This document shows positions 1-64,000 of a DNA stretch of 64,000 nt, piece by piece (the first letter of the stretch is position 1; each line of letters starts with the position of its first letter). Both the position numbers and the translations under genes were made by a program. The notes under the pieces were generated by a model. The model was not told the origin of the DNA, did not search any database, and worked only from the letters and a program-made list of their open reading frames with translations. The stretch comes from Coniferiporia sulphurascens (Eukaryota; Basidiomycota; Agaricomycetes; Hymenochaetales; Hymenochaetaceae), in assembly GCA_002794785.1 (NCBI GenBank), contig NBBA01000001.1, positions 1,178,001-1,242,000 on the forward strand, read 5' to 3'.

Positions 1-23
1 CCGTATTATCTACTGTTTTTGTA

Positions 24-2252
24 TCACGGACACGGTGACGCGCTTAGCGTTGCCCCGTAATTTTTGTTTCCGTTTGCCCCGGACACCAGGATCGGCGCCT
101 CCGACGGGATCGGCGTCACTGACCCGCTAACATTATCATGAAGTAATGCATCATGAAGTGATGCAGCATCACCTCCTGCTTGGCGCTTGACAGAGTACGG
201 AGTCTCCACGGTTGTACCATTGGAGTGGTCATCGACAACGCTCGAGACAGTTGCGCGCCGCTTGACATGCTCAACGATTCTGAGTGTAATGATAATACCG
301 CATTTTAGCGGCAAGATGAAGATAGAAGGAGCGGAAGATTATACCCTTGCATCACCGCTGCATTCCCTCTACGTTTGGCCATTTTCTTTGACTGATTATC
401 TTCGTAGCGGTCGAATTCGTCGACAATCTCTTCTGCAATTATTTCCTCGATGATATCTAAAAGGAGGGATTAGTATTACTGACGAGCACACACCACCTGG
501 CCATCACATACCTTCAAGCGTCACCACACCGAGTGCACCCCCAGGGATACCGGGTGTCTTGCTTACTAGAAGTAGATGCGCGCGACCTGTTTGGCTGAAA
601 GCGAGGGTGTAAGTAGGACGAGAACTTGCCAAGGATTTTGCGACCTACAAATAGTCGAGCGCCTGGAAGCAATTGATTTCGGGACCTGCTTCGGGGAGAA
701 TAGACAATGTAAATTCTGAGACTGTCTTCTTTTCCGCCGGATCATATTTGAGGAGCTATGGTTGAACATTAGCAGAAAGATAAAAGCTATGCAATGTAAA
801 GCATGCCTTCTTTATGAGAAGCAGGCCCACGTACGCATTGGGCTTGCCAGGTTCATATACAGGGAAGCGGGAGTAACCGCTTACCAGGCTTCATACAATA
901 TAATTAGCAATTGACATCTCAGTTGCGTGAATGCCTAGAATGCCTACATCTTATCAACAAGTGCATGGTCCATGACAGCGTCAGCGCTGAGCGTCACGAC
1001 GTCCCGCATGGGTGTCATGATTGCGACAACACTTTTTGTATTGAGCTCAAGCACGCCACCGAGAATCTTAATCTCATCGTCTCGCAGGGGTTCCTCGCCC
1101 TGTCGGTGAAACTGCAAGAACGAGCGTAGTTCCGCTTTCTTGTACGTGTGCTCCTCGTTTGCCCCAAGCACATAGTCGAGAAGCTTTGCGGTCGGCCAGG
1201 CGATCGGAGCTGGCAATCCGAACATGTTAGAGAACTTAAGTACGGAACACAATATAACACTGTACCAAACAGATACATGAGGCCGAGGACAAATGGCGCG
1301 CACTTGGCACCGATAGCCAGTCCATAACGTGCACATGCTGCTTGAGGAATTACCCTTTAATACATTGCGTTTAACGATCAAGGCATGGGGAGCGTATCAA
1401 AGCACGCACTCTCTGAATAAGTTTAAGGATAAATGATGAGGTCAAGCTTTCATGGATGGACGACTAAAGACGAACCCGAAGATGACTGCAGGCAAGTCAA
1501 ACTGAGCGCTTTGAGGAACAGTAGAATTGACTAGCAAACTCACCAATCAATGCAGTCGAAATAACAACCGCCGCTACACCTCCACCAATCTTCAGGGTAT
1601 AGTAAGTAAATCCTCAGAGCCTTGCATGCTACAGTCTACTTACAGCACTGTCCAAGAAAATAGGCAGACTTTCATTGACAATCTAACCAGTGAGTATGAG
1701 CACTACATATTTTTGATGCGCGAAGACCATACTCACAACATTGCCGAGCAGCAAGACCTTAGGAATTCATTAAAAATGCGCCACTCGCTAAGGAATTTAT
1801 ATACGCACGACAAGAACCCAGTGACGGCCCCTCCTTAAAAGTTTGAGGACTGAGGAATAAATGAGCGTTTGGCTCCAGTCGTGACACAGTCAGGGACGTA
1901 CCTTTTGCAGCGTTCCTCTTTCCAGCTCTTCGTCAGATGCCACCGCCAGGACGCGAAGATGAAGCTCGTCAAGTCCCATAAGCCCTATTGTTAACCTATT
2001 GTGTTCAGTGTCAGAACCTGGCTTTCCGACAGAGTTGACCACTGTATACGCGACTAACCCCGCAAAAACGCCACCCAAAAGTACGAGTCCGCAACTAAAC
2101 AGCAACTTCATCCAGAAGCCCGTCGAACCGGGTTGTTCGTCAGGTTCCTCGCCACCGAAGGCCTTGAGCGTTGGAGAAGCGACAACATTACCGAGCTTGA
2201 AGAATGCACGACAAATCGAAATAATCACAGCATGCGAAGAAGTTCTACGCAT
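24..2252 (-). CDS. MAM3: CNNM/Mam3-family membrane protein (DUF21 + CBS pair)
   Basis: This is a putative divalent-metal (Mg/Mn) transporter or regulator of vacuolar or plasma membrane. I place 15 exons: 2252-2050, 1995-1902, 1849-1809, 1757-1737, 1682-1644, 1589-1544, 1485-1476, 1412-1410, 1354-1266, 1209-948, 888-807, 755-649, 594-512, 456-345, 279-24. The start is the first ATG before a signal-like hydrophobic stretch (MRRTSSHAVI). The DUF21 membrane domain shows GLMGLDELHLRVL, RGRHWVLVVLLLGNVIVNE and VIFGEVIPQAACARYG. The CBS region shows IMTPMRDVVTL, GYSRFPVYEPGKPNAYVG and VVTLEDIIEEII. The tail is short, about 90 residues after the CBS pair, with no cyclic-nucleotide-like domain. The intron at 756-806 is GC-AG. 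Exons 7 and 8 are 10 and 3 nt. The exon 2/exon 3 junction is off by one base in the family frame; using GT at 1897 as donor restores frame with one extra Leu. About 483 aa. The family call is firm; the exact model at that junction is not. Confidence 0.88.
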
Positions 2253-5200
2253 CGTTGTCGTAGGGAGCAAAAGCGGCTTCTTGGCAATTCCTGCAGTCGA
2301 GCTCAGACACGAATAGATTCATCGGACTCGGAGGCGACTCCGACATTAATGCCGTCAGACACCGAGGTGGTCGCTCGACTTCCAATTGCAGACGCTATAC
2401 TCCCAATATGGTTTATTAAGGTCACAAATCGATCCAATTAGGGGATATTTAAGCGGAGCTTTCACCAAAACTAGTCTCACGCCACAAGCGCGTCTTGGAA
2501 GTTGTCTCGTCGACCAGCAAGCACTCTTGAGCGTCTCGAAATTTGCCATAGATCTGGAGTCCTCCCAATTGCGCGGCCCTTAAACGATTGCTAGAAACAA
2601 CTGCAAACCGATAAGCATACTTTCCGAGAACGGTGGCTTTTCGCGAAAAACGCGTTTACGTTTACCTACCATCCGGAGATATCTTCCACTGTCTTAAAGC
2701 GGCTCGCAGGTCAGCCTGTTGTGAATGGACAACATTTCAACTCACATCCAAGGAATGAAATATTTCTAGGTCTTTCCAACATCAGGTGCACAACACAAGC
2801 GTCATACCGCTGCGTTACAAAAATCTTCCCTACTTGTGTTTGTGTTTGGTAAGGGCAGGGGGCTGCACCACTTCAAATGATGACAAATTCACCGCTCCAA
2901 GCCTTATATGGGGATCCACGGGAGGCGGAGTAAAAGGCACGAAACCTGCCCCTTTGTTAAGATGTCCCTACTTGCTGGGGTTCCATTGTATACCCATCCG
3001 TGCTAACGTGTTTATCGACTTAGGCGGTGTCAAGCTCTTTACTCGCGGGTTTTCTCTATCGGAACATGAAAATAGCGGCAAGTCATGTGCTGGTATTACT
3101 TTTGAAACGTGAGCTCAACAGCCCTTCATAAGGCGCCCCGAAGTTGGCAATGGAACTACGAAAACTCATTAAAAGAGGACCACGGAGGCGAATATAACTT
3201 CACGTCCCCACATAGTTCGAATCAGCAAACAGTTAGTGCGCTTCCCAGTGCGTAGGACAAGTGTTAGCTCGACGGCTCCTTGATCGCACTGGAGATACAA
3301 GGCCAGCTTTCTTTAAACACGGTCTTGGCTCCATCTGCCCTTCCAGTGATCTCAGCAAAGTTATTTCGACACAAATTTACGAACGCCTCCTTATAAAGTA
3401 TGCCCGGGTGGCGACCGAGGGAATCGTGCAGTCGCGCCGGACCTAGCCCAGAGCGTTGGGGTCTGAACTCCAGAAAGAAGGCTAAAAACAGGTTTGGTCT
3501 AGTTATCTTCGGACTGGCAATGTGCGAAAGGCTTCGAATTCTCTCCCAACCAGGATAGTCACGGCTCAGAGACAAGCACTGCCCCCTTCACAAGCGCATG
3601 GACTAGGTCGGCATATGGATAAAGATAAGGCTTTCTATGGGTTTATCTTATCCATAATCTGATTATGTGCATATAATCCCGAGCACAAAATGCTCTTACT
3701 GGGATTGTCGATGGCACGATTGCGTGGCTACGCTAGATGATGTACATCATTTACTCGTTCTTATCTCGCCGAAACTGGATGTCTATGTTTCTTGCCGGCC
3801 GCAGGCAGCACCCACTAATGCTACAAGAGCTACTCTGTTAGAAGTCTTTGGCGCTTGATAGAATTCTCGACAAAAACGTATCGCTTATGGTTGAGTCTAT
3901 TGGATAGTTGACTTTTAGTATCTGGTCGATCGCCCGAGTTTCTTTGCGACGCCCCTGCGGGTTGTCTTGATATGACGTTATCCTCGCAGTCCCAGCAGTT
4001 CCAGACAGCGACGAATACTAGCGAAAAATCACGTCCTCAACAACCATGGGGCCCCCCCTTTCCCCGACTCCGGAGCACCACTTTCCCCACACAGTGCTGT
4101 GCGGGTTGCGTTGTTCTCTCCAAATACCCCAACCGCGTCAGCGTCACCTGGCCTACAATTGATCCCGAGAAGACGATGAGAAGAAACACTGCGTCGTCGC
4201 GTATTTGGAATTGGTAGCCATTAAACCGAAGTCGTACCATGGTGGCAGCTGTCTCTACTGTATATGCCGGATCAAATCTTAATACGTAGCTCGAAGTGCA
4301 CGAAGCCCAATAATTTGAACTACCTGCTGAACTCGAGCCTTCCCCACGACCAACCCGTCCATCGCTCTAGGTAAAGAGCTATCTGTGCATGGGCTGACTC
4401 GCTTTAATCTGCAGACCTTTTCCTGCACCGAATCTTAGGCTGACCATCATGGCATGCACCAACTACGCTTATCACTCAATGCTCAAGGAGATATCCATTC
4501 TCTTCCGGCAGCACGGGCCCGAAATATACGGATTCCTTCCCTGAACCAGCTAATAATTAATGAAGGAAGTGCGGTAAACCAAACGCAATATGCACGATTA
4601 TCCCCTCTTACTCTCTCTTCAAATTCCGCCGAGCGCCATCAATGCTCCGTGGAGAAGCGAAACTAAAAGCTATTCAAGTTGTCCTGGAGCGTCCGGTAGC
4701 GTGCGACGGCCACGGGGACAACACACGTTCCAATTCTTGAGAGGAGACTTAGCTGCATGGAGTTTACGTGTTTATACATGCACTTTCAATCGTGCATTTC
4801 ACTAGCTGAAGGTTAGAAAAGCATAGTTTATATAAGGAGTTTGTTGGTATAATTACCCGAGGCACCCCTAGATTTTTTTAACTCCGCCGCCTGAAGTCAA
4901 CACACGCGTCCGCAGGAATTCTCCAACTGCATTGCCATTGTAAGTCGTAGGTCACGGACTATCAGTCGGCTCGCTGCAAGATGAATGTCATTACGGACAG
5001 TGATTACGGACCCCATCGGATGGAACGGTCGGATGCCTCGGCCACCCTGCTTTTGGCAGTTTTGTATGCTGCGTGTCGGCGCCGATGTACATCGTGCCTG
5101 ATCATTGCAGCGCCCAAAAAGCCGAGCATCTTCCCTGGTGCTGGGGCTGCCGAGGATATCGACCCTACTCCGAGCCTTTGTAGTGTTTTTGCCGTAATCA

Positions 5201-5446
5201 CTTTCTCGTGCTGACGTTTGGCTGGGGCTGCCTACCGCTTCAATGGCCCGCAGTGCCGACTCCCTAAAATCAGGCAGACACGTTCTTTCCCTGTACTGAT
5301 TTCTGAGGTTCTTCATTTCGCTTTAGTCACAAGACATTGGCGCATCACTTGCTAGCCTAGAATGCTCCCGAGAAGAACCGGCCGGCATGGGAAATGGACG
5401 ACTGGATACTCGGACTAGATTCGCGTGGATAGACTTTATTTTCTAG
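2253..5446. other. Gene-free stretch
   Basis: I see no ORF longer than about 140 codons and no run of codons resembling a family across splice sites. Base composition is near even and there are no stacked short introns. The only structure I would note is the hairpin at 3614-3656. It probably holds the 5' regulatory regions of the CNNM gene (left) and of the first dioxygenase (right). Confidence 0.5.
3614..3656. repeat. Imperfect inverted repeat (hairpin)
   Basis: The left arm TATGGATAAAGATAA (3614-3628) pairs with the right arm TTTATCTTATCCATA (3642-3656), with a one-base slip after nine perfect pairs and a 13-nt loop. It lies in a gene-free stretch. It could be a fragment of a small inverted-repeat element or chance AT-rich pairing. 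Confidence 0.4.
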
Positions 5447-5455
5447 ATATATAAG
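5447..5455 (+). promoter_or_regulatory. TATA-like box of dioxygenase A
   Basis: ATATATAAG lies about 75 nt before the ATG at 5527, a normal distance for a fungal TATA element with a short leader. Confidence 0.45.
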
Positions 5456-5526
5456 CTCCCTACCTGGGGTATAGCCAGTATAAATTACCCCCACAGGAAT
5501 CTCTGATCTTTCAAGTATCTTGTATC

Positions 5527-6779
5527 ATGCCAGGAATCGCGAACCCTCCTTTCCCCGACGACGTCCCAACTCACCCACTGCTGATCGTCGACTTTCAACT
5601 TATCAAAGCTGGCGACGCCGAGGAGATCGACAAGCTTTGGAAAGCAGCTACTGAGCTGGGCTTCTGGTAGTACGTATGCCAATCAGGTCCTCCATCTCTC
5701 TCAATGCATTTTTGTGATGCCGTTCCTAGCTTAAAGAATCATGATGCGGACGAAGAAGTTGATCAGATGTTTGCAATGGGGGCAGAGACGATGGACCTTC
5801 CCTTTGAGGAGAAGATGAAATTCGAACAGGGTGACGAAGGTCATGCTTTTGGGTACGTCGTTCTGCTCTTTGCAAGGATTGTTACCCTGAATATTATCGA
5901 AAGGTACAAGGCAGCGGGCAAGAATGCAACAGACGAGTACGGCAGTCCCGACTCCGTCGAATTTATCAACGTCTCCAAGGACGATGCATTTGCATACCCG
6001 AATGTCGTTCACCGTACGTACCCGTCAACAGTGTACGCACGCTTGGAGCCCACTATCAAGCCCTTCATGCGCAAGTCACTGGATGTCAACATGACGGTCA
6101 TTTCCATCTTCGAAAAGAAACTCGGTCTGCCCGAAGGTGCTCTCCTGGAACTCCACTCGATGGAAGAACCGAGTGGCTCGGAATCGCGGTGCATCAAGAA
6201 GTCGCCAAACCCTCAACCGATTGACTCTGAGGCGCAGAAAATTAAGGTCGCACTCGGCTCGCATACGGATTTCGGCTCTCTGTCATTCCTGCACAACCGT
6301 CTGGGTGGGTTGCAGGTACTCCCGCCTGGGACCGAATCGTGGCAATACGTGCGCCCCATCCCGGGTCATGCGGTCTGCAACGTCGGCGACACGCTCACGC
6401 TTCTTTCTGGTGGTATCCTGCGTTCAAACCTGCACCGCGTTGTCCCTCCGCCTGGAGAGCAAGCCGCTCACACTCGTTGGTCACTCGTATTCTTCACACG
6501 TCCGGGAAGAAGCGTACGCCTTCGCGCTTTGGTAGACAAGAGCGATGTGATCAAGGAAAAGGTTGACCTCATGACTCCTGAGGAGCGCGAGAAGTATGAG
6601 CCGAACACTACCGCCTTCGAGTGGTTTACGAGGCGGATCAAGAACCAGAGGATCAAGAATAGGACTGTGCGTATTTCATCGTCTCATCCAGTATGATTGC
6701 AGTTACTAACATAGAAATATAGGGGCCTGAGACGTGGCGCGCAAGCAGGGGCATGGAGCACAAACCCGCCGTGATCTAG
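5527..6779 (+). CDS. 2-oxoglutarate/Fe(II) dioxygenase, isopenicillin-N-synthase-like (copy A)
   Basis: Exons are 5527-5669, 5730-5852, 5904-6666 and 6723-6779, giving 361 aa in frame. The start is MPGIANPPFPDDVP, shared with both neighbours. An N-terminal DIOX_N-type segment (GFWYLKNH, then VDQMFAMGAETMDLP) precedes the catalytic fold. The iron ligands are visible as the HTD of GSHTDFGSLSFL and the distal His of GGILRSNLHRVV. The 2-oxoglutarate anchor is probably Arg of TRWSLVFF. The expected reaction is oxidation of a small molecule with decarboxylation of 2-oxoglutarate; the substrate cannot be read. The last exon encodes GPETWRASRGMEHKPAVI. The second intron is 51 nt and open in frame, so retention would add 17 residues. 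It converges with copy B across 273 bp. Confidence 0.9.
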
Positions 6780-7052
6780 GTCGAGTTTCTCGGCAGTAAA
6801 ATATACATGTTGTATTTCTGTACATAGCCAATGAGCAATCGGTGTAAGTTCTTTAACTTGAATATACAAGTCGACCAAAACGTATTTTGAAGTAAGTAAA
6901 GAGTCTGCAGTCTAACAAAAAATATATTTGCATATTGCATATTCCAATGGAAGAACGACTAGAGGATACATTCGTGAATGTATTAGCACATCTCCATTGC
7001 GGCCCGTGTGTACAGCGTGCAGAGAAACCGACTTCAAGATACCTCTGGCACA

Positions 7053-8281
7053 TCAAGTACTAGTATCGGACTCCTGCGCTCCCTCAAGCCATGAGCAATC
7101 TTCGTCTGGGACTTATTGTCGACATACCTTTTTATTCCTACGTCTTCTGTACTGTATTTGTTTCGCGAACCATTCCCCAGCAGGAATGTTAAGGTCGTAG
7201 TCTATGCGTTCTCCGGGATCGGCGCGGTCAACGACCTCCCTTATTATATCGCTTTCATCCGTTAGCGCACGAAGATGTACATCCCTCCCTGGGCGAGAGA
7301 AGAAGACAGTTGACCAGCGTGTATATGCGGCCTGAGCGCCGGGTGGACGAACAACGCGGTGCATATTCGAGCGTAGGATCCCACCGGAGAACAACGTAAG
7401 AGTGATACCAATGTTGCAGATTGCGTGTCCTGGGAGCGGGCGCACATACTGCCATTTTTGACTTCCGGGAGGGAGCACCTGCAGTCCACCAAGTCGATTA
7501 TACAGAATTGAGAGAGATCCATAGTCCATATGCGCGCCGAGTGCCACTCTTTCTTTCACATCTTCAGGAAGATCGTTTTGGTTTCTCGGCATGCTCTTGA
7601 TACATCGGGCTTCTGAGTCGCTCGGTTCATCAGACGAATGACGGCTAAGGAGCGCGCCGGTAGGCAGGCCCAGCTTGTTCTCGAAGATAGAGAAGATCAC
7701 GTTATTAATTTCGAGGGATTTAAGAACGAAAGGCTTGATAGTAGACTCCATGCGAGTGTTGACTGTCGAGGGATATGTACGGAGGGCGACTTTGGGATAA
7801 GCGAGGACATCATCCATTGCAACGGTGATGTATTCGACTGTGTCTGGGGTGTCATGATTGTCCGTAACGGTCGTACCTACGGCTTTGTAGCTTTCGTTTG
7901 GATATAGTCGGATTTACGTCTCTGCGAAAAATTACCCGGGAGGACTTACCCGGGAGACTGGCCATCGCTGCCTTGGTTGAATCTCATTTTCTCAGCTAGT
8001 GGGAGATCCATCGTCTCCTCGCCCATATCGAACATCTCTTCGACTTCATGGTCAGTACCATGGTTTTTCAAACTTTGAGAAGAAGATATTGCGTTTCAGT
8101 TCATGTAAGGGAAAGATGCCAACATGACGGTTACTCACTACCAGAAACCCAATTCGGTGGCCGCCCTCCAGAGCCTTCCGATTTCCTGGGCATCGTCGGC
8201 TGCTAGAAGTGCGTAGTCGATAATCAGCAGAGGATGCGTAGGTATTTCATCTGGGAAGGGAGGAAGCGCGATTCCGGGCAT
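7053..8281 (-). CDS. 2-oxoglutarate/Fe(II) dioxygenase (copy B)
   Basis: Exons are 8281-8139, 8072-7950, 7890-7128 and 7082-7053, giving 352 aa. The first two exons (143 and 123 nt) match copies A and C exactly in length, and exon 3 (763 nt) equals that of A. It starts MPGIALPPFPDEIP. Fe ligands are present: HMD of GAHMDYGSLSIL and His of GGILRSNMHRVV, with RWSTVFF downstream. It differs in two ways. The motif N-I-G-D-T-L of its relatives reads N-I-G-I-T-L here. The final exon is only nine codons plus stop and unrelated in sequence to the WRASRGMEH tail of A and C. The last intron is 45 nt. It is probably active, since the ligands are intact, but it is the most diverged of the three. Confidence 0.88.
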
Positions 8282-8495
8282 TTTCGGACGACGGACAAGT
8301 AGAACAGAGAATTACCCGCGGACAAGCTCGTCGCCTGCGGACACGAACATACGGGGAGCCCTTATGTAGCTTTGAAGCGAACCCACTGTGCGCGGCCGTC
8401 ATACGCAGCCTTCTATCAATTCATTCTTCAAACTCTCTGGTAGGACTTGTCCTTGTTAATTGGACGCGCTGCTGTCCTGTGACCACGCCGAAGAC

Positions 8496-8505
8496 TTATA
8501 TATAG
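8496..8505 (-). promoter_or_regulatory. TATA-like element upstream of copy B
   Basis: On the minus strand the sequence reads CTATATATAA, about 215 nt before the ATG at 8281. The distance would imply a long leader or a leader intron, so this is only a candidate. Confidence 0.25.
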
Positions 8506-8838
8506 GCACAACGTCGAGAGATGTGAAAGGCTGGCGGTCATCGAAGTAACTCAGTTGCTTAGTCAGGGCCTACACTGTGAAGCACAGTTTTAGAAGCCGA
8601 TATTGACCTTCGCGCGCTTGTAAGCTATTCCGTGAGCCGGTATTGAAAACAGAGTTGTACACTCAGAACGGAGGAAGACGTGCTCAAAGTCTTCGTCCGA
8701 CGAAGTCCGGTCCTGATAGTCCACAGATAGCGATCATTTCAGAAAGGTTTCAAGAAGAGGAGCGTGAAATGGCAGACAATACACAGGTACGTTGCACCGG
8801 CACCCTTTTCAGATCGGGTTGAAGATAACGACGGTTCT

Positions 8839-8867
8839 ACAAAGCACCGGGTCGACTCCCGGTTTGT
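8839..8867. repeat. Short perfect hairpin between copies B and C
   Basis: ACCGGG (8846-8851) and CCCGGT (8858-8863) pair around a six-base loop TCGACT, and flanking ACAAA and TTTGT extend the stem after a two-base gap. It resembles a tRNA T-arm superficially, but no acceptor or anticodon arms fit around it. Confidence 0.35.
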
Positions 8868-9165
8868 TTGTGCAAATGCGTCTTCGGTATTGAGTAAGGT
8901 CCCCGACAGAAAGGTTCGGGCAGTTGGAGTTTATCCTAGGAGTAGACGGAGATCACGGGTACAACTTAATTTTGATAATTTCAATTACTATGGGGTGGCT
9001 TTAAGCGCTGATTATTGCGCTCTTTTACTTCTCGTTTTCATTATCTGACGAAACCGTTCGCGGAGAGATATTGGATAGTGAAATAGAAGGAGCTTCATCG
9101 TCATGAAAAAAAGTGGAATGCATAGAAGTTTGAAGAGGAAGAGCCGCGTTAGAATTTCATAGAAA

Positions 9166-10418
9166 TCAAACGGCTTCAGGCCTATGTTCCATACCCCTGC
9201 TCGCCCGCCAATTCTCAGGTCCCTGGGGTTCGTGAGCACCAAATCGATAACGGGAGGCATTTGGTGATCAGTACTCACTTTCATATTTTTAGTCCTGATA
9301 TACTTAATCCGCCTCGCGAACCATTCTCCGGCCGTAGTGTTCGGCTCATATCTCGCGCGCTCCTCAGGACTCATGCGATCAATGGCCTCCTTTATCGTAT
9401 CACTTTCGTCCGCTAACGCGCGTAACTGCACACTCCTCCCAGGGCGCGTGAAGAAGACAGTAGACCAACGTGGGTACGCAGACTGTGCACCAGGCGATGG
9501 TACAACACGATGCATGTTTGAGCGCAGAATTCCTCCGGAAAGAAGCGTAAGAGTGTCGCCGATGTTGCATATCGCGTGTCCTGGGAGCGGGCGAACGTAT
9601 TGCCATGATTCGCTCCCTGGTGGCAGTACTTGCAGTCCACCGAGACGGTTGTGCAGGAACGATAGCGAGCCGTAATCTGTATGCGCGCCGAGTGCGACTC
9701 TCTCTTTTGTAGAATCGGAGGAGCCCATGACCTCGCGCTTCGGTGGGTTCCTGATGCAGCGAGCCTCCGAACCGCTTGGCTCCTCGAGCGAATGACATTT
9801 TAGCAGAGCTCCGGAAGGAAGACCGAGTTTTTTCTCGAAGATGGAAATGACCGTATTGTTGACTTCCAGTGACTTGAGCACAAAAGGCTTAATGGTAGGA
9901 CCGATGAGGGCGTCAACTGTCGGATGATATGTACGATGAACAATCCCGGGATACGCGAGAGCGTCGTCCTTGGCAATGGTGATAAACTCCACGGTGTCGG
10001 GAGTTCCGTGTTCATCTGTGATATATTCGCCTGCTGCCTTGTAACTTTACGCAAAATCGGGAGTTGTACACGGAGAAAAAAGCCAGGGAAATTTACCCAA
10101 AAGTCCCCGGACCATCACCTTGCTCGAACTTCAGCTTTTCGTCCAGGGGAAGGGCCAACACCTCTTCTCCCATTTCGAACATTTGTTCCACCTCGTGGTC
10201 GGCGCCGTGATTCTTCAAGCTGGAATATTTGTCATCTAGGTCGGTGCTTGATACCAAATTATGGTATGCACGTACTACCAAAATCCCAGTCCTGTTGCTG
10301 CCTTCCAAAGTTTATCAATCTCCTGGACATCGTTAGCTTTGATAAGCTCAAAGTCGACGACTAGCAAGGGATGAGTAGGGACGTCGCTCGGGAAGGGAGG
10401 GAGCGTTATTCCGGGCAT
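9166..10418 (-). CDS. 2-oxoglutarate/Fe(II) dioxygenase (copy C)
   Basis: Exons are 10418-10276, 10219-10097, 10044-9279 and 9222-9166, giving 362 aa in frame. It starts MPGITLPPFPSDVP. Fe ligands are HTD of GAHTDYGSLSFLHN and His of GGILRSNMHRVV; RWSTVFFTRPGR carries the probable 2-oxoglutarate Arg. The tail GPENWRASRGMEHRPEAV matches copy A, and both have a 56-nt last intron. Copies A and C are therefore the closest pair. Copy B lies between them on the same strand as C. Shared intron phase and position across all three show tandem duplication followed by one inversion. Confidence 0.9.
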
Positions 10419-10501
10419 TGTCAACTAGGGGTCCGACCAAGGATGACGAGCTCCGAGTATTCGTCTTTTGGCGAATGCACAGTGAACCGGACCTTTGGCC
10501 G

Positions 10502-10510
10502 AGTTTATAT
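10502..10510 (-). promoter_or_regulatory. TATA-like box of dioxygenase C
   Basis: The minus strand reads ATATAAACT about 85-90 nt before the ATG at 10418, a spacing similar to copy A. Confidence 0.4.
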
Positions 10511-12100
10511 GGGGGCTTGGAAGATTTGCTCACGAGGTGGCGCATGACACAATGTCCAGTATCTTTATGATAGCTAAGAGCATCCAAGTGGATACACAGA
10601 ACCCCATGATCGGTGAGGATTCTTCGCTGCGTTTTAGTGCAAGAAGTAGTGGAACATAGTTCCAGACTTTCTACTAATGGGATGAAGGTCGACACAGGCC
10701 CTTATTATCACAGGTCCATAGAGAGGGGTGGGTACTGTAGAAGTTGCCGCAGAGAATCACAGGAACTAAATCATATTTCGGCTTGCGGGGAACCATGATT
10801 TATTCCGACTCGGCCCCCGGGCGTCCTTCCCCCGACGGAGTCCGTGTTGCTTTGAGTTTCTTCCATCTTGGTTTAAGACTTTTACAAATGGGCATGAGAG
10901 GACTAACAGACACATCGAGTTCGCGAGAGTGAGGACATAGTTTGGTAGTGCCGGCAGCTATCACTTTGAGTACAAAAGTCCTAAAGCGAGTGAAAGAGAA
11001 GTTTTCCAAGGGCGTGCAAACTGGTTACAAACAATGTATTACGTGATGTGAATACCCAAAAAGGAATATAAGACTTCTGCACCACTAGGAGTCTAGGACT
11101 GAAAAATGTGTTCAAAGCTTAAAAAAAGTTCGTTCTGCACGACAATGACACTCCGAAGGGTTTATAGTTCATCACCCCCGTATTTAACAAGTCTCGTAGA
11201 GTTGCCATCATTTAAATAGCATCATGGGATATTGCTCTTGCGACATTCGAAGCGGTATCGACGTAACCGGCACACATCTTTTACTCACGGATGCGCCCAG
11301 AATGTAGTTACGAGGTGCAAAAAAGTAAGGCGTGCGAAGAGTGAGGAGCCTTATCTATGAATATGCAATAATCTTGGAAGAATCTCAGGCACTCAGGCGT
11401 TCCTGAGTAGAGGTAAATGTTTTATACAAAGATAAGACGATTGATAAATGCGAGAAGCCAAGAACAGCGAAAACAACTTTGGACATGAAGAAGCCTCCAA
11501 TTTGCAGTTTCTGGCATACACAGGCTATAGAGGGGGATCGGCTTGGATGGAATTGTCTGAAACGGGAGCCTATTTACTGACCCTCGTGGTTGGACTCGGA
11601 GCGCACTAAAGGTCATGCCATCCCATTAAACCATGACTAGTACTAGGCGTCTCGGCAAAGTCGACTTTGCCCAAGGTTGCCAAGCTCGGTTAGTCGAAGG
11701 AATGTCATGCTGCTTTTCGAAAAGGTGCCGCTTTTCTCGACATCCTCTACGTGCTACTTACTAACACCTCTACTTGATTGTTTTATGATCTTCCGGGGTG
11801 CATGTAAATGCGAAGATTAATTTTTGTTCGTTTTTCTGGTGTACTTACATCTGATGACGTTAGCTTTTATTACGGATACTATCCTAAAAAGGAAATAGGG
11901 ACCCACAGCCTGTTACGCAATTACGCATGCTGTGGCTGTGACGCGCGGCAATCTATCCAAGTCATAGTCCGAGTTACGCGAACTCCGGCGCTGCTTTGAA
12001 AAAACCCTCGTTCGCGGTGTCCACGCATCCTGGTCACCCACTGGGACTCTATGCCTGTAATATCCCGTCTAAAACTCGAGCGACCTATCAAACACTCATA
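10511..12100. other. Gene-free stretch
   Basis: No convincing coding exon is seen on either strand. The ORFs present are under 70 codons with no family resemblance. It separates the dioxygenase cluster from the BCS1-like locus. Confidence 0.45.
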
Positions 12101-12862
12101 ATGTCGACAATTCTTCCGTACACGTTCAATAGGTCTTTGCTGGCTACTACATTTGGAGGGCTCAGAGGTCTTTTTCTGAAATTGCTATCCAACCCTCAGT
12201 TCGCGGAGCTGCTCCGTTTCCTTTTCCTCGGTACTGTCGTGGAAGTGTCGAGACTAGCTGGTCAGAAGGCTATAAACTTTGTCAAACATTGTACGTTCCC
12301 TATACCATGCTTATATTTCGCTTTGACTCTGACGGTTTGTGAATTTGCTTCCGTAGTTTTCATCGTAAAGGCGTCCTTCAAGCGGGATGACTTTGCTTAT
12401 GAATGGGTGAAACGTTACCTCGAAGATCTCCAGGTCTGGGATCAATCTCGCGTGTTCCGCGTGTCGACTTGCAGTCCTCACCTGAAGAGGCATGCGCACT
12501 CAGCGTTCATGGAGGGTCAGGGGCAGAAAGATATTGAGGACGGCCGAGCGACTCCCGTGTATCAGCCTGCCCCTAATGAGCCTGAACTGTTCCGTTGGCG
12601 CAATCACTGGATCACAGTTGATGTGGACTTGACCAAGGAGAGTGAAGAAAGCGGGCAGATCTTAACATTGAGGTACACACCGTTCATATTTCGGTTGGCG
12701 CGGGATTTTCTCATTTCTTCCTCCCTCTCCGTTTAAAGCGTGTGGAGTCGCGATCGCAAAATTCTGGATGACTTCGTGCAAGAAGCAAGAACTCACTTCT
12801 TTAACTCGCCGATCCCGCCGAGGAAGATCGAGGAACTGCCCGATAGAGTGCGTCCTAGCTGA
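12101..12862 (+). pseudogene. Truncated BCS1-like N-terminal copy
   Basis: Three exons (12101-12290, 12357-12672, 12739-12862) encode only the N-terminal part of a BCS1-like protein and stop at a TGA. It starts MSTILPYTFNRSLLATTFGG and has a possible membrane segment around LLRFLFLGTVVEV. It then carries the BCS1_N region: FKRDDFAYEWVKRYL, SRVFRVSTCSPHLKRHAHS and LFRWRNHWITVDVD. The last exon (VWSRDRKILDDFVQEARTHF) corresponds to the segment just before the AAA module. No Walker motifs follow; a second copy of the same N-terminal region begins about 40 nt later. It reads as a partial tandem duplicate or the remnant of a deleted paralogue. It might still be transcribed as a short protein. Confidence 0.65.
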
Positions 12863-12927
12863 GCGCTTTTATACGGGATGCACCGCTTACGAAACTGTAG
12901 ACTGGCTCGGTAATTACGGCACGTTTC

Positions 12928-14695
12928 ATGAAAGGCGACATGAGTTACGAATGGATACACACGTTTATGGTGATTAAGATATCCTTACATGATCTGAAAT
13001 CGGGTGGATTAATTGATGCATCAAAACATCTTCCATCAGCGTTCCAAACACGCCTTCGAAAGCATGTCGGACGTGCAGGTGACCACCAAGCCATCCGAGC
13101 TTCCTCATAGTACACCTTCCGATCGCGGGGCACGGCCCATTGTGGCTTTCAAGCCTGCTCCTGACGCCACACAGCGCCTTCGTTGGGGAGAACACTGGTT
13201 ACAATTTGACATCGATCCTAATGGGTATTATAGCCACGAAAGCAACGCTTATTGCGGGTGCATCATGGTGACGTACGTTCCATTCGAGCAGTCGCTGTAT
13301 ACCATTAACTAACTCAAGGAAAGATAGTATACATAACACAAACCGCTCCGTGTTACAGGATCTAATCCACGCTGCGCGTGAAGAGTATCTAAAAACCACA
13401 ACCTCAAAAGTCACAGTGCACCTTTCTAGTTCCGTACGTCGTATGAAAGTGTAAAATGTCTTTCTCTAAAGTGCTTGCGTAATTTAGGGCGGTATCTGGA
13501 TGACTTCGGTGACGAAAAACCGTAGGTCACTCAGTACATTGATTCTTCCGGAGGGGGTAAAGGAAGCTCTCTTGGATGATGCGCGTGAATTCCTTGACAG
13601 TGAGGAGTGGTACACATGGGCTGGTGTGCCACATCGACGGGGTAATGAAATATATCGCTTGTCCTTCGTCTATATCTGAATGTCGAAATCTTTTACAGGA
13701 TATCTGTTGTACGGGGAACCTGGCACTGGGAAGAGCACGACTATTCATGCGCTCGCAGGCGAGCTCGGTCTCGAGATCTATTACATCCAGCTCGCCTCCC
13801 AAGGGTGAAGGCAGTTTCTTTCGACTTCCGCTTCCTATAACACTAACTTAAAATATGTTCCTTTTGAATCCACAGAATGACCGACTCTTCCCTTGCCCAA
13901 CTTATTTCGGATGCTCCCTCGCGCTGCATTATCTTGCTTGAGGACCTCGACTGCGCATTCCCTTCTCGGGAGGATGATGATGTCGATGACGGGCAAAACA
14001 TAGATGCGCTGAGCAAAGCCTTCGACAACTGGGAGGACAAACCTCGATCGGAAGTGACCCTATCCGGTCTTCTCAACGTTTTAGACAGCGTGTCGAGCGA
14101 GGAAGGACGTATTACGTTTGCAACTGTGAGTCCTGCGTGTCCAAAATGCTGTAGAAGACTGAACCGATACTAATTTTTCGTGAAGACGAACCACATAGAA
14201 AGATTGGATCCGGCGCTGATCCGAGCGGGTAGGATGGACGTCAAGGTCGAGTACAAACTCGCAACGCGACTACAGATAAGCCAGACGTTCCTCCGCTTTT
14301 ACGAACGCGGCTTCCGCGCACCTACGCAAAGAGTTCAGCTACCCACACCTCCGGGCTCTGCAGCCGTTTCGGAGAAAGGCAGTGACACGCCAGAGCTCGC
14401 GGATGAGGACATCTGCGCGCTCTCCGAACAGTTCGCAGACATCGTCCCGGAGGGTACGTTCGCAATTGCTCAGGTCCAGGGGCTTCTTTTGACGAAGAAG
14501 TGCGACCCGTGTGGTGCGGTTGCTGATGCGGGGAAGTGGGTGGAGGAGCAGCTCGATGAGAGAAGGCGTATTGAGGAGCTGAGGGAGAAGAGGAAGAGAG
14601 GAGCTGAGCGGAAAAGGGGGACCGGGGCTGGGACGCCGGCGTCGGCGGTGGTGACTAACGCTATTCCCGAATTTAATGGTCTTACTGTGTACTAG
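12928..14695 (+). CDS. BCS1-like AAA ATPase, 5' end uncertain
   Basis: BCS1-type AAA proteins of the mitochondrial inner membrane help insert the Rieske protein; fungi also have many paralogues of unknown role. Exons: 12928-12969 (uncertain), 13040-13272, 13328-13433, 13488-13641, 13699-13804, 13876-14125, 14186-14695. From 13040 to the stop the frame is continuous. The BCS1_N part shows ITARFMKGDMSYEW just around the proposed start and LRWGEHWLQFDID. Walker A is GEPGTGKST, Walker B is CIILLEDLD, and the sensor/Arg region is TNHIERLDPALIRAGRMDV. The tail has a Lys/Arg/Glu-rich coiled segment near residue 430. Coding similarity continues upstream of the ATG at 12928 (to about 12901), yet I find no exon with the N-terminal membrane helix. 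The gene may be 5'-truncated by the same event that left the copy at 12101. Confidence 0.8.
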
Positions 14696-17333
14696 ACCGT
14701 CAGCACATTTGGAACTTGTCCAGCCGTCACAGTATGAGGATGGGGCTAGTGGTATATTAGGATTAGATTCATACATACGTATCACGTTAATACTGAAGCA
14801 GCATGACGGAGACGAGAACTCATCAGTGGGTGCGAAGAGACATTAGCAAATATACAAAAATGTGGTCGCCGCAGTGTGAAAATCTCCGGGGTGATTTCAG
14901 GATCATAAGTTATTTTTTCACAGAACGGGTCTTCCGGAACCTCAACGTCTACACTCCCGTGATCGCCTCAAGATATCTGCTTGACTCGTTCTTACAATAA
15001 TGTATAAACACGCGAGGTGGGGTTGTTTTAACTCGTCCGTTCGGAGAGTGCGTACCTAACCTGAAGAAACCTACACGTATCTTACTATTCAGGTGTTCTG
15101 AGGTGAAGAAGTGAAAGCGCGCTTGTAGATGTGTCATGGTCGCGTGAAGCAAGGTCTGCGTTTAATTCAAGGATACTTGACACATTACCGTGATATGGTG
15201 CTGTTCTGAGACTGGTTTTCCCTAATTGATGTATTTGAAAAGGGAGATGAGTTAAATTACGTATCCTCTCTAGTAAGACTAGCAAACTCATCCAAGGAGG
15301 CTAGCAAGCTCAGCATTTGGTATAGAAAATAATATGAGCTGTTTTAAGCCACGCCAGGGCGTAGCTCCATCGCATCACAAGACTCATATGGCTCACACTC
15401 TGATATGACGCCATTTTCTGACGTGTACTCGAACAGAGGGGAAGCTCTTGGCTACAGATCGTGATGGAAAGTGTCGGGAAGAGTCGGCTGGACTTCTGCT
15501 TTAGTGAGCATGTCTAAAAGACTTTTCATGTTGTGATACTTGTGTGAGATGTTCTCTTAGGTCAACTCGGTCAAGTCGGAGGGCTACATCATGCTGTCCC
15601 GTTGCGCAAAATCAAATAGTATCCACTAGTGGTACTATTAATGAAACTACAGATAGGGGTAGCTGAGCTTATGGTTTGAAGCCCGTGAAAATTAATATAC
15701 GATATTGGGGAGCGTTTCCGAACTTATCTACGTGGATCTACTGTACTTCGAGACGGAACGCTCAGGCTGTACATTCATCGCTATACTTCTGGTATATGTA
15801 ACTTGACTCGAAACTGCAGTGTGGATCCCCGAATTTAAGCGCCGACGTATTTCTGCACGCGACATATTCACGTGCAGCCTTCCCGGCCACCATTTGCATA
15901 CACATGCATGTATGGCGTTCACCACATCAAGCTATATATAAGCGAAAAGTGCGGATGTCTACAGCCGGAAGAAGGTACGTGACGGCGAATTCGGACGGAG
16001 TAGGCTATGAGACGCAGATCGTGTGGTTGTGAAGAGATCAGGTACATAGGGGGTTCGTGGTCTGGGGAGCTGCTGTAGCGGTGTCGCCTACCCGTGACTC
16101 ACTAGCTGCTTTCATGTATCCACGAGTAGTGCGACCAGCTTACCTCCTTCTCATTGCGGCTTCGCATGTGGGATGTATCAGTGACTTATAGTAGTGCTTC
16201 TGATGAGGGGACGTACTCAGGCTATGAGTAAGTTAAAGTGGAGTTTTGTATAAATGCCGTAGGCTGTTTCCCTTTTCAGTTCCAGGTCAAGGACGGCGCC
16301 GCTGGGGGCATCAAACAATACGAATGCACTGTTAATGTCAACGCCCCCAAGCGCCCGACAACATGTGTTGCGGAACGTGCACTTGAATAGTTTAAGTTGA
16401 TTTCCGAACTCTATCAGATATCTCACCACAATCTAATTTTGAGTTTAATTCCCGGGCTCGAGATTTTAATGTGTGCTCGAATCCACGCTTGTCTTTGTTA
16501 TGTCCCTCGAGGCCGGCGATCTCGGAAGTTTATTTCCCGGGCATGCCCTCGTTCACCTGCTGTGGGCCTGTGGCTCTTCTACTCAGTAGGCCGTATTCGG
16601 AGAAATTGGTTTGCAACGTGGTTTCGGGAGTATATGCTGTAGACGCCCAGTCGGAGGTTTTTAGGCGCGCCGATGGCTTGTACGCGGTTATATTCGCATT
16701 TCGAGTGTACTTGGCCGACCCTTCGTGTTGTCACAATATATATCATACAAACGTACACAAGGATTTTTTCTAAGGGTGTCTTCTGTTAAATAGTTAGAGC
16801 GGGGGCGCCGAGAGTGGCGGAGAAGGGGATGAGAGGTAGCAGACATAGCCCGTGTTCATTAATTTAAGGACGGCGTCGAGTCGACTCGGGACCTGACTCC
16901 TGAGTGCTATTTCCGATATGTTTACGTAAGGATAAAAGCAGTGGCCCCGGTCAGATCCACTTCCTAAACTCACCGGTGAGCACAGCGAGGTAGTCGTCGT
17001 CTCTGTCTTCTTGTTCTCTTCACTCTGCCGGTTCTACGAATACTCAGTCAGGCGTCTACCATTAGAGGAATATGGGCCAGTACGCCGCCTCTCCTGTGCC
17101 TGTTCAGAGGGTGCCGTGGCCCATGAATATTCTGAGCCCGGGCGCTCGACTCGGCTCTTTCTGTGCATCGCAATAACTGGGCCCATCTGTTTCCTGGCGT
17201 AACGCGTTTGTGGTGAAACTACTATCTGGATTTGATACGGTCTGCTGGGCTGGCTGACCTGAGCCTCGGTCCCGGTTTGGGTGGTTGTGAACCAGACCAG
17301 AGTCGGAATGAGGCTCACGCTTTTTCGCTCCTT
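14696..17333. other. Gene-free stretch
   Basis: Only ORFs under 170 codons without family resemblance occur. The open frame at 17232-17735 (plus) crosses the promoter and leader of the next gene and is not supported. The right end becomes pyrimidine-rich toward the promoter at 17.3 kb. Confidence 0.45.
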
Positions 17334-17516
17334 TATAAACCACCCACTTCTTCACCCCCATCCATTGTCTCCCAATTACTGCCCCTCGTCTATTGGCCTT
17401 CCGTCGCTCGTCCGCTATTTTCACCATCCTCAAGCCATACCACCGTAAGTCCTTGTCCTCATCTTCGCCTCCGTACCTCTCTGCTTCATGAAGCGGCTGA
17501 CCCCTCTATGCCACAG
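17334..17516 (+). promoter_or_regulatory. Promoter and leader intron of the 17.5 kb gene
   Basis: TATAAA at 17334-17339 is followed by a C/T-rich tract typical of fungal start sites. A likely leader intron runs 17445-17516 (GTAAGT to CCACAG, 72 nt), ending 35 nt before the ATG at 17552. Confidence 0.5.
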
Positions 17517-17551
17517 CTCCTCCATCCATCCAGGAAGAACAAACGAAAAAA

Positions 17552-18121
17552 ATGCCCGCTTTCCACAAGTCGTACGCGTCAAAGACGGCCCTGCTGCCTT
17601 ACCTTAAGAGCGCCTCTTCGAAGCTCAACCTCAGCGCGCTCGGCTCTACCTCGTCAATCAGCGCGTTCTTCTCGTCCGGCCACTCGGGTGCCGGCTCGGG
17701 AGCGAACTCGGGCGCGTCCCGCTCGGTGGTTATGAACGGCATCCGCGGCATCCTCAACGGAAGGGAGAAGGAGAACGCCGCGCCGCGCCACCTGCCGCAG
17801 TCGCAGTCGCAGTCGCAATCCAAAACAAAAACGAAGGCGTCGTCGACTGCATTTACGGCGGCGGCACAGGGCACTGAGAAGAAGCGACAGGGCTCGGGCG
17901 CGTACCCCGAGATTTCCGCACCGCAGCTGTCGCCCGAGGCGCTCGCGGCCGTCAAGGCGCGGTTTACCCTAATTCCGCTCGCCAGGGTGGACATGGCCAT
18001 GCAGGTGGTCATAGACGCGGATACGGATACAGATGCAAATACTGAGGCTGACATGGACTTTGGGGAGGATTCCTTCGTGCACGTCCGACCTGCGCCTGTC
18101 CCTCCCGCATATGGAGCTTGA
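17552..18121 (+). CDS. Small serine-rich hypothetical protein
   Basis: This is an intronless frame of 189 aa starting MPAFHKSYASKTALLPYLK, behind an A-rich start context and a convincing promoter and leader intron. The first 70 residues are Ser/Gly/Ala-rich; a Gln/Ser repeat sits near residue 85; a region with APQLSPEALAAVKARFTLIPLA follows. The end is acidic (DADTDTDANTEADMDFGED). I do not recognise a family. Codon choice is strongly GC-biased at third positions, as in VPS35 next door, which supports a real, well-expressed gene. The opposite strand is also open over most of it but lacks a promoter. Confidence 0.65.
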   Translation: MPAFHKSYASKTALLPYLKSASSKLNLSALGSTSSISAFFSSGHSGAGSGANSGASRSVVMNGIRGILNGREKENAAPRHLPQSQSQSQSKTKTKASSTAFTAAAQGTEKKRQGSGAYPEISAPQLSPEALAAVKARFTLIPLARVDMAMQVVIDADTDTDANTEADMDFGEDSFVHVRPAPVPPAYGA

Positions 18122-18941
18122 GTCTCAACAACATGCTCTATGGATTGTGGTTGTTGTTATTGCCACCCGACGTCCCACACCCGACGACTTCCTGCATTTC
18201 ACTGAAAAAATTTCCCACTGCTCCCCGCCCCCGCCCCATCCCCACTCCTCGGCACCTACGTACCTCGTTTTCCCGCGTTGCCTATAACCACTCGCCTCCC
18301 CCCCTCCCCGCATGCTACCCACTCAAGCGAATAGTTCCCATGATTTTCTTTGGCCTATCTCTGCATCAGTTAGTATATCTCGCCCTCGTCCCGCCCCGCT
18401 TCGCCTCGCCCCAACATATGGAAAGCGAATATGAATGGCCGATTATGAATGCACTACACACTATATACTATTACCCCCCACGCTACGTCTACTTGTCTAC
18501 TTGTAACATCCGCCTGTCTCTGCTCGCCATCCGTCGCCCGTACCATATGTCCTTTATGCAATAGCCTGCACTATTACGTTAGTGCTGTACTGTACCGTAC
18601 TGTACCCACCTATCTTGAAAGTAATGCGCCACCTCCCCCAAAAAATATCAAGGCGTCTTTAGTCTTCCGTGTCTCTGATTCTTACTCTGATCTCGACTTT
18701 AGCTTCGGCTCCGAGGGGCGCAAACAGATGGAGAGGTCAAAAAAAGCATAAGATGATCCGCTAAATACAGATTAAGCACAACAGCAGACACTTTCCCCGT
18801 GATGCTCGATCGATCGATGTCTACACGCGATTCGAAAACAATATCGAATAAAGAGGAGCGAAAAGAAGAGAGGAGAGAAAAAAAAACAGAATGGACGGTG
18901 TTGATAGAAACAGGAAAACAGGACGAATCACAGAAACGAAA

Positions 18942-21900
18942 CTACCGCGCCGAGCTGCCGTCCTGCGTGAGCCCCATTTTAAGCATCGTGCCAACGACGT
19001 CGACTTCGTCCCACCGTGTGTCCGTCGTCCCTGCCCCTGTACCCGTACCCGCACCGGCTGCGGCTGCGGCCTTCCGCGCCTGGATATACGCAAGGGTATT
19101 ACGGAAATGACGCGCGATCATATCGGGCGTTTGGACGCCGTCGATGAGCCCTGGCGGCGCGCGCTGCGAGGGGTGGACGTCGGGCGAGGAGATACCGTCG
19201 ATGCTTGATGTGATTAGCTCGACGAGGCTGTTGACGAACTTGGGGGTCACCTGCGCGCGGGTAGAGAGAGGGAGAGGTAAAGTAAGTAAAGGCGTTGAGA
19301 AGATAGATTGGGATTGGGATTGGGTTGCTTACTGCTGGCGCGTTGTGGTCCAGGTAGTAGAGGTACTGGTCAAGAGCGTCGCAGTAGAGTTGCACGGTTA
19401 CGATGTCCTCTGTTGCGGAGTTTGCGATGCGTAGCGATTTCTGCAGACACTCGAGGACGCGCTTGCTATCCTGGTGCGGGTACTGCCCAATTCGCAATTC
19501 GTAAGCTCAAGTTCCTCCAAAGCAGAGATTTAAAAATAAAATAAAAAGTGACACGTACAGCCTTCGGCCCCTCTGTCCCCTCCGACGCAGCAGCAGTAGC
19601 GGCTTCGCCGGCGGCAGCACCCACTTCCTGGCGGCCCTGCTCCAATGCCTCACCCGCATGTGCCTCCTGCCAGAACATATGACTCGCGAGGTGCACCGCA
19701 GTCGCCTGATGGGGTTTCTTCAACAGCTTCGCACCATGCAGCGCCGCCTTCGTAATAAGCGTATCATAATTATCCGCGCAAAACACACGCGCGCCCTGTA
19801 GTGTGCCGACGAGCAGTGTGACGGCCTGCAGCTGCGCACGGCTGTCTGAGATGCTGTCCTCGTACACGGTGAACGCCTGCACGTATAGGTCGTACGTCAG
19901 GTCTTCGAACCCGCATTCGTCGGACACTTGCGCGGCGAGTAGGAAGAGCCGTAGTGCGATGGCGGGAGCTTCGACTTGTGTGAAGAGGATCGAGATGAGC
20001 TGGCGCGTGAATTTGAGGATCGTGGAGACTTTGGATTGCCAGTCGTCCTCCTACAGCGCGTTCGCGTTTCGTTAGACGCGTTTTTGGAGGTGTTCGTTAT
20101 GGGTTTTCGCTTACCTCGTGTTCCCGCTTTTTATACCGCCGGCATAATTTTATGGCGTTCGTAATGAGCGCCGGGTACGTATACCGTATCCGCTCTCCCC
20201 CAGCTTCGAAATGTCGCCGTGCTTCTTGGAAGAGCTAAAAAAACTGTCATTCTCTTCGCTTTAACGAAAACAAATGCACACGTACCTCGAACTGCACATC
20301 AAGCGCGTCCGTGCGGAACAAGTGCACCATCCTCGCAACCCATCCCTGCTCCTCCGCCATCTCCTCGCGATCTACATGCACAGGAGGCCGACGCGTGCCC
20401 GAGCCCGAGCTTTGCCCGCCTCCAGACACCGCGGTATCAAGTTGATCGCGCACGAGCACCTGACATAGCTCTAGTACACCACGAACGTCCTCGGGCGTCT
20501 CGATGATAGTCTCGTTCTTGAGCACGGACGCGATGATGGCGTGTGCGAGCGAACGACGCGTCGTGAAGGGCTGCAGGAGGAGCAGGTTGGCGTACCGCGG
20601 GAGCGCGAGTAGGGTCAGCACGGATTGGTAGGAGTTGATGGGAGCGACGAGGAGTGAGGCAAGGTTGTTTGTTGTTTGCATCGCGTGCAGATCCGGGCTG
20701 AGTGAGGGGTGTGAGTGAGTGGGACAGTCGGTTGATAGGGCATGTAGCTGACCTGTCTGAGAATTCTTTGATTTTCTCGCTCGCGAAGCCTAAGATCTGG
20801 TCGACGTATTCTAGACGATCGGGATAACAGCTGACGGATAAGTTCATGAGGGACACTAAGAGCGCCGTGATATCCTGGATGGACAAGTCCGGCCTTGCCT
20901 AAGAGATTGGTATTAATTAGCTGTCCGAGTTGTATATGAAATACCTCACCTTGATGAGTTCAACCACTTGATGCCAAAAGACCTCAAACAGCTTGACGTT
21001 CTCCGGTATACCTCTGAACTTCTTCAAGGCGCGGCCTCCTTTTCCTTTTCCTTACCCTTCTCTTCCGTCGGCGACTTTTCACCATTCAGTGCTGCTTCCC
21101 CGTTGCTCAGACTGAGATCCGCGAACGACTTTTCGGCGTCTTCTAAAGTCGGGCTCGTCGATCCCCAAACTGTGTCTTCTGATACCCGAGCGCCAGAAGT
21201 CAGACCAATGCTGTTCGTCCGGGCCTTGGCTTTCTGCGCCTTGACCTTCTCCGCTAGCCGTCTCGCCGCTGCTTCCTCCTGACGCTTCGTCTCCTCCGGG
21301 TTCTCGTTCTCGGCCTCGCGCGCGGCGTACGCAGCGAGCCTGTCGATGAGCGCGATGACGATCTGCTTGATGTTGACGGACTGCTGGAGCTGAGCGGTGG
21401 CGGAGAGGAAGGGGCCGAGAGAGTAGAGATGGAACTCGTCGGTGAAGACTTGGATGACGACTTCCATGAGGTACTCTTGGGCGATGACGTCTTTGCAGTT
21501 GACGACCTGCTCGAGTATGCTTGGGAGGATTGTGCGCTGGTACATTCCGAGGTCGACGCCGTCGAGCGCGCTGAGCCGTACGAGGTTGGTACCGACGAGA
21601 ATACGCAGCTCGCGTCGCTCCATCTCGCGCTTCTCGCGGTCGCGCGAGTGTCCTTGGTGCTGCAGCCGTACCCAGAGCTTGTTCATCTCGATGAAGTTGG
21701 TGAGCTCGAACGCGATCGAGTCCTGCAGGTTTCCGACCGGGCTGTGAAAGTGGAAATGAGGTCAGGGATCAGAGCGGGGGTAGGACACGTACCCCTCGTC
21801 GTCGCCTACAGGGAGGTTATCCCGGGTCTGTCCGCTGAGGTAGTGGCGGAGGAAGAGACCACGGGTGGGGTGCTGCACGCCGCGCGACATCTCCATCATG

Positions 21901-22428
21901 TCCTTCATGATCTCCTTGACGGGCGCGTCGGGGATAGACATATAGACGGCGCCGACGGTGATCATAAGGTACAGACGCGGGACGATGTTGCCTGCATATT
22001 GAACGAGCTCATAGAGGTCGGCAAGGTGGTGCTTCCCCTGTGTGTGCGCGTCGTAGAGGTAATTAGTAAGGTGTCGGAGGGCGTCGAACACGGCCATGTC
22101 TGCGGGTGGAGGAGGACGCGCGTCAGTGCTGCGGCGTCGGGAGATGGAACAGCGGGAGACCGCGCACGTACATAATTCGTAGTATTGCTTTGGAGAGAGC
22201 GAGGAGGTGCGCAGCTCGGCGAGCATAGTGCTGGCGCTCTTGAGCGCGTCCATGAGCTGGTCGATCTCCTGCGGACGGGTGGACGAGCGTCAGTGACGTC
22301 TGCGCAACCGCACAGGAAGATGGACTACTCGCCAGAAAGCGTTTCATTTGCTGAGTCTGTATCTTGACGATGCTGAGGGCCTCGCTGAGCATCTTGCCCT
22401 CATCGCCTACTGGTGCTGGCAAAGCCAT
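18942..22428 (-). CDS. VPS35: VPS35, retromer cargo-recognition subunit
   Basis: This alpha-solenoid scaffold of retromer retrieves cargo from endosomes to the Golgi. Exons: 22428-22333, 22268-22172, 22099-21793, 21741-21083, 21038-20950, 20898-20753, 20697-20286, 20234-20115, 20050-19559, 19482-19333, 19250-18942. They total 2877 nt (958 aa) in one frame. The N-terminal PRLYLM motif ([14 protein letters not shown]), needed for Vps26 binding, is intact. Other hallmarks are [70 protein letters not shown] and [14 protein letters not shown]. Charged low-complexity insertions (near residue 420, and Ala-rich stretches near 790 and the C-terminus) look basidiomycete-specific. The first intron (22269-22332) is GC-AG. 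The intron at 21039-21082 is only 44 nt and inside a Lys/Glu-rich stretch, so that boundary is less certain. Confidence 0.95.
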
Positions 22429-23453
22429 CGGTGTCGAGCTCGGCGTCGGGGCGGCGACTTGCAGCTACCTTTACTGCGCCGCTGGCTCCAAGGTTTATTC
22501 TGCATTATTGCCGAATGGGTACATTTAATCGGGCGTGGGAACGACGTGGTAAGCCATGCATAAGGAGAACGTCAGCTCCTGAAAAGAGTATGAAATTGTT
22601 CCGGTGCAGATAATGTTATCGACTAGGTTAAGATAAAATACGACTAGACATTTACTCTCCAGACCACCTCTTAAAGACGGCCGTAGGCCCGTAGAGACGC
22701 AATCCGTACAGATTAAGTAAACACGCGGGGTGACTAAGCGTGCCTGCCCTAAAGCACTTGGTCCGTGCGCGTTCGCCTGGGTATAAGAACATCGCGCTGT
22801 TGCTTCATGTTCCCCATCTCTTGTGCTCGGGCATGTACTGTCGCCAGTGAGGTTTTTACCGAGGCACAGTCTTTTGCTGATTGCAAATTACACATCCGAA
22901 CCCGTCTGATCGCTTCGGCTTTCAGCAATTTTTGGAACACCCCCCTCCTTACGTTTACCTAGACTTTTGTGTTCTTTGCATTTCTTTCTCTGGGAGGCTG
23001 TAGTGGCTCTCGTGGGCGAGCTTGCAGCTGAGAGGGGGATTGGAACGCATTGTTAGTTTAGTGTAGACTAGGAGATATATGAAATGATTTTGAGATTTAG
23101 AACACGCTGCCCGTTTGGATGATAGTCTTTTGTTGAACTTGTGAGTTGAGCTCTCATTCGATCGATTGGAGGAGATTAAGATCTCACAGTAGAGAGAGAG
23201 TTGTGTAAGTTTCCCGAATGATCCAGTTTTGTTGTTGCTGAGTTGTGATCTTGAGAGTCGGAATAACCTGGGTCCTCCCTCATGGATAGGTGAAATTTCC
23301 AGACGGTTCTAAGTAATTGAGATACCTCACTTTGGAGAAGATACCAAATGGGGATATTAGACTTCCAAATAAAGTAATCGCCACTCAACTCCGTACGTCC
23401 GTGTTTCTGAAAGTCAAAGATACATCTCTAGTGCGTACACTTGAGCTTACAGC
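22429..23453. promoter_or_regulatory. Divergent promoter region between VPS35 and the GPALPP gene
   Basis: About 1 kb separates the two divergent starts. I see no coding exon in it. The ORFs on both strands around 22.75-22.96 kb are short and mutually overlapping. Confidence 0.4.
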
Positions 23454-24737
23454 ATGTCTTCAATCGGCCCTCAACTGCCGGCCCATTTACTAAAACAAAA
23501 GTCCCCTGTCGACGGAAGCGCAGCGGGGGATGATGAAGACGACGAAATTGGTCCCCAGCCAGACGCGCAGGTTCCACCTCACGTTGTCCCCGCCGCCGCC
23601 GCTGTCGTCGCAGATGACGATGAAGACGAAGACGACGACGCGTACGGACCCGCCCTTCCCCCAGACCTCCTTGTCTCGCGGGCAGGCCCGTCCAAGTCTC
23701 CCCCGCCGCCCCCGCAGACGCGTCGGACTCTCGGGCCGTCTATGCCTGGCCACGATCGGCAGGCGTACATCAGAAACGACGACGGCGGTGACGGGGACGA
23801 TGTTGATAGCGACGACGACGGGTACGGCCCGATGCCGCTACCCGCGAGCGCTCAGCGCGCTGATGGCGTGAGCGAGGGCGTGCGCGAGTTTGTTGAGAAG
23901 GAGGAGCGCAGGAGGAAAGAGGTCGAGGTGCGTTTGTGCTTGTGATTTTTGGAATCTTGTTGCTGGATTGCTGACGGACATTGCGGATGCTGCTGCTTAG
24001 GAGGCCGCGAAGCCGAAGAAACCGAAGCGCGATGAGTGGATGCTCGTACCGCCGTCCTCGTCTGACTTGCTCGGTCGTGCGTAGCCTCTACCCAGCGCTG
24101 ATGATGCTGCTTACTCTCTCAACAGGCCTCAGCGACCCGACGAAACTCAAAGCACGACAATTCTCGCGCGGGGCAGGCGCAGCCTCTCGAAGCGCGCCGA
24201 ACAATCTCTGGACGGAGACGCCTGCGGAGCGCCAACAGCGTGTCGCGGATGAGGTCGCGGGGAAGCGGCGGCGCGCGGCGAATGCTGATCCGGAGTCGGG
24301 TGAGGGTGAGGGTGTAGTTGGGAAGGGTGGAAAGGATGAGAGGAAGCGGAGGAGACGAGATGAGGAGATGAGAAGGGTCGTTGATGAGCATAATGTGTGT
24401 CCTCGCTTTCTTCTTTTTTCTTTTTTTCTTTCTTCTTAGAACTTGCCGTGTGTCTAACTGACTCGCCACTTGCTTATCTGTCGTACAGAAATCAACACGC
24501 GGGAAGACACTCCTCGAACTCCACTCCTCCGCCGACGGCAGCGCGGGTGCGGAGAGCGGGAAGAAAGGCGGAGACGACTCGGAGGGTGGGCAGCAGCCCC
24601 CGGGAATCTGGGACCATGCGCGCGATATGGCGACGGGGGGCCGCCTCATGGACGAGAAGCAGCGTAGCAAGCTTATTGCGGATGCGCGCTCGCTTGGGGA
24701 TAGGTTTGGGAGTGGGAAGGGTGGAGGATATTTGTGA
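23454..24737 (+). CDS. GPALPP-motif protein (DUF3752)
   Basis: Exons 23454-23927, 24001-24076, 24126-24394 and 24489-24737 give 355 aa. The N-terminus starts MSSIGPQLPAHLL and carries several G-P-x-L/M-P repeats (IGPQLP, YGPALPP, GPSMP, YGPMPLP) separated by Asp/Glu runs. The conserved DUF3752 part follows: KRDEWMLVPPSSSDLLG, then DPTKLKARQF, then KTLLELHSSADGS, and a C-terminal LMDEKQRSKLIADARSLGDRF. This domain order matches the GPALPP1/DUF3752 family of nuclear, probably splicing-linked proteins of unclear function. A very basic Lys/Arg stretch near residue 250 could be a nuclear signal. The third intron is 94 nt and T-rich. Confidence 0.9.
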
Positions 24738-25058
24738 TTTTACGGTTTTTTCGGAGGTGAGGGGCGTGTTTTGTGAGATGATGAGGTTTTATTCTTTTCT
24801 TTCTTTCTTTCCGTGTTCCTGATTTCGAGGAGCGTGTGTGTATTGACTGTTTGTTTACATGAATCGAGAAGCGTTCTGCGCGTTTATCTCGCCAGCCTAC
24901 ACCACGATATATGCATATATATACACAAATTGCTTTGCGGACGACAGGAACACGGAAGATACTCGTCAACGTTCTATTCTGCTCTGCAACGCTCTCTTCT
25001 TTCTTAACTTGACCTTCCGCGAAATACAAACATGTTTCAAAATCAGGCCGTGCCCGCC

Positions 25059-25805
25059 TCAACAGAAAAACTCGTACCAACCCGGTTCGCACCCCGCCTC
25101 CAGCAGCGCTAGCGCCCTAAATCTTTCGACGACCTCGCTCAGCGGGGGCGGGAGCGAGGACGGGAGTGCCTCGGTAATCCCCATTTCGACGTCAATGTTC
25201 TCCGCGAACGCGACGCACACGCGGATAGCCCCCTCCTGCGTTCTCACCGCGCATAATTTGGGTTTGGGTTTGGGTTTTAACTCGAGGCTGGTCCGAAGCA
25301 TTATGACCTTTTCGACACTCGTTCTCTCCTCTCCGGTTTTTTGTCCTTCCCTTTCCTTCGTGGTGTGCGCGTGTGCGTGTGCGTCGAGGTTGGTAAGTAT
25401 GCGCTGCATGTACGACTCTCGTAGCGCGCCGATGCTGATGCTCCGAGTCGTGTTGCTGCTGCTGCGCCGGCTACGGCTGGCGACGGGGGCGAGGGCGAGG
25501 ATGGGAGCGTGTCCCTCTTGCGCGGCAAAAGCGCGAGCACGCGCGTCGAGCTGGTGTGAGTCGAGGAGGAGGCCGTAGACCATGTGGATCCATGGTGCGT
25601 GGGGGACCTGAGGACGCAGCCGTGGTCGCGGTCGTGGTTGTGGTTGCGTGTGGGTATATGCGGGCTTGCTGCGTGAGGAGGTGCCAGTTGGGAGTGGTGG
25701 GAGGCTGGCGGGGTAGGCGGACGAGGGACGAGTGGGGTGTGGTGAGAGGTTGGCGGGGTGCCGGAGAGGCCAGGGGTTGGGGTTGGGGTGGAGGTGGGTG
25801 ATCAT
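25059..25805 (-). CDS. Unrecognised protein, N-terminus uncertain
   Basis: An open frame of 248 codons starts at ATG 25805 and ends GCEPGWYEFFC. The C-terminal two thirds look like folded protein: VPHAPWIHMVYGLLLDSH, then GALRESYMQRILTNLDAH, then PLSEVVERFRALALLEAGC. The first 65 codons are Pro/Arg/His-rich and read like shadow sequence. An alternative frame there gives NWHLLTQQARIYPHA just before a good acceptor (CTGCGTCCTCAG), so the true N-terminus may be a different exon spliced to VPHAPWIH. I do not recognise a family. It converges with the GPALPP gene over 320 bp. Confidence 0.5.
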   Translation of the reverse strand: MITHLHPNPNPWPLRHPANLSPHPTRPSSAYPASLPPLPTGTSSRSKPAYTHTQPQPRPRPRLRPQVPHAPWIHMVYGLLLDSHQLDARARAFAAQEGHAPILALAPVASRSRRSSSNTTRSISIGALRESYMQRILTNLDAHAHAHTTKEREGQKTGEERTSVEKVIMLRTSLELKPKPKPKLCAVRTQEGAIRVCVAFAENIDVEMGITEALPSSLPPPLSEVVERFRALALLEAGCEPGWYEFFC

Positions 25806-25917
25806 GGACTCTTACTCGGGAGTGAGGTACGGGCGTGGGGTGGTCTTTGTCCGTCTTGAGGCTTGAGTTATGGAGTTATTAGAGGGAGGGAGATGTTGTG
25901 TGGTATGGCGTGGGGCC

Positions 25918-26640
25918 TGTCGTCGTCTTGCGCTGTAGGGTGGGCGGAGGCAAATAAGGCGGTATGAGGATACAGTGAATCGGGGGTACAAGCTCCGTGC
26001 TGGCCTTCCGAGTCGTGTTTACGCTGATTTTGTGGTCCGTTTTCCTTAGATGCGCCGTGGTGTGGTGTTGCAAGGGGGAGAAGGACTTGAGCATTCTTAC
26101 TCTGCGGCGGGGTGAGGGGTGTCACTGGCACGGTGGCGGGCATCCAGCCTCCCGTCGTTGTGAACCGCGGCCTAGTAGGTTGGAGAATGAGTGCCAGTGG
26201 GGTGTGGATGGCGATTCGATTCCATGAGGTCCAAGAGACTACACACTAGCATGTATCGTGTGAAGCGAGCGAACGTGGGTTGAGTTGCTTTTCTTTGTTC
26301 GCGTCCGGAGGATACCTGAGAGCACGGCTCGGGGGTGGACTAACGGTAAAGGTAAAGGGTCCTAAATTCAATCAGGTTCAAGTTGTAGATCTGTACTAAC
26401 TCCGTAGAGGGTTAATGACTCGTGTGATCATATGTACATGTATGCAGCACGTACCGTTTTGAACTATGGGGCATAAGGACAAGCTCTTTTTTTGGATTTG
26501 GATTTTGGTAACGATTGTAACATCATACATTACGAGAATATTACGAGATTAAAAGATCTGGGGAGGTCCCGTCGATCGCGCGCAGATCAGTTTCCGTCGG
26601 CGCATCCCGAGCGCATCCTAGGCCACCCCCGGATATATAC
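25918..26640. repeat. Diverged direct repeat, unit 1
   Basis: Several blocks recur in the same order and orientation in unit 2. GTCGTTGTGAACCGCG recurs almost exactly. GAGGTCCAAGAGACTACACA corresponds to GAGGTCTAAGAGACTATACA. A block ending GGACAAGCTCTTTTTTTGG corresponds to one ending GGCGAGCTCTTTTTTAAAT. A GTCGATC...GCGCAGATC...CGGCGCATCCCG block closes both. On the minus strand both keep readable peptide similarity (LVCSLLDLMES, AVHNDGR, QDDDRPH). It looks like a degenerate transposon-derived sequence; the class is not identifiable by eye. Confidence 0.7.
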
Positions 26641-27471
26641 ACGCAGGACTGGTTCTAGCATATATGTACATACGATCTTCAAGTTAGTCTCAGGGTTACA
26701 CGGTTAGCTTTAGTCACCGGCCAATGGGACAGTTCTGGTCACTGAGATAACCTGGAATTGAAGAGTTCTGTAAACCCTTTGATCTCACTCTTTCTTTCTT
26801 TATTTCGGCTCACGGCTGAAAGGCACGGTATACTGTATCATGATGTACTGTACCCTTGATTTAAAATAGGAGAATTCAGTCCCATTTATTTGAGCAAGAA
26901 ATTTCAAAATCACCTATGAAAGCTTCAAATTGGAGAATTGCCAGAAAGGATTCATATTCATAGAAAATAGCATGTAAAGCACCACGAGCGTACTGTATAT
27001 ACTGTAACCACCTCCAAGTCATTCATGCTATTCTTAAACATGGTGAGTAGTACTAGATCCAGACCAAAAGAAACAGCCACCGGCATTTTAATTGATGAAG
27101 GAACAGTGAAGGAAAGCACAAACAGAAGTTAGCATAATTTTCTGGCTTTTAGACTTGTGGTAATGATTTTCCGAGTCAATCGGTGGCAATTTGGAAACAG
27201 TGAGCTCAGAGCTAGTGCTAGAGCTATATCTCGGGGGCACTAAGAAAAGTTGAATAAAGCCGGATTATTCCAGCTTTTACACTGGGTCTTTTAGACCCCA
27301 CATGTTTGGTACTGTTTACTAGATCCCACAGTGCATTTATGACTTCTTCAGAGTCATGAGAAGTCATGGACTCGGAGGAGTCAGTACAAGTCATCTGGAG
27401 GCAGAATAGAGGTTCTTAGAAGTTTGACTTACTTTGACTCATTTTATAAAATTAGTGCAGGAGTGTGATTT
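26641..27471. other. Spacer between the two repeat units
   Basis: About 830 bp, AT-rich, without an open frame of note. It contains several TACTGTA heptamers (26.83-27.02 kb). Confidence 0.4.
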
Positions 27472-28165
27472 GTCGTCGTCCTGTGCTCCCGAGCAGGTCG
27501 CGGGTACCGTGGGGGGGGGGTAATCAGGGGATGTGAGGATACAAGAATACAGGTTCTGCACTGCTGATTCACTTGGGCTCTTGGGCTCACTATTTCCTGG
27601 ACCATTTTTATCATACACATTGTGGCGTGGTGCCACGTATCTCAGGCCGGAATTGTGCATTTTCTGCGGTGGGGTGCGGCGAATCGGAGCACCCAGCGGC
27701 CGTTCGTCGTTGTGAACCGCGCCTATGTTGGAAAATGGGTAGGAGGCGGGGAGGATTTCCGTGAGGTCTAAGAGACTATACACTAGTATGGACCTGAGTT
27801 TCTTCGCCATATTCGTGTCGAGAAAGGTCGGACTAACTGTATAAGGTCCCGGGTTCGATTTACGATTTACATATATACCACCAGATACATACTAACTTCG
27901 TCATGGTAGAAAGTTAGTAACTCAGGTGCTTATACTGTATGTACATATGTACCGTTATGGAATAAGGGGTATAAAGGCGAGCTCTTTTTTAAATTTGTGT
28001 AAGTGTGTGGTGTGTGTAGTTGGAATAGAATTATGGGATATTATGATGCATGTTACGAAATTGAAGGGTCATTTGAATTTCGCAGACGGGGTGGAACCGT
28101 CGATCATGCGCAGATCCGCGTCCGAGTCCGCCGGCGCATCCCGGGCCCGAGCTCCCCAGGTCATC
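27472..28165. repeat. Diverged direct repeat, unit 2
   Basis: This is the same block order as unit 1. On the minus strand the matching peptides are LVYSLLDLTEI, AVHNDER, RTPPQ, KNGPGN and QDDDKSH, in one partly open frame (27439-27810). That frame covers only the first half of the unit. The copies are too diverged for a recent duplication. Confidence 0.7.
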
Positions 28166-29370
28166 GGTCCACTACCCAGTGTTTACCGTGACATGAGAGC
28201 GAGTTTACGGAATAAATTCAGGATTTTCCTTTCGCACAAACGGATGGTTGCCTTCAAGTTAACTCAATCACATTTTGGCGAAAAATTGCCCTGCAATGTA
28301 TTTTATTTTCTCTGCTCTCGGCAAGTCTCGTCAGGCGTTACCAGTACTAGTGTGTATACAATTCAAGTCAATTGTAAAAGTCTTTAAAAGCCTCATTCGT
28401 TTTCGCGGATCATTGCCGTATCCGTATCTCCTCACCGTGACGGCACAGGCTCGGGAGTGTCCTTTGGTCTCAAAGAATTATGTATCTATTGGGTCGGGAT
28501 AGAGTAAAAAAAACGGAGCTCTAGAACCAGTTTATCATCAAGGAACATTAAGTCAAGCCTTTCACGAAAGGCGGTGCCGCGCGCTGCTAGCATGCTGGCA
28601 ACCACTGCATCCTTCGCGGCTGCATCCCGTTCACGGACGATTCATGCATGGCGCAATGGGCTACATCCATGTCTGAATCCGAAGGGAGGTGCAGCCGACC
28701 GGTGGCTGAAGAGCTGTTACGACGTGCCTTGATGTGCGTACAATCGCAGTTATTCCGGGCGGAAAGGCCCCAAGGGAACTGACTTGCTCGTAACTCACCA
28801 GTTGAATTGTCCAAGAAGTGTCTTATCACAATATACAGTATGTGCGGAGCCAATACTATTACAGTATTCACCGATTCGAACCCGTCCAATCCGAATCGCA
28901 CTTCTCCCTCCGAGTCCTTATACAGGTGATCTTCGCGCTAAGAGGAGAATACGATTTATTGCTGTATACACTAATAGACGATCATCGGATTCGGATGGAG
29001 TGCTTAACGCCACGGTTGCCAAGCCTTCGGAAGATACAGTACAATCTGTATTTAGGTATGTATGTACATCATGAGTTCATGATGTGTGCATCTCTCGTTG
29101 TCCCCGAGATACGTACATGAGACCCAGACTGGGCAGCGGGGAGATCCCCTTCCGTGACGCTTTTGCAGTGGCACGCCGATTTTTTCCTCTCAGCGCCAAA
29201 TGCCGGGGTTACACGCCATTGACTGAGGAAGCGCTGGGATAAGCCAGGGTCACGGTGTCGACCGCGAATTCGTGATCATGAAATTATGAGCAACGCGGAA
29301 CCAAAGAAGAAGAAAAGATATAGCATTGACTTCCTTTCATTGACAACACCCTTCAGAAGTTTGTGCGTAC
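28166..29370. other. Gene-free stretch
   Basis: No coding exon recognised. Several TACAGTA/TACTGTA heptamers occur between 28.83 and 29.05 kb. Confidence 0.4.
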
Positions 29371-29888
29371 GATCACATGAAAGGAAGTGAGAGGGGACCC
29401 CGCACTCGTCCCATTTGTTGGGGTGATCGCGACGTGAACGAGCTTCGGGTAGAAGAATTGATAGTCGAGACCAAATTGGACTTTCCGCGCCCGGAGAGAA
29501 ACCCACGTAGTGAACAGTGTCGAGGGCCAGCTCGATGTCCCCTTAGATCCATGCGCGGTGAGGTCTTCGGGGTCGCCCTCCGCGGTCTGCGCCTAGAGAA
29601 ACTCGCACGGTTCGACATTCGTGTTCTGTACAGGGCAAAACACCAGATTAGACAGGTCTTCCTTGAGACTAGAAGACGGCTCGTCACTTGAGAATAGCGT
29701 GCAACTCAAACAGGAGCTTAATAGAGATTTAGTAGTTCTGCTCCGCAGCAGACTCAAAGCGGGATTTAGCTAGTACCGGTTGAGAGATCACAAGTAGCGG
29801 TAGTTTACCTTCTCGGAGAGCAGCGTAGAGACTGATTCCCACCAGTTATTCAGAAAAATCGCATACTGTTGCCAATAAACCACCGCTG
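29371..29888 (-). pseudogene. Coding-like fragment, possible degraded gene
   Basis: One stretch (29888-29815) reads VVYWQQYAIFLNNWWESVS and ends at a possible donor (GTAAAC). A second (29692-29371) is open in one frame apart from a single TAG and includes QFFYPKLVHVAITPTNGTSA. No start codon, acceptor or family could be assigned. The plus strand at 29377-29691 is open as well. It may be a relic or chance. Confidence 0.25.
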
Positions 29889-30603
29889 CAGCCACAACAG
29901 AGGCATCGAAGGGGGGTCAGCATCGGGTTTAAGTAAAACTAATTTTTATAGATTGTGACCACCTTATCCAATGGGCCAAGTACCTCGTGCACCTTAGAGT
30001 CATAGAATACTTGAGGTGTACCATGCCGATTTTGCTGTCACTCTCAAAGTATATGGAACTTATTTCCCTGCGCAGTAAACCGGAGTATAAAATTTTAGTT
30101 TATTTCATCCCGATCCAGCCCGGAAGATAAGGTCAAACTTGAGCCACGGCCAACGTAGGTTGTGGTGAGCTCGGTGTAAGCGTCGCGAGGACGCCAGTCA
30201 ACCGCAAAGCCGGCAAACTTGGGGATTTTCTCGATGGAACATGGGCAGGTTTGTGCCGTGCGATTCGCGGCCGTTTCGGATTTTTAGTGCTAGCGCTTGG
30301 AATTGCCCCGCCGTCCGCATGCCCGGTGTGACCTGGACGGCGGCTACAGCCCGAGTCGACTTTGACGATCGCATGCCAGTGGTAGTAAAAAAGCGCGAGA
30401 GAGGCGAATCCGATTCCCTTCATCGCGTTTACACGCATTGAATAGATCTGCATACATATCGAGGCGGGCCGGACGTACCCCGCATATATTGTTGTTGTCG
30501 GGGAGCACACGGCTGTAACGGAATGGGCGAGATCCGATGGAATGTAGGTAGATAGTCGATCAGGAACAGGCAATACACATTGCACCGCGAAATGAGTGCC
30601 TAT

Positions 30604-30771
30604 TTAAACGTGCTGTGCCGCGGTCTCCATGACGTGGACCTCTGCGGCGGTATTATCACCAGTTGCTCGGTGGGATCTGAAGGGCTCTCCCATTGTTCTC
30701 CAATACATTACATATATGATTGATATCATGAGAAGCGCACCAGGTACGACCCACACTCCGGTTCCTCGCAT
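30604..30771 (-). CDS. Small single-helix membrane peptide (55 aa)
   Basis: The minus strand reads MRGTGVWVVPGALLMISI and continues with a short aromatic segment into a polar tail ending METAAQHV. It has one clear hydrophobic helix and complete start and stop codons. It could be a stand-alone micropeptide or the terminal exon of something I cannot see. No homology recognised. Confidence 0.3.
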   Translation of the reverse strand: MRGTGVWVVPGALLMISIIYVMYWRTMGEPFRSHRATGDNTAAEVHVMETAAQHV

Positions 30772-32490
30772 ATGCAATGTCGTCTCGCAAAATCGAGGGT
30801 GGCCGGAGCTGGGTGCAATAACCAGGCACTTGTAAGGTTACAGGTACCATTAGCAGGAAGGATACATAGGAATTCCCGTGAAAAAAGGGAAAGAAAAATG
30901 CACTCCGGCACGTGACTGTATAGCAATGGTGGTCCATACGGGAGAATACTCGGCAGGGCGGATGGTTCAAGCCGCAACTGCATCCGCTGCTAGCTAGTTA
31001 ACCGCCCGAGCGAGGTCCAAGCGACTTATGCGTGTGTCTAGGCAACCGTCTTTTGCTTGACGGAATTCCTGGACACCTTGCCGCTCGGGATGCTGGATCA
31101 GGGCGTCCGTCCGCTCGGGGATTGCAAAAATAAAATGTAAAATGTAAAAAGGGGAAGGAAAAAACAACAATAATTAGCATTTTTCGCTTCTGAGAGTTTC
31201 AATGGCTTTCTTTTCGGGTCCCATACATACACCCTTCACATTGGTATCACTGGTTTTGACTTGACCTTGACTGACCTGCGACGCGATGTGGTGCGCGCGC
31301 CTATCTCGCGCTGGCGACGTGTTTGAGAGTATAAATGCGTCTAGCCTCAGGAGGCCAGCGGGCAGTGGCTCAGCGTGTGCATGTGCACCCAAGAGGGCGC
31401 CAGCTGGCTAGCCTTCTGTCTCGAAATTGTGCGTTTTTAATGTTCTCGTATCCAAGGGTTGTGTGACTCTTGAGCTGGCTCCCCTTGTATCGGCGGCCGC
31501 ATCTCCCGGCACACCCTCTTCGAAAGGAAGGCGGCAATATATCCCCGAGCTCGGAATCGGCGTCAATAATCATAATTTCGAGCCCCAGAACAAGAAACAG
31601 CAAATCCATTTAAATAAGAAAATATATTACAAGCGAGGATTAAAATACGAACGAGAGCATATATAAACGACAGCGTGGAACATGCAAGAGAGGAGAAGAA
31701 ATGTGTTATTGGACAGCCAAGCAGGAAAGGTGCACATGGACAGAAGCGTTTAAAAAGGTTTACAGACACCCTGTTTATGCGGACCTGATGTCATCAGGGA
31801 GAATCACACACACAGATTTGTACCCGCGATACCCACGATTCCACGAAACAGATTGGAAAACCCACGCCGCCCTCGCGAGATCTAATAAGAAGGCATCGGG
31901 AGGGAGCAATGGAGACAAAGGGTCTCATGTACTAGTCGGCGTCTCGGAGCACGTAGCAAACGACGCGAAGAAAAGACAGAAAAGAATTGAGACCGCAGCT
32001 TGAATGCTGACATGAAATCTTCGGCGCAGCCGTCACAATAGAATTTTGCGGATCTAAGCGCGAAACGGGGACCATGCGATGTCGGTTAACAAGAGCGGAA
32101 TGCGTTTTAGCCTCACGTCATCAACAGTAGGGCTCGGAATTTGAACGTACGTTATTGCTTATGATTGTGCTATATAGACGTATGACGCACGCCAGGACGT
32201 CGCGGTGTATTTCAGGAGTTGATGTGGTAGTTGGTACCGAGTTGCGCGACAGATCCATAAGATTTATATTTTTGGTAGTGCATGAAGGAAAGAATGACGG
32301 AAAACGGAGAGAAAGCAAGGGAGGCAAGAAAAGCTCAGTTAGCGCTCCGTCGATCATGGTATGAATAAACATCAGAATGATAATGCAGAAGAAATAAACA
32401 AAGAAAGCTGAGCGTCCCCAGCTCACATTATTCAATGTGCTTGCAACCAGTACCGGAATAAAAAAATAAAACCATAAAGATGAAGAAGTA
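30772..32490. other. Stretch without a supported gene
   Basis: A plus-strand frame at 31701-32003 (100 codons, Lys-rich tail) is the only candidate and has no family resemblance or splice context. The rest is AT-rich, mostly 3' of the G-alpha gene. Confidence 0.35.
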
Positions 32491-34297
32491 TCAGATAAGG
32501 GCGGCCTTGGTGAGATTGCCCCGAAGTGCAATGCTGATCGGGGAAGTGAAGGTGAAAATGATTCGTTGAGCCAATGTCGAAAGAAAAAAGCGCGGGCGGG
32601 GGGGAATGAAATAAACTCACTCTATGGGCAAGAACAAGCGAATTCGTCAGACATCATGCACCCCTTCGGTGAAGCACAAACTCACCTTCAACTGCAGCCA
32701 TCACAACACGCAAAAGCGCCGTATCCGTTGCATTTGTGAAACTTAGAGGTGGGGAGTTAGCATACGACAGCAGTGCATTACATCTGTTGGGAGCGGATAG
32801 GCCTTGGCCACGTACTGGACATAGATTTCCCGCTCGCGATTCTGGCCAGACTTGCGCGACAACTTCGTAAATCGCGACCTAAAGTATTCCCGACCTTGCT
32901 GAATGTTGCCAGACTCGCCTTCGAAATCCTTCAAAGCAAGGCATATTTCAATGGAACGAAAGAAATAAAAACCATCAGAAAAGAACCCACTGGAAATGTA
33001 TTCCTAATATCAGAATGCTTGATCTTCTCACTAAAGATGTCGTCCTTATTCAGGAACAGGATCTTTGAAATATCTAAGTGCCTATCGTCCATGAGCAAGT
33101 AAAGGACGTACAATTGAGGTTGTCCGGAACCATTGAGAATGACATATTGAATCCCAAATTGTCATTGCATCTTGCATTTGATTCTGCACGCGCGTGAGCT
33201 ACCCCCTCTGTTTGTCGCTGTTTGCAAGGCGGACTTACCGCATCCTTGTCTTCTACTAGGCACTGATCGTACCCGCTCAGACTCACTAAGAAGAGAATAG
33301 TTGTCACATCTTGAAAGCAGTGTATCCATTTCCTTCGTTCGCTTTTTTGCCCACCCACGTCAACCATGAGCATTTCATGTGAACGCAATTTGAACATGGT
33401 CTCGGTAATACCGACTGTGCGTGCCTTGCATCGGATGATGTCCTGCTCTGTGGGATAGTAGTTCTTTTGGAACAGGCGACCGAGATCATTGTAGAAATAT
33501 GTTAAACTAGACAATCGCGTGCATAAGCAACGCGAAATAATGAAAGCGAAGACAACACACTTATCAGGTAAAGCTGCCTCGTTTCCCCGTGACCATCCCT
33601 TTTGAACTACTTCATCTTCCCATAGCAACTTGAGCGGTTCATAATAACTCTCTGGAAAGGGCTGGCCGTCCTTGACGTCCGGTGGGTCATCCACAAGCGC
33701 AGTATACTGCTCAACGTCTTCCGAGATGTGCAGATCCATGTCCTCCAGCGCTTCAAGCAACTGCTTCATACCCTGCGTGATATTACTGAAGACGAGCTGT
33801 CGGTAGAATTCGAACTCTTGCGGGGAGAAATGCAAATCGTGGATGAGACGCATTTGCTGATGGGACACAAGTCAGTAAATCAAATTCAGAATTGAAAACA
33901 CAATCAAGTCCATCGACGTAGCAAATGTATAACGTAGACCAAATCCGTGCCTCCTCGCACCGACGGACGATATGTGCGCAACATCCGAGCGCGCCACCAA
34001 GACCGTCGACCATGCCACGTACAAAGATGTATCCGCAGTCATTAACGATTTAACAACCCACCTTTAGCACTGTCGATTTCCCTGAATCACCGGAACCCAA
34101 TAACAAGACCTATTTTCACAACAGTTGATCAATGGTTTTGCCAATCTGACGAAGCAGAACACAATTGCGGAAAAACAACCTACCTTGACCTGACTATCCA
34201 ACTTGACCTTCGCATCCCTTAGCTGTCGCTCGGCCTCGCGGTGTCTTGCTTTCTCCTCTTCGGAGACGCCTCCGGCTGCCGACACGCACGCACCCAT
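32491..34297 (-). CDS. Heterotrimeric G-protein alpha subunit
   Basis: This GTP-binding switch relays receptor signals at the plasma membrane. Exons: 34297-34184, 34109-34062, 33856-33561, 33506-33239, 33183-33112, 33062-32991, 32928-32816, 32741-32686, a single base at 32622, and 32533-32491. They total 1083 nt, 360 aa, a normal G-alpha length. Gly2 and Cys4 (MGACVSA) predict myristoylation and palmitoylation. The P-loop is GSGDSGKST (residues 43-51), switch II DVGGQKSERRKW, base recognition NKDD and TNATDT, and the C-terminus LRGNLTKAALI. Two catalytic positions depart from canonical G-alpha: Asp46 for the usual P-loop Glu and Lys180 for the arginine finger. An alternative model without the one-base exon uses donor GTTTGT, gives VEGDIALR and stays in frame. 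The third intron is longest (205 nt). Confidence 0.93.
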
Positions 34298-36683
34298 TAC
34301 TGGTATGTACAGAATCCGAGGGGGAAAGAGCACAGAATGGACTTTAAGATGGATGAAGGCGGAGAGTGAGAAAGGACGAGGGAGGTAGCTGCTTGACTGA
34401 TCATCAGCAAAGAAGCCAGCGGAGTCAAACCTTACACACGCTCACCACGAAAAGGAGAATGCGCCGGCCCCGGACCTACTGCGTTCCCGTCACTCCTTGA
34501 GAGAATAAAAAATGGAGAAAAAGAACGACGACTATGAGCACGGGGGAAAGAGGAGGTTTAGAGGCGAAGGCGGCGCCCTTGAAGGAGGCGCCTTAGCGAG
34601 AGACCGACGCCAGCCGACGGGGCCGGATCATTTGTTCCCACGAATTATGTAACTAAACTCCCGACCTCGAATTAATGTGCGTCGTCGCCAAGCTGAAATT
34701 AATTGTGTAACCACAGTTTCGACATCCTTTAGCGAGGAATTACGGAAAGAAATATGTATGTTCCCGGTAAGGGAGCCCAGGATTACTGTCGAGTCCTCAA
34801 GGGCCCAGGACCAACATCACAGGTTATGCACCGCACCCAAAGTCTATCATACCCCAGATTAAGCTGGGTTCCGAGATGCTTAGAAGCTGCGGATTGTAGG
34901 TCTTACGAGGGAGGCGATGAGTCAAAGACTGGGCGATCGTTTAATCTCGGCTCACACGTAGACTGAATCACCGATGGAGAGTCAGTTCACGAAAATGAAC
35001 AACTTGAAGGCCAGGCGCCGAGCCTGAGTATCTGATAGCTTCTTGCACTTATGGCTTCCTCCTGCTAGTCGCGACTGGTGATCGTTTCACGCTCTTGATT
35101 CATACGAAAAGTTCATTGTCCTGTTCCACCAGATAAATGTGAAACGAGTTGAACCAATAGACGCCCTTTCTTTTCCGCCTCGCTCCCGCTTAGAGATTCA
35201 CGCTCGTGCCTTCGGGATGGCTTTGATACCGACGCTTGGTTCCAGACGCCGATCCTTCCATACGGGGAAACACATCTACACACAGCCATACTCCGCCCTC
35301 CTCCTCCGAGTCCCCCCCTAAAACCATCATGCAACTAGCGGATACGGCTCTCGCTATCTCGTAGCCGAGTACACGGTACTTGTTGCCCAGTGAGTCTGGT
35401 CTTCTGCCTTCGCACCTGTGAAGAAGGGTGCAGACACCGATTTCCGGACAGGCTCCGCGTTCTTGTACGCTCATGCAGACAGTTTTTCGGAAGTGTACCT
35501 CCAGAAGTCCCGATCTCACAAAGTCAGAGAAAACTACCCTTTTAGAGCTAACCGCGCATGCAGGCTGTGCAGAGCGATTTCCCTTTATGCCGTTCCACCC
35601 ATCCCTTGTAATGATTCTCGAGTTCACGTTGACCAATAATACACGCCGACATCTGGGTGCTTTTCGGTAAGCTCGGGGATGAATAAAACGTGTTGTGAAT
35701 CTTTCCTCAGCGTATTGTAACTGCTTATGCATTCGGATTGCTGAGATTGGTGCGGCGTCCCCGGGATTCAACGAAGCATTCGATTAATTAGATAGATCTT
35801 GGTTGCAGAAGTGAGCAGTTAATTCAGACTCGGAGTCGGGAGGCAACGAACATTGCATGTCCAAATCATCATGTTTCCGGTGGATACAATGGGAAAATGA
35901 TCAATGCCCAGAGAACCTGTAGAACTTGACAAAGGCGGAAGGCGAGGTATATATATTTCACCCGGATAACCGTTATCACGCATGTTGGCAACAACCAAGC
36001 AAGTGTGAACAGGGTACGACACAAAAACCAGTAGAAATGATCCGGGTACTGCACAGGGGAAGGACGCTCCGACATGACGGTGACATGCAGAATCGCTACC
36101 ATGATAAAAACATATAGCTTCTCGCTCCCTTCGTGATTACTCGAGTTACGCGTTGTTGTTATTTCTTAAATTGACTTTAACGACTTGGGGTCGTTGCATG
36201 AGCATCAAATACTCGGAGCGTTGCTGTGCGTATGTTTTTTTTGGGAGTTATCTGCGAATGATACGCCATCATAAGATACGTATCACACGATAAAGTGGAA
36301 CTTACATCGGTTATGTTATGTATCCCCTGTGTTTTGGCTTGTAAGGTAGCATCCCGAGTTAGGCACCTGGTAACACAGGATTGTTTTGAGTCGGATTAAG
36401 TTCACGAAGACTTGCTAGATCTCCCAGTGCATTTTACAGACATTCTAATGTCATCGTACTGATCACAGCTAAGTGTAACGGAAGGAGCAACGCCTGCTGT
36501 GTGGTCAATGCGAAGAAATTTGAACGAAATGCTCGCGACGCGACGCGACAGAAACAGTGACTGTCGATCTTACCAGGAAAGGAAATATCCTGCTTACTGC
36601 AAAATTTCAGAGCCGTAACTTGCCTCCGACTAAGAGGAGCTACACCGCTTGCTACCAGTTAATCACTTTACCGGCTTACAACT
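34298..36683. other. Intergenic, divergent promoters of G-alpha and UTP18
   Basis: It contains a minus-strand open stretch of 193 codons at 35190-35771 that begins without ATG and resembles nothing. I see no RNA gene. Confidence 0.4.
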
Positions 36684-38741
36684 ATGGTCAAACACCTTCG
36701 CAAGAGGCAAAAACTGGCACAGAAGGTGCAGCCGCTGGGGTCGGTGCTGCACGTGGATGCCGACGCCGACAAGGACGACGAAGAGCGCAGGCTCGAGAGC
36801 ATTTTATTTGGGACAGACTTTAGACCTGCTGGAAAGGGGAAGGGAAAAGAAGAGCATATACTTATCGTCTCGGATGAAGCAGATGGAGACGGAGGGCTGG
36901 AGGAAGGCGGGGGAAATGCTGTAGAGCAGCTGCAGGATGCAGATGTGAGTTGACCATCCGGACGTTCGAAGCCGACTATATAACATATATCTTTATTCAG
37001 CTGTTCTTTGTGGACGATGCACAACCGGACGTCACGGATAATGTCCCTGATTTCGACCTAGAGGATGGCCGCGCATCGGAGGACGATGTAGAGTCAGCCT
37101 CGGGCAAGGAATCGCCAGAGAAAGAGGATGACTTGCAAGACAACGAAGACGAGACCGAAGCTCTGCCTACTGCTCCCCCAATACAAAATCCGCCACGGAA
37201 AGTTAAGAAATCAGCATGGATTGATGAGGATGACTCGACCTTGAACGTTTCGCTCGCATCGGCCGCGCGCTCGCGGAAGCTTCGTGATGCGCCCACGGAA
37301 GATGTCGTAGGTGGCACACAATACGAAGCTCGACTTCGTCGAGAGTTTGAGCGCATAAACCCTGCACCCGCGTGGGCGGCGAGCGCGCGCAAAAAAGTGC
37401 GTGGGGAGCGGAAACGGAGGAGAGATAGTGGTAGCGATGCGGAGATGGTGGATGCGCATAGAAGCGAGGAGGAGCATGGGGTGGAGGACTTGATAACGAG
37501 GACCGACGGTATCTTGTCGGAGAAGAGGGGGTCAAGACTCGAGAAAGGAGTGATAGGGCTCGAACGCTTGCGGGATGCAAACCAGAGTGCAAAGGCGGAA
37601 GGGGAGATAAAGGCGTTGTCTTTCCACCCTTCGCCCCGCGTGCCAGTGCTCATGACTGCAGGCGTCGACCGGCGGGTGCGACTTTTCAATGTGAGTTGAA
37701 TTCACTAATTTTACAAACAGATGTCCTGAAAAAACAACGAAAGATTGACGGACACACGAACCCTCACCTCCAAACTGTACACATCCCCGCGCTGCCCATT
37801 ACAAACGCCGTCTTCCACCCAAGTGGATCCTCTATCCTACTCACAGGACCGCGGCCCTTCTATTACACCTTCGACCTGCAGTCAGGTGCTACAACACGTT
37901 CGCCGCGCGGACTGTGGGGCTCGAATCCTGCACATGGTTCCGCGAAGGCTGCTGACATGGGTATGGAGCTTTGTGCATTTGACCCTTCCGGATCAGTACT
38001 CGCGGTCGCCGGACGTCGCGGGTACGTACACCTAGTTGATTGGCGTGCAGGCGGAGCACAGGTGGTCGGTAGCGTGAAAATGAACGCGGGTGTGCAGGCG
38101 TTGTGGTGGAATCGCCACCCGGGCCTGGACAGTGCAGGCGAGTTAATGACTCTTGGTGCAGATGCGGAAGTGTATGTGTGGGATGTGGGCGAGCGGAGGT
38201 GCGTGAGGCGATGGAAGGAGGAAGGCGGGTATGGAGCGACGGTAATGAGCGGGGATAGCAGCGGGCGATACCTGAGCATAGGGTAGGTTATTGTCTTCCC
38301 CCTTTCACTCACACCTAAACGATATCGCTTCATTATGTTCATAGATCCAAGTCTGGCCTTGTGAACGTCTACGGCGAGGACGCGTCTATATCCACATCAA
38401 CCTCGACGCCCAAGGCGCACAAGACCTTACAGAACCTCACCACGTCCATTTCTTCCCTCCGCTTTAATCACGACTCCCAGCTCCTCGCGATGGCGAGCGG
38501 CGCGAAAAAGGATCAGATGCGTTTGGTATGTAGTCCCCATACTGCCTGTTCTGCTGGCCTCTTACGATGTAATTAATCTTAGGTTCACTTGCCGTCACTC
38601 ACTGCATATTCGAACTGGCCGACATCTAGCACACCTCTGGGCCATGTCACCGCCATCGACTTCTCTCCGGGCAGCGAATATATTGCGATTGGCAATAATC
38701 GGGGCCGAGCTTTGCTCTATCATCTATCACACTTCGTATAA
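36684..38741 (+). CDS. UTP18: UTP18, WD40 protein of the SSU processome
   Basis: This U3 snoRNP component is required for 18S rRNA maturation in the nucleolus. Exons 36684-36944, 37001-37690, 37744-38282, 38345-38525 and 38583-38741 give 609 aa. The N-terminus is basic then acidic (MVKHLRKRQKLAQKV; ERRLESILFG). A long charged linker with KSAWIDEDDSTLNVSL follows, then LRREFERINPAPAWA, hallmarks of Utp18. The beta-propeller begins near EIKALSFHPSPRVPVLMTAG and includes NIDGHTNPHLQTVHIPALP, AVFHPSGSSILLTGPRPF, TTSISSLRFNHDSQLLAMAS and a C-terminal TPLGHVTAIDFSPGSEYIAI. An acidic patch next to the linker could carry the exosome/Mtr4 AIM-like contact: LFFVDDAQPDVTDNVPDFD at exon 2 start resembles an AIM (L-F-x-x-D). 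That last point is inference. Confidence 0.95.
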
Positions 38742-39822
38742 GTCATATTACGTGTTCTACCATTGCATTACGTATAGTACATTTCATGGGTATCACAAAG
38801 AAACCGAGGTGGATAATGCGAGTTGCTGACGTCAGTGGTGAGATTCTTGACGAAGCGAGGCAAGGAGCTAGTAGCAGCAGAAGGCGTCCAACGAGCCAAA
38901 GCAAGCCAAACCGGAGCGCGAGTCGGGAGAACAGCCGGACAAGACAGACAGACAGATTCGAAAGAATTGAACTCGCCAGATGCTGATTCATTAAGTGGCG
39001 ACTAGATGGTCCGTGGGGCGTATTGATCAAGCAGCCGACGATATGTATCCGAGATCTTCGAGCGGATAAATGCGAATTAGATATAGGAGCAGATAGTAAA
39101 CATACTCTCTCCGAATGCCGTGCTCCATCGGGGACAGACCGGCAAATTACAGTGGCGGCTTCGAACCATCTCCTCGCTTCGTCGAGACAGGAGGAGCTGA
39201 AGTTGGAGTCAGCGAGTATAATGGAAAGTCTTGTTGGAGGACATCTTTGATGTTGGTACACTCACGCCAAACACTCTATGCCTGTATTGTACGATGTGCT
39301 TAATAACCATTGTCGTTCGTCCACGGGATAGATTTGCTGCTTGTCATTGAATCACGTCAGAGCTGAGACATCGAGCAGATGACTCAACGACAAACCCCTT
39401 CTGACGTCTCGTTGCCACGCTGGTCCTCCAACACGGTCAGAGCCTGTTCGACATAACCGATTGCTTTAGCTCTATCCGTTGATGAATTTCGAGAAAGCAA
39501 GATGGTGCATATGGCCCTAAGCCATCTGGAGAACTTTTCCACAGACAATGCCCCGCTATCAAGACTTGCGTGGAGTAGTGCCTATGAAAAGGGTCGGAAA
39601 TAAATTCCTAAAGTTTGGAGCTCGACAATACCTCCAGCGTAACATATAGAACTAACGACATTATCAGATCATGAAAGCGACAACTGCCGGGCATACGCTC
39701 ACCGTTAACAGGGCAGTCGTTATCAGTCCACTACGTGGGTTTGCCAGTGAGCCAGTTTCGCAGACTAATTATTTAGACTCACTAGCATATCGGCAATTGC
39801 TTCATAACTAGCCAAAGATCCG
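38742..39822. other. Convergent 3' intergenic region
   Basis: It lies between the 3' ends of UTP18 and the Spo22-like gene. A 172-codon open stretch on the minus strand (38743-39261) starts without ATG and overlaps UTP18's 3' region; I do not call it. Confidence 0.4.
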
Positions 39823-42800
39823 CTACCTAACTCCTGAATAATTCACATTGAGTTTCGGTCTGCGACCTTTCATGCTAAGACGAACATTTATGATGTCAAG
39901 AAGTTTTTCCCATTCTCGTCGTTGAGAATAAATCTCGGCTTCGAATATCCGAGTTGCATGCAGAAGTTCGACAAAGGTCTCTGAGTCCAATTGGCTGCCA
40001 GATCCACATTTTTCTTTAGCAAATGCTATTGTTTCCTTGACTCTTCGAATATCTTTCAGAATTACGGTCTGCTGCTGGTTAATCTGGCGGAACGTCAGTC
40101 CAGTTTCCCACGACGCTTGCACCAAACCTTCCTTATCGTCGTTGTCCTTCGTCGTTTGGCGCAAGGCGAACACTGAGCAACATCTCAAACACTACTCATT
40201 CCAAGGCTAGGCCAAAAGAACCACTTACTTCGGGCAGATACACACGAGAAAGCTGAGAATGTCATATGAATGAAAACATCCATTTCCGTACTCCCTACCG
40301 TTATCTGCGAGTATGAGTTAATGAACTGGGGAAATTCAGTTTTACCCGGCGGAGATTACAATCATGCGCTTTACCTCGAACGCAATCTCAAACAAGTCCG
40401 CAATCTGCAACTCGGCTTGTCTCCAGTCTGAACACCCTTGGATTGCGGCGTTGTATACCGTTCTCCAAAGCCAGGACACATCCTTTACGAGGAGAGGGCC
40501 ACTACTTCCGACGACAGCGGATTGTACCAAAGACGAGGCTAAAGTCTCACGCACATGATCAGTAGAATCCAAGTATTCATGAGAAAACTGTGTTCTCCCA
40601 CCCGTTTTGCAATGCTTGATTAAGCTAGTAACCAAAAGCATTCTGCACCACTGTGAACATCCGCAATGGAATCGCGAAAAAACGACTCCATACCGGTCCT
40701 TTTCGATTAGGGCTTCTTTCATCAACCGGATGATCAATCGGATGATGCACCGGACAAGTAAAACCGCCTCAACATCCGAATCCATCGGCCCATGACTTTG
40801 GACGGTACTCAACAGCGCCTCCAAAGAGGCTAGGAGCACATTCTTCACGTCAGATTCGTGAGCTAATTGGGTTGCGAGAAGAAGCATTTTCCGATCGAAA
40901 TCCGGGGCGATGACCATATCTCGAATGGCAGAGACAGCTATTAAGACGAATGAAGTGACCATTGCTTCTGTGTTTGGCATCGCATAGGGGCTTACCATCA
41001 TCTTCCAGCCCTGCGAACGGAATTCAATCAAATTACTAGGGCCATAACAAACACCTCGTACCTTGGTGCACCGCGGCTAGAAAGAGGAGATAGAACGTGC
41101 TGGACTGGCCACTTGGGCAGCGGCGGATGACCTGGGAAGCCCGGGCATATTCACCCTGCTCGATGTAGCATAAGGCAGCCTTTCGGAAGCATTTCGGACT
41201 GCTCATCTGAGCTATACTCGCGAATACCCTGTTCGTCCCTGCAAGGAACCAGTCTGCCGCCTGCAACCATTTCTTCATTTGGTAGTGTCGATCGCCAACT
41301 TTCCAAAGGACCTACGAAATCGCCGCATTGATGGGATATAAAGGTCTGGGAAATATGACCTCCTTACAGTCAAGCAAGCCATAGCAGGCGTCTTTTCAAG
41401 CCCAAACTCGGATTTTATAAGAACTTGGAAGGGAAGGAACTAATCATCAGCGTCGACTAAATGAGTCGCATTTGACTCACGCGAGCATGCACTTTCTATA
41501 TCCTTAATTGCTCTAGAATGGTCTTCATCTCGAGCACAATGGGATAACATCGAAAGAAGAAATCGGTCGACGAAAGCCACATTTCCGTCTGGACCCTCCA
41601 ATAGCCGGAGAATGCAGCGCCGAAGGACACTCGACACTAGCTCGCTAGATAAGGGAGCATTTAGGAATAGCACAGCAAAGGTGGAGGGGCCGCGGGAACT
41701 GACTGTTGTTGACTTAGTGTTCGAAGTTCTTGAAGAATACTATCGTGAGAAGACTTCAGAAGTCAGGAGCCACTCAACGCCGCATACACTGCGCATAGAG
41801 CGCGGTTTGTGATTCGGCACTTACTCCGTGACTTCTGACTCGGTGAAAACAGTGTGGTCGACTATTGACGCAAACGCTGTACACCAATTTGCGCATGAGT
41901 TCATGCTGCCACGAAGTATGTATTTATGCATAGAACTTGGACGCACCTTCCTCCATCACAGGGTCGGGGGCTCTTCGCTTCTTCAGAACTGCTAGTAGCA
42001 TCCATCGTAGTTGATGATGTTCCGGATTTGACTGAACAGATACCGTATAAATACTATGGGAGGATATTCATATATCAATACTTACACTATCTACGGAATT
42101 GTTAATAGAAACGACGAGTTCTTGTAGAGTTGTCTCGGCACGGACGAGGTTCTCGGTCTCAGTTGACGACGAAAGGTAGTATGCCCGGGCTGGCAGGTAA
42201 GGTCAATTACACCGGCTCGGAAGTGTTGCATCGAATGGACGGACCGAGACTGCGCAGTATCCCTCTCTTGCGACCATGAACGACACGTGCATTGAGATGA
42301 AGCCTCGTGTTCACAAGGGTCAGCCTACCTTCAGTTCTGCCATTCCGGGGGTTTCCCCATCTTCCATTTTCTCCACCAATGTGAACGCTTTCTGTATCCA
42401 TCTCACGGCGTCTTGGGTCCTTCTTGAATCCGCAATCGTTTTGGTACCGCCCTCTGGGGTCCGAGATGCTGCTTTCAAGATCGATTTCCCTATTTCTAAT
42501 ATTTTAGCCGCCAGAAGCTCTCGCTTTTGTTGATCAATATCAGCGCAAACAACAAGTCCTTAGTGGCTCTACTTTTTTTATGCATAGCAAGTAAAACAAT
42601 CTTACGTCAGGTATTGTAATGAAACTAAGGCGCTTTTCGTCGCTCTCTGAAAATAAGCTCCGCTTGAACGTAGTTCCCGGAACAAGGGTTACTTGCGTTC
42701 GCCGTACCTGTGATTTTCTCAAGCATGAACTGCGCGATAGCATCATTGCCACCCTGCCATGCCTGGGAAAGAGGAGCACGACAGTCAGTCATGTTCGATC

Positions 42801-43903
42801 ATCGATATTGAAGCGTCTGGCGACACAACGCACAGTAAGCATGCGACTGTGGTAGTAAAGTACGGTTGCTCGAGCCTTGGCCTGATCGTAAGCGCCGGTG
42901 GTGCTGTCCTCCGTGTTCCGTAATTGCTCTTCAAACTGAGGGAATAACTTTAGTTGTCACTGAAGGGAACGACCCATACTCCGGCTATCAGCTTGCCTTC
43001 GCCGCATTCCCGAGAACGCTGGCCGCCACGTCGTTCTTCCCACATTCTGACACGACCGCGGAGGAAACGCAATGTGGAGTATCAGGCGAGCAGTTGAAAT
43101 GCCATTCTATCATTTGGGAGAGCTCTGATTATCTTAGAATCAGGACGCACCGGACAAGGCTGTACCAGTTTTGCTTGCCAATTGCAGCACATTGATGAGA
43201 GCTAGAAGCGACGAGAATCATGCGCCCAATGGGTACGATTCTCACGAAATCCGGATCGTGCATTAAATTTAGAAACCCACTTTCAACACCAGGCTTCTCC
43301 TCAATGCCGGCCTCCATCAGGCGAAAGCCTGACAGCCTGACTAATGGCGCGAAAAACATCCCGCGAGAAGTAAGCACGTCTCGTCAGCTATATGCTCTCA
43401 ATACATATAGCGCCGGGGGTAAAGCGCGACGTGTGCTTGCACAAACTTACGCGCTGCAAACAAGCTTCGATCTTCGTCACTTTCTGATCCTTGGCGGACG
43501 AGACCGGAGATGTTCCAGAGATGAACGCCTGCGGACAGATACGAGACGATACTTGGTCAGAGGACTAGCACAAGGTTGCACAGAGGACACCAGAAACACC
43601 TTCCCGATCCAGTGTATCGGCAAGGTCCGCAGTGAGCTTTGACCTCTGGCGGTGCTCAGTCAGTGCTTCCCCGAGTGCAGCAAGATGGTAAAGTTCGTCT
43701 AGCAGGGAGATTCTGTTGTCTTTTTTGCCTAGGTCGGCCAGCTTGGGCTTGATTCTTGTGGTAAGCCCTGGAAGGTATCATTGTGAGATGCCATCAGAGC
43801 ACCCCCCTTTCATATTATCGGCGTATAGCATACCAACGATAGCATCGAATGTCTCCCTGGGCTGTGGTGCACCCAGCGCTGCTTTTCTTTTGTGTGTAGG
43901 CAT
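39823..43903 (-). CDS. SPO22: Spo22/Zip4-like meiotic TPR protein
   Basis: The Spo22/Zip4 family are TPR scaffold proteins of the ZMM group that promote meiotic crossovers and synapsis. The gene has many small introns over 4.1 kb. I traced the start MPTHKRKAALGAPQPRETFD and a second exon GLTTRIKPKLADLGKKDNR. Then come LDELYHLAALGEALTEHR, EGVHLWNISGLVRQGSESD, AWQGGNDAIAQFMLEKIT, ADWFLAGTNRVFASIAQMSS, FRKAALCYIEQGEYARASQ and SWLWRTVYNAAIQGCSDW. The C-terminus is RRPKLNVNYSGVR. The order and the motifs WLW..YNAA.QGC and CYIE.GEY fit the Spo22 domain. I did not resolve every exon in the middle third (41.3-43.2 kb). Zip4 is normally induced in meiosis; no regulatory site is readable. The start is 184 bp from the divergent small membrane-protein gene. 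Confidence 0.85.
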
Positions 43904-44087
43904 CGCGTTGCGACGCGCCAGTGCCTGACGGTGCGAGTGAACTATGAGAGTAACGCTATGTGACACGTACACAATCAATAATACGTATATTTCAGTCTCC
44001 GGTTTTCCTTTTCGGTGCCATCAGCCACCCGCTGGCGCACAGCGTCCAACGTTGTCCTCGAACCAAAAACAGTGTGCTATCTAGGGA
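43904..44087. promoter_or_regulatory. Compact bidirectional promoter
   Basis: Only 184 bp separate the ATG of the Spo22-like gene (minus) from the ATG of the small membrane-protein gene (plus), so both must be transcribed from this interval. Confidence 0.5.
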
Positions 44088-44889
44088 ATGGACGGCGCAA
44101 CTACATCGGCAGCACAGACGGTGCCTGTGCAACTGAGGCCAGAGGTCCTCGTGAGGTGCACCAGGGTGTGTAGCGACCATCACATCTTCTGTTACAACGA
44201 TATCACAGGTCTGGACTGCTACTCACCAAGCTTTCGTGTTGCAGGCAGCTCGGACGGAAGGCGTGTTCGCAGGACTCACATTAGCTCTGCTAGGAGGTGC
44301 GTGATCGGTCTCTGCCGACTGTCGGCGAGAGAATAAGCCTACTGTAGGAACGCACTAGGGCGCCCGTTTTCGCATCCTTTCTGCTCGCCTCTGTCAATAG
44401 ATCCCGAGCTGATTTTTTTCATTTGATGCTTAGGGATGATAGGTGCCCGTGTCCTGCGCTTCGACAGAAACAAGACAATACTGTGTGGTGTCTGTGAGTT
44501 TCTGTTCCCATCACGTTTTCCCACTCTTTCCCCTTTAGAGATGGACCCAGATGCGGTCGTGTTCTGTGAGAGCTCGGGCAAGCGTCTCCGCGTGTCGTGT
44601 AAAAATACACGTGTGAGCCTCGCAAAAATCAGGTGCAAGCTACTCAGTCAGCTTGCAACTCAATCTTATCATCGCCAGAGCCGTACTATCAGCTAAATCA
44701 AGTCAAGATTTATTCACTGAAACGACTTCCCCTGATGTAGTAACGGGCGTCCTTTCGGGCTACTTCTTTACGCAGGCCTTTCTTGGAACCCATCTCGCCG
44801 AGGCTGCGGCACAGGAAACCCTTTTACGTCGAAGCGCTGTTTCTTCCGAGTTCTCCCCAGACGGTGTTTCCCGCACCGCAAAAGAATAA
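44088..44889 (+). CDS. Small two-helix membrane protein, unknown function
   Basis: Exons 44088-44150, 44245-44296, 44434-44487 and 44741-44889 give 105 aa in frame. It starts MDGATTSAAQTVPVQLRPEV. The first helix lies around EGVFAGLTLALLGGMIGA, then a basic loop RVLRFDRNKT, then a second helix ILCVTGVLSGYFFTQAFL. The polar tail contains HLAEAAAQETLLRRS and ends RTAKE. The helix-basic loop-helix plan suggests a small organellar or ER membrane protein. I cannot name the family. The last intron (253 nt) is long for this genome, so another small exon could hide there. Confidence 0.6.
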
Positions 44890-45385
44890 TCAGCTTCGGA
44901 TCACGCACTGTATTATAGCGAGGGCAAATACCAATCCCCCATAATAATAGGCCTTGCGGGTCTAGCCTGTCAGAAGCGTACCCGCTTACGCACCGCTGGC
45001 GGCAAATGTACAAGGAGCGATGGAAGCTACGGTGCGTTAATAATTTCGCGCGGGTCAATGAGAGGACCAACTCGAACTCTCCTATCGCGCCTATGTCACA
45101 GCAACGCTTCGTCCCCAGCCAAACAGCAGGGTCACGCTGTGCACATGCATCGAACTTCGTGACAGTCCCCGAGTCCATTCCCAAGAACTCTTCTATGTAC
45201 TTACTTTCCCCTTCAATCATGATAAGGGACGTATTTGCTAGGCCCACAGAGCCGTGTCCACAACTCACAGAAGAGAGAATCAAAAGGCAACAGGGTTGCG
45301 TCACTAGCGATCAAAATGTTGGAACTCATCCGAAGGCTATGGAACTTCCGTCGGTGCCATTTGTGCCACGAATCCATACAAGTAC

Positions 45386-46380
45386 CCTGGAAACCGAAAA
45401 TGCCGTGTTTGGCCCAGGAAAATGTCCCTTTGATGCACCATTTACGCGGATTACCGGTTTCCTCAAAAGCGATGACGTGCGGCGATACGCGTATTATGCT
45501 GAGACGCTCCGCAGCAGGCGTTATAGAACTCAGAGTGCGTTCCGTTTCGATGAAAGTTTCTAAGTCCGATTACAACTCAAATTACCAGCGTGACGAGTGT
45601 AATAATTTTCCCCTGTAACCCCGCGACCATAATGCCGGACCCAATGCGAACTCTATTAATGATAGGCACGCATCGAAGTGGCATGTCGCCCTGCAACAAA
45701 CTGACATATGCAGCTCTGGCCTCCTCGGAGCAGTACAACTATTAGAACTAAAACGATTGATCACATGAAGCTCTTGTTCTGTTGTCACCCAGCAAAAGAC
45801 AAGGGGGTTTCCTAGTGACGAGCCTATAACGTCTATTTCTTTGACAAGGCCAGCGCTCTGATGGGCAGTATTCAGCTAGATTAGTGCTTGCCTTGTCTCT
45901 TTTGCATTCTACATATCCCGGTTGAAGGTGCGTTGCCATACCTAGGAACATTAATGCGCGGCGGTCCTAAGTACAGACCAGATACGTACGCACGGACGCC
46001 GCTGTAACAATAAGTTCGACTCTATGCAACATGATGGGAACCGGACCATGAATGAGGATACCAGCATTCTACCAAGGATAGGATCGCTGACCGAGGCGGG
46101 AGAGACGATATCATGATATCGGTGTGAAGATGAAGATCGCATCCATCAACGTTATTCCCATTGACTCTGACACCGCACACCAAGCGGCGTCATAAGATGC
46201 CTTTGAAATTTCCCGGTTGGAAGATAGATGGGGCTCGGAGAACAGCGTCTGGTGACAAAGGCGAAACAAAAACAATACAGAAAGGCTCCGTATTGCAAAC
46301 AGCCAGAGAGACGGGGATTGGAGAGTCGCCGCAATCTCAGGCCCCAGAAGGGACATCGCCTCGCACAGGGCGAGATACAT
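45386..46380 (-). CDS. Unrecognised multi-exon gene (partial model)
   Basis: Several exons look genuinely coding. 45857-45789 reads SAGLVKEIDVIGSSLGNPLV. It splices cleanly over a 50-nt intron to 45738-45586 (SEEARAAYVSLLQGDM, then VPIINRVRIGSGIMVAG). Exon 45559-45386 reads LSIIRVSPHVIAFEETGNPR and ends before GTACTT. Upstream, an exon ending at 45994 reads LIHGPVPIMLHRVELIVTAA, and 46380-46111 contains EAMSLLGPEIAATLQSPS. The link between 45586 and 45559 is too short for an intron and the frame does not carry over. Either the donor lies upstream (for example GTTACA inside GVAGLQ, giving a 60-nt intron) or the gene is damaged. No family recognised. Confidence 0.45.
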
Positions 46381-48376
46381 ACATAGGAACGCTACGTATC
46401 TCGGAGTCTTACTCCTGTTCTCACTTCAAGATCGATTGGGTGGCACTTCTGATCGTGAAACTCCGTCCGCAAGCCAAGTCCGCCACTAGCCTAACTGATA
46501 CCATCCATCCGCACACGTCGACCTGACATAAAAAAACACGAGAAAGTGGACATCGCCGAAGCGGCTGTGTGGGCACTAAAGCTCCGTTATGTAGATGGGT
46601 TTCCTTGGCCGAGCCGAGTCTGGAGGGAGGACACCATGTGCCGCATGCAATTCCGCCGATGGGGAAATTACGAAACACGTTCAACACGTACGAGCGCGGG
46701 CGTGCGGCCGGAGGATGTATGTATGTACGACTTATCCTGGCCCGTCGTTCAAGGGCACGGACGGTCCCCGCGGGCCGCCCCAACACCCCCCTTTCGCCCT
46801 CGCCCTGGCAGTGCTGACACCTTTCCGTTCATCCTGTCCGGAAGAGAGAGAAAAAGAGGGAGGGAAAAACTAGAAATAGACTGTTTATAAAAACGGTACA
46901 TATATATCCCTACCCTTTCAGATAAGCCGCTCGGCAATAATGTAAAGGTACTGTACTGCCAGTGTACTGCGGTCGACGTCCGATTCGTTCGTTTCAAGGT
47001 ACTGTACCCGATGGCCGTGGCGGCATCTGCCCTTTTTTTCTCGTCAAAACTCAGCCACGTCGCTCGTCCGACCGAATCCCTCTCCCCATGCATCCCTTCC
47101 CCTTTTTTCACTAGACCGCTCGCCGCTCGCCCCTTCTCTTTCCTTTTTCTCTCCTCCCCTGGGACATCGTATCTTCCACGCTGTCCATCTCCATCCCCAT
47201 CTATCGCCCTTCGGGCTCTGCGGGGCGCCGGCTTATGTTCGGTGTGCGCGCGCGATCGATTTGTAATTCGCTTTTACCGTGAACCTGTTATTAAATTTTC
47301 CTATTCTGCTTGTTTTGTATATAGAAACTTCTTTTTTTCCTTTTACTTCGTCACGACTGCTTTAGAACCTGCGCTACAGCCTCGCCTCGGTTTGTGCTAA
47401 GATTTACAGTAGTATATTAGGATTTGGATTTCACAATTTGAAAAGAGATCTAGACTTATTTTTGTGATCCCATCCACACCAAGCCGCGCCAGAGCAAGGC
47501 GACCGAGCGGACCGAAAAGGAGAGGCACACCCAGAGACGATTGATAGATTGATTGATTGTACACATATTCAAATTTTTATTACTCATTTTATTTTAGTCG
47601 ATTACTACTGGCCTCTCGGGGGGTAGGAAAAAATCGGGAACAAAATTAGAAAACGCTACAAAGACCGAGGTAGGAGGACGGACCCATGGAAGAGGAAGAA
47701 GAAAAGAGGTCATTGTGTGTCATATGGCCGTACGAGGATGAGCGGACTACGAACGAAGTATATAGTGTTACTGCGAGGGGATGGGAGGGTGGCTTTTATA
47801 TACTACTTTATAGAATAATTACTTGTTGTTTGCTTGGAACTCTGGATTGGATATTGAGAATGGAATGCGGAACATGAGGGGTTCGTCATGAGTGCGGGAA
47901 AAGTGCAGAACAGAGATTGATTAAAGAGCATGAAAGAAAGAAAAAAAAAATGAAGTGATGCGGAGCCAGAAGGGTCACGGCGGCGGTTTCGTATCTGAAA
48001 TGCGAAGGGAAGAAAAAAGGAAAAGAGCGGAAAAGTAGAGAAAAGAGTAGAAATACGTATTTTGAGCCTTGGGAAATACGGCAAATAGGGTACGGCAGGT
48101 GTTGGGAGTATGAGCAGTTGAAAGTTCAAAGGGCGGAAGGGAGGGGAGAGGGGTGTATATACACACAAAGCCATTGATTAATTTTGGGCTTGTAGAGAAA
48201 GGGGCTTCGCTTTGCTCGTTCGCTATCGCGCAGCGCGAAGTGAGGCAGAAACTGGAGAAAGTCGAGGACGAAGAGGAAAGGGAAATGGTTAGGAATAAGG
48301 TCTCTCAAGTATATCACGTCCGTTCGAAAAAAAGAAACAGAAGAGGAAAAAAATTGACAGAAGGCAGCGCAGTTAA
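46381..48376. other. Gene-free stretch with TACTGTA motifs
   Basis: ORFs at 46.5-46.9 kb lie in overlapping frames on both strands and are not convincing. GGTACTGTAC occurs twice (about 46.95 and 47.00 kb). The right half is purine-rich and is probably the 3' flank of the cyclin gene. Confidence 0.4.
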
Positions 48377-51300
48377 TCAAAGCCGGCGTCCCCGTGCGGC
48401 GTAAGCCCAGGCGCTCGGGCTCGCATTAACACTCTGTGACTGCATCAGCGCTGGTCCAGTACCACTACTCAGCATAGCTCCATTTCCACCGGAGTAACGT
48501 ACGCCGTAGCCGCCCACGTAGCTTCCACCATTTCCGTTACCCGAGTAGAAGTGTGCGACACCTGGCGGACCCGCATTCGCGAAAGCCGCGGGCTCCACGC
48601 CCTGGCTCGGCAATTGCGTCTGTATCTGGGGTCGAAGTGGAGGTGCAACATGTGTATGTACCTGCGAATAGGCGGGTGCAGGGGTATAAGCGGGAGCAGG
48701 GGTGCGTGTATGCGCCACCGCGGTCACACCCGGCACTTGTAAGTGCTGCATATGCTTAGGCGGATGCGAACAGGGCTGCGAGTATCGAGCATACGCTGCG
48801 TTAGTGGCATCACTCGTTGCGGGAGACGACACCGCGTATACTGGAGTATACACGGCGACAGGCATCGGGGCGGGCTGGAGAGTACGCGGTGCACCATATG
48901 CGTCCGTAAAGCCGTGCATCGGGCTTGTGCGTGCAGACTGTGTCTGCATATACCCCTGGTGTGCCTGTGCAGCCCGAGGCGGCGCAAGAGACAGTGCAAG
49001 AGCAAGCGGCGGCAAGTGCTGACGATGGCGCTGAGCCGGTTGCTGTTGGGGATACTGAGCCTGAGGGCACTGATGCTGCTGCTGATAGTGATGCGATTGC
49101 AAGTCCGAGGATGGGACTGCATTCGAAGACGATAACGGAGCCAGACTAGATGTTGTGGAGGATGTAGAGCTGAAAGGATGCGCTGACGCCGGATGCGCGG
49201 GGACGTTTACTGATGGCTGCTGCTGCTGGACGTATGCGTGGCTGCTGTATGCTGTCGGTGAGTGACACAAGCCATAACTGCGAACTGCGTCGCCACCATT
49301 GGCATGATGGTAGCCAGTGCCCTCGACTGTCTGCGTGTACCGCAGCCGTGTCTTGCGCTCTGCGCCGGACGGGTAAGCCACCTCTTCGCCCTCATTCCTC
49401 CTATCTTCCGAAGCGAACGTAGACGCAGGCGTCGAAGTGACCGACATCGATGCAGATGAGGAGGCCGAAGCACCCGTTCCTGCGCGCACTGGAGAGCTTG
49501 CAAGCGCATAGAAAAACAGGTGTTGCGGAAGAGCTCGGCGTGCGGCATCCGTGCAGCGGTACGCCGCAGCGAGTGTGTGAGACTGTTCATGCTGCGGCTG
49601 CTCCACGTGTTGCTGTTGGGCAGGGACCTCGGGCGTCCTTACACCAAGGCTCATACGCTCGAGTCCTCGCAGACTGTCCGCATACGGACCCGGGTGCGCG
49701 CTGCCACTCCCAGTTCCACTCGCACTAGAGCTTCCGTATCCATTATTACCGTCATTGTGTGCCGACGCAAGTGCCGCGCCAATATCGAGTGCCAGGCCAG
49801 TTGGTCGCTTCACCGCACGACCTGCACCCGCGAAAGTCGCAGACGTCGGGGAGAATGCATCTGCTGCAGAACGTTTTACAGAGACGGGCCTACCATTGAT
49901 GTATTCAGCCGGCGATGCTTGGAGCGACTGGCTCGCGGTAACGTCAGTCATCCGCGACTGGGTAGGCACAGCAAAGGTGAAGGGATAGGCAGGCGCGTAC
50001 GCATACGAACGAGCACGATGTGGACTCGAGCTCCTCGCACGCTGCTGTTGATGTGGATGGCGGGTCTGTTGTTCATGCACTTCGTGTTGACGGTACGTCT
50101 GCTGACATGCGTGTCCATTCTGAGCAATGCCTGCGCCATGCTGCATGTCCGCGATGCGAGGGAGAAGAAGCCCTACGCTTCGGCGTGCGCGCCAGCGTTG
50201 ATGTTCGCGCTCTTTGGCTAAGACGAGACCCTTCAAGAGATTAAGCCACGAGTCATACGTGGACTCATCGACAAAAAGGCGGAAGCCGACGCCAAGTAGA
50301 AACTCGCGCTCCATCTTGTTCAATTCCTCAAGAGGGATGGCGGACACATCTGACCACGTTTTGTTCGTGTACGTGTTACTAGATAAACAAAAATACAAAA
50401 TAAATTATTAAAAAGTTGAATAAACGAAAATTCTAGAAGTACGCACTCGTCCACAAACTTATTTGCGAGCATTAGGGCGCATACAGCGACGCGGAACTCG
50501 CTTCCAGGCTTTCCTAGCGTAAAGTCGTTACGTTCCTTGAGGCGGAAAATGTAGTGCAAAGAGAGCACGATCACGCTCTGGCTGACCTGCGTGGTCTCGA
50601 GCAGCTTTTGCATAAATGCGACGAATTCGTGCGAGGCACAGAACTGCAGGCTTGCCGTGCGAGCGTTGCTCAACGGACGACCGGCAAAAGGCGGCGAGTC
50701 GTGTACGTTTGTGTGTCCACTCGACACGGCACGCCGCCGTTCGCGCTCGCGACGATGGCGAGAGGCAGCAGCGGAGCTAGGTCCAAGCGAGCTCGAGAAC
50801 CAGAGGTAGCAGATCATCTCGCATGTTTTCTCAGCGATGAAGTGCGCAGAACGTTTCTGCGGATCGGTGACCCAGTCTGCGACATGGTGAGACGGTTCCG
50901 GATATGCGTATGGCTGCGCCTCCTGTTGGGATTGGTGGTGCTGCTGCCATCTCGAGTCCCCATCCCACTCTTCCTTCACTGGAAGCACCATATCCTGCTG
51001 CTCATCCATTGGGTCATAGCTCTCGTCATCGTCTTCCTCAATGGGTGAAGGTGAGGGTGAGGCGAGGATCGGCGAAGGGGCGGCGGTCATGGGTGAGTGG
51101 AGACGCGACGGGCCGGGTTTCGAGTCGCGCCAGAGAGGCGACGAGTGCATTTCATCGTCAGGCGGAGTTACTATAAGATATACGACACAAAAGGGGGACA
51201 AAAACGCGCATGTAGGCGAGTAATTAGCGAAAGCAGGACAAGAGCGTATGGCTGAAGGCACGTACGCGGAGAAGAGCAGGGCCAGTGGCGATCGAGGTGG

Positions 51301-51538
51301 GTAATTGGGGGGAGGAGAAATGCTGCTGGCGTTGTTGCTCGTGCGCCTGCGCTGCGAGCTGGGCGACGGACGGGGCCTTTGCACGCCTCGGCGGAACGGA
51401 GGCAGGCGGGGTCGGGATGTCGGTCTGGGGGTGCACCTGGAGGCCGGACGCCGAGCGCCAGGCTGTCCACGGGATGCCGGAGTCGTGAGCGTCGGGAGGA
51501 GACATGTCGAGCGGGGCGACGCTCTGGACAGAGAGCAT
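48377..51538 (-). CDS. Pcl/Clg1-type cyclin with long low-complexity tail
   Basis: This cyclin of the PHO80/Pcl group would partner a Pho85-like kinase. Proposed exons are 51538-51266, 51170-50447 and 50378-48377. Exon 1 starts MLSVQSVAPLDMSPPDAHD and contains RAKAPSVAQLAAQAHE. The cyclin fold spans exons 2-3: FIAEKTCEMICYLWF, then FVAFMQKLLETTQVSQSVIV, then FRVAVCALMLANKFVDD, then NTYTNKTWSDVSAIPLEEL and MEREFLLGVGFRLFVDE. About 560 residues of Gln/His/Ala/Ser/Pro-rich sequence follow, to the end AARGRRL. Exons 2-3 join in frame, but exon 1 to exon 2 is off by one base with the only good donor (GTACGT). Either a base is missing or extra (a C6 run lies at 51307-51312), or translation starts at ATG in exon 2 (MHSSPLWRDSK). 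Confidence 0.85.
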
Positions 51539-54069
51539 TGCCGAGCGCGGTTGTGGTCGCGGTCGGGGGAGAAGGAGGAAAAGGACGGGAAATTGCACTA
51601 AAATATTCGGGACGGCATCGTTCTTGAAGAACAGAGCTGTTAAGAACATTTCTTTGTCTATATTTTCGGATTAGCTAAACAGACCCGCAAACGGCAGGCA
51701 AGAATAAACAGGATAAACGAAAAAGAAATACGAGAAATAATAATTAGGAGGTCTGCAGTGGCCAGGTGCGTCGAGATGCTCCCACGCCGCCGCACTCACG
51801 CCCTCCGGATCGGACCCTGAGTGAAAGCCTTTCCATAGCCTATCCCAAGGTTCGGCCGTATGCGGTAGGAGGGGCGGAGTCTGAAGGGCGGTGTGTCAGC
51901 AGGCGGCGCTGAAAAGAGACGGAACCGCGGACGACGATCGCGGAAAGAAACCCTAGGATACCGGGAGAGGGAATGGCCGGATGCGGGATTTTGACTAGAA
52001 CGAAATCAATCAAGAAAGTACGTCCATCCCATCCATATCACATCGTCAGCCACGCTTTCGTTCTCGCCGTCTCGCCGCCGTCTGCGAAGCCACCCGTTGC
52101 GCGCGCGTTCTTTTTCGTCCCTTCTCCTTTGTTCGACGCCTTGACTCACTTCCACCTTCGTCCTGCGTTGCACTACCCCGAGTTCCATTTACCATCTCCC
52201 GCTTTCGGCTTTCCCCCTAAATCTAGTGCGCTGCTCCCCAAGCTCGCGTACTCAATCTGCCGTTTCAGCGCTTATCCGCGCGTCATCACTTGGATTTCCC
52301 GCGAATACACTCCTGTGTTCCTCTTCGCACCCCCATTCTTCGGTCCCAGCCCTCCATAGGATGATAATGCATATACGCTGCTAACGGCCCTTGTGGCTAC
52401 GATACGATTTCACCACCGTCACCGCCCTTGGCCCCCCGGCCCGTCCTCCTCGTACCTGCCCGCAGTCATTCAGACGTCAGGTCCAGCTAGCACATGTTCA
52501 TCCGAAAAAAGTGCTGGCCCCATGCCGCGCGACTCGATAATAAAAAATAAAAAAGACGTACTAGCTCGAGACTAACTTGCCGTAGAAAGACTTGTCCCGA
52601 AACAACTCGCGTTTCCCTATATGGGCATTTGCGGCCTCCTAAAAGAGGTGTCAAGCCTCAAGGTCGCATGGCGTCACTTCGGCATCGTCACCGGTATCAA
52701 ACAGTCCCTGAGACCCTGAGAGTGTCCAGTCCGTCCTCTCTCGCAACACCCGACCTTTCCGTCAAAATGGAAGCGGAAATTACATAAAACTACCTCCTTG
52801 CCTTCCATATCTAGCGGGGTACGTACTCAATCAGGAATGCGCAAACCTGGCTCGGCCTCGGACACGTCAGCGAGAAATAAAATTAATAGACTTGCCCTTC
52901 CTTTTTTCGCGCTCCCGCTGCGTATCGGCAACTCCTGATCTCGGCGCCCCGACAAGAGAGAGAAAAAAAGTCTGCATTCCTTACTTATCCGCAAATGCAA
53001 GCGCTAGTGCGGCTCAAAGTCTACTACTTACTGGCACGGGACAATACTAATCCCTAAACTCATGTGCCGTGTTGTCCGCGCACACAAGCAAATTAAAGGT
53101 TATACACTAGTTACCTCTCACCAGATCTCGCGATTGGCATTTATTTTACTTTCTTACGAAATCCTGCAGGAACGCTTGTCACGATCGGCTACGAGTTTGA
53201 GTTCTTGAAACTTTCGTGTTTTTTCTTCGTCTGTCGAATTGCAATCCGTTTTTTTTTGTCATGGACTCGGTTCTCCGCTTGAAATTATATGGTAGAGCAC
53301 AAATACACACACGCGCGCGCGCTCCTCCGAGGGCCCGATGCTGCCCACCCGACCGAGTCCGCCTGATTACGTTTCCACTATTACACTGTCTTTCTGTACA
53401 GCAAAACAAACTAGCTTGGGACCGTTTCTGGCCCGAGTGAGTCCCTACCGGGCTGATTGCAAAATAGATTCTCTTACTCCAACAAACGGACAGGCGCACA
53501 TTCACCGCACACGGTCACGACTCGAGACAATATCATAATATTTACCCATGACCAATAAGTATCCTTGGTGGAAAAAAAAAAACGAAACGAAACGAGTAAT
53601 TGCCGTACCCAGCCTCAGGCTGAAGTTTTGAACACCGTGACATTACGACTGCAGCGCATGCCGGCCGGAGCCTGAGCCTGAGCTGAGCTCGAGTAACAAA
53701 TCGCAACCTGATTTCCGATTCCGGCTTTAGGTACGATAGATAGTGCGTTTATGTACATGTACAGGTACAAGTCTGTGGCCCTTTTTTATTTTTTAAATTG
53801 TGCGTCCGCGTTTGCGGTTTTTACGCGCCGTGGACGTAGGAGTGGATTCGCCAGGGCCCCTACTCCTTCCGTGAAAATACAAATCAATAAATTAATCCGA
53901 GTCGGTCAATATTAATGCTTGCGGGCGGGCGTGGCGGCGTGAGCGTAGGCCAGTCCGAGTCACGTGCGGTGTGTGTACGCGTGTGTGTGTGTGGCTGGGG
54001 CGGCGAAATCGAATCGAAAATCGCATTGCGCATTGCGCATTGTCGCCGCATCACTAGTAGTACTGGCAC

Positions 54070-54103
54070 ATCACAATCACAATCACAATCACAATCACAA
54101 TTC
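54070..54103 (+). repeat. AATCAC microsatellite
   Basis: About five head-to-tail copies of the hexamer ATCACA; it makes spurious Asn-His and Asp-Cys open frames on the two strands. Confidence 0.8.
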
Positions 54104-54237
54104 ACGTCGTAAGCTACTTACGACTCGGAGCGAGTTGCTCAGTTGCTCAGATGCTCAGATGCAGCTAAAGTAATGTAATATACCCATCGCGAACGCCGCG
54201 ACGCATCGTCGTCTCGTGTCGTGGGCGTGGGCGAGTC

Positions 54238-54312
54238 GGAGTCGGAGAGTCGGCGAATCGGCGACACCCGGCTCACGAAACGAAACGGAACTTGGAGTCG
54301 GAGTCGGAGTCG
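54238..54312 (+). repeat. GAGTCG simple-repeat tract
   Basis: GAGTCG-type hexamers recur (54238-54252 and 54294-54312), and a similar run is at 55718-55738. Isolated CGAGTC/GACTCG words are common through 53.9-55.2 kb. Confidence 0.7.
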
Positions 54313-57300
54313 GAGGCGCCCATTTGGCATTTTGGACCACCATGATCATCCCATCCCATCCCATGGCATCGGTCACGGTCGGACCGACGAGATTATACCA
54401 ACATTAGCACTCATAAGTGGTAGTACTACATTTGCATCGCATCGTTGTGGTACGGTACTTCCTCCTTACCAGAATGGAGTAATACTAGTAGGCACTGCAG
54501 TCTGAGTTTGAGCTTGAGGCGCTGCACTCACACCCACACTCCCATGATTCGTGATTCGAGATATGTGATTCGTGATCCATGACCGTGATCATCCACTGTA
54601 TTTCCGCAGACCATCAGCCGCTGCTAAGAAGGGATGTAGGATGAGATACGTGTACTAGACTCGGATGGCTAAGCATACAGTACAGTATACGCATATGCTC
54701 GGGCCGTGCAAAGCAGGTATTTCAAGTTCTAGATCGGTCCCCGAACCTGTCCAACGCAGCCTGGGATCCGATCAACTTCATACTCAGGCTACACTCCTTA
54801 CAACGAACCTGCGCTCTTGAAAACCCTCAGGCCGAAAATAGGGCGTTTCAAGTTCCTCCTTTGGACTCCCGAGTAATGATCGTCAGCCTGAGTACCGTGG
54901 GCTCTGCAGTGCAACTGCGTCTGTCACGGTGATTAATATATAAATGCGTACAAACAGCCACATTACTACTTCTACTACTACTACTGCGACCGGGGTAAGT
55001 CTGTTGTCTAGTTCGGAGGACGATTCGACTCGGACCTGGCCCGCCATCATCCGAGTCCGATGCGTGAGCCAGACTCGGATGAAACTCCTCCATCAGGCTG
55101 GCTGGGCCTATGATCCATCTATCTAGTATCAATCTGAGGTCTACAGATATCGTTTACTATTACCACTTTGTTTTCCGATTCCGATTCCGAGTTCGATACG
55201 AGTAGGGAGCGTCTATTCCCAATCCTACCTCCCGTCAGGCGTATTTACACATTCGTCTGACCCGTGCACCGTGCACCGGAGCACGAGCACGAGTACAAAA
55301 CCGATCTGCGCCGTCTAGGCCTTCCATCATGGCTGATGTCCCGTATGTATATACTATATGTATGCATGTAGGTATCTTTGTCCACCCGGGCTATCCATCT
55401 AACTGTTCCTGAGGAACGCAGATACGTAGATACATACATAGATACGGATATACGGATATACAGGCGCCCGGAGAGGAGAGGAGGGCGGTATCCTGAGTGT
55501 TCAATCACAATTATCATCTTCCGCCCAGCTGCCCCTGGCTCCGTGTCCGGTGCCCGTCTCTACATATCCAAAGTCGCCCAGACGGGTATCCGACGCGCCG
55601 TAGACCCACCCACAATCACAAAAAAAATTGTTGTAGCCTGTGAGCTCCGCACCGGCGCCGCTCACCAGCGGCTGGCGACTGGCGAATCTCATACATATCA
55701 TTAGGGGAAGGGGAAAGGGAGTCGGAGTCGGAGTCGGGGCGCGCCTCCGGCAAGTTGCGGAAGTCCTCAGGCTTGTGACCCAGGCTTGTGATGTAGTTAG
55801 TGGCCGCGCTCACCCCGGGCTCCCCATCGGCGCATCGGCGCACTGGTACTGGTATACCTTTCCAGTGTGATCCATTGCAGAAACAGGTCCATTCAGTGCT
55901 CTATTCCCATATTCTGGATTCTGCGTTGGATGCTGATTGCTATTTGAGTACGTGTATAAGCCCTTCTGCGGGCCGTGATGGACATACGGGTGTTCCTTTT
56001 GTGGAGGGCAGAGCGGAGCAGGGAGGCGATACATATCATTGGTCAGTGGCGTACTAATCAAGGGGGAAAAAAACGCAGGGCCCACCGCTAGGCAGTCCTC
56101 CGGGGCCTTTCAATATACCTTGGTGTAATACTGTGTATGTATCAGTCGGTAATGAATGGAAAAGCCAACGGCCACCTCGAACCCCCGCCCCCCGCTTCCG
56201 ATTTCGTTTTTCTTTTTCCGGCGGAGAAGCGTGTTTGGAGTGCTGTTTTGACCTAATGGACAGGAAGGTCGTTACGAGAGTGAGTACGAGCGTCCGTAGG
56301 AAGACCCGGCGAAGCCGCTGCCCGGTTGCGGGATTCGGGATTCGGATGCGGGATGCTCCAGTTGCTGATAATATCAGAGCATTGATACAGGATACGCAGT
56401 CACGGCGGCGGCGGTATGGCGGGCGCGAGTCGCGAGTCGCGCGTACACGACGCGGTAACGTAACTCCCACGCAGTCGTGATCAGCGTTGACCACATGCAC
56501 TCACTGGCAAGGAGGCGACGCCAAGGCGGTGACGGCACCAATTAATGTTAATGTCAAATCGTTGACAGGCGACAATTAATGCAGATGCAGGTCACGCATA
56601 TATGGGTACATGTGCAAACTTGACTTTAGGGAATTACCCGATCCGTCCTCAGGCTCCTCGTTGCGCAGGGGGCGGTGCGGGTGTGCTGCCAGTACTTGTC
56701 TCCGAGCGCCGACTGAGCGATTCAGCGCCGAGTAGCTGCGGTTCGCAGAAGCACTATATAAATCTGAGCAGCCACTGGTTAAAACATGCATACATGACCC
56801 GGGTGCAAGCACAAAAATGGCGCTTCTACATTCAGATTCCGGAAAAAGAACAACAAAGGACGCGCGCGCCGATCCTCGGACCTCGCGCCTCGGACTCTTT
56901 CCACACGAAGAAGAGGAATCGTAATTCTTCGATTCCCCACGATTATTGTATCTAAGTAATAATAAAAAATGCATGCTGCATTCCGGGCGTATCACTCAGG
57001 CTGAAACTGAAGGGCTAGAGCAGGCGCAGGCGGCCTGTGCTCGTTGCTCCCTCCACCTACAGCCATTCATGATCATGAATGAGTACTACTGTAGTCTGCA
57101 TGGACACGCCCGGCCGGAGCACTTTTCCGATGGCTCACCATACGGTACGACATAGCCTAACAACAAAGTAGATGAGAACCCCAAACCTCCTCTTAGGCAC
57201 GCACGCATGCGTACCTATGCAACGAGGCTCGGAATCGTGCGTCTGATCGATCGTATACAAACAATATACAGTAACGCGAAACGCAATGCAATGCAATGCG

Positions 57301-58974
57301 TACTTTGTTGTTGTTGTATGAAAGAGTTACACCCGGGGCGAACACGGAGGATCACGACGAGCGACGAGCGCAGAGGGAGCTGCGAGTACTGATGCGATGG
57401 AAGAGACGCAGAAACCCGGTGACCCACCTCGATTGGGACGAGATTAAATATTAATTGTGATAGGGTGTCGCCGCCCGAGCGCGCCCCCACGCTCATCATT
57501 ATGGATTACTCGCTCGCTGCTCGCTGCCAGTTGCTTCCGAGGCGAACGAGGCGTGTGTTCAAGACCAAGTGGAAACTGTATGACCGGACTCTTCCGTGCT
57601 TCACTCAGGTTGGCAACCCAGGCCTGCAGGTTGTGTCACGGTGTGGCTCATGAGCCTGAGAACCGATTTTCTCCCCCGCTCTCGGGAATTGCCGCGTTTT
57701 TTTCCGCAGTTACTGTAGGTTTCCCTTCTTCTGAGTTCTGAGTTCTGAGCTCTGAGTTGTCCCTCCACTCTTATTTCCGAGCAAAGGAACATAACATTCC
57801 AACGATCTCGGCGTTTCTACTGTACCTTCCTCGCTGTTGACTTGCTCGGCAAACTCGAGTTCGAGTTCGCGCTCGTGCGCTCGTGCACGCGGGGAGTGGC
57901 GCCCGTGCGGAGCTGCGCCGCTTCTTTCTCCTTTTCTCCACCCGGATGTATTTACCGTTTGTCTCGTCCCTGTCGAAAAGAGAAACACATGAAAAACAAA
58001 AACGAAAAAAAGAGAAAGAAAGAACATGTGTTCGCGTGCTCGTCGGCACGCCGCAACAACGTCATCTAAGTAATTCCTGCTGATCAGCAGCAGCAGCATC
58101 TCGAACCTTGCAACTCCAGCCCCCTGTGCCGAGGGGATAATGCATACATGCACTACAGACTTAGACCATGGAGGCTAGAGCCGGCCGGGGCGCGATACGA
58201 TAAAGGATAAAGTGGGTGTTGTGGATTGTGGGACGGCGGAAGGGAAATGGGGTAAGGAGTACGAGACACATCCGGAACCCGGTGCGGGGCGGTGAGGCGA
58301 GGTAGTAAGAATCTAAGAGCCGCAAACATATTGTATGTATTTTCCGGTACCTGTCAAGCTGTCAGGCTACAGGAACGGAGTGTTTGAAGAATATGTTTCT
58401 TCTGCGATGAGAGGCTGACTGTCACTGTGGCTGACCCGGTGGGGGCGAAGGACACATGTTATTCCGAGCCCCTCCACCCCCAGTGGGTGCCTTGCGCACG
58501 CACGGAGCACAAATGCACGAATCGATCGATCGGCCGAGGGGTCAGGACCCGCAGAGTCGCGCGCTGTCAAGAAGAAAAAAAAACCTAAGCCTGAGCAAAG
58601 CTCGAATTTGAAGCCCGGGTGGATCATCGTCATCATCATCAACCACGATTCACAAAAGAAGAAAAAGAAGAAGAAAAAAGGAAAGGAGAAGAAAAAAAGG
58701 CCACTGCCGTGATTTGAATCATTAATATTGTGACGAAAATACCGGAGTTCCGGACCCGGACGGACATTGTCGGCGAAAAAGATATATTATATGTACATAC
58801 AATACGTGTAGAGATGAAAGGTATGGATGTACGGTAAGTGCCTAGCCCGCAATTGCATTCTCATTCTCATTCATTAATTCTTGCGCCGCACCGCGGTTAC
58901 GGTAACGAGATGACGGGTGGCGGGTGGTGGATAGGGCGGCATTAGCACGAAACATGAAACCATAACCATTGAGA

Positions 58975-58988
58975 CGCGCGCGCGCGCG
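58975..58988. repeat. CG dinucleotide run
   Basis: Seven CG repeats, a possible Z-DNA former or CpG methylation target. Confidence 0.6.
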
Positions 58989-59198
58989 CCCAAAGGAAGG
59001 AAGGAGAGGGGGCGGCGTTCCGAGACATGTACATGTACTATTCAAAAAATGAGTGAAAGACAGCGCTGGTTTTCGGATCTTCTGGAAAAAGTAAAAATAA
59101 AAATAAAGACAGAACAGAGGAGGGCCGTCCCGCCGCGGAGCGCCGTTGCACGAGTGGGTGGACAAAGTAGACCGGCGAGAGGCTCCCGAAAGGAAGCG

Positions 59199-59224
59199 AG
59201 TGAGTGAGTGAGTGAGTGAGTGAG
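59199..59224 (+). repeat. GTGA microsatellite
   Basis: About six tandem copies of the tetramer GAGT. Confidence 0.8.
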
Positions 59225-62200
59225 GAGCGCCGCTGGAGGAGTACTAGTGTGTCAGCTGCCAGTCCCAGTTTACCCGTCTAGATTTAAAATTAAGAAAAAA
59301 ACCCCAACGGCTATCTATCAATATCGGTGTAAGTGGGCGGCTGTATAGGTTTTTCCTATCGTGAGTGCGCGGCCTGAAAGATATCTAGAGGGATAGAATT
59401 TGAGCCGAGCCCCGAACCGCAACCACAACCGCGACCGCCGACGGCAGGGGGGGCAGTGCTAGTGCTCGGCCCGAGAACCTTTTTTAAAAATTTTTACTCG
59501 GGCTCGGGATCGGCAAGAAAGAGAGAGAAAAAGAAAAAAGAAAAGGAAAGGAAAGAAAAGGAAAATAGAAAAATGCATTGCGATCGGCGGAATTTCCGGA
59601 CTGTTCTAGCTAGGGTTTGTTTGGGGTTGGGAATTAGACACTACACACTTTTCGTCCCTGACGACCAGGGTCTGACTCTGATGTGATTGGGTAAGCCGGC
59701 TCAGGCTTACCCGTGGGAGTGCTTGCCCCTTTCCGCACTTGGAAGGCACGGACGGCGCGGGGAGTACTGGTGTGATGCCGAGTACGAGTACTGTAACTTA
59801 TTTTAATGTTAATGGCGCGGGTGCCGTTGCCGCTGTCACGGTCGACATCTGAATCAAGGACTCGCACGGCTGCAATTCATCCAGCCGCTTACGCCTCACA
59901 TGTACCGTATTGCACTTACCAAAATAAAATAATCAGCTGGAAAAAAACCCCGAACCTGCACCTTGCTGCGGAGAAGAACGAAAAATGACGATTTGCATGA
60001 TAGGCGTCGGGGCTGCATCGTGCTCGGTTTGTTGTCTCCAGCTGTCATGGGGCTGGAATAATAAAAATAACATATGTAAACGGAATGCAGTGCAATGCAA
60101 TGCAGGGTCAGGCAAATTAGTCGCAGTCGCAGTCGCCGCGATGACATGCATATGGGGGAATGGATCTGAAGTCGTTTGGGGAACCCGGAGATCCTATCTC
60201 GGTCTTGCGGTGCGGTGCGGTGCGGTCCTGAATTGGAGGCGAGAGGCGAACAGCCGCAATCGGCGAAGCGCGTCCCTCTTTCAAAATGGAGTCGGCGCTC
60301 GCTGCGGCGGGGCGTGCGTGCAGGCAACAGCGCCGCTAAAATAAATTTTTTTTTTTTGTGCTCACAACCCTCAATTTCATTTTTGGCGAGGTTTGAGTTT
60401 TATTTACCCCACTTGTAGCGCGCATTTCCGACCGGATAACTTGACTTTCTTTTTTTCTGTAATTTACTAGCGTTCCCCTGTTTGTCCTTGCGCTAGGCTG
60501 AAAAAGCACGAGTAAGCGTAAAAACGCCGCGAGCGTATGTAGTCCGAATTTACGGCGGTTCATTAATATATACCATGTTAGAAACCCAGCGCCCTGATGA
60601 CGACGGCACAATAATAAATCCTCTTCCCCTCACGGGCTCGTCACCCGTGTGCCATCGATTCTACCGCAGCTGCGCCGAAGCAAATCAGCAGCTTCGCTTC
60701 GCGAGTTCAGATCGCGCGCAGCTGCCAGTGTGTGGCCGAGTGTCACCTAGAAGTACTAATAGAAACGTGAATTGATCGTCCGTGCATCTCCATCCACATC
60801 CATCCCTGAGGAACAGCGGGGTTGCGTCGCGACGAGATACGTCCGCTAAGGCAAAGAGATCTCAGCGAAGGGCCAACTTAACCGGACAGCAGCCGCATAT
60901 CGCGGTGGCGCGCAGGGACAGCCTGAGCGGCAGTGGCACCGTGACACAGTATAGTAACCCGTTTCGCCTCCGAATAATCGTTCGTGCCGTCGGGGAGAAA
61001 TTATCTTCCCCCGGCCGTGCAATGGCACGAATGAACGCTACTTGGGGCTGAAACGCAATACATACATACAGACCGTGCTCCTGACTTCCCTGTGCCGCAG
61101 ACGAGCATCGATCTTCTTTCAAAGTCCGCGGTGCGTGTTTGTTGATGTATGGGACGAGGTCGAAGCGCCTGCCCTTTGGGACTCGGACGTGTTGTCCGCG
61201 GGTCTGGAAGCTGGGCGACCCCGGACTCTTTCGATGGGCTCATTTGTCCACCGGCGAAGAGACGTCGATCTGGTGTTGGAAACAGAAACAGAACGAACAA
61301 GGGGTGGGCTAGATGCGCTATCACTATCATGCTGCGCGCCCATAAGGGGTTTAATTAGGAGAGGGTAGCAAGCACCCGCCCGCTCGCTAGATGCTCGCAC
61401 TGTTCTGTTTCTACGAGATGAGAAGGAAAAAAGCTGGGCAGATCATGCGCGCACGTCCCCCTGTTGTACGTGTTGCATGATGATACAGTTCACATTTCTC
61501 GGACAAAGTAGGGTTCCTGTTCCCCCAAGCGCCCACTGCGATGCTGCGATGCCTCTGCGGAGGGGACACCAGTCCTGCAAAGGAGATCGCCGAACCTCCG
61601 GCTTTGCCGGCAGCTACCAGATCTATCATCTGCTTCGCGATGTACCGGCTGTATGCATCTGGACAAGCCTCGTATCGCGGACCTCCGCACAAGTACCGAT
61701 TTACTCCTAAGCACTAGGAGCCTGAAGCAGGCAGACGAACAGAACGCAAATGAAAAAAAGATCAGGTCCGTCAAGCGAAGGACGATAGGGACCAAGGTTG
61801 ACCAGACCGAAAGGGGCCAGTAGTACATGTACGTGCTCTCTTGTCAACAGAGGTCGAGATCCAAAGCGCTGGTAAAGGAAAATTCGGGACTCAACATAGA
61901 ACCGACCTTCTTTCCCAGTAAGCTTTTTTTCTCTTGATCACAACACATCGCAATGGGCAGAGAGAGGTTCCCTCTGATGATCACGGATGGCTATGGTGAT
62001 GCCCGACACAGGATAGTCGGAAAAAGAACTATCAGTCATGCTGCGCAGGGCGAGGGTCCACCCTCGTCTCGTATGAGTCCAGATGCACCCATACATAGAA
62101 TGGGTGCTCATAACGGGTCAAGTCTATAAGCGGGTTTGCGGTGCTGGCCGTTGTAATAGAATGGTGCTTGGCAATAAATGTGTCCTGGCGCGCGCGTGTA

Positions 62201-64000
62201 GGGGCTTCAAAGGAGGACGTGTGTAACTTGCCTACTGCCGCGTGAAGATCGCGCTACGATCTGTTATACTTGTGATCATGATAAATTCTTTCATCTCCTG
62301 AACAAAGACGAGGGAAGCACCTTTGGAACGCCGCTTCTGATGATCTAGAACGTGACACAACAATAATTCTCTGTACTTCCAAGAGGTGGCGAGCGAGTCA
62401 GCCACTTGTTGTACATGTAATCACAGCCGAATCAGTTCTGATGGTAGCAGGTACGCACGAGGTCTTGGTTTCATAGACTTTCATCCAAGATGCGTCTGCA
62501 TCCGAGTCGATGCGAGTACGTGGCTGGCACTGGTGGGACGATTGACGTGTGACCGAAAGTCACGTGAAGTACCCATACAAGGCCTCTGCGTCCCTAACGG
62601 GAGAACCCCGCATTATTATATCACATTCCTGATTTCGCTATCATGGGCATCCATGTGTCCACGTTTCTTCCCCTATGAAACGTGATTTCAAGTTCGATCA
62701 GCCCGCAACCAGGCCCTTTGCGGACCGTTTAACCCACCCTCTTCTCCACCCATAGAGTCACAGGACGGGTGGACATCACGAAAGCATGGTAGTGAATGCG
62801 TACTCCCGGGCGCTTGTGTCCACAATCACACCCACATACGAACCGTGTGCTGTTCTCCGACTCTCCGACCCCCCGATCGCCCGCGCTCGGCACGGGGCGA
62901 AGTTTGGGTCTGGCACTCACGCATCCCTGGTAGCGGGAAACTTTCGTCTCTCGATTGATCAAGCTTAGTCTCTCGAAACGCCCGGGCGCCCGCGTTAGGT
63001 TTCTTCCAGACGGCAGTTCTGCAGGGCTGTCGCTACTTGAGCGCTGCTCGTCCGGAGCCTGAGAGGTAATCCTAATTTTTTTTGTGGGGTTCCCGCATTC
63101 CTTAGCATCAAGCCTTGATGGAGAGTCGGAACTAGGTTGGGAAGCCCTGCGAGGCACCGCATGCACGCACGCACGCTTGTTGCATCCGTCCCTTTCGATT
63201 AGTTGTGTTGCCGTCACTCAAACAGCCTAGCATTTACTTTTTTGCATTGCATGCGTGTCGGCGAAAAACTAGAGCCCCCCCCTTCTCTTCCCCTCTTACC
63301 TTTCCAAGCCAGACACATAGGGCCGGTCGCCGCTAACCCCGCCCGCTTAGTCAAACTCAACAACAGAAAGGTGATGCGGCGGCAAAGAGTCGACGTCAAG
63401 GCCCAAGTCTGACTAGTCGTGTACAGCACAATTGGGAGGGGCTTAAGCGCGATCATGTCGGATGCTTGACTTGAAGGGAACGCCGTGTTCATTGGTGACG
63501 TCTAGCTGTGTTTCAAGGTTTCTTTTGCTACAGGTGCCTTCTCTTTGCAAGTATCCTTATCCCCACCTCCACCACCCGCTTGAAACAGAGAGATGGATGC
63601 TATGTAGTTTGGCATCATATTGGATAGCCGAGACGCTGAGGTTCCCGCGAGACAGCGTCCCCTGGACCGTCCTTGTACACGCATGAGATTCAGACCACTT
63701 GCCGTATCAATCAATACGTTGCGATATCGGGTGTATGTCCGTTGAACAGATCCCACAGTGCTTATTGATTTGGGGAAGTGCTGTATAAACGGGGCTTACG
63801 ACAGTAATACGACTTGCACGGGATTTCTCGAATGTCTTTGTCTGATTAACTCTGATCAAATTTTAAAAGTGGTGTGAGAAGGAACAGCGCTTTTCTTTTC
63901 TAGCGACAAGTTGGTTAGCCCATCCATTCAAAAATGTCTTTCGTACTTGTGGCAACCGGCTAATATTCGAGAAACTGCTGCCTTTCCATCCCAATTCAGT

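Follow-up and report, generated by a model that had tools for sequence, protein, structure and literature searches.

Does a single nucleotide act as a complete exon in a G-alpha gene of Coniferiporia sulphurascens, and which protein ends depend on it? The gene lies on the minus strand, like all features given below, of the stretch of DNA that we analysed (64,000 nucleotides, hereafter the window). A preliminary description of this DNA had proposed a one-base exon between two introns of the gene. The reading frame and the comparison with orthologues bear this out and support the interpretation: judging from these sequences, there is hardly any doubt that the one-base exon exists, and it is not confined to the genome of C. 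sulphurascens.

The gene and its one-base exon

We spliced and translated a model of ten exons (32491..34297, introns totalling 724 nt). As previously described, its coding sequence of 1083 nt stays in frame, giving 360 amino acids and a stop, the normal length of a G-alpha protein. Relatives of this gene carry the names GPA2-like or G-alpha 4. A profile search matched the Pfam G-alpha family PF00503 with 181.1 bits against a cut-off of 48.8 (C1:1211242-1211859). The GTPase motifs of G-alpha proteins are GxGxSGKST, DVGGQ and NKxD, and the translation of this product, isoform A, contains GSGDSGKST, DVGGQ and NKDD. Its end aligns ungapped across the Asp codon discussed below to two solved G-alpha proteins. 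Domain score, GTPase motifs and the normal length of the alpha-5 end thus all identify a heterotrimeric G-alpha.

Exon 8 (32686..32741) ends in GCA GTT GAA G, so that GTTGAAG closes at 32686 and the donor GTGAGT follows. Intron 8 (32622..32685) runs from this donor to CCCATAG and includes a branch-point-like CTGAC (32650-32646), which we identified by eye. Exon 9 is the next base, an A (32621), and a second perfect GTGAGT follows it at once, opening intron 9a (32534..32620), which ends in GATCAG. The preliminary description had the exon end, the donors and the acceptors right and erred by one nucleotide in its counting: intron 8 is 64 nt long and not 63, the exon base lies at 32621 and not 32622, and intron 9a has 87 nt and not 88. 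Directly after the GATCAG acceptor, exon 10a (32491..32533, 43 nt) opens with CATTGCACTTCGG and encodes tail A, which is a C followed by IALRGNLTKAALI and a stop; orthologue P0001 has the same tail.

The G of exon 8, the A and the C of exon 10a form the Asp codon GAC, with the A in its middle. The resulting peptide VEDIALRGNL had been predicted, and the nearest transcript-type orthologue (P0001) is identical over the stretch. Skipping the A does break the frame and lose the tail, yielding VEALHFGAIS.. in place of VEDIALRGNL. By hand count, the shifted frame meets no stop for about 120 codons beyond the regular one (window about 32490-32121), probably by chance. The exon is therefore one base between an AG and a GT donor (CCCATAG/A/GTGAGT at 32621), and without this base its out-of-phase neighbours would not be joined in frame. 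The splice motif itself is unremarkable: YAGAGTRNGT occurs three times in the 64-kb window against 1.37 expected, and 15 of 100 shuffles reach as many. The motif alone is not special, and the case consequently rests on the frame and on the relatives; it is the place, where the frame needs exactly one A, together with the orthologues, that lifts it above chance. A tandem duplication as the origin of the two introns is unsupported, since beyond their common GTGAGTTT start introns 8 and 9a have a similarity score of 14, which 516 of 1000 shuffles reached.

Orthologues and annotations at the Asp codon

We assembled 162 orthologues from two overlapping searches of proteins clustered at 90 percent identity: the best 120 of 3717 matches to the whole protein (search 1) and all 80 of 80 matches to the tail region (search 2). 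They comprise 95 sequences from genome annotation or NCBI-type records and 67 known from short assembled-read contigs alone (1.2-4.8 kb; sources jgi, lgn and ena). The latter are most likely spliced transcripts, a status that we take from size and source labels: of the 67 contigs, 22 cannot hold the reading frame together with nine introns of 45 nt, 53 cannot hold it together with 724 nt of introns, and three exceed 2,500 nt. The best matches include Sanghuangporus, Schizopora, Phellinidium, Rickenella and Phellopilus, among which Schizopora and Phellopilus belong to the Hymenochaetales. Species names are absent from the transcript-type rows, and the counts of orders below cover failing annotated species.

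Among the orthologues listed, all 67 transcript-type rows read V-E-D (V-Q-D in P0140) followed by a tail, against none of the 95 genome-annotated ones. The query of search 2 is the tail region and could favour VED, so we counted search 1 separately: within its best 120 of 3717 matches, VED or VQD with a tail was found in 49/49 transcript-type and 0/71 genome-annotated rows. A further search, kept outside the main counts, gave among its best 120 of 7985 matches five more transcript-type rows of the same clade with VED and a tail, and an Agaricus bisporus sequence ending VEE-stop. P0075 (Flammulina filiformis, VEE-stop) is an nr record without a contig; we counted it among the 95, and it would count against the pattern if it were a cDNA. 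The one-base exon of the relatives is here deduced from protein sequences. A pattern search for the DNA of fungal relatives returned one match in viral contigs and 43 in genome contigs, none of them from a relative.

The ways in which the annotations break are mostly those that a missed one-base exon predicts. In 35 of the 95, the model reads into intron 8 (VEG..); by hand count, the next residue can be encoded by GTRNG in 27 of these rows, the protein ends immediately in three, and five are different. Another 27 end VEE-stop, which corresponds to GAA GAG TRA, i.e. the one-base A and then the GTRA of the next donor. VEE-stop taken alone is also compatible with read-through of a single phase-2 intron. 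The intron 8 side is seen in congeners: Schizophyllum amplum ends VEE-stop and S. commune reads VEGKYSS, Russula earlei ends VEE-stop and R. decolorans reads VEGKICC. Psilocybe cyanescens (VEE-stop) likewise differs from P. cubensis, which is of the skip type. Twelve annotations have Gly in place of Asp with the tail intact, as would result from a mismatch forced at one base, and seven gain one residue through the second GT of GTNNGT (VEG-x-I.LR). Seven others begin VEA, and five of these agree with tail A translated in a frame shifted by one base, a fit found at random in 1452 of 285,798 cases (0.5 percent); from their sequence, we read these five as skipping of the one-base exon. The other two VEA rows do not fit. 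The rest are three VEV, one VEEYV, two with the D and no tail, and one broken earlier. Among the species looked up, failing annotations span 11 orders of Agaricomycetes (Hymenochaetales, Russulales, Polyporales, Agaricales, Boletales, Atheliales, Corticiales, Cantharellales, Sebacinales, Phallales and Hysterangiales).

Some individual records deserve mention. The annotations P0138 (Serendipita sp. 400) and P0083 (Serpula) read VED and then lack a tail. In Naganishia (Tremellomycetes; P0184 and P0164), annotations end VQE-stop, as in Naganishia liquefaciens P0184, or break near the Asp codon. Dacryopinax (Dacrymycetes) P0137 reads VEGTVLRTNL, with Gly at the Asp codon.

On these sequences, the one-base exon may predate the Agaricomycetes, but annotations of Filobasidium, Cryptococcus and Kwoniella are intact at the Asp codon. 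Ends of 13 residues resembling the second tail described below (tail B) occur in Testicularia, Moesziomyces, Glomus and Orbilia (such as D-IILTNNLRDIVL, D-IILTQNLRDLVL and D-IILQKNLHTLIL), and ends of 14 residues nearer tail A in Filobasidium and Cryptococcus (such as D-TILRSQLRDMAMI). Of the two tails, B may tentatively be the more ancient.

Two tails behind one exon

The preliminary description missed both the conservation of this arrangement and a second C-terminus, tail B (32169-32033), that also depends on the one-base exon. Tail B starts 321 nt past the stop codon of tail A and reads TATATAG/CACAATCATAAGCAATAAC/GTACGT..GCTTAG/ATCCGCAAAATTCTATTGTGA. Exon 10b (32151..32169, 19 nt) encodes its first part, a C followed by TIISNN; intron 10b (32054..32150, 97 nt) runs from GTACGT to GCTTAG; and exon 11b (32033..32053, 21 nt) encodes IRKILL and a stop. 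To reach it, intron 9b (32170..32620, 451 nt) would use the same GTGAGT donor as intron 9a and the acceptor CTATATAG, skipping exon 10a, as the tail B transcripts of relatives indicate. Joined behind the one-base exon, tail B gives VEDTIISNNIRKILL. Exons 10a and 10b each begin with C, so that both tails require the A at 32621 to complete GAC and the frame.

Relatives are divided between the two ends. In the transcript-type rows, 39 of 67 have a tail A, resembling D-I-V-L-R-x-N-L-x-x-A-A-L-I, and 28 a tail B, resembling D-[AST]-I-I-S-x-N-I-R-x-I-M-L; the latter count includes P0068, whose odd, shorter tail DAIVSKNIMTLL was scored as tail B. The last 12 residues of tail B in C. sulphurascens, TIISNNIRKILL, are identical to the annotated tail of Schizopora paradoxa (P0003), and in 289,542 bases of this genome (the window and the fetched stretches) each half of tail B in its splice context (AG/C..GT for exon 10b) occurs in a single place. 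In Lactarius tabidus, the annotated protein (P0145) finishes with VEGTIRDIML. It retains just the apparent second tail B exon, suggesting that tail B is divided between exons in the same way in Russulales.

Tail B could nevertheless be unexpressed in C. sulphurascens, a relic or an occasional by-product behind a real one-base exon. Its acceptor CTATATAG lies 451 nt away and behind a nearer one, and we did not see a strong branch motif just upstream of it by eye. We find this unlikely, because the 12-residue match to Schizopora is exact across two exons with good splice sites, and because the 28 rows with tail B indicate both expression and conservation of this tail among relatives.

Another possibility is that tails A and B belong to two paralogous genes in the relatives and do not arise by alternative splicing. 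We compared the tail labels with a tree of 73 sequences stripped of their tails (the 67 transcript-type rows, the five from the further search and the window), built with a quick method. The labels need 19 changes, at least seven of them forced by starred branches, against a shuffled mean of 23.3; they are slightly clustered, as 15 and 17 of 500 shuffles gave counts this low. This clustering speaks for two paralogues, as does the identity of 91.6 percent between the closest A and B bodies. No A/B pair was seen in one named species either, but isoforms of one gene merge into one cluster at 90 percent identity, which hides such pairs. Two paralogues would require a single label change, yet A and B intermix on the tree. 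Moreover, in the window both sets of last exons, 10a and 10b with 11b, follow a single gene body, and a single locus of this type matches at high identity in the genome, with nine rows at other places matching at 32-52 percent. Paralogy is thus very improbable, and the intermixing gives the two tails the appearance of alternative last exons in a single gene, comparable to vertebrate GNAO.

The G-alpha family is expanded in this genome. There are at least seven further G-alpha-like places (C15:898764-899627, C3:1611824-1613017, C4:1662613-1664218, C1:49086-50378, and others on C12, C14 and C11), and the one on C15 is largely one open frame. In a rough frame scan of eight paralogue loci (L001-L008), the end was readable only in L002, where the last exon continues through AIQDILL with no intron at the Asp codon.

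The exon itself could be dispensed with if a single intron ran from the weaker donor GTTTGT (32676..32681) to the GATCAG acceptor at 32534; the peptide would then be VEGDIALR, one Gly longer. The cDNA would then read GAAGGTGACATT (VEGDI) or GAAGGTGAC at the junction. The preliminary description had named this rival; its site does exist and is the second GT of the GTNNGT donor, it is a canonical GT-AG solution that keeps the frame, and the seven annotations that gain a residue choose the equivalent site. The extra Gly, however, is found in 0/67 transcript-type orthologues. This solution also ignores a complete intron of 64 nt (GTGAGT, CTGAC, TAG), and GTRNGT donors open each of the gene's seven undisputed introns. 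Two scans over 264,000 bases of the same genome are dominated by background and were given no weight: donors of the GTRNGT form are in excess in both, whereas GTTTGT is mixed and not clearly separated, being followed by branch and acceptor slightly in excess in one scan (21/163, z 1.9) and with no excess in the second (5/82). We consider the single intron highly improbable. An assembly or sequencing error that makes the frame look broken is barely conceivable: the DNA-level examination covers one assembly, but the 95 annotations of relatives come from many named species, and in none of them is the Asp codon intact.

Proposed splicing of the exon and comparison with known systems

The reading that we prefer, and regard as very probable from sequence comparison, is a one-base exon A (32621) between two spliceosomal introns that feeds tail A or tail B. 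Splice-site footprints are larger than the five bases spanned here by AG, exon and GT, and one spliceosome could thus hardly hold both sites. Most likely, intron 8 would be removed first, joining the G to the A and leaving GAAGA/GTGAGT, an ordinary strong donor; the reverse order is possible on paper too. This donor would then be spliced to exon 10a or else past it to exons 10b and 11b. The predicted cDNA junction is GAAGACATT for tail A and GAAGACACN or GAAGACACAATC for tail B, with the junctions GAAGA/CACAATC and AATAAC/ATCCGC. One gene would make two G-alpha proteins that differ just in their last 12-13 residues, at the end of helix alpha-5. This end of G-alpha touches receptors. By analogy, the choice of tail probably sets receptor coupling; the accessible text of PMC5896119 also gives the C-terminal end as a receptor contact. 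We infer the splicing in C. sulphurascens, the order of the two splices and the effect on receptor choice.

A bolder idea, which we hold tentatively and find doubtful, is that the one-base exon is kept as a splicing gate. As its two splice sites could not be engaged together, the donor that chooses the tail would exist only once intron 8 is removed, and the choice would be delayed until both acceptors are transcribed. It might then be a class-wide, perhaps Agaricomycotina-wide, device that determines how two G-alpha receptor specificities are balanced in mushroom fungi and that wrong gene models have hidden so far.

If the preferred reading is true, a core signalling gene of mushrooms contains a deeply conserved one-base exon, a depth of conservation so far reported in the open-access literature searched from plants alone. 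The correct end appears in 0/95 genome-annotated models, and there the receptor-contacting part of G-alpha would be missed or misread. The gene would also provide a test system for how the spliceosome handles an exon too small for two simultaneous splice sites. In the open-access literature searched, with subscription papers mostly outside the search, we found no report of this exon or of alternative tails in fungal G-alpha, and a one-base exon feeding two alternative receptor-contacting tails is unreported there.

Stwintrons, or zero-length recursive exons, keep no base between two introns. They share with this locus two splices almost at one place that cannot be engaged together, but the exon base of G-alpha is kept in the mRNA; such a structure is ruled out here, as the A is retained as Asp in 67/67 transcript-type rows. 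One-base exons as such are already known, some conserved across land plants and one in Fusarium. Those of land-plant APC11 and VPS55 are described as widely conserved and absent from reference annotations (PMC8831610), with support from RNA-seq and RT-PCR (PMC8831610; PMC4674806); in Arabidopsis APC11 the base is an A (PMC4674806), and VPS55 of early plants has transcripts with and without the exon (PMC8831610). The G-alpha exon resembles them in being one base between AG and GT, critical for the frame, missed by annotations and, as in Arabidopsis APC11, an A. In contrast, as far as the accessible parts of these sources go, skipping in the plant genes alters the N-terminal part, and the alternatives are inclusion or intron retention and not two last exons.

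The Fusarium CYP621A exon is claimed as the first in a fungal gene (PMC12940212). According to the text available from that source, it too lies in a fungal nuclear gene with annotations wrong at the site and with the frame and a conserved motif dependent on the exon; unlike G-alpha, it belongs to a rarely expressed P450 of one ascomycete genus, its base is G, and alternative tails are not mentioned there. Mitochondrial examples are described in placozoan cox1 (PMC5436844) and, with group II introns, in rnl of Ophiostoma and Ceratocystis (PMC12308204). Like the G-alpha exon, these are one base between two introns, but the available text describes self-splicing group I or II introns and not spliceosomal ones.

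The tails have their own precedents. SKI7/HBS1 is described as an ancient case of alternative splicing that yields two proteins and is kept in Ascomycota and Basidiomycota (PMC3597508). It would share with G-alpha the making of two proteins by splicing in fungi; the gene is different, and that source, in its accessible part, attributes the choice to alternative 3' splice sites. The closest parallel is vertebrate GNAO, whose Go1 and Go2 arise from mutually exclusive pairs of last exons, with a comparable preGNAS in Cephalochordate (PMC5896119); alternative last exons of human GNAO1 are also given in PMC7599900. As far as these sources were accessible, they describe animal genes with exon duplication and mention no one-base exon, and the fungal tail exons differ in being very short (43; 19 + 21 nt) and in encoding clearly dissimilar tails. 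In both cases, one G-alpha gene carries two sets of last exons that encode two C-termini, and the two receptor-contacting tails would be the fungal parallel of Go1/Go2.
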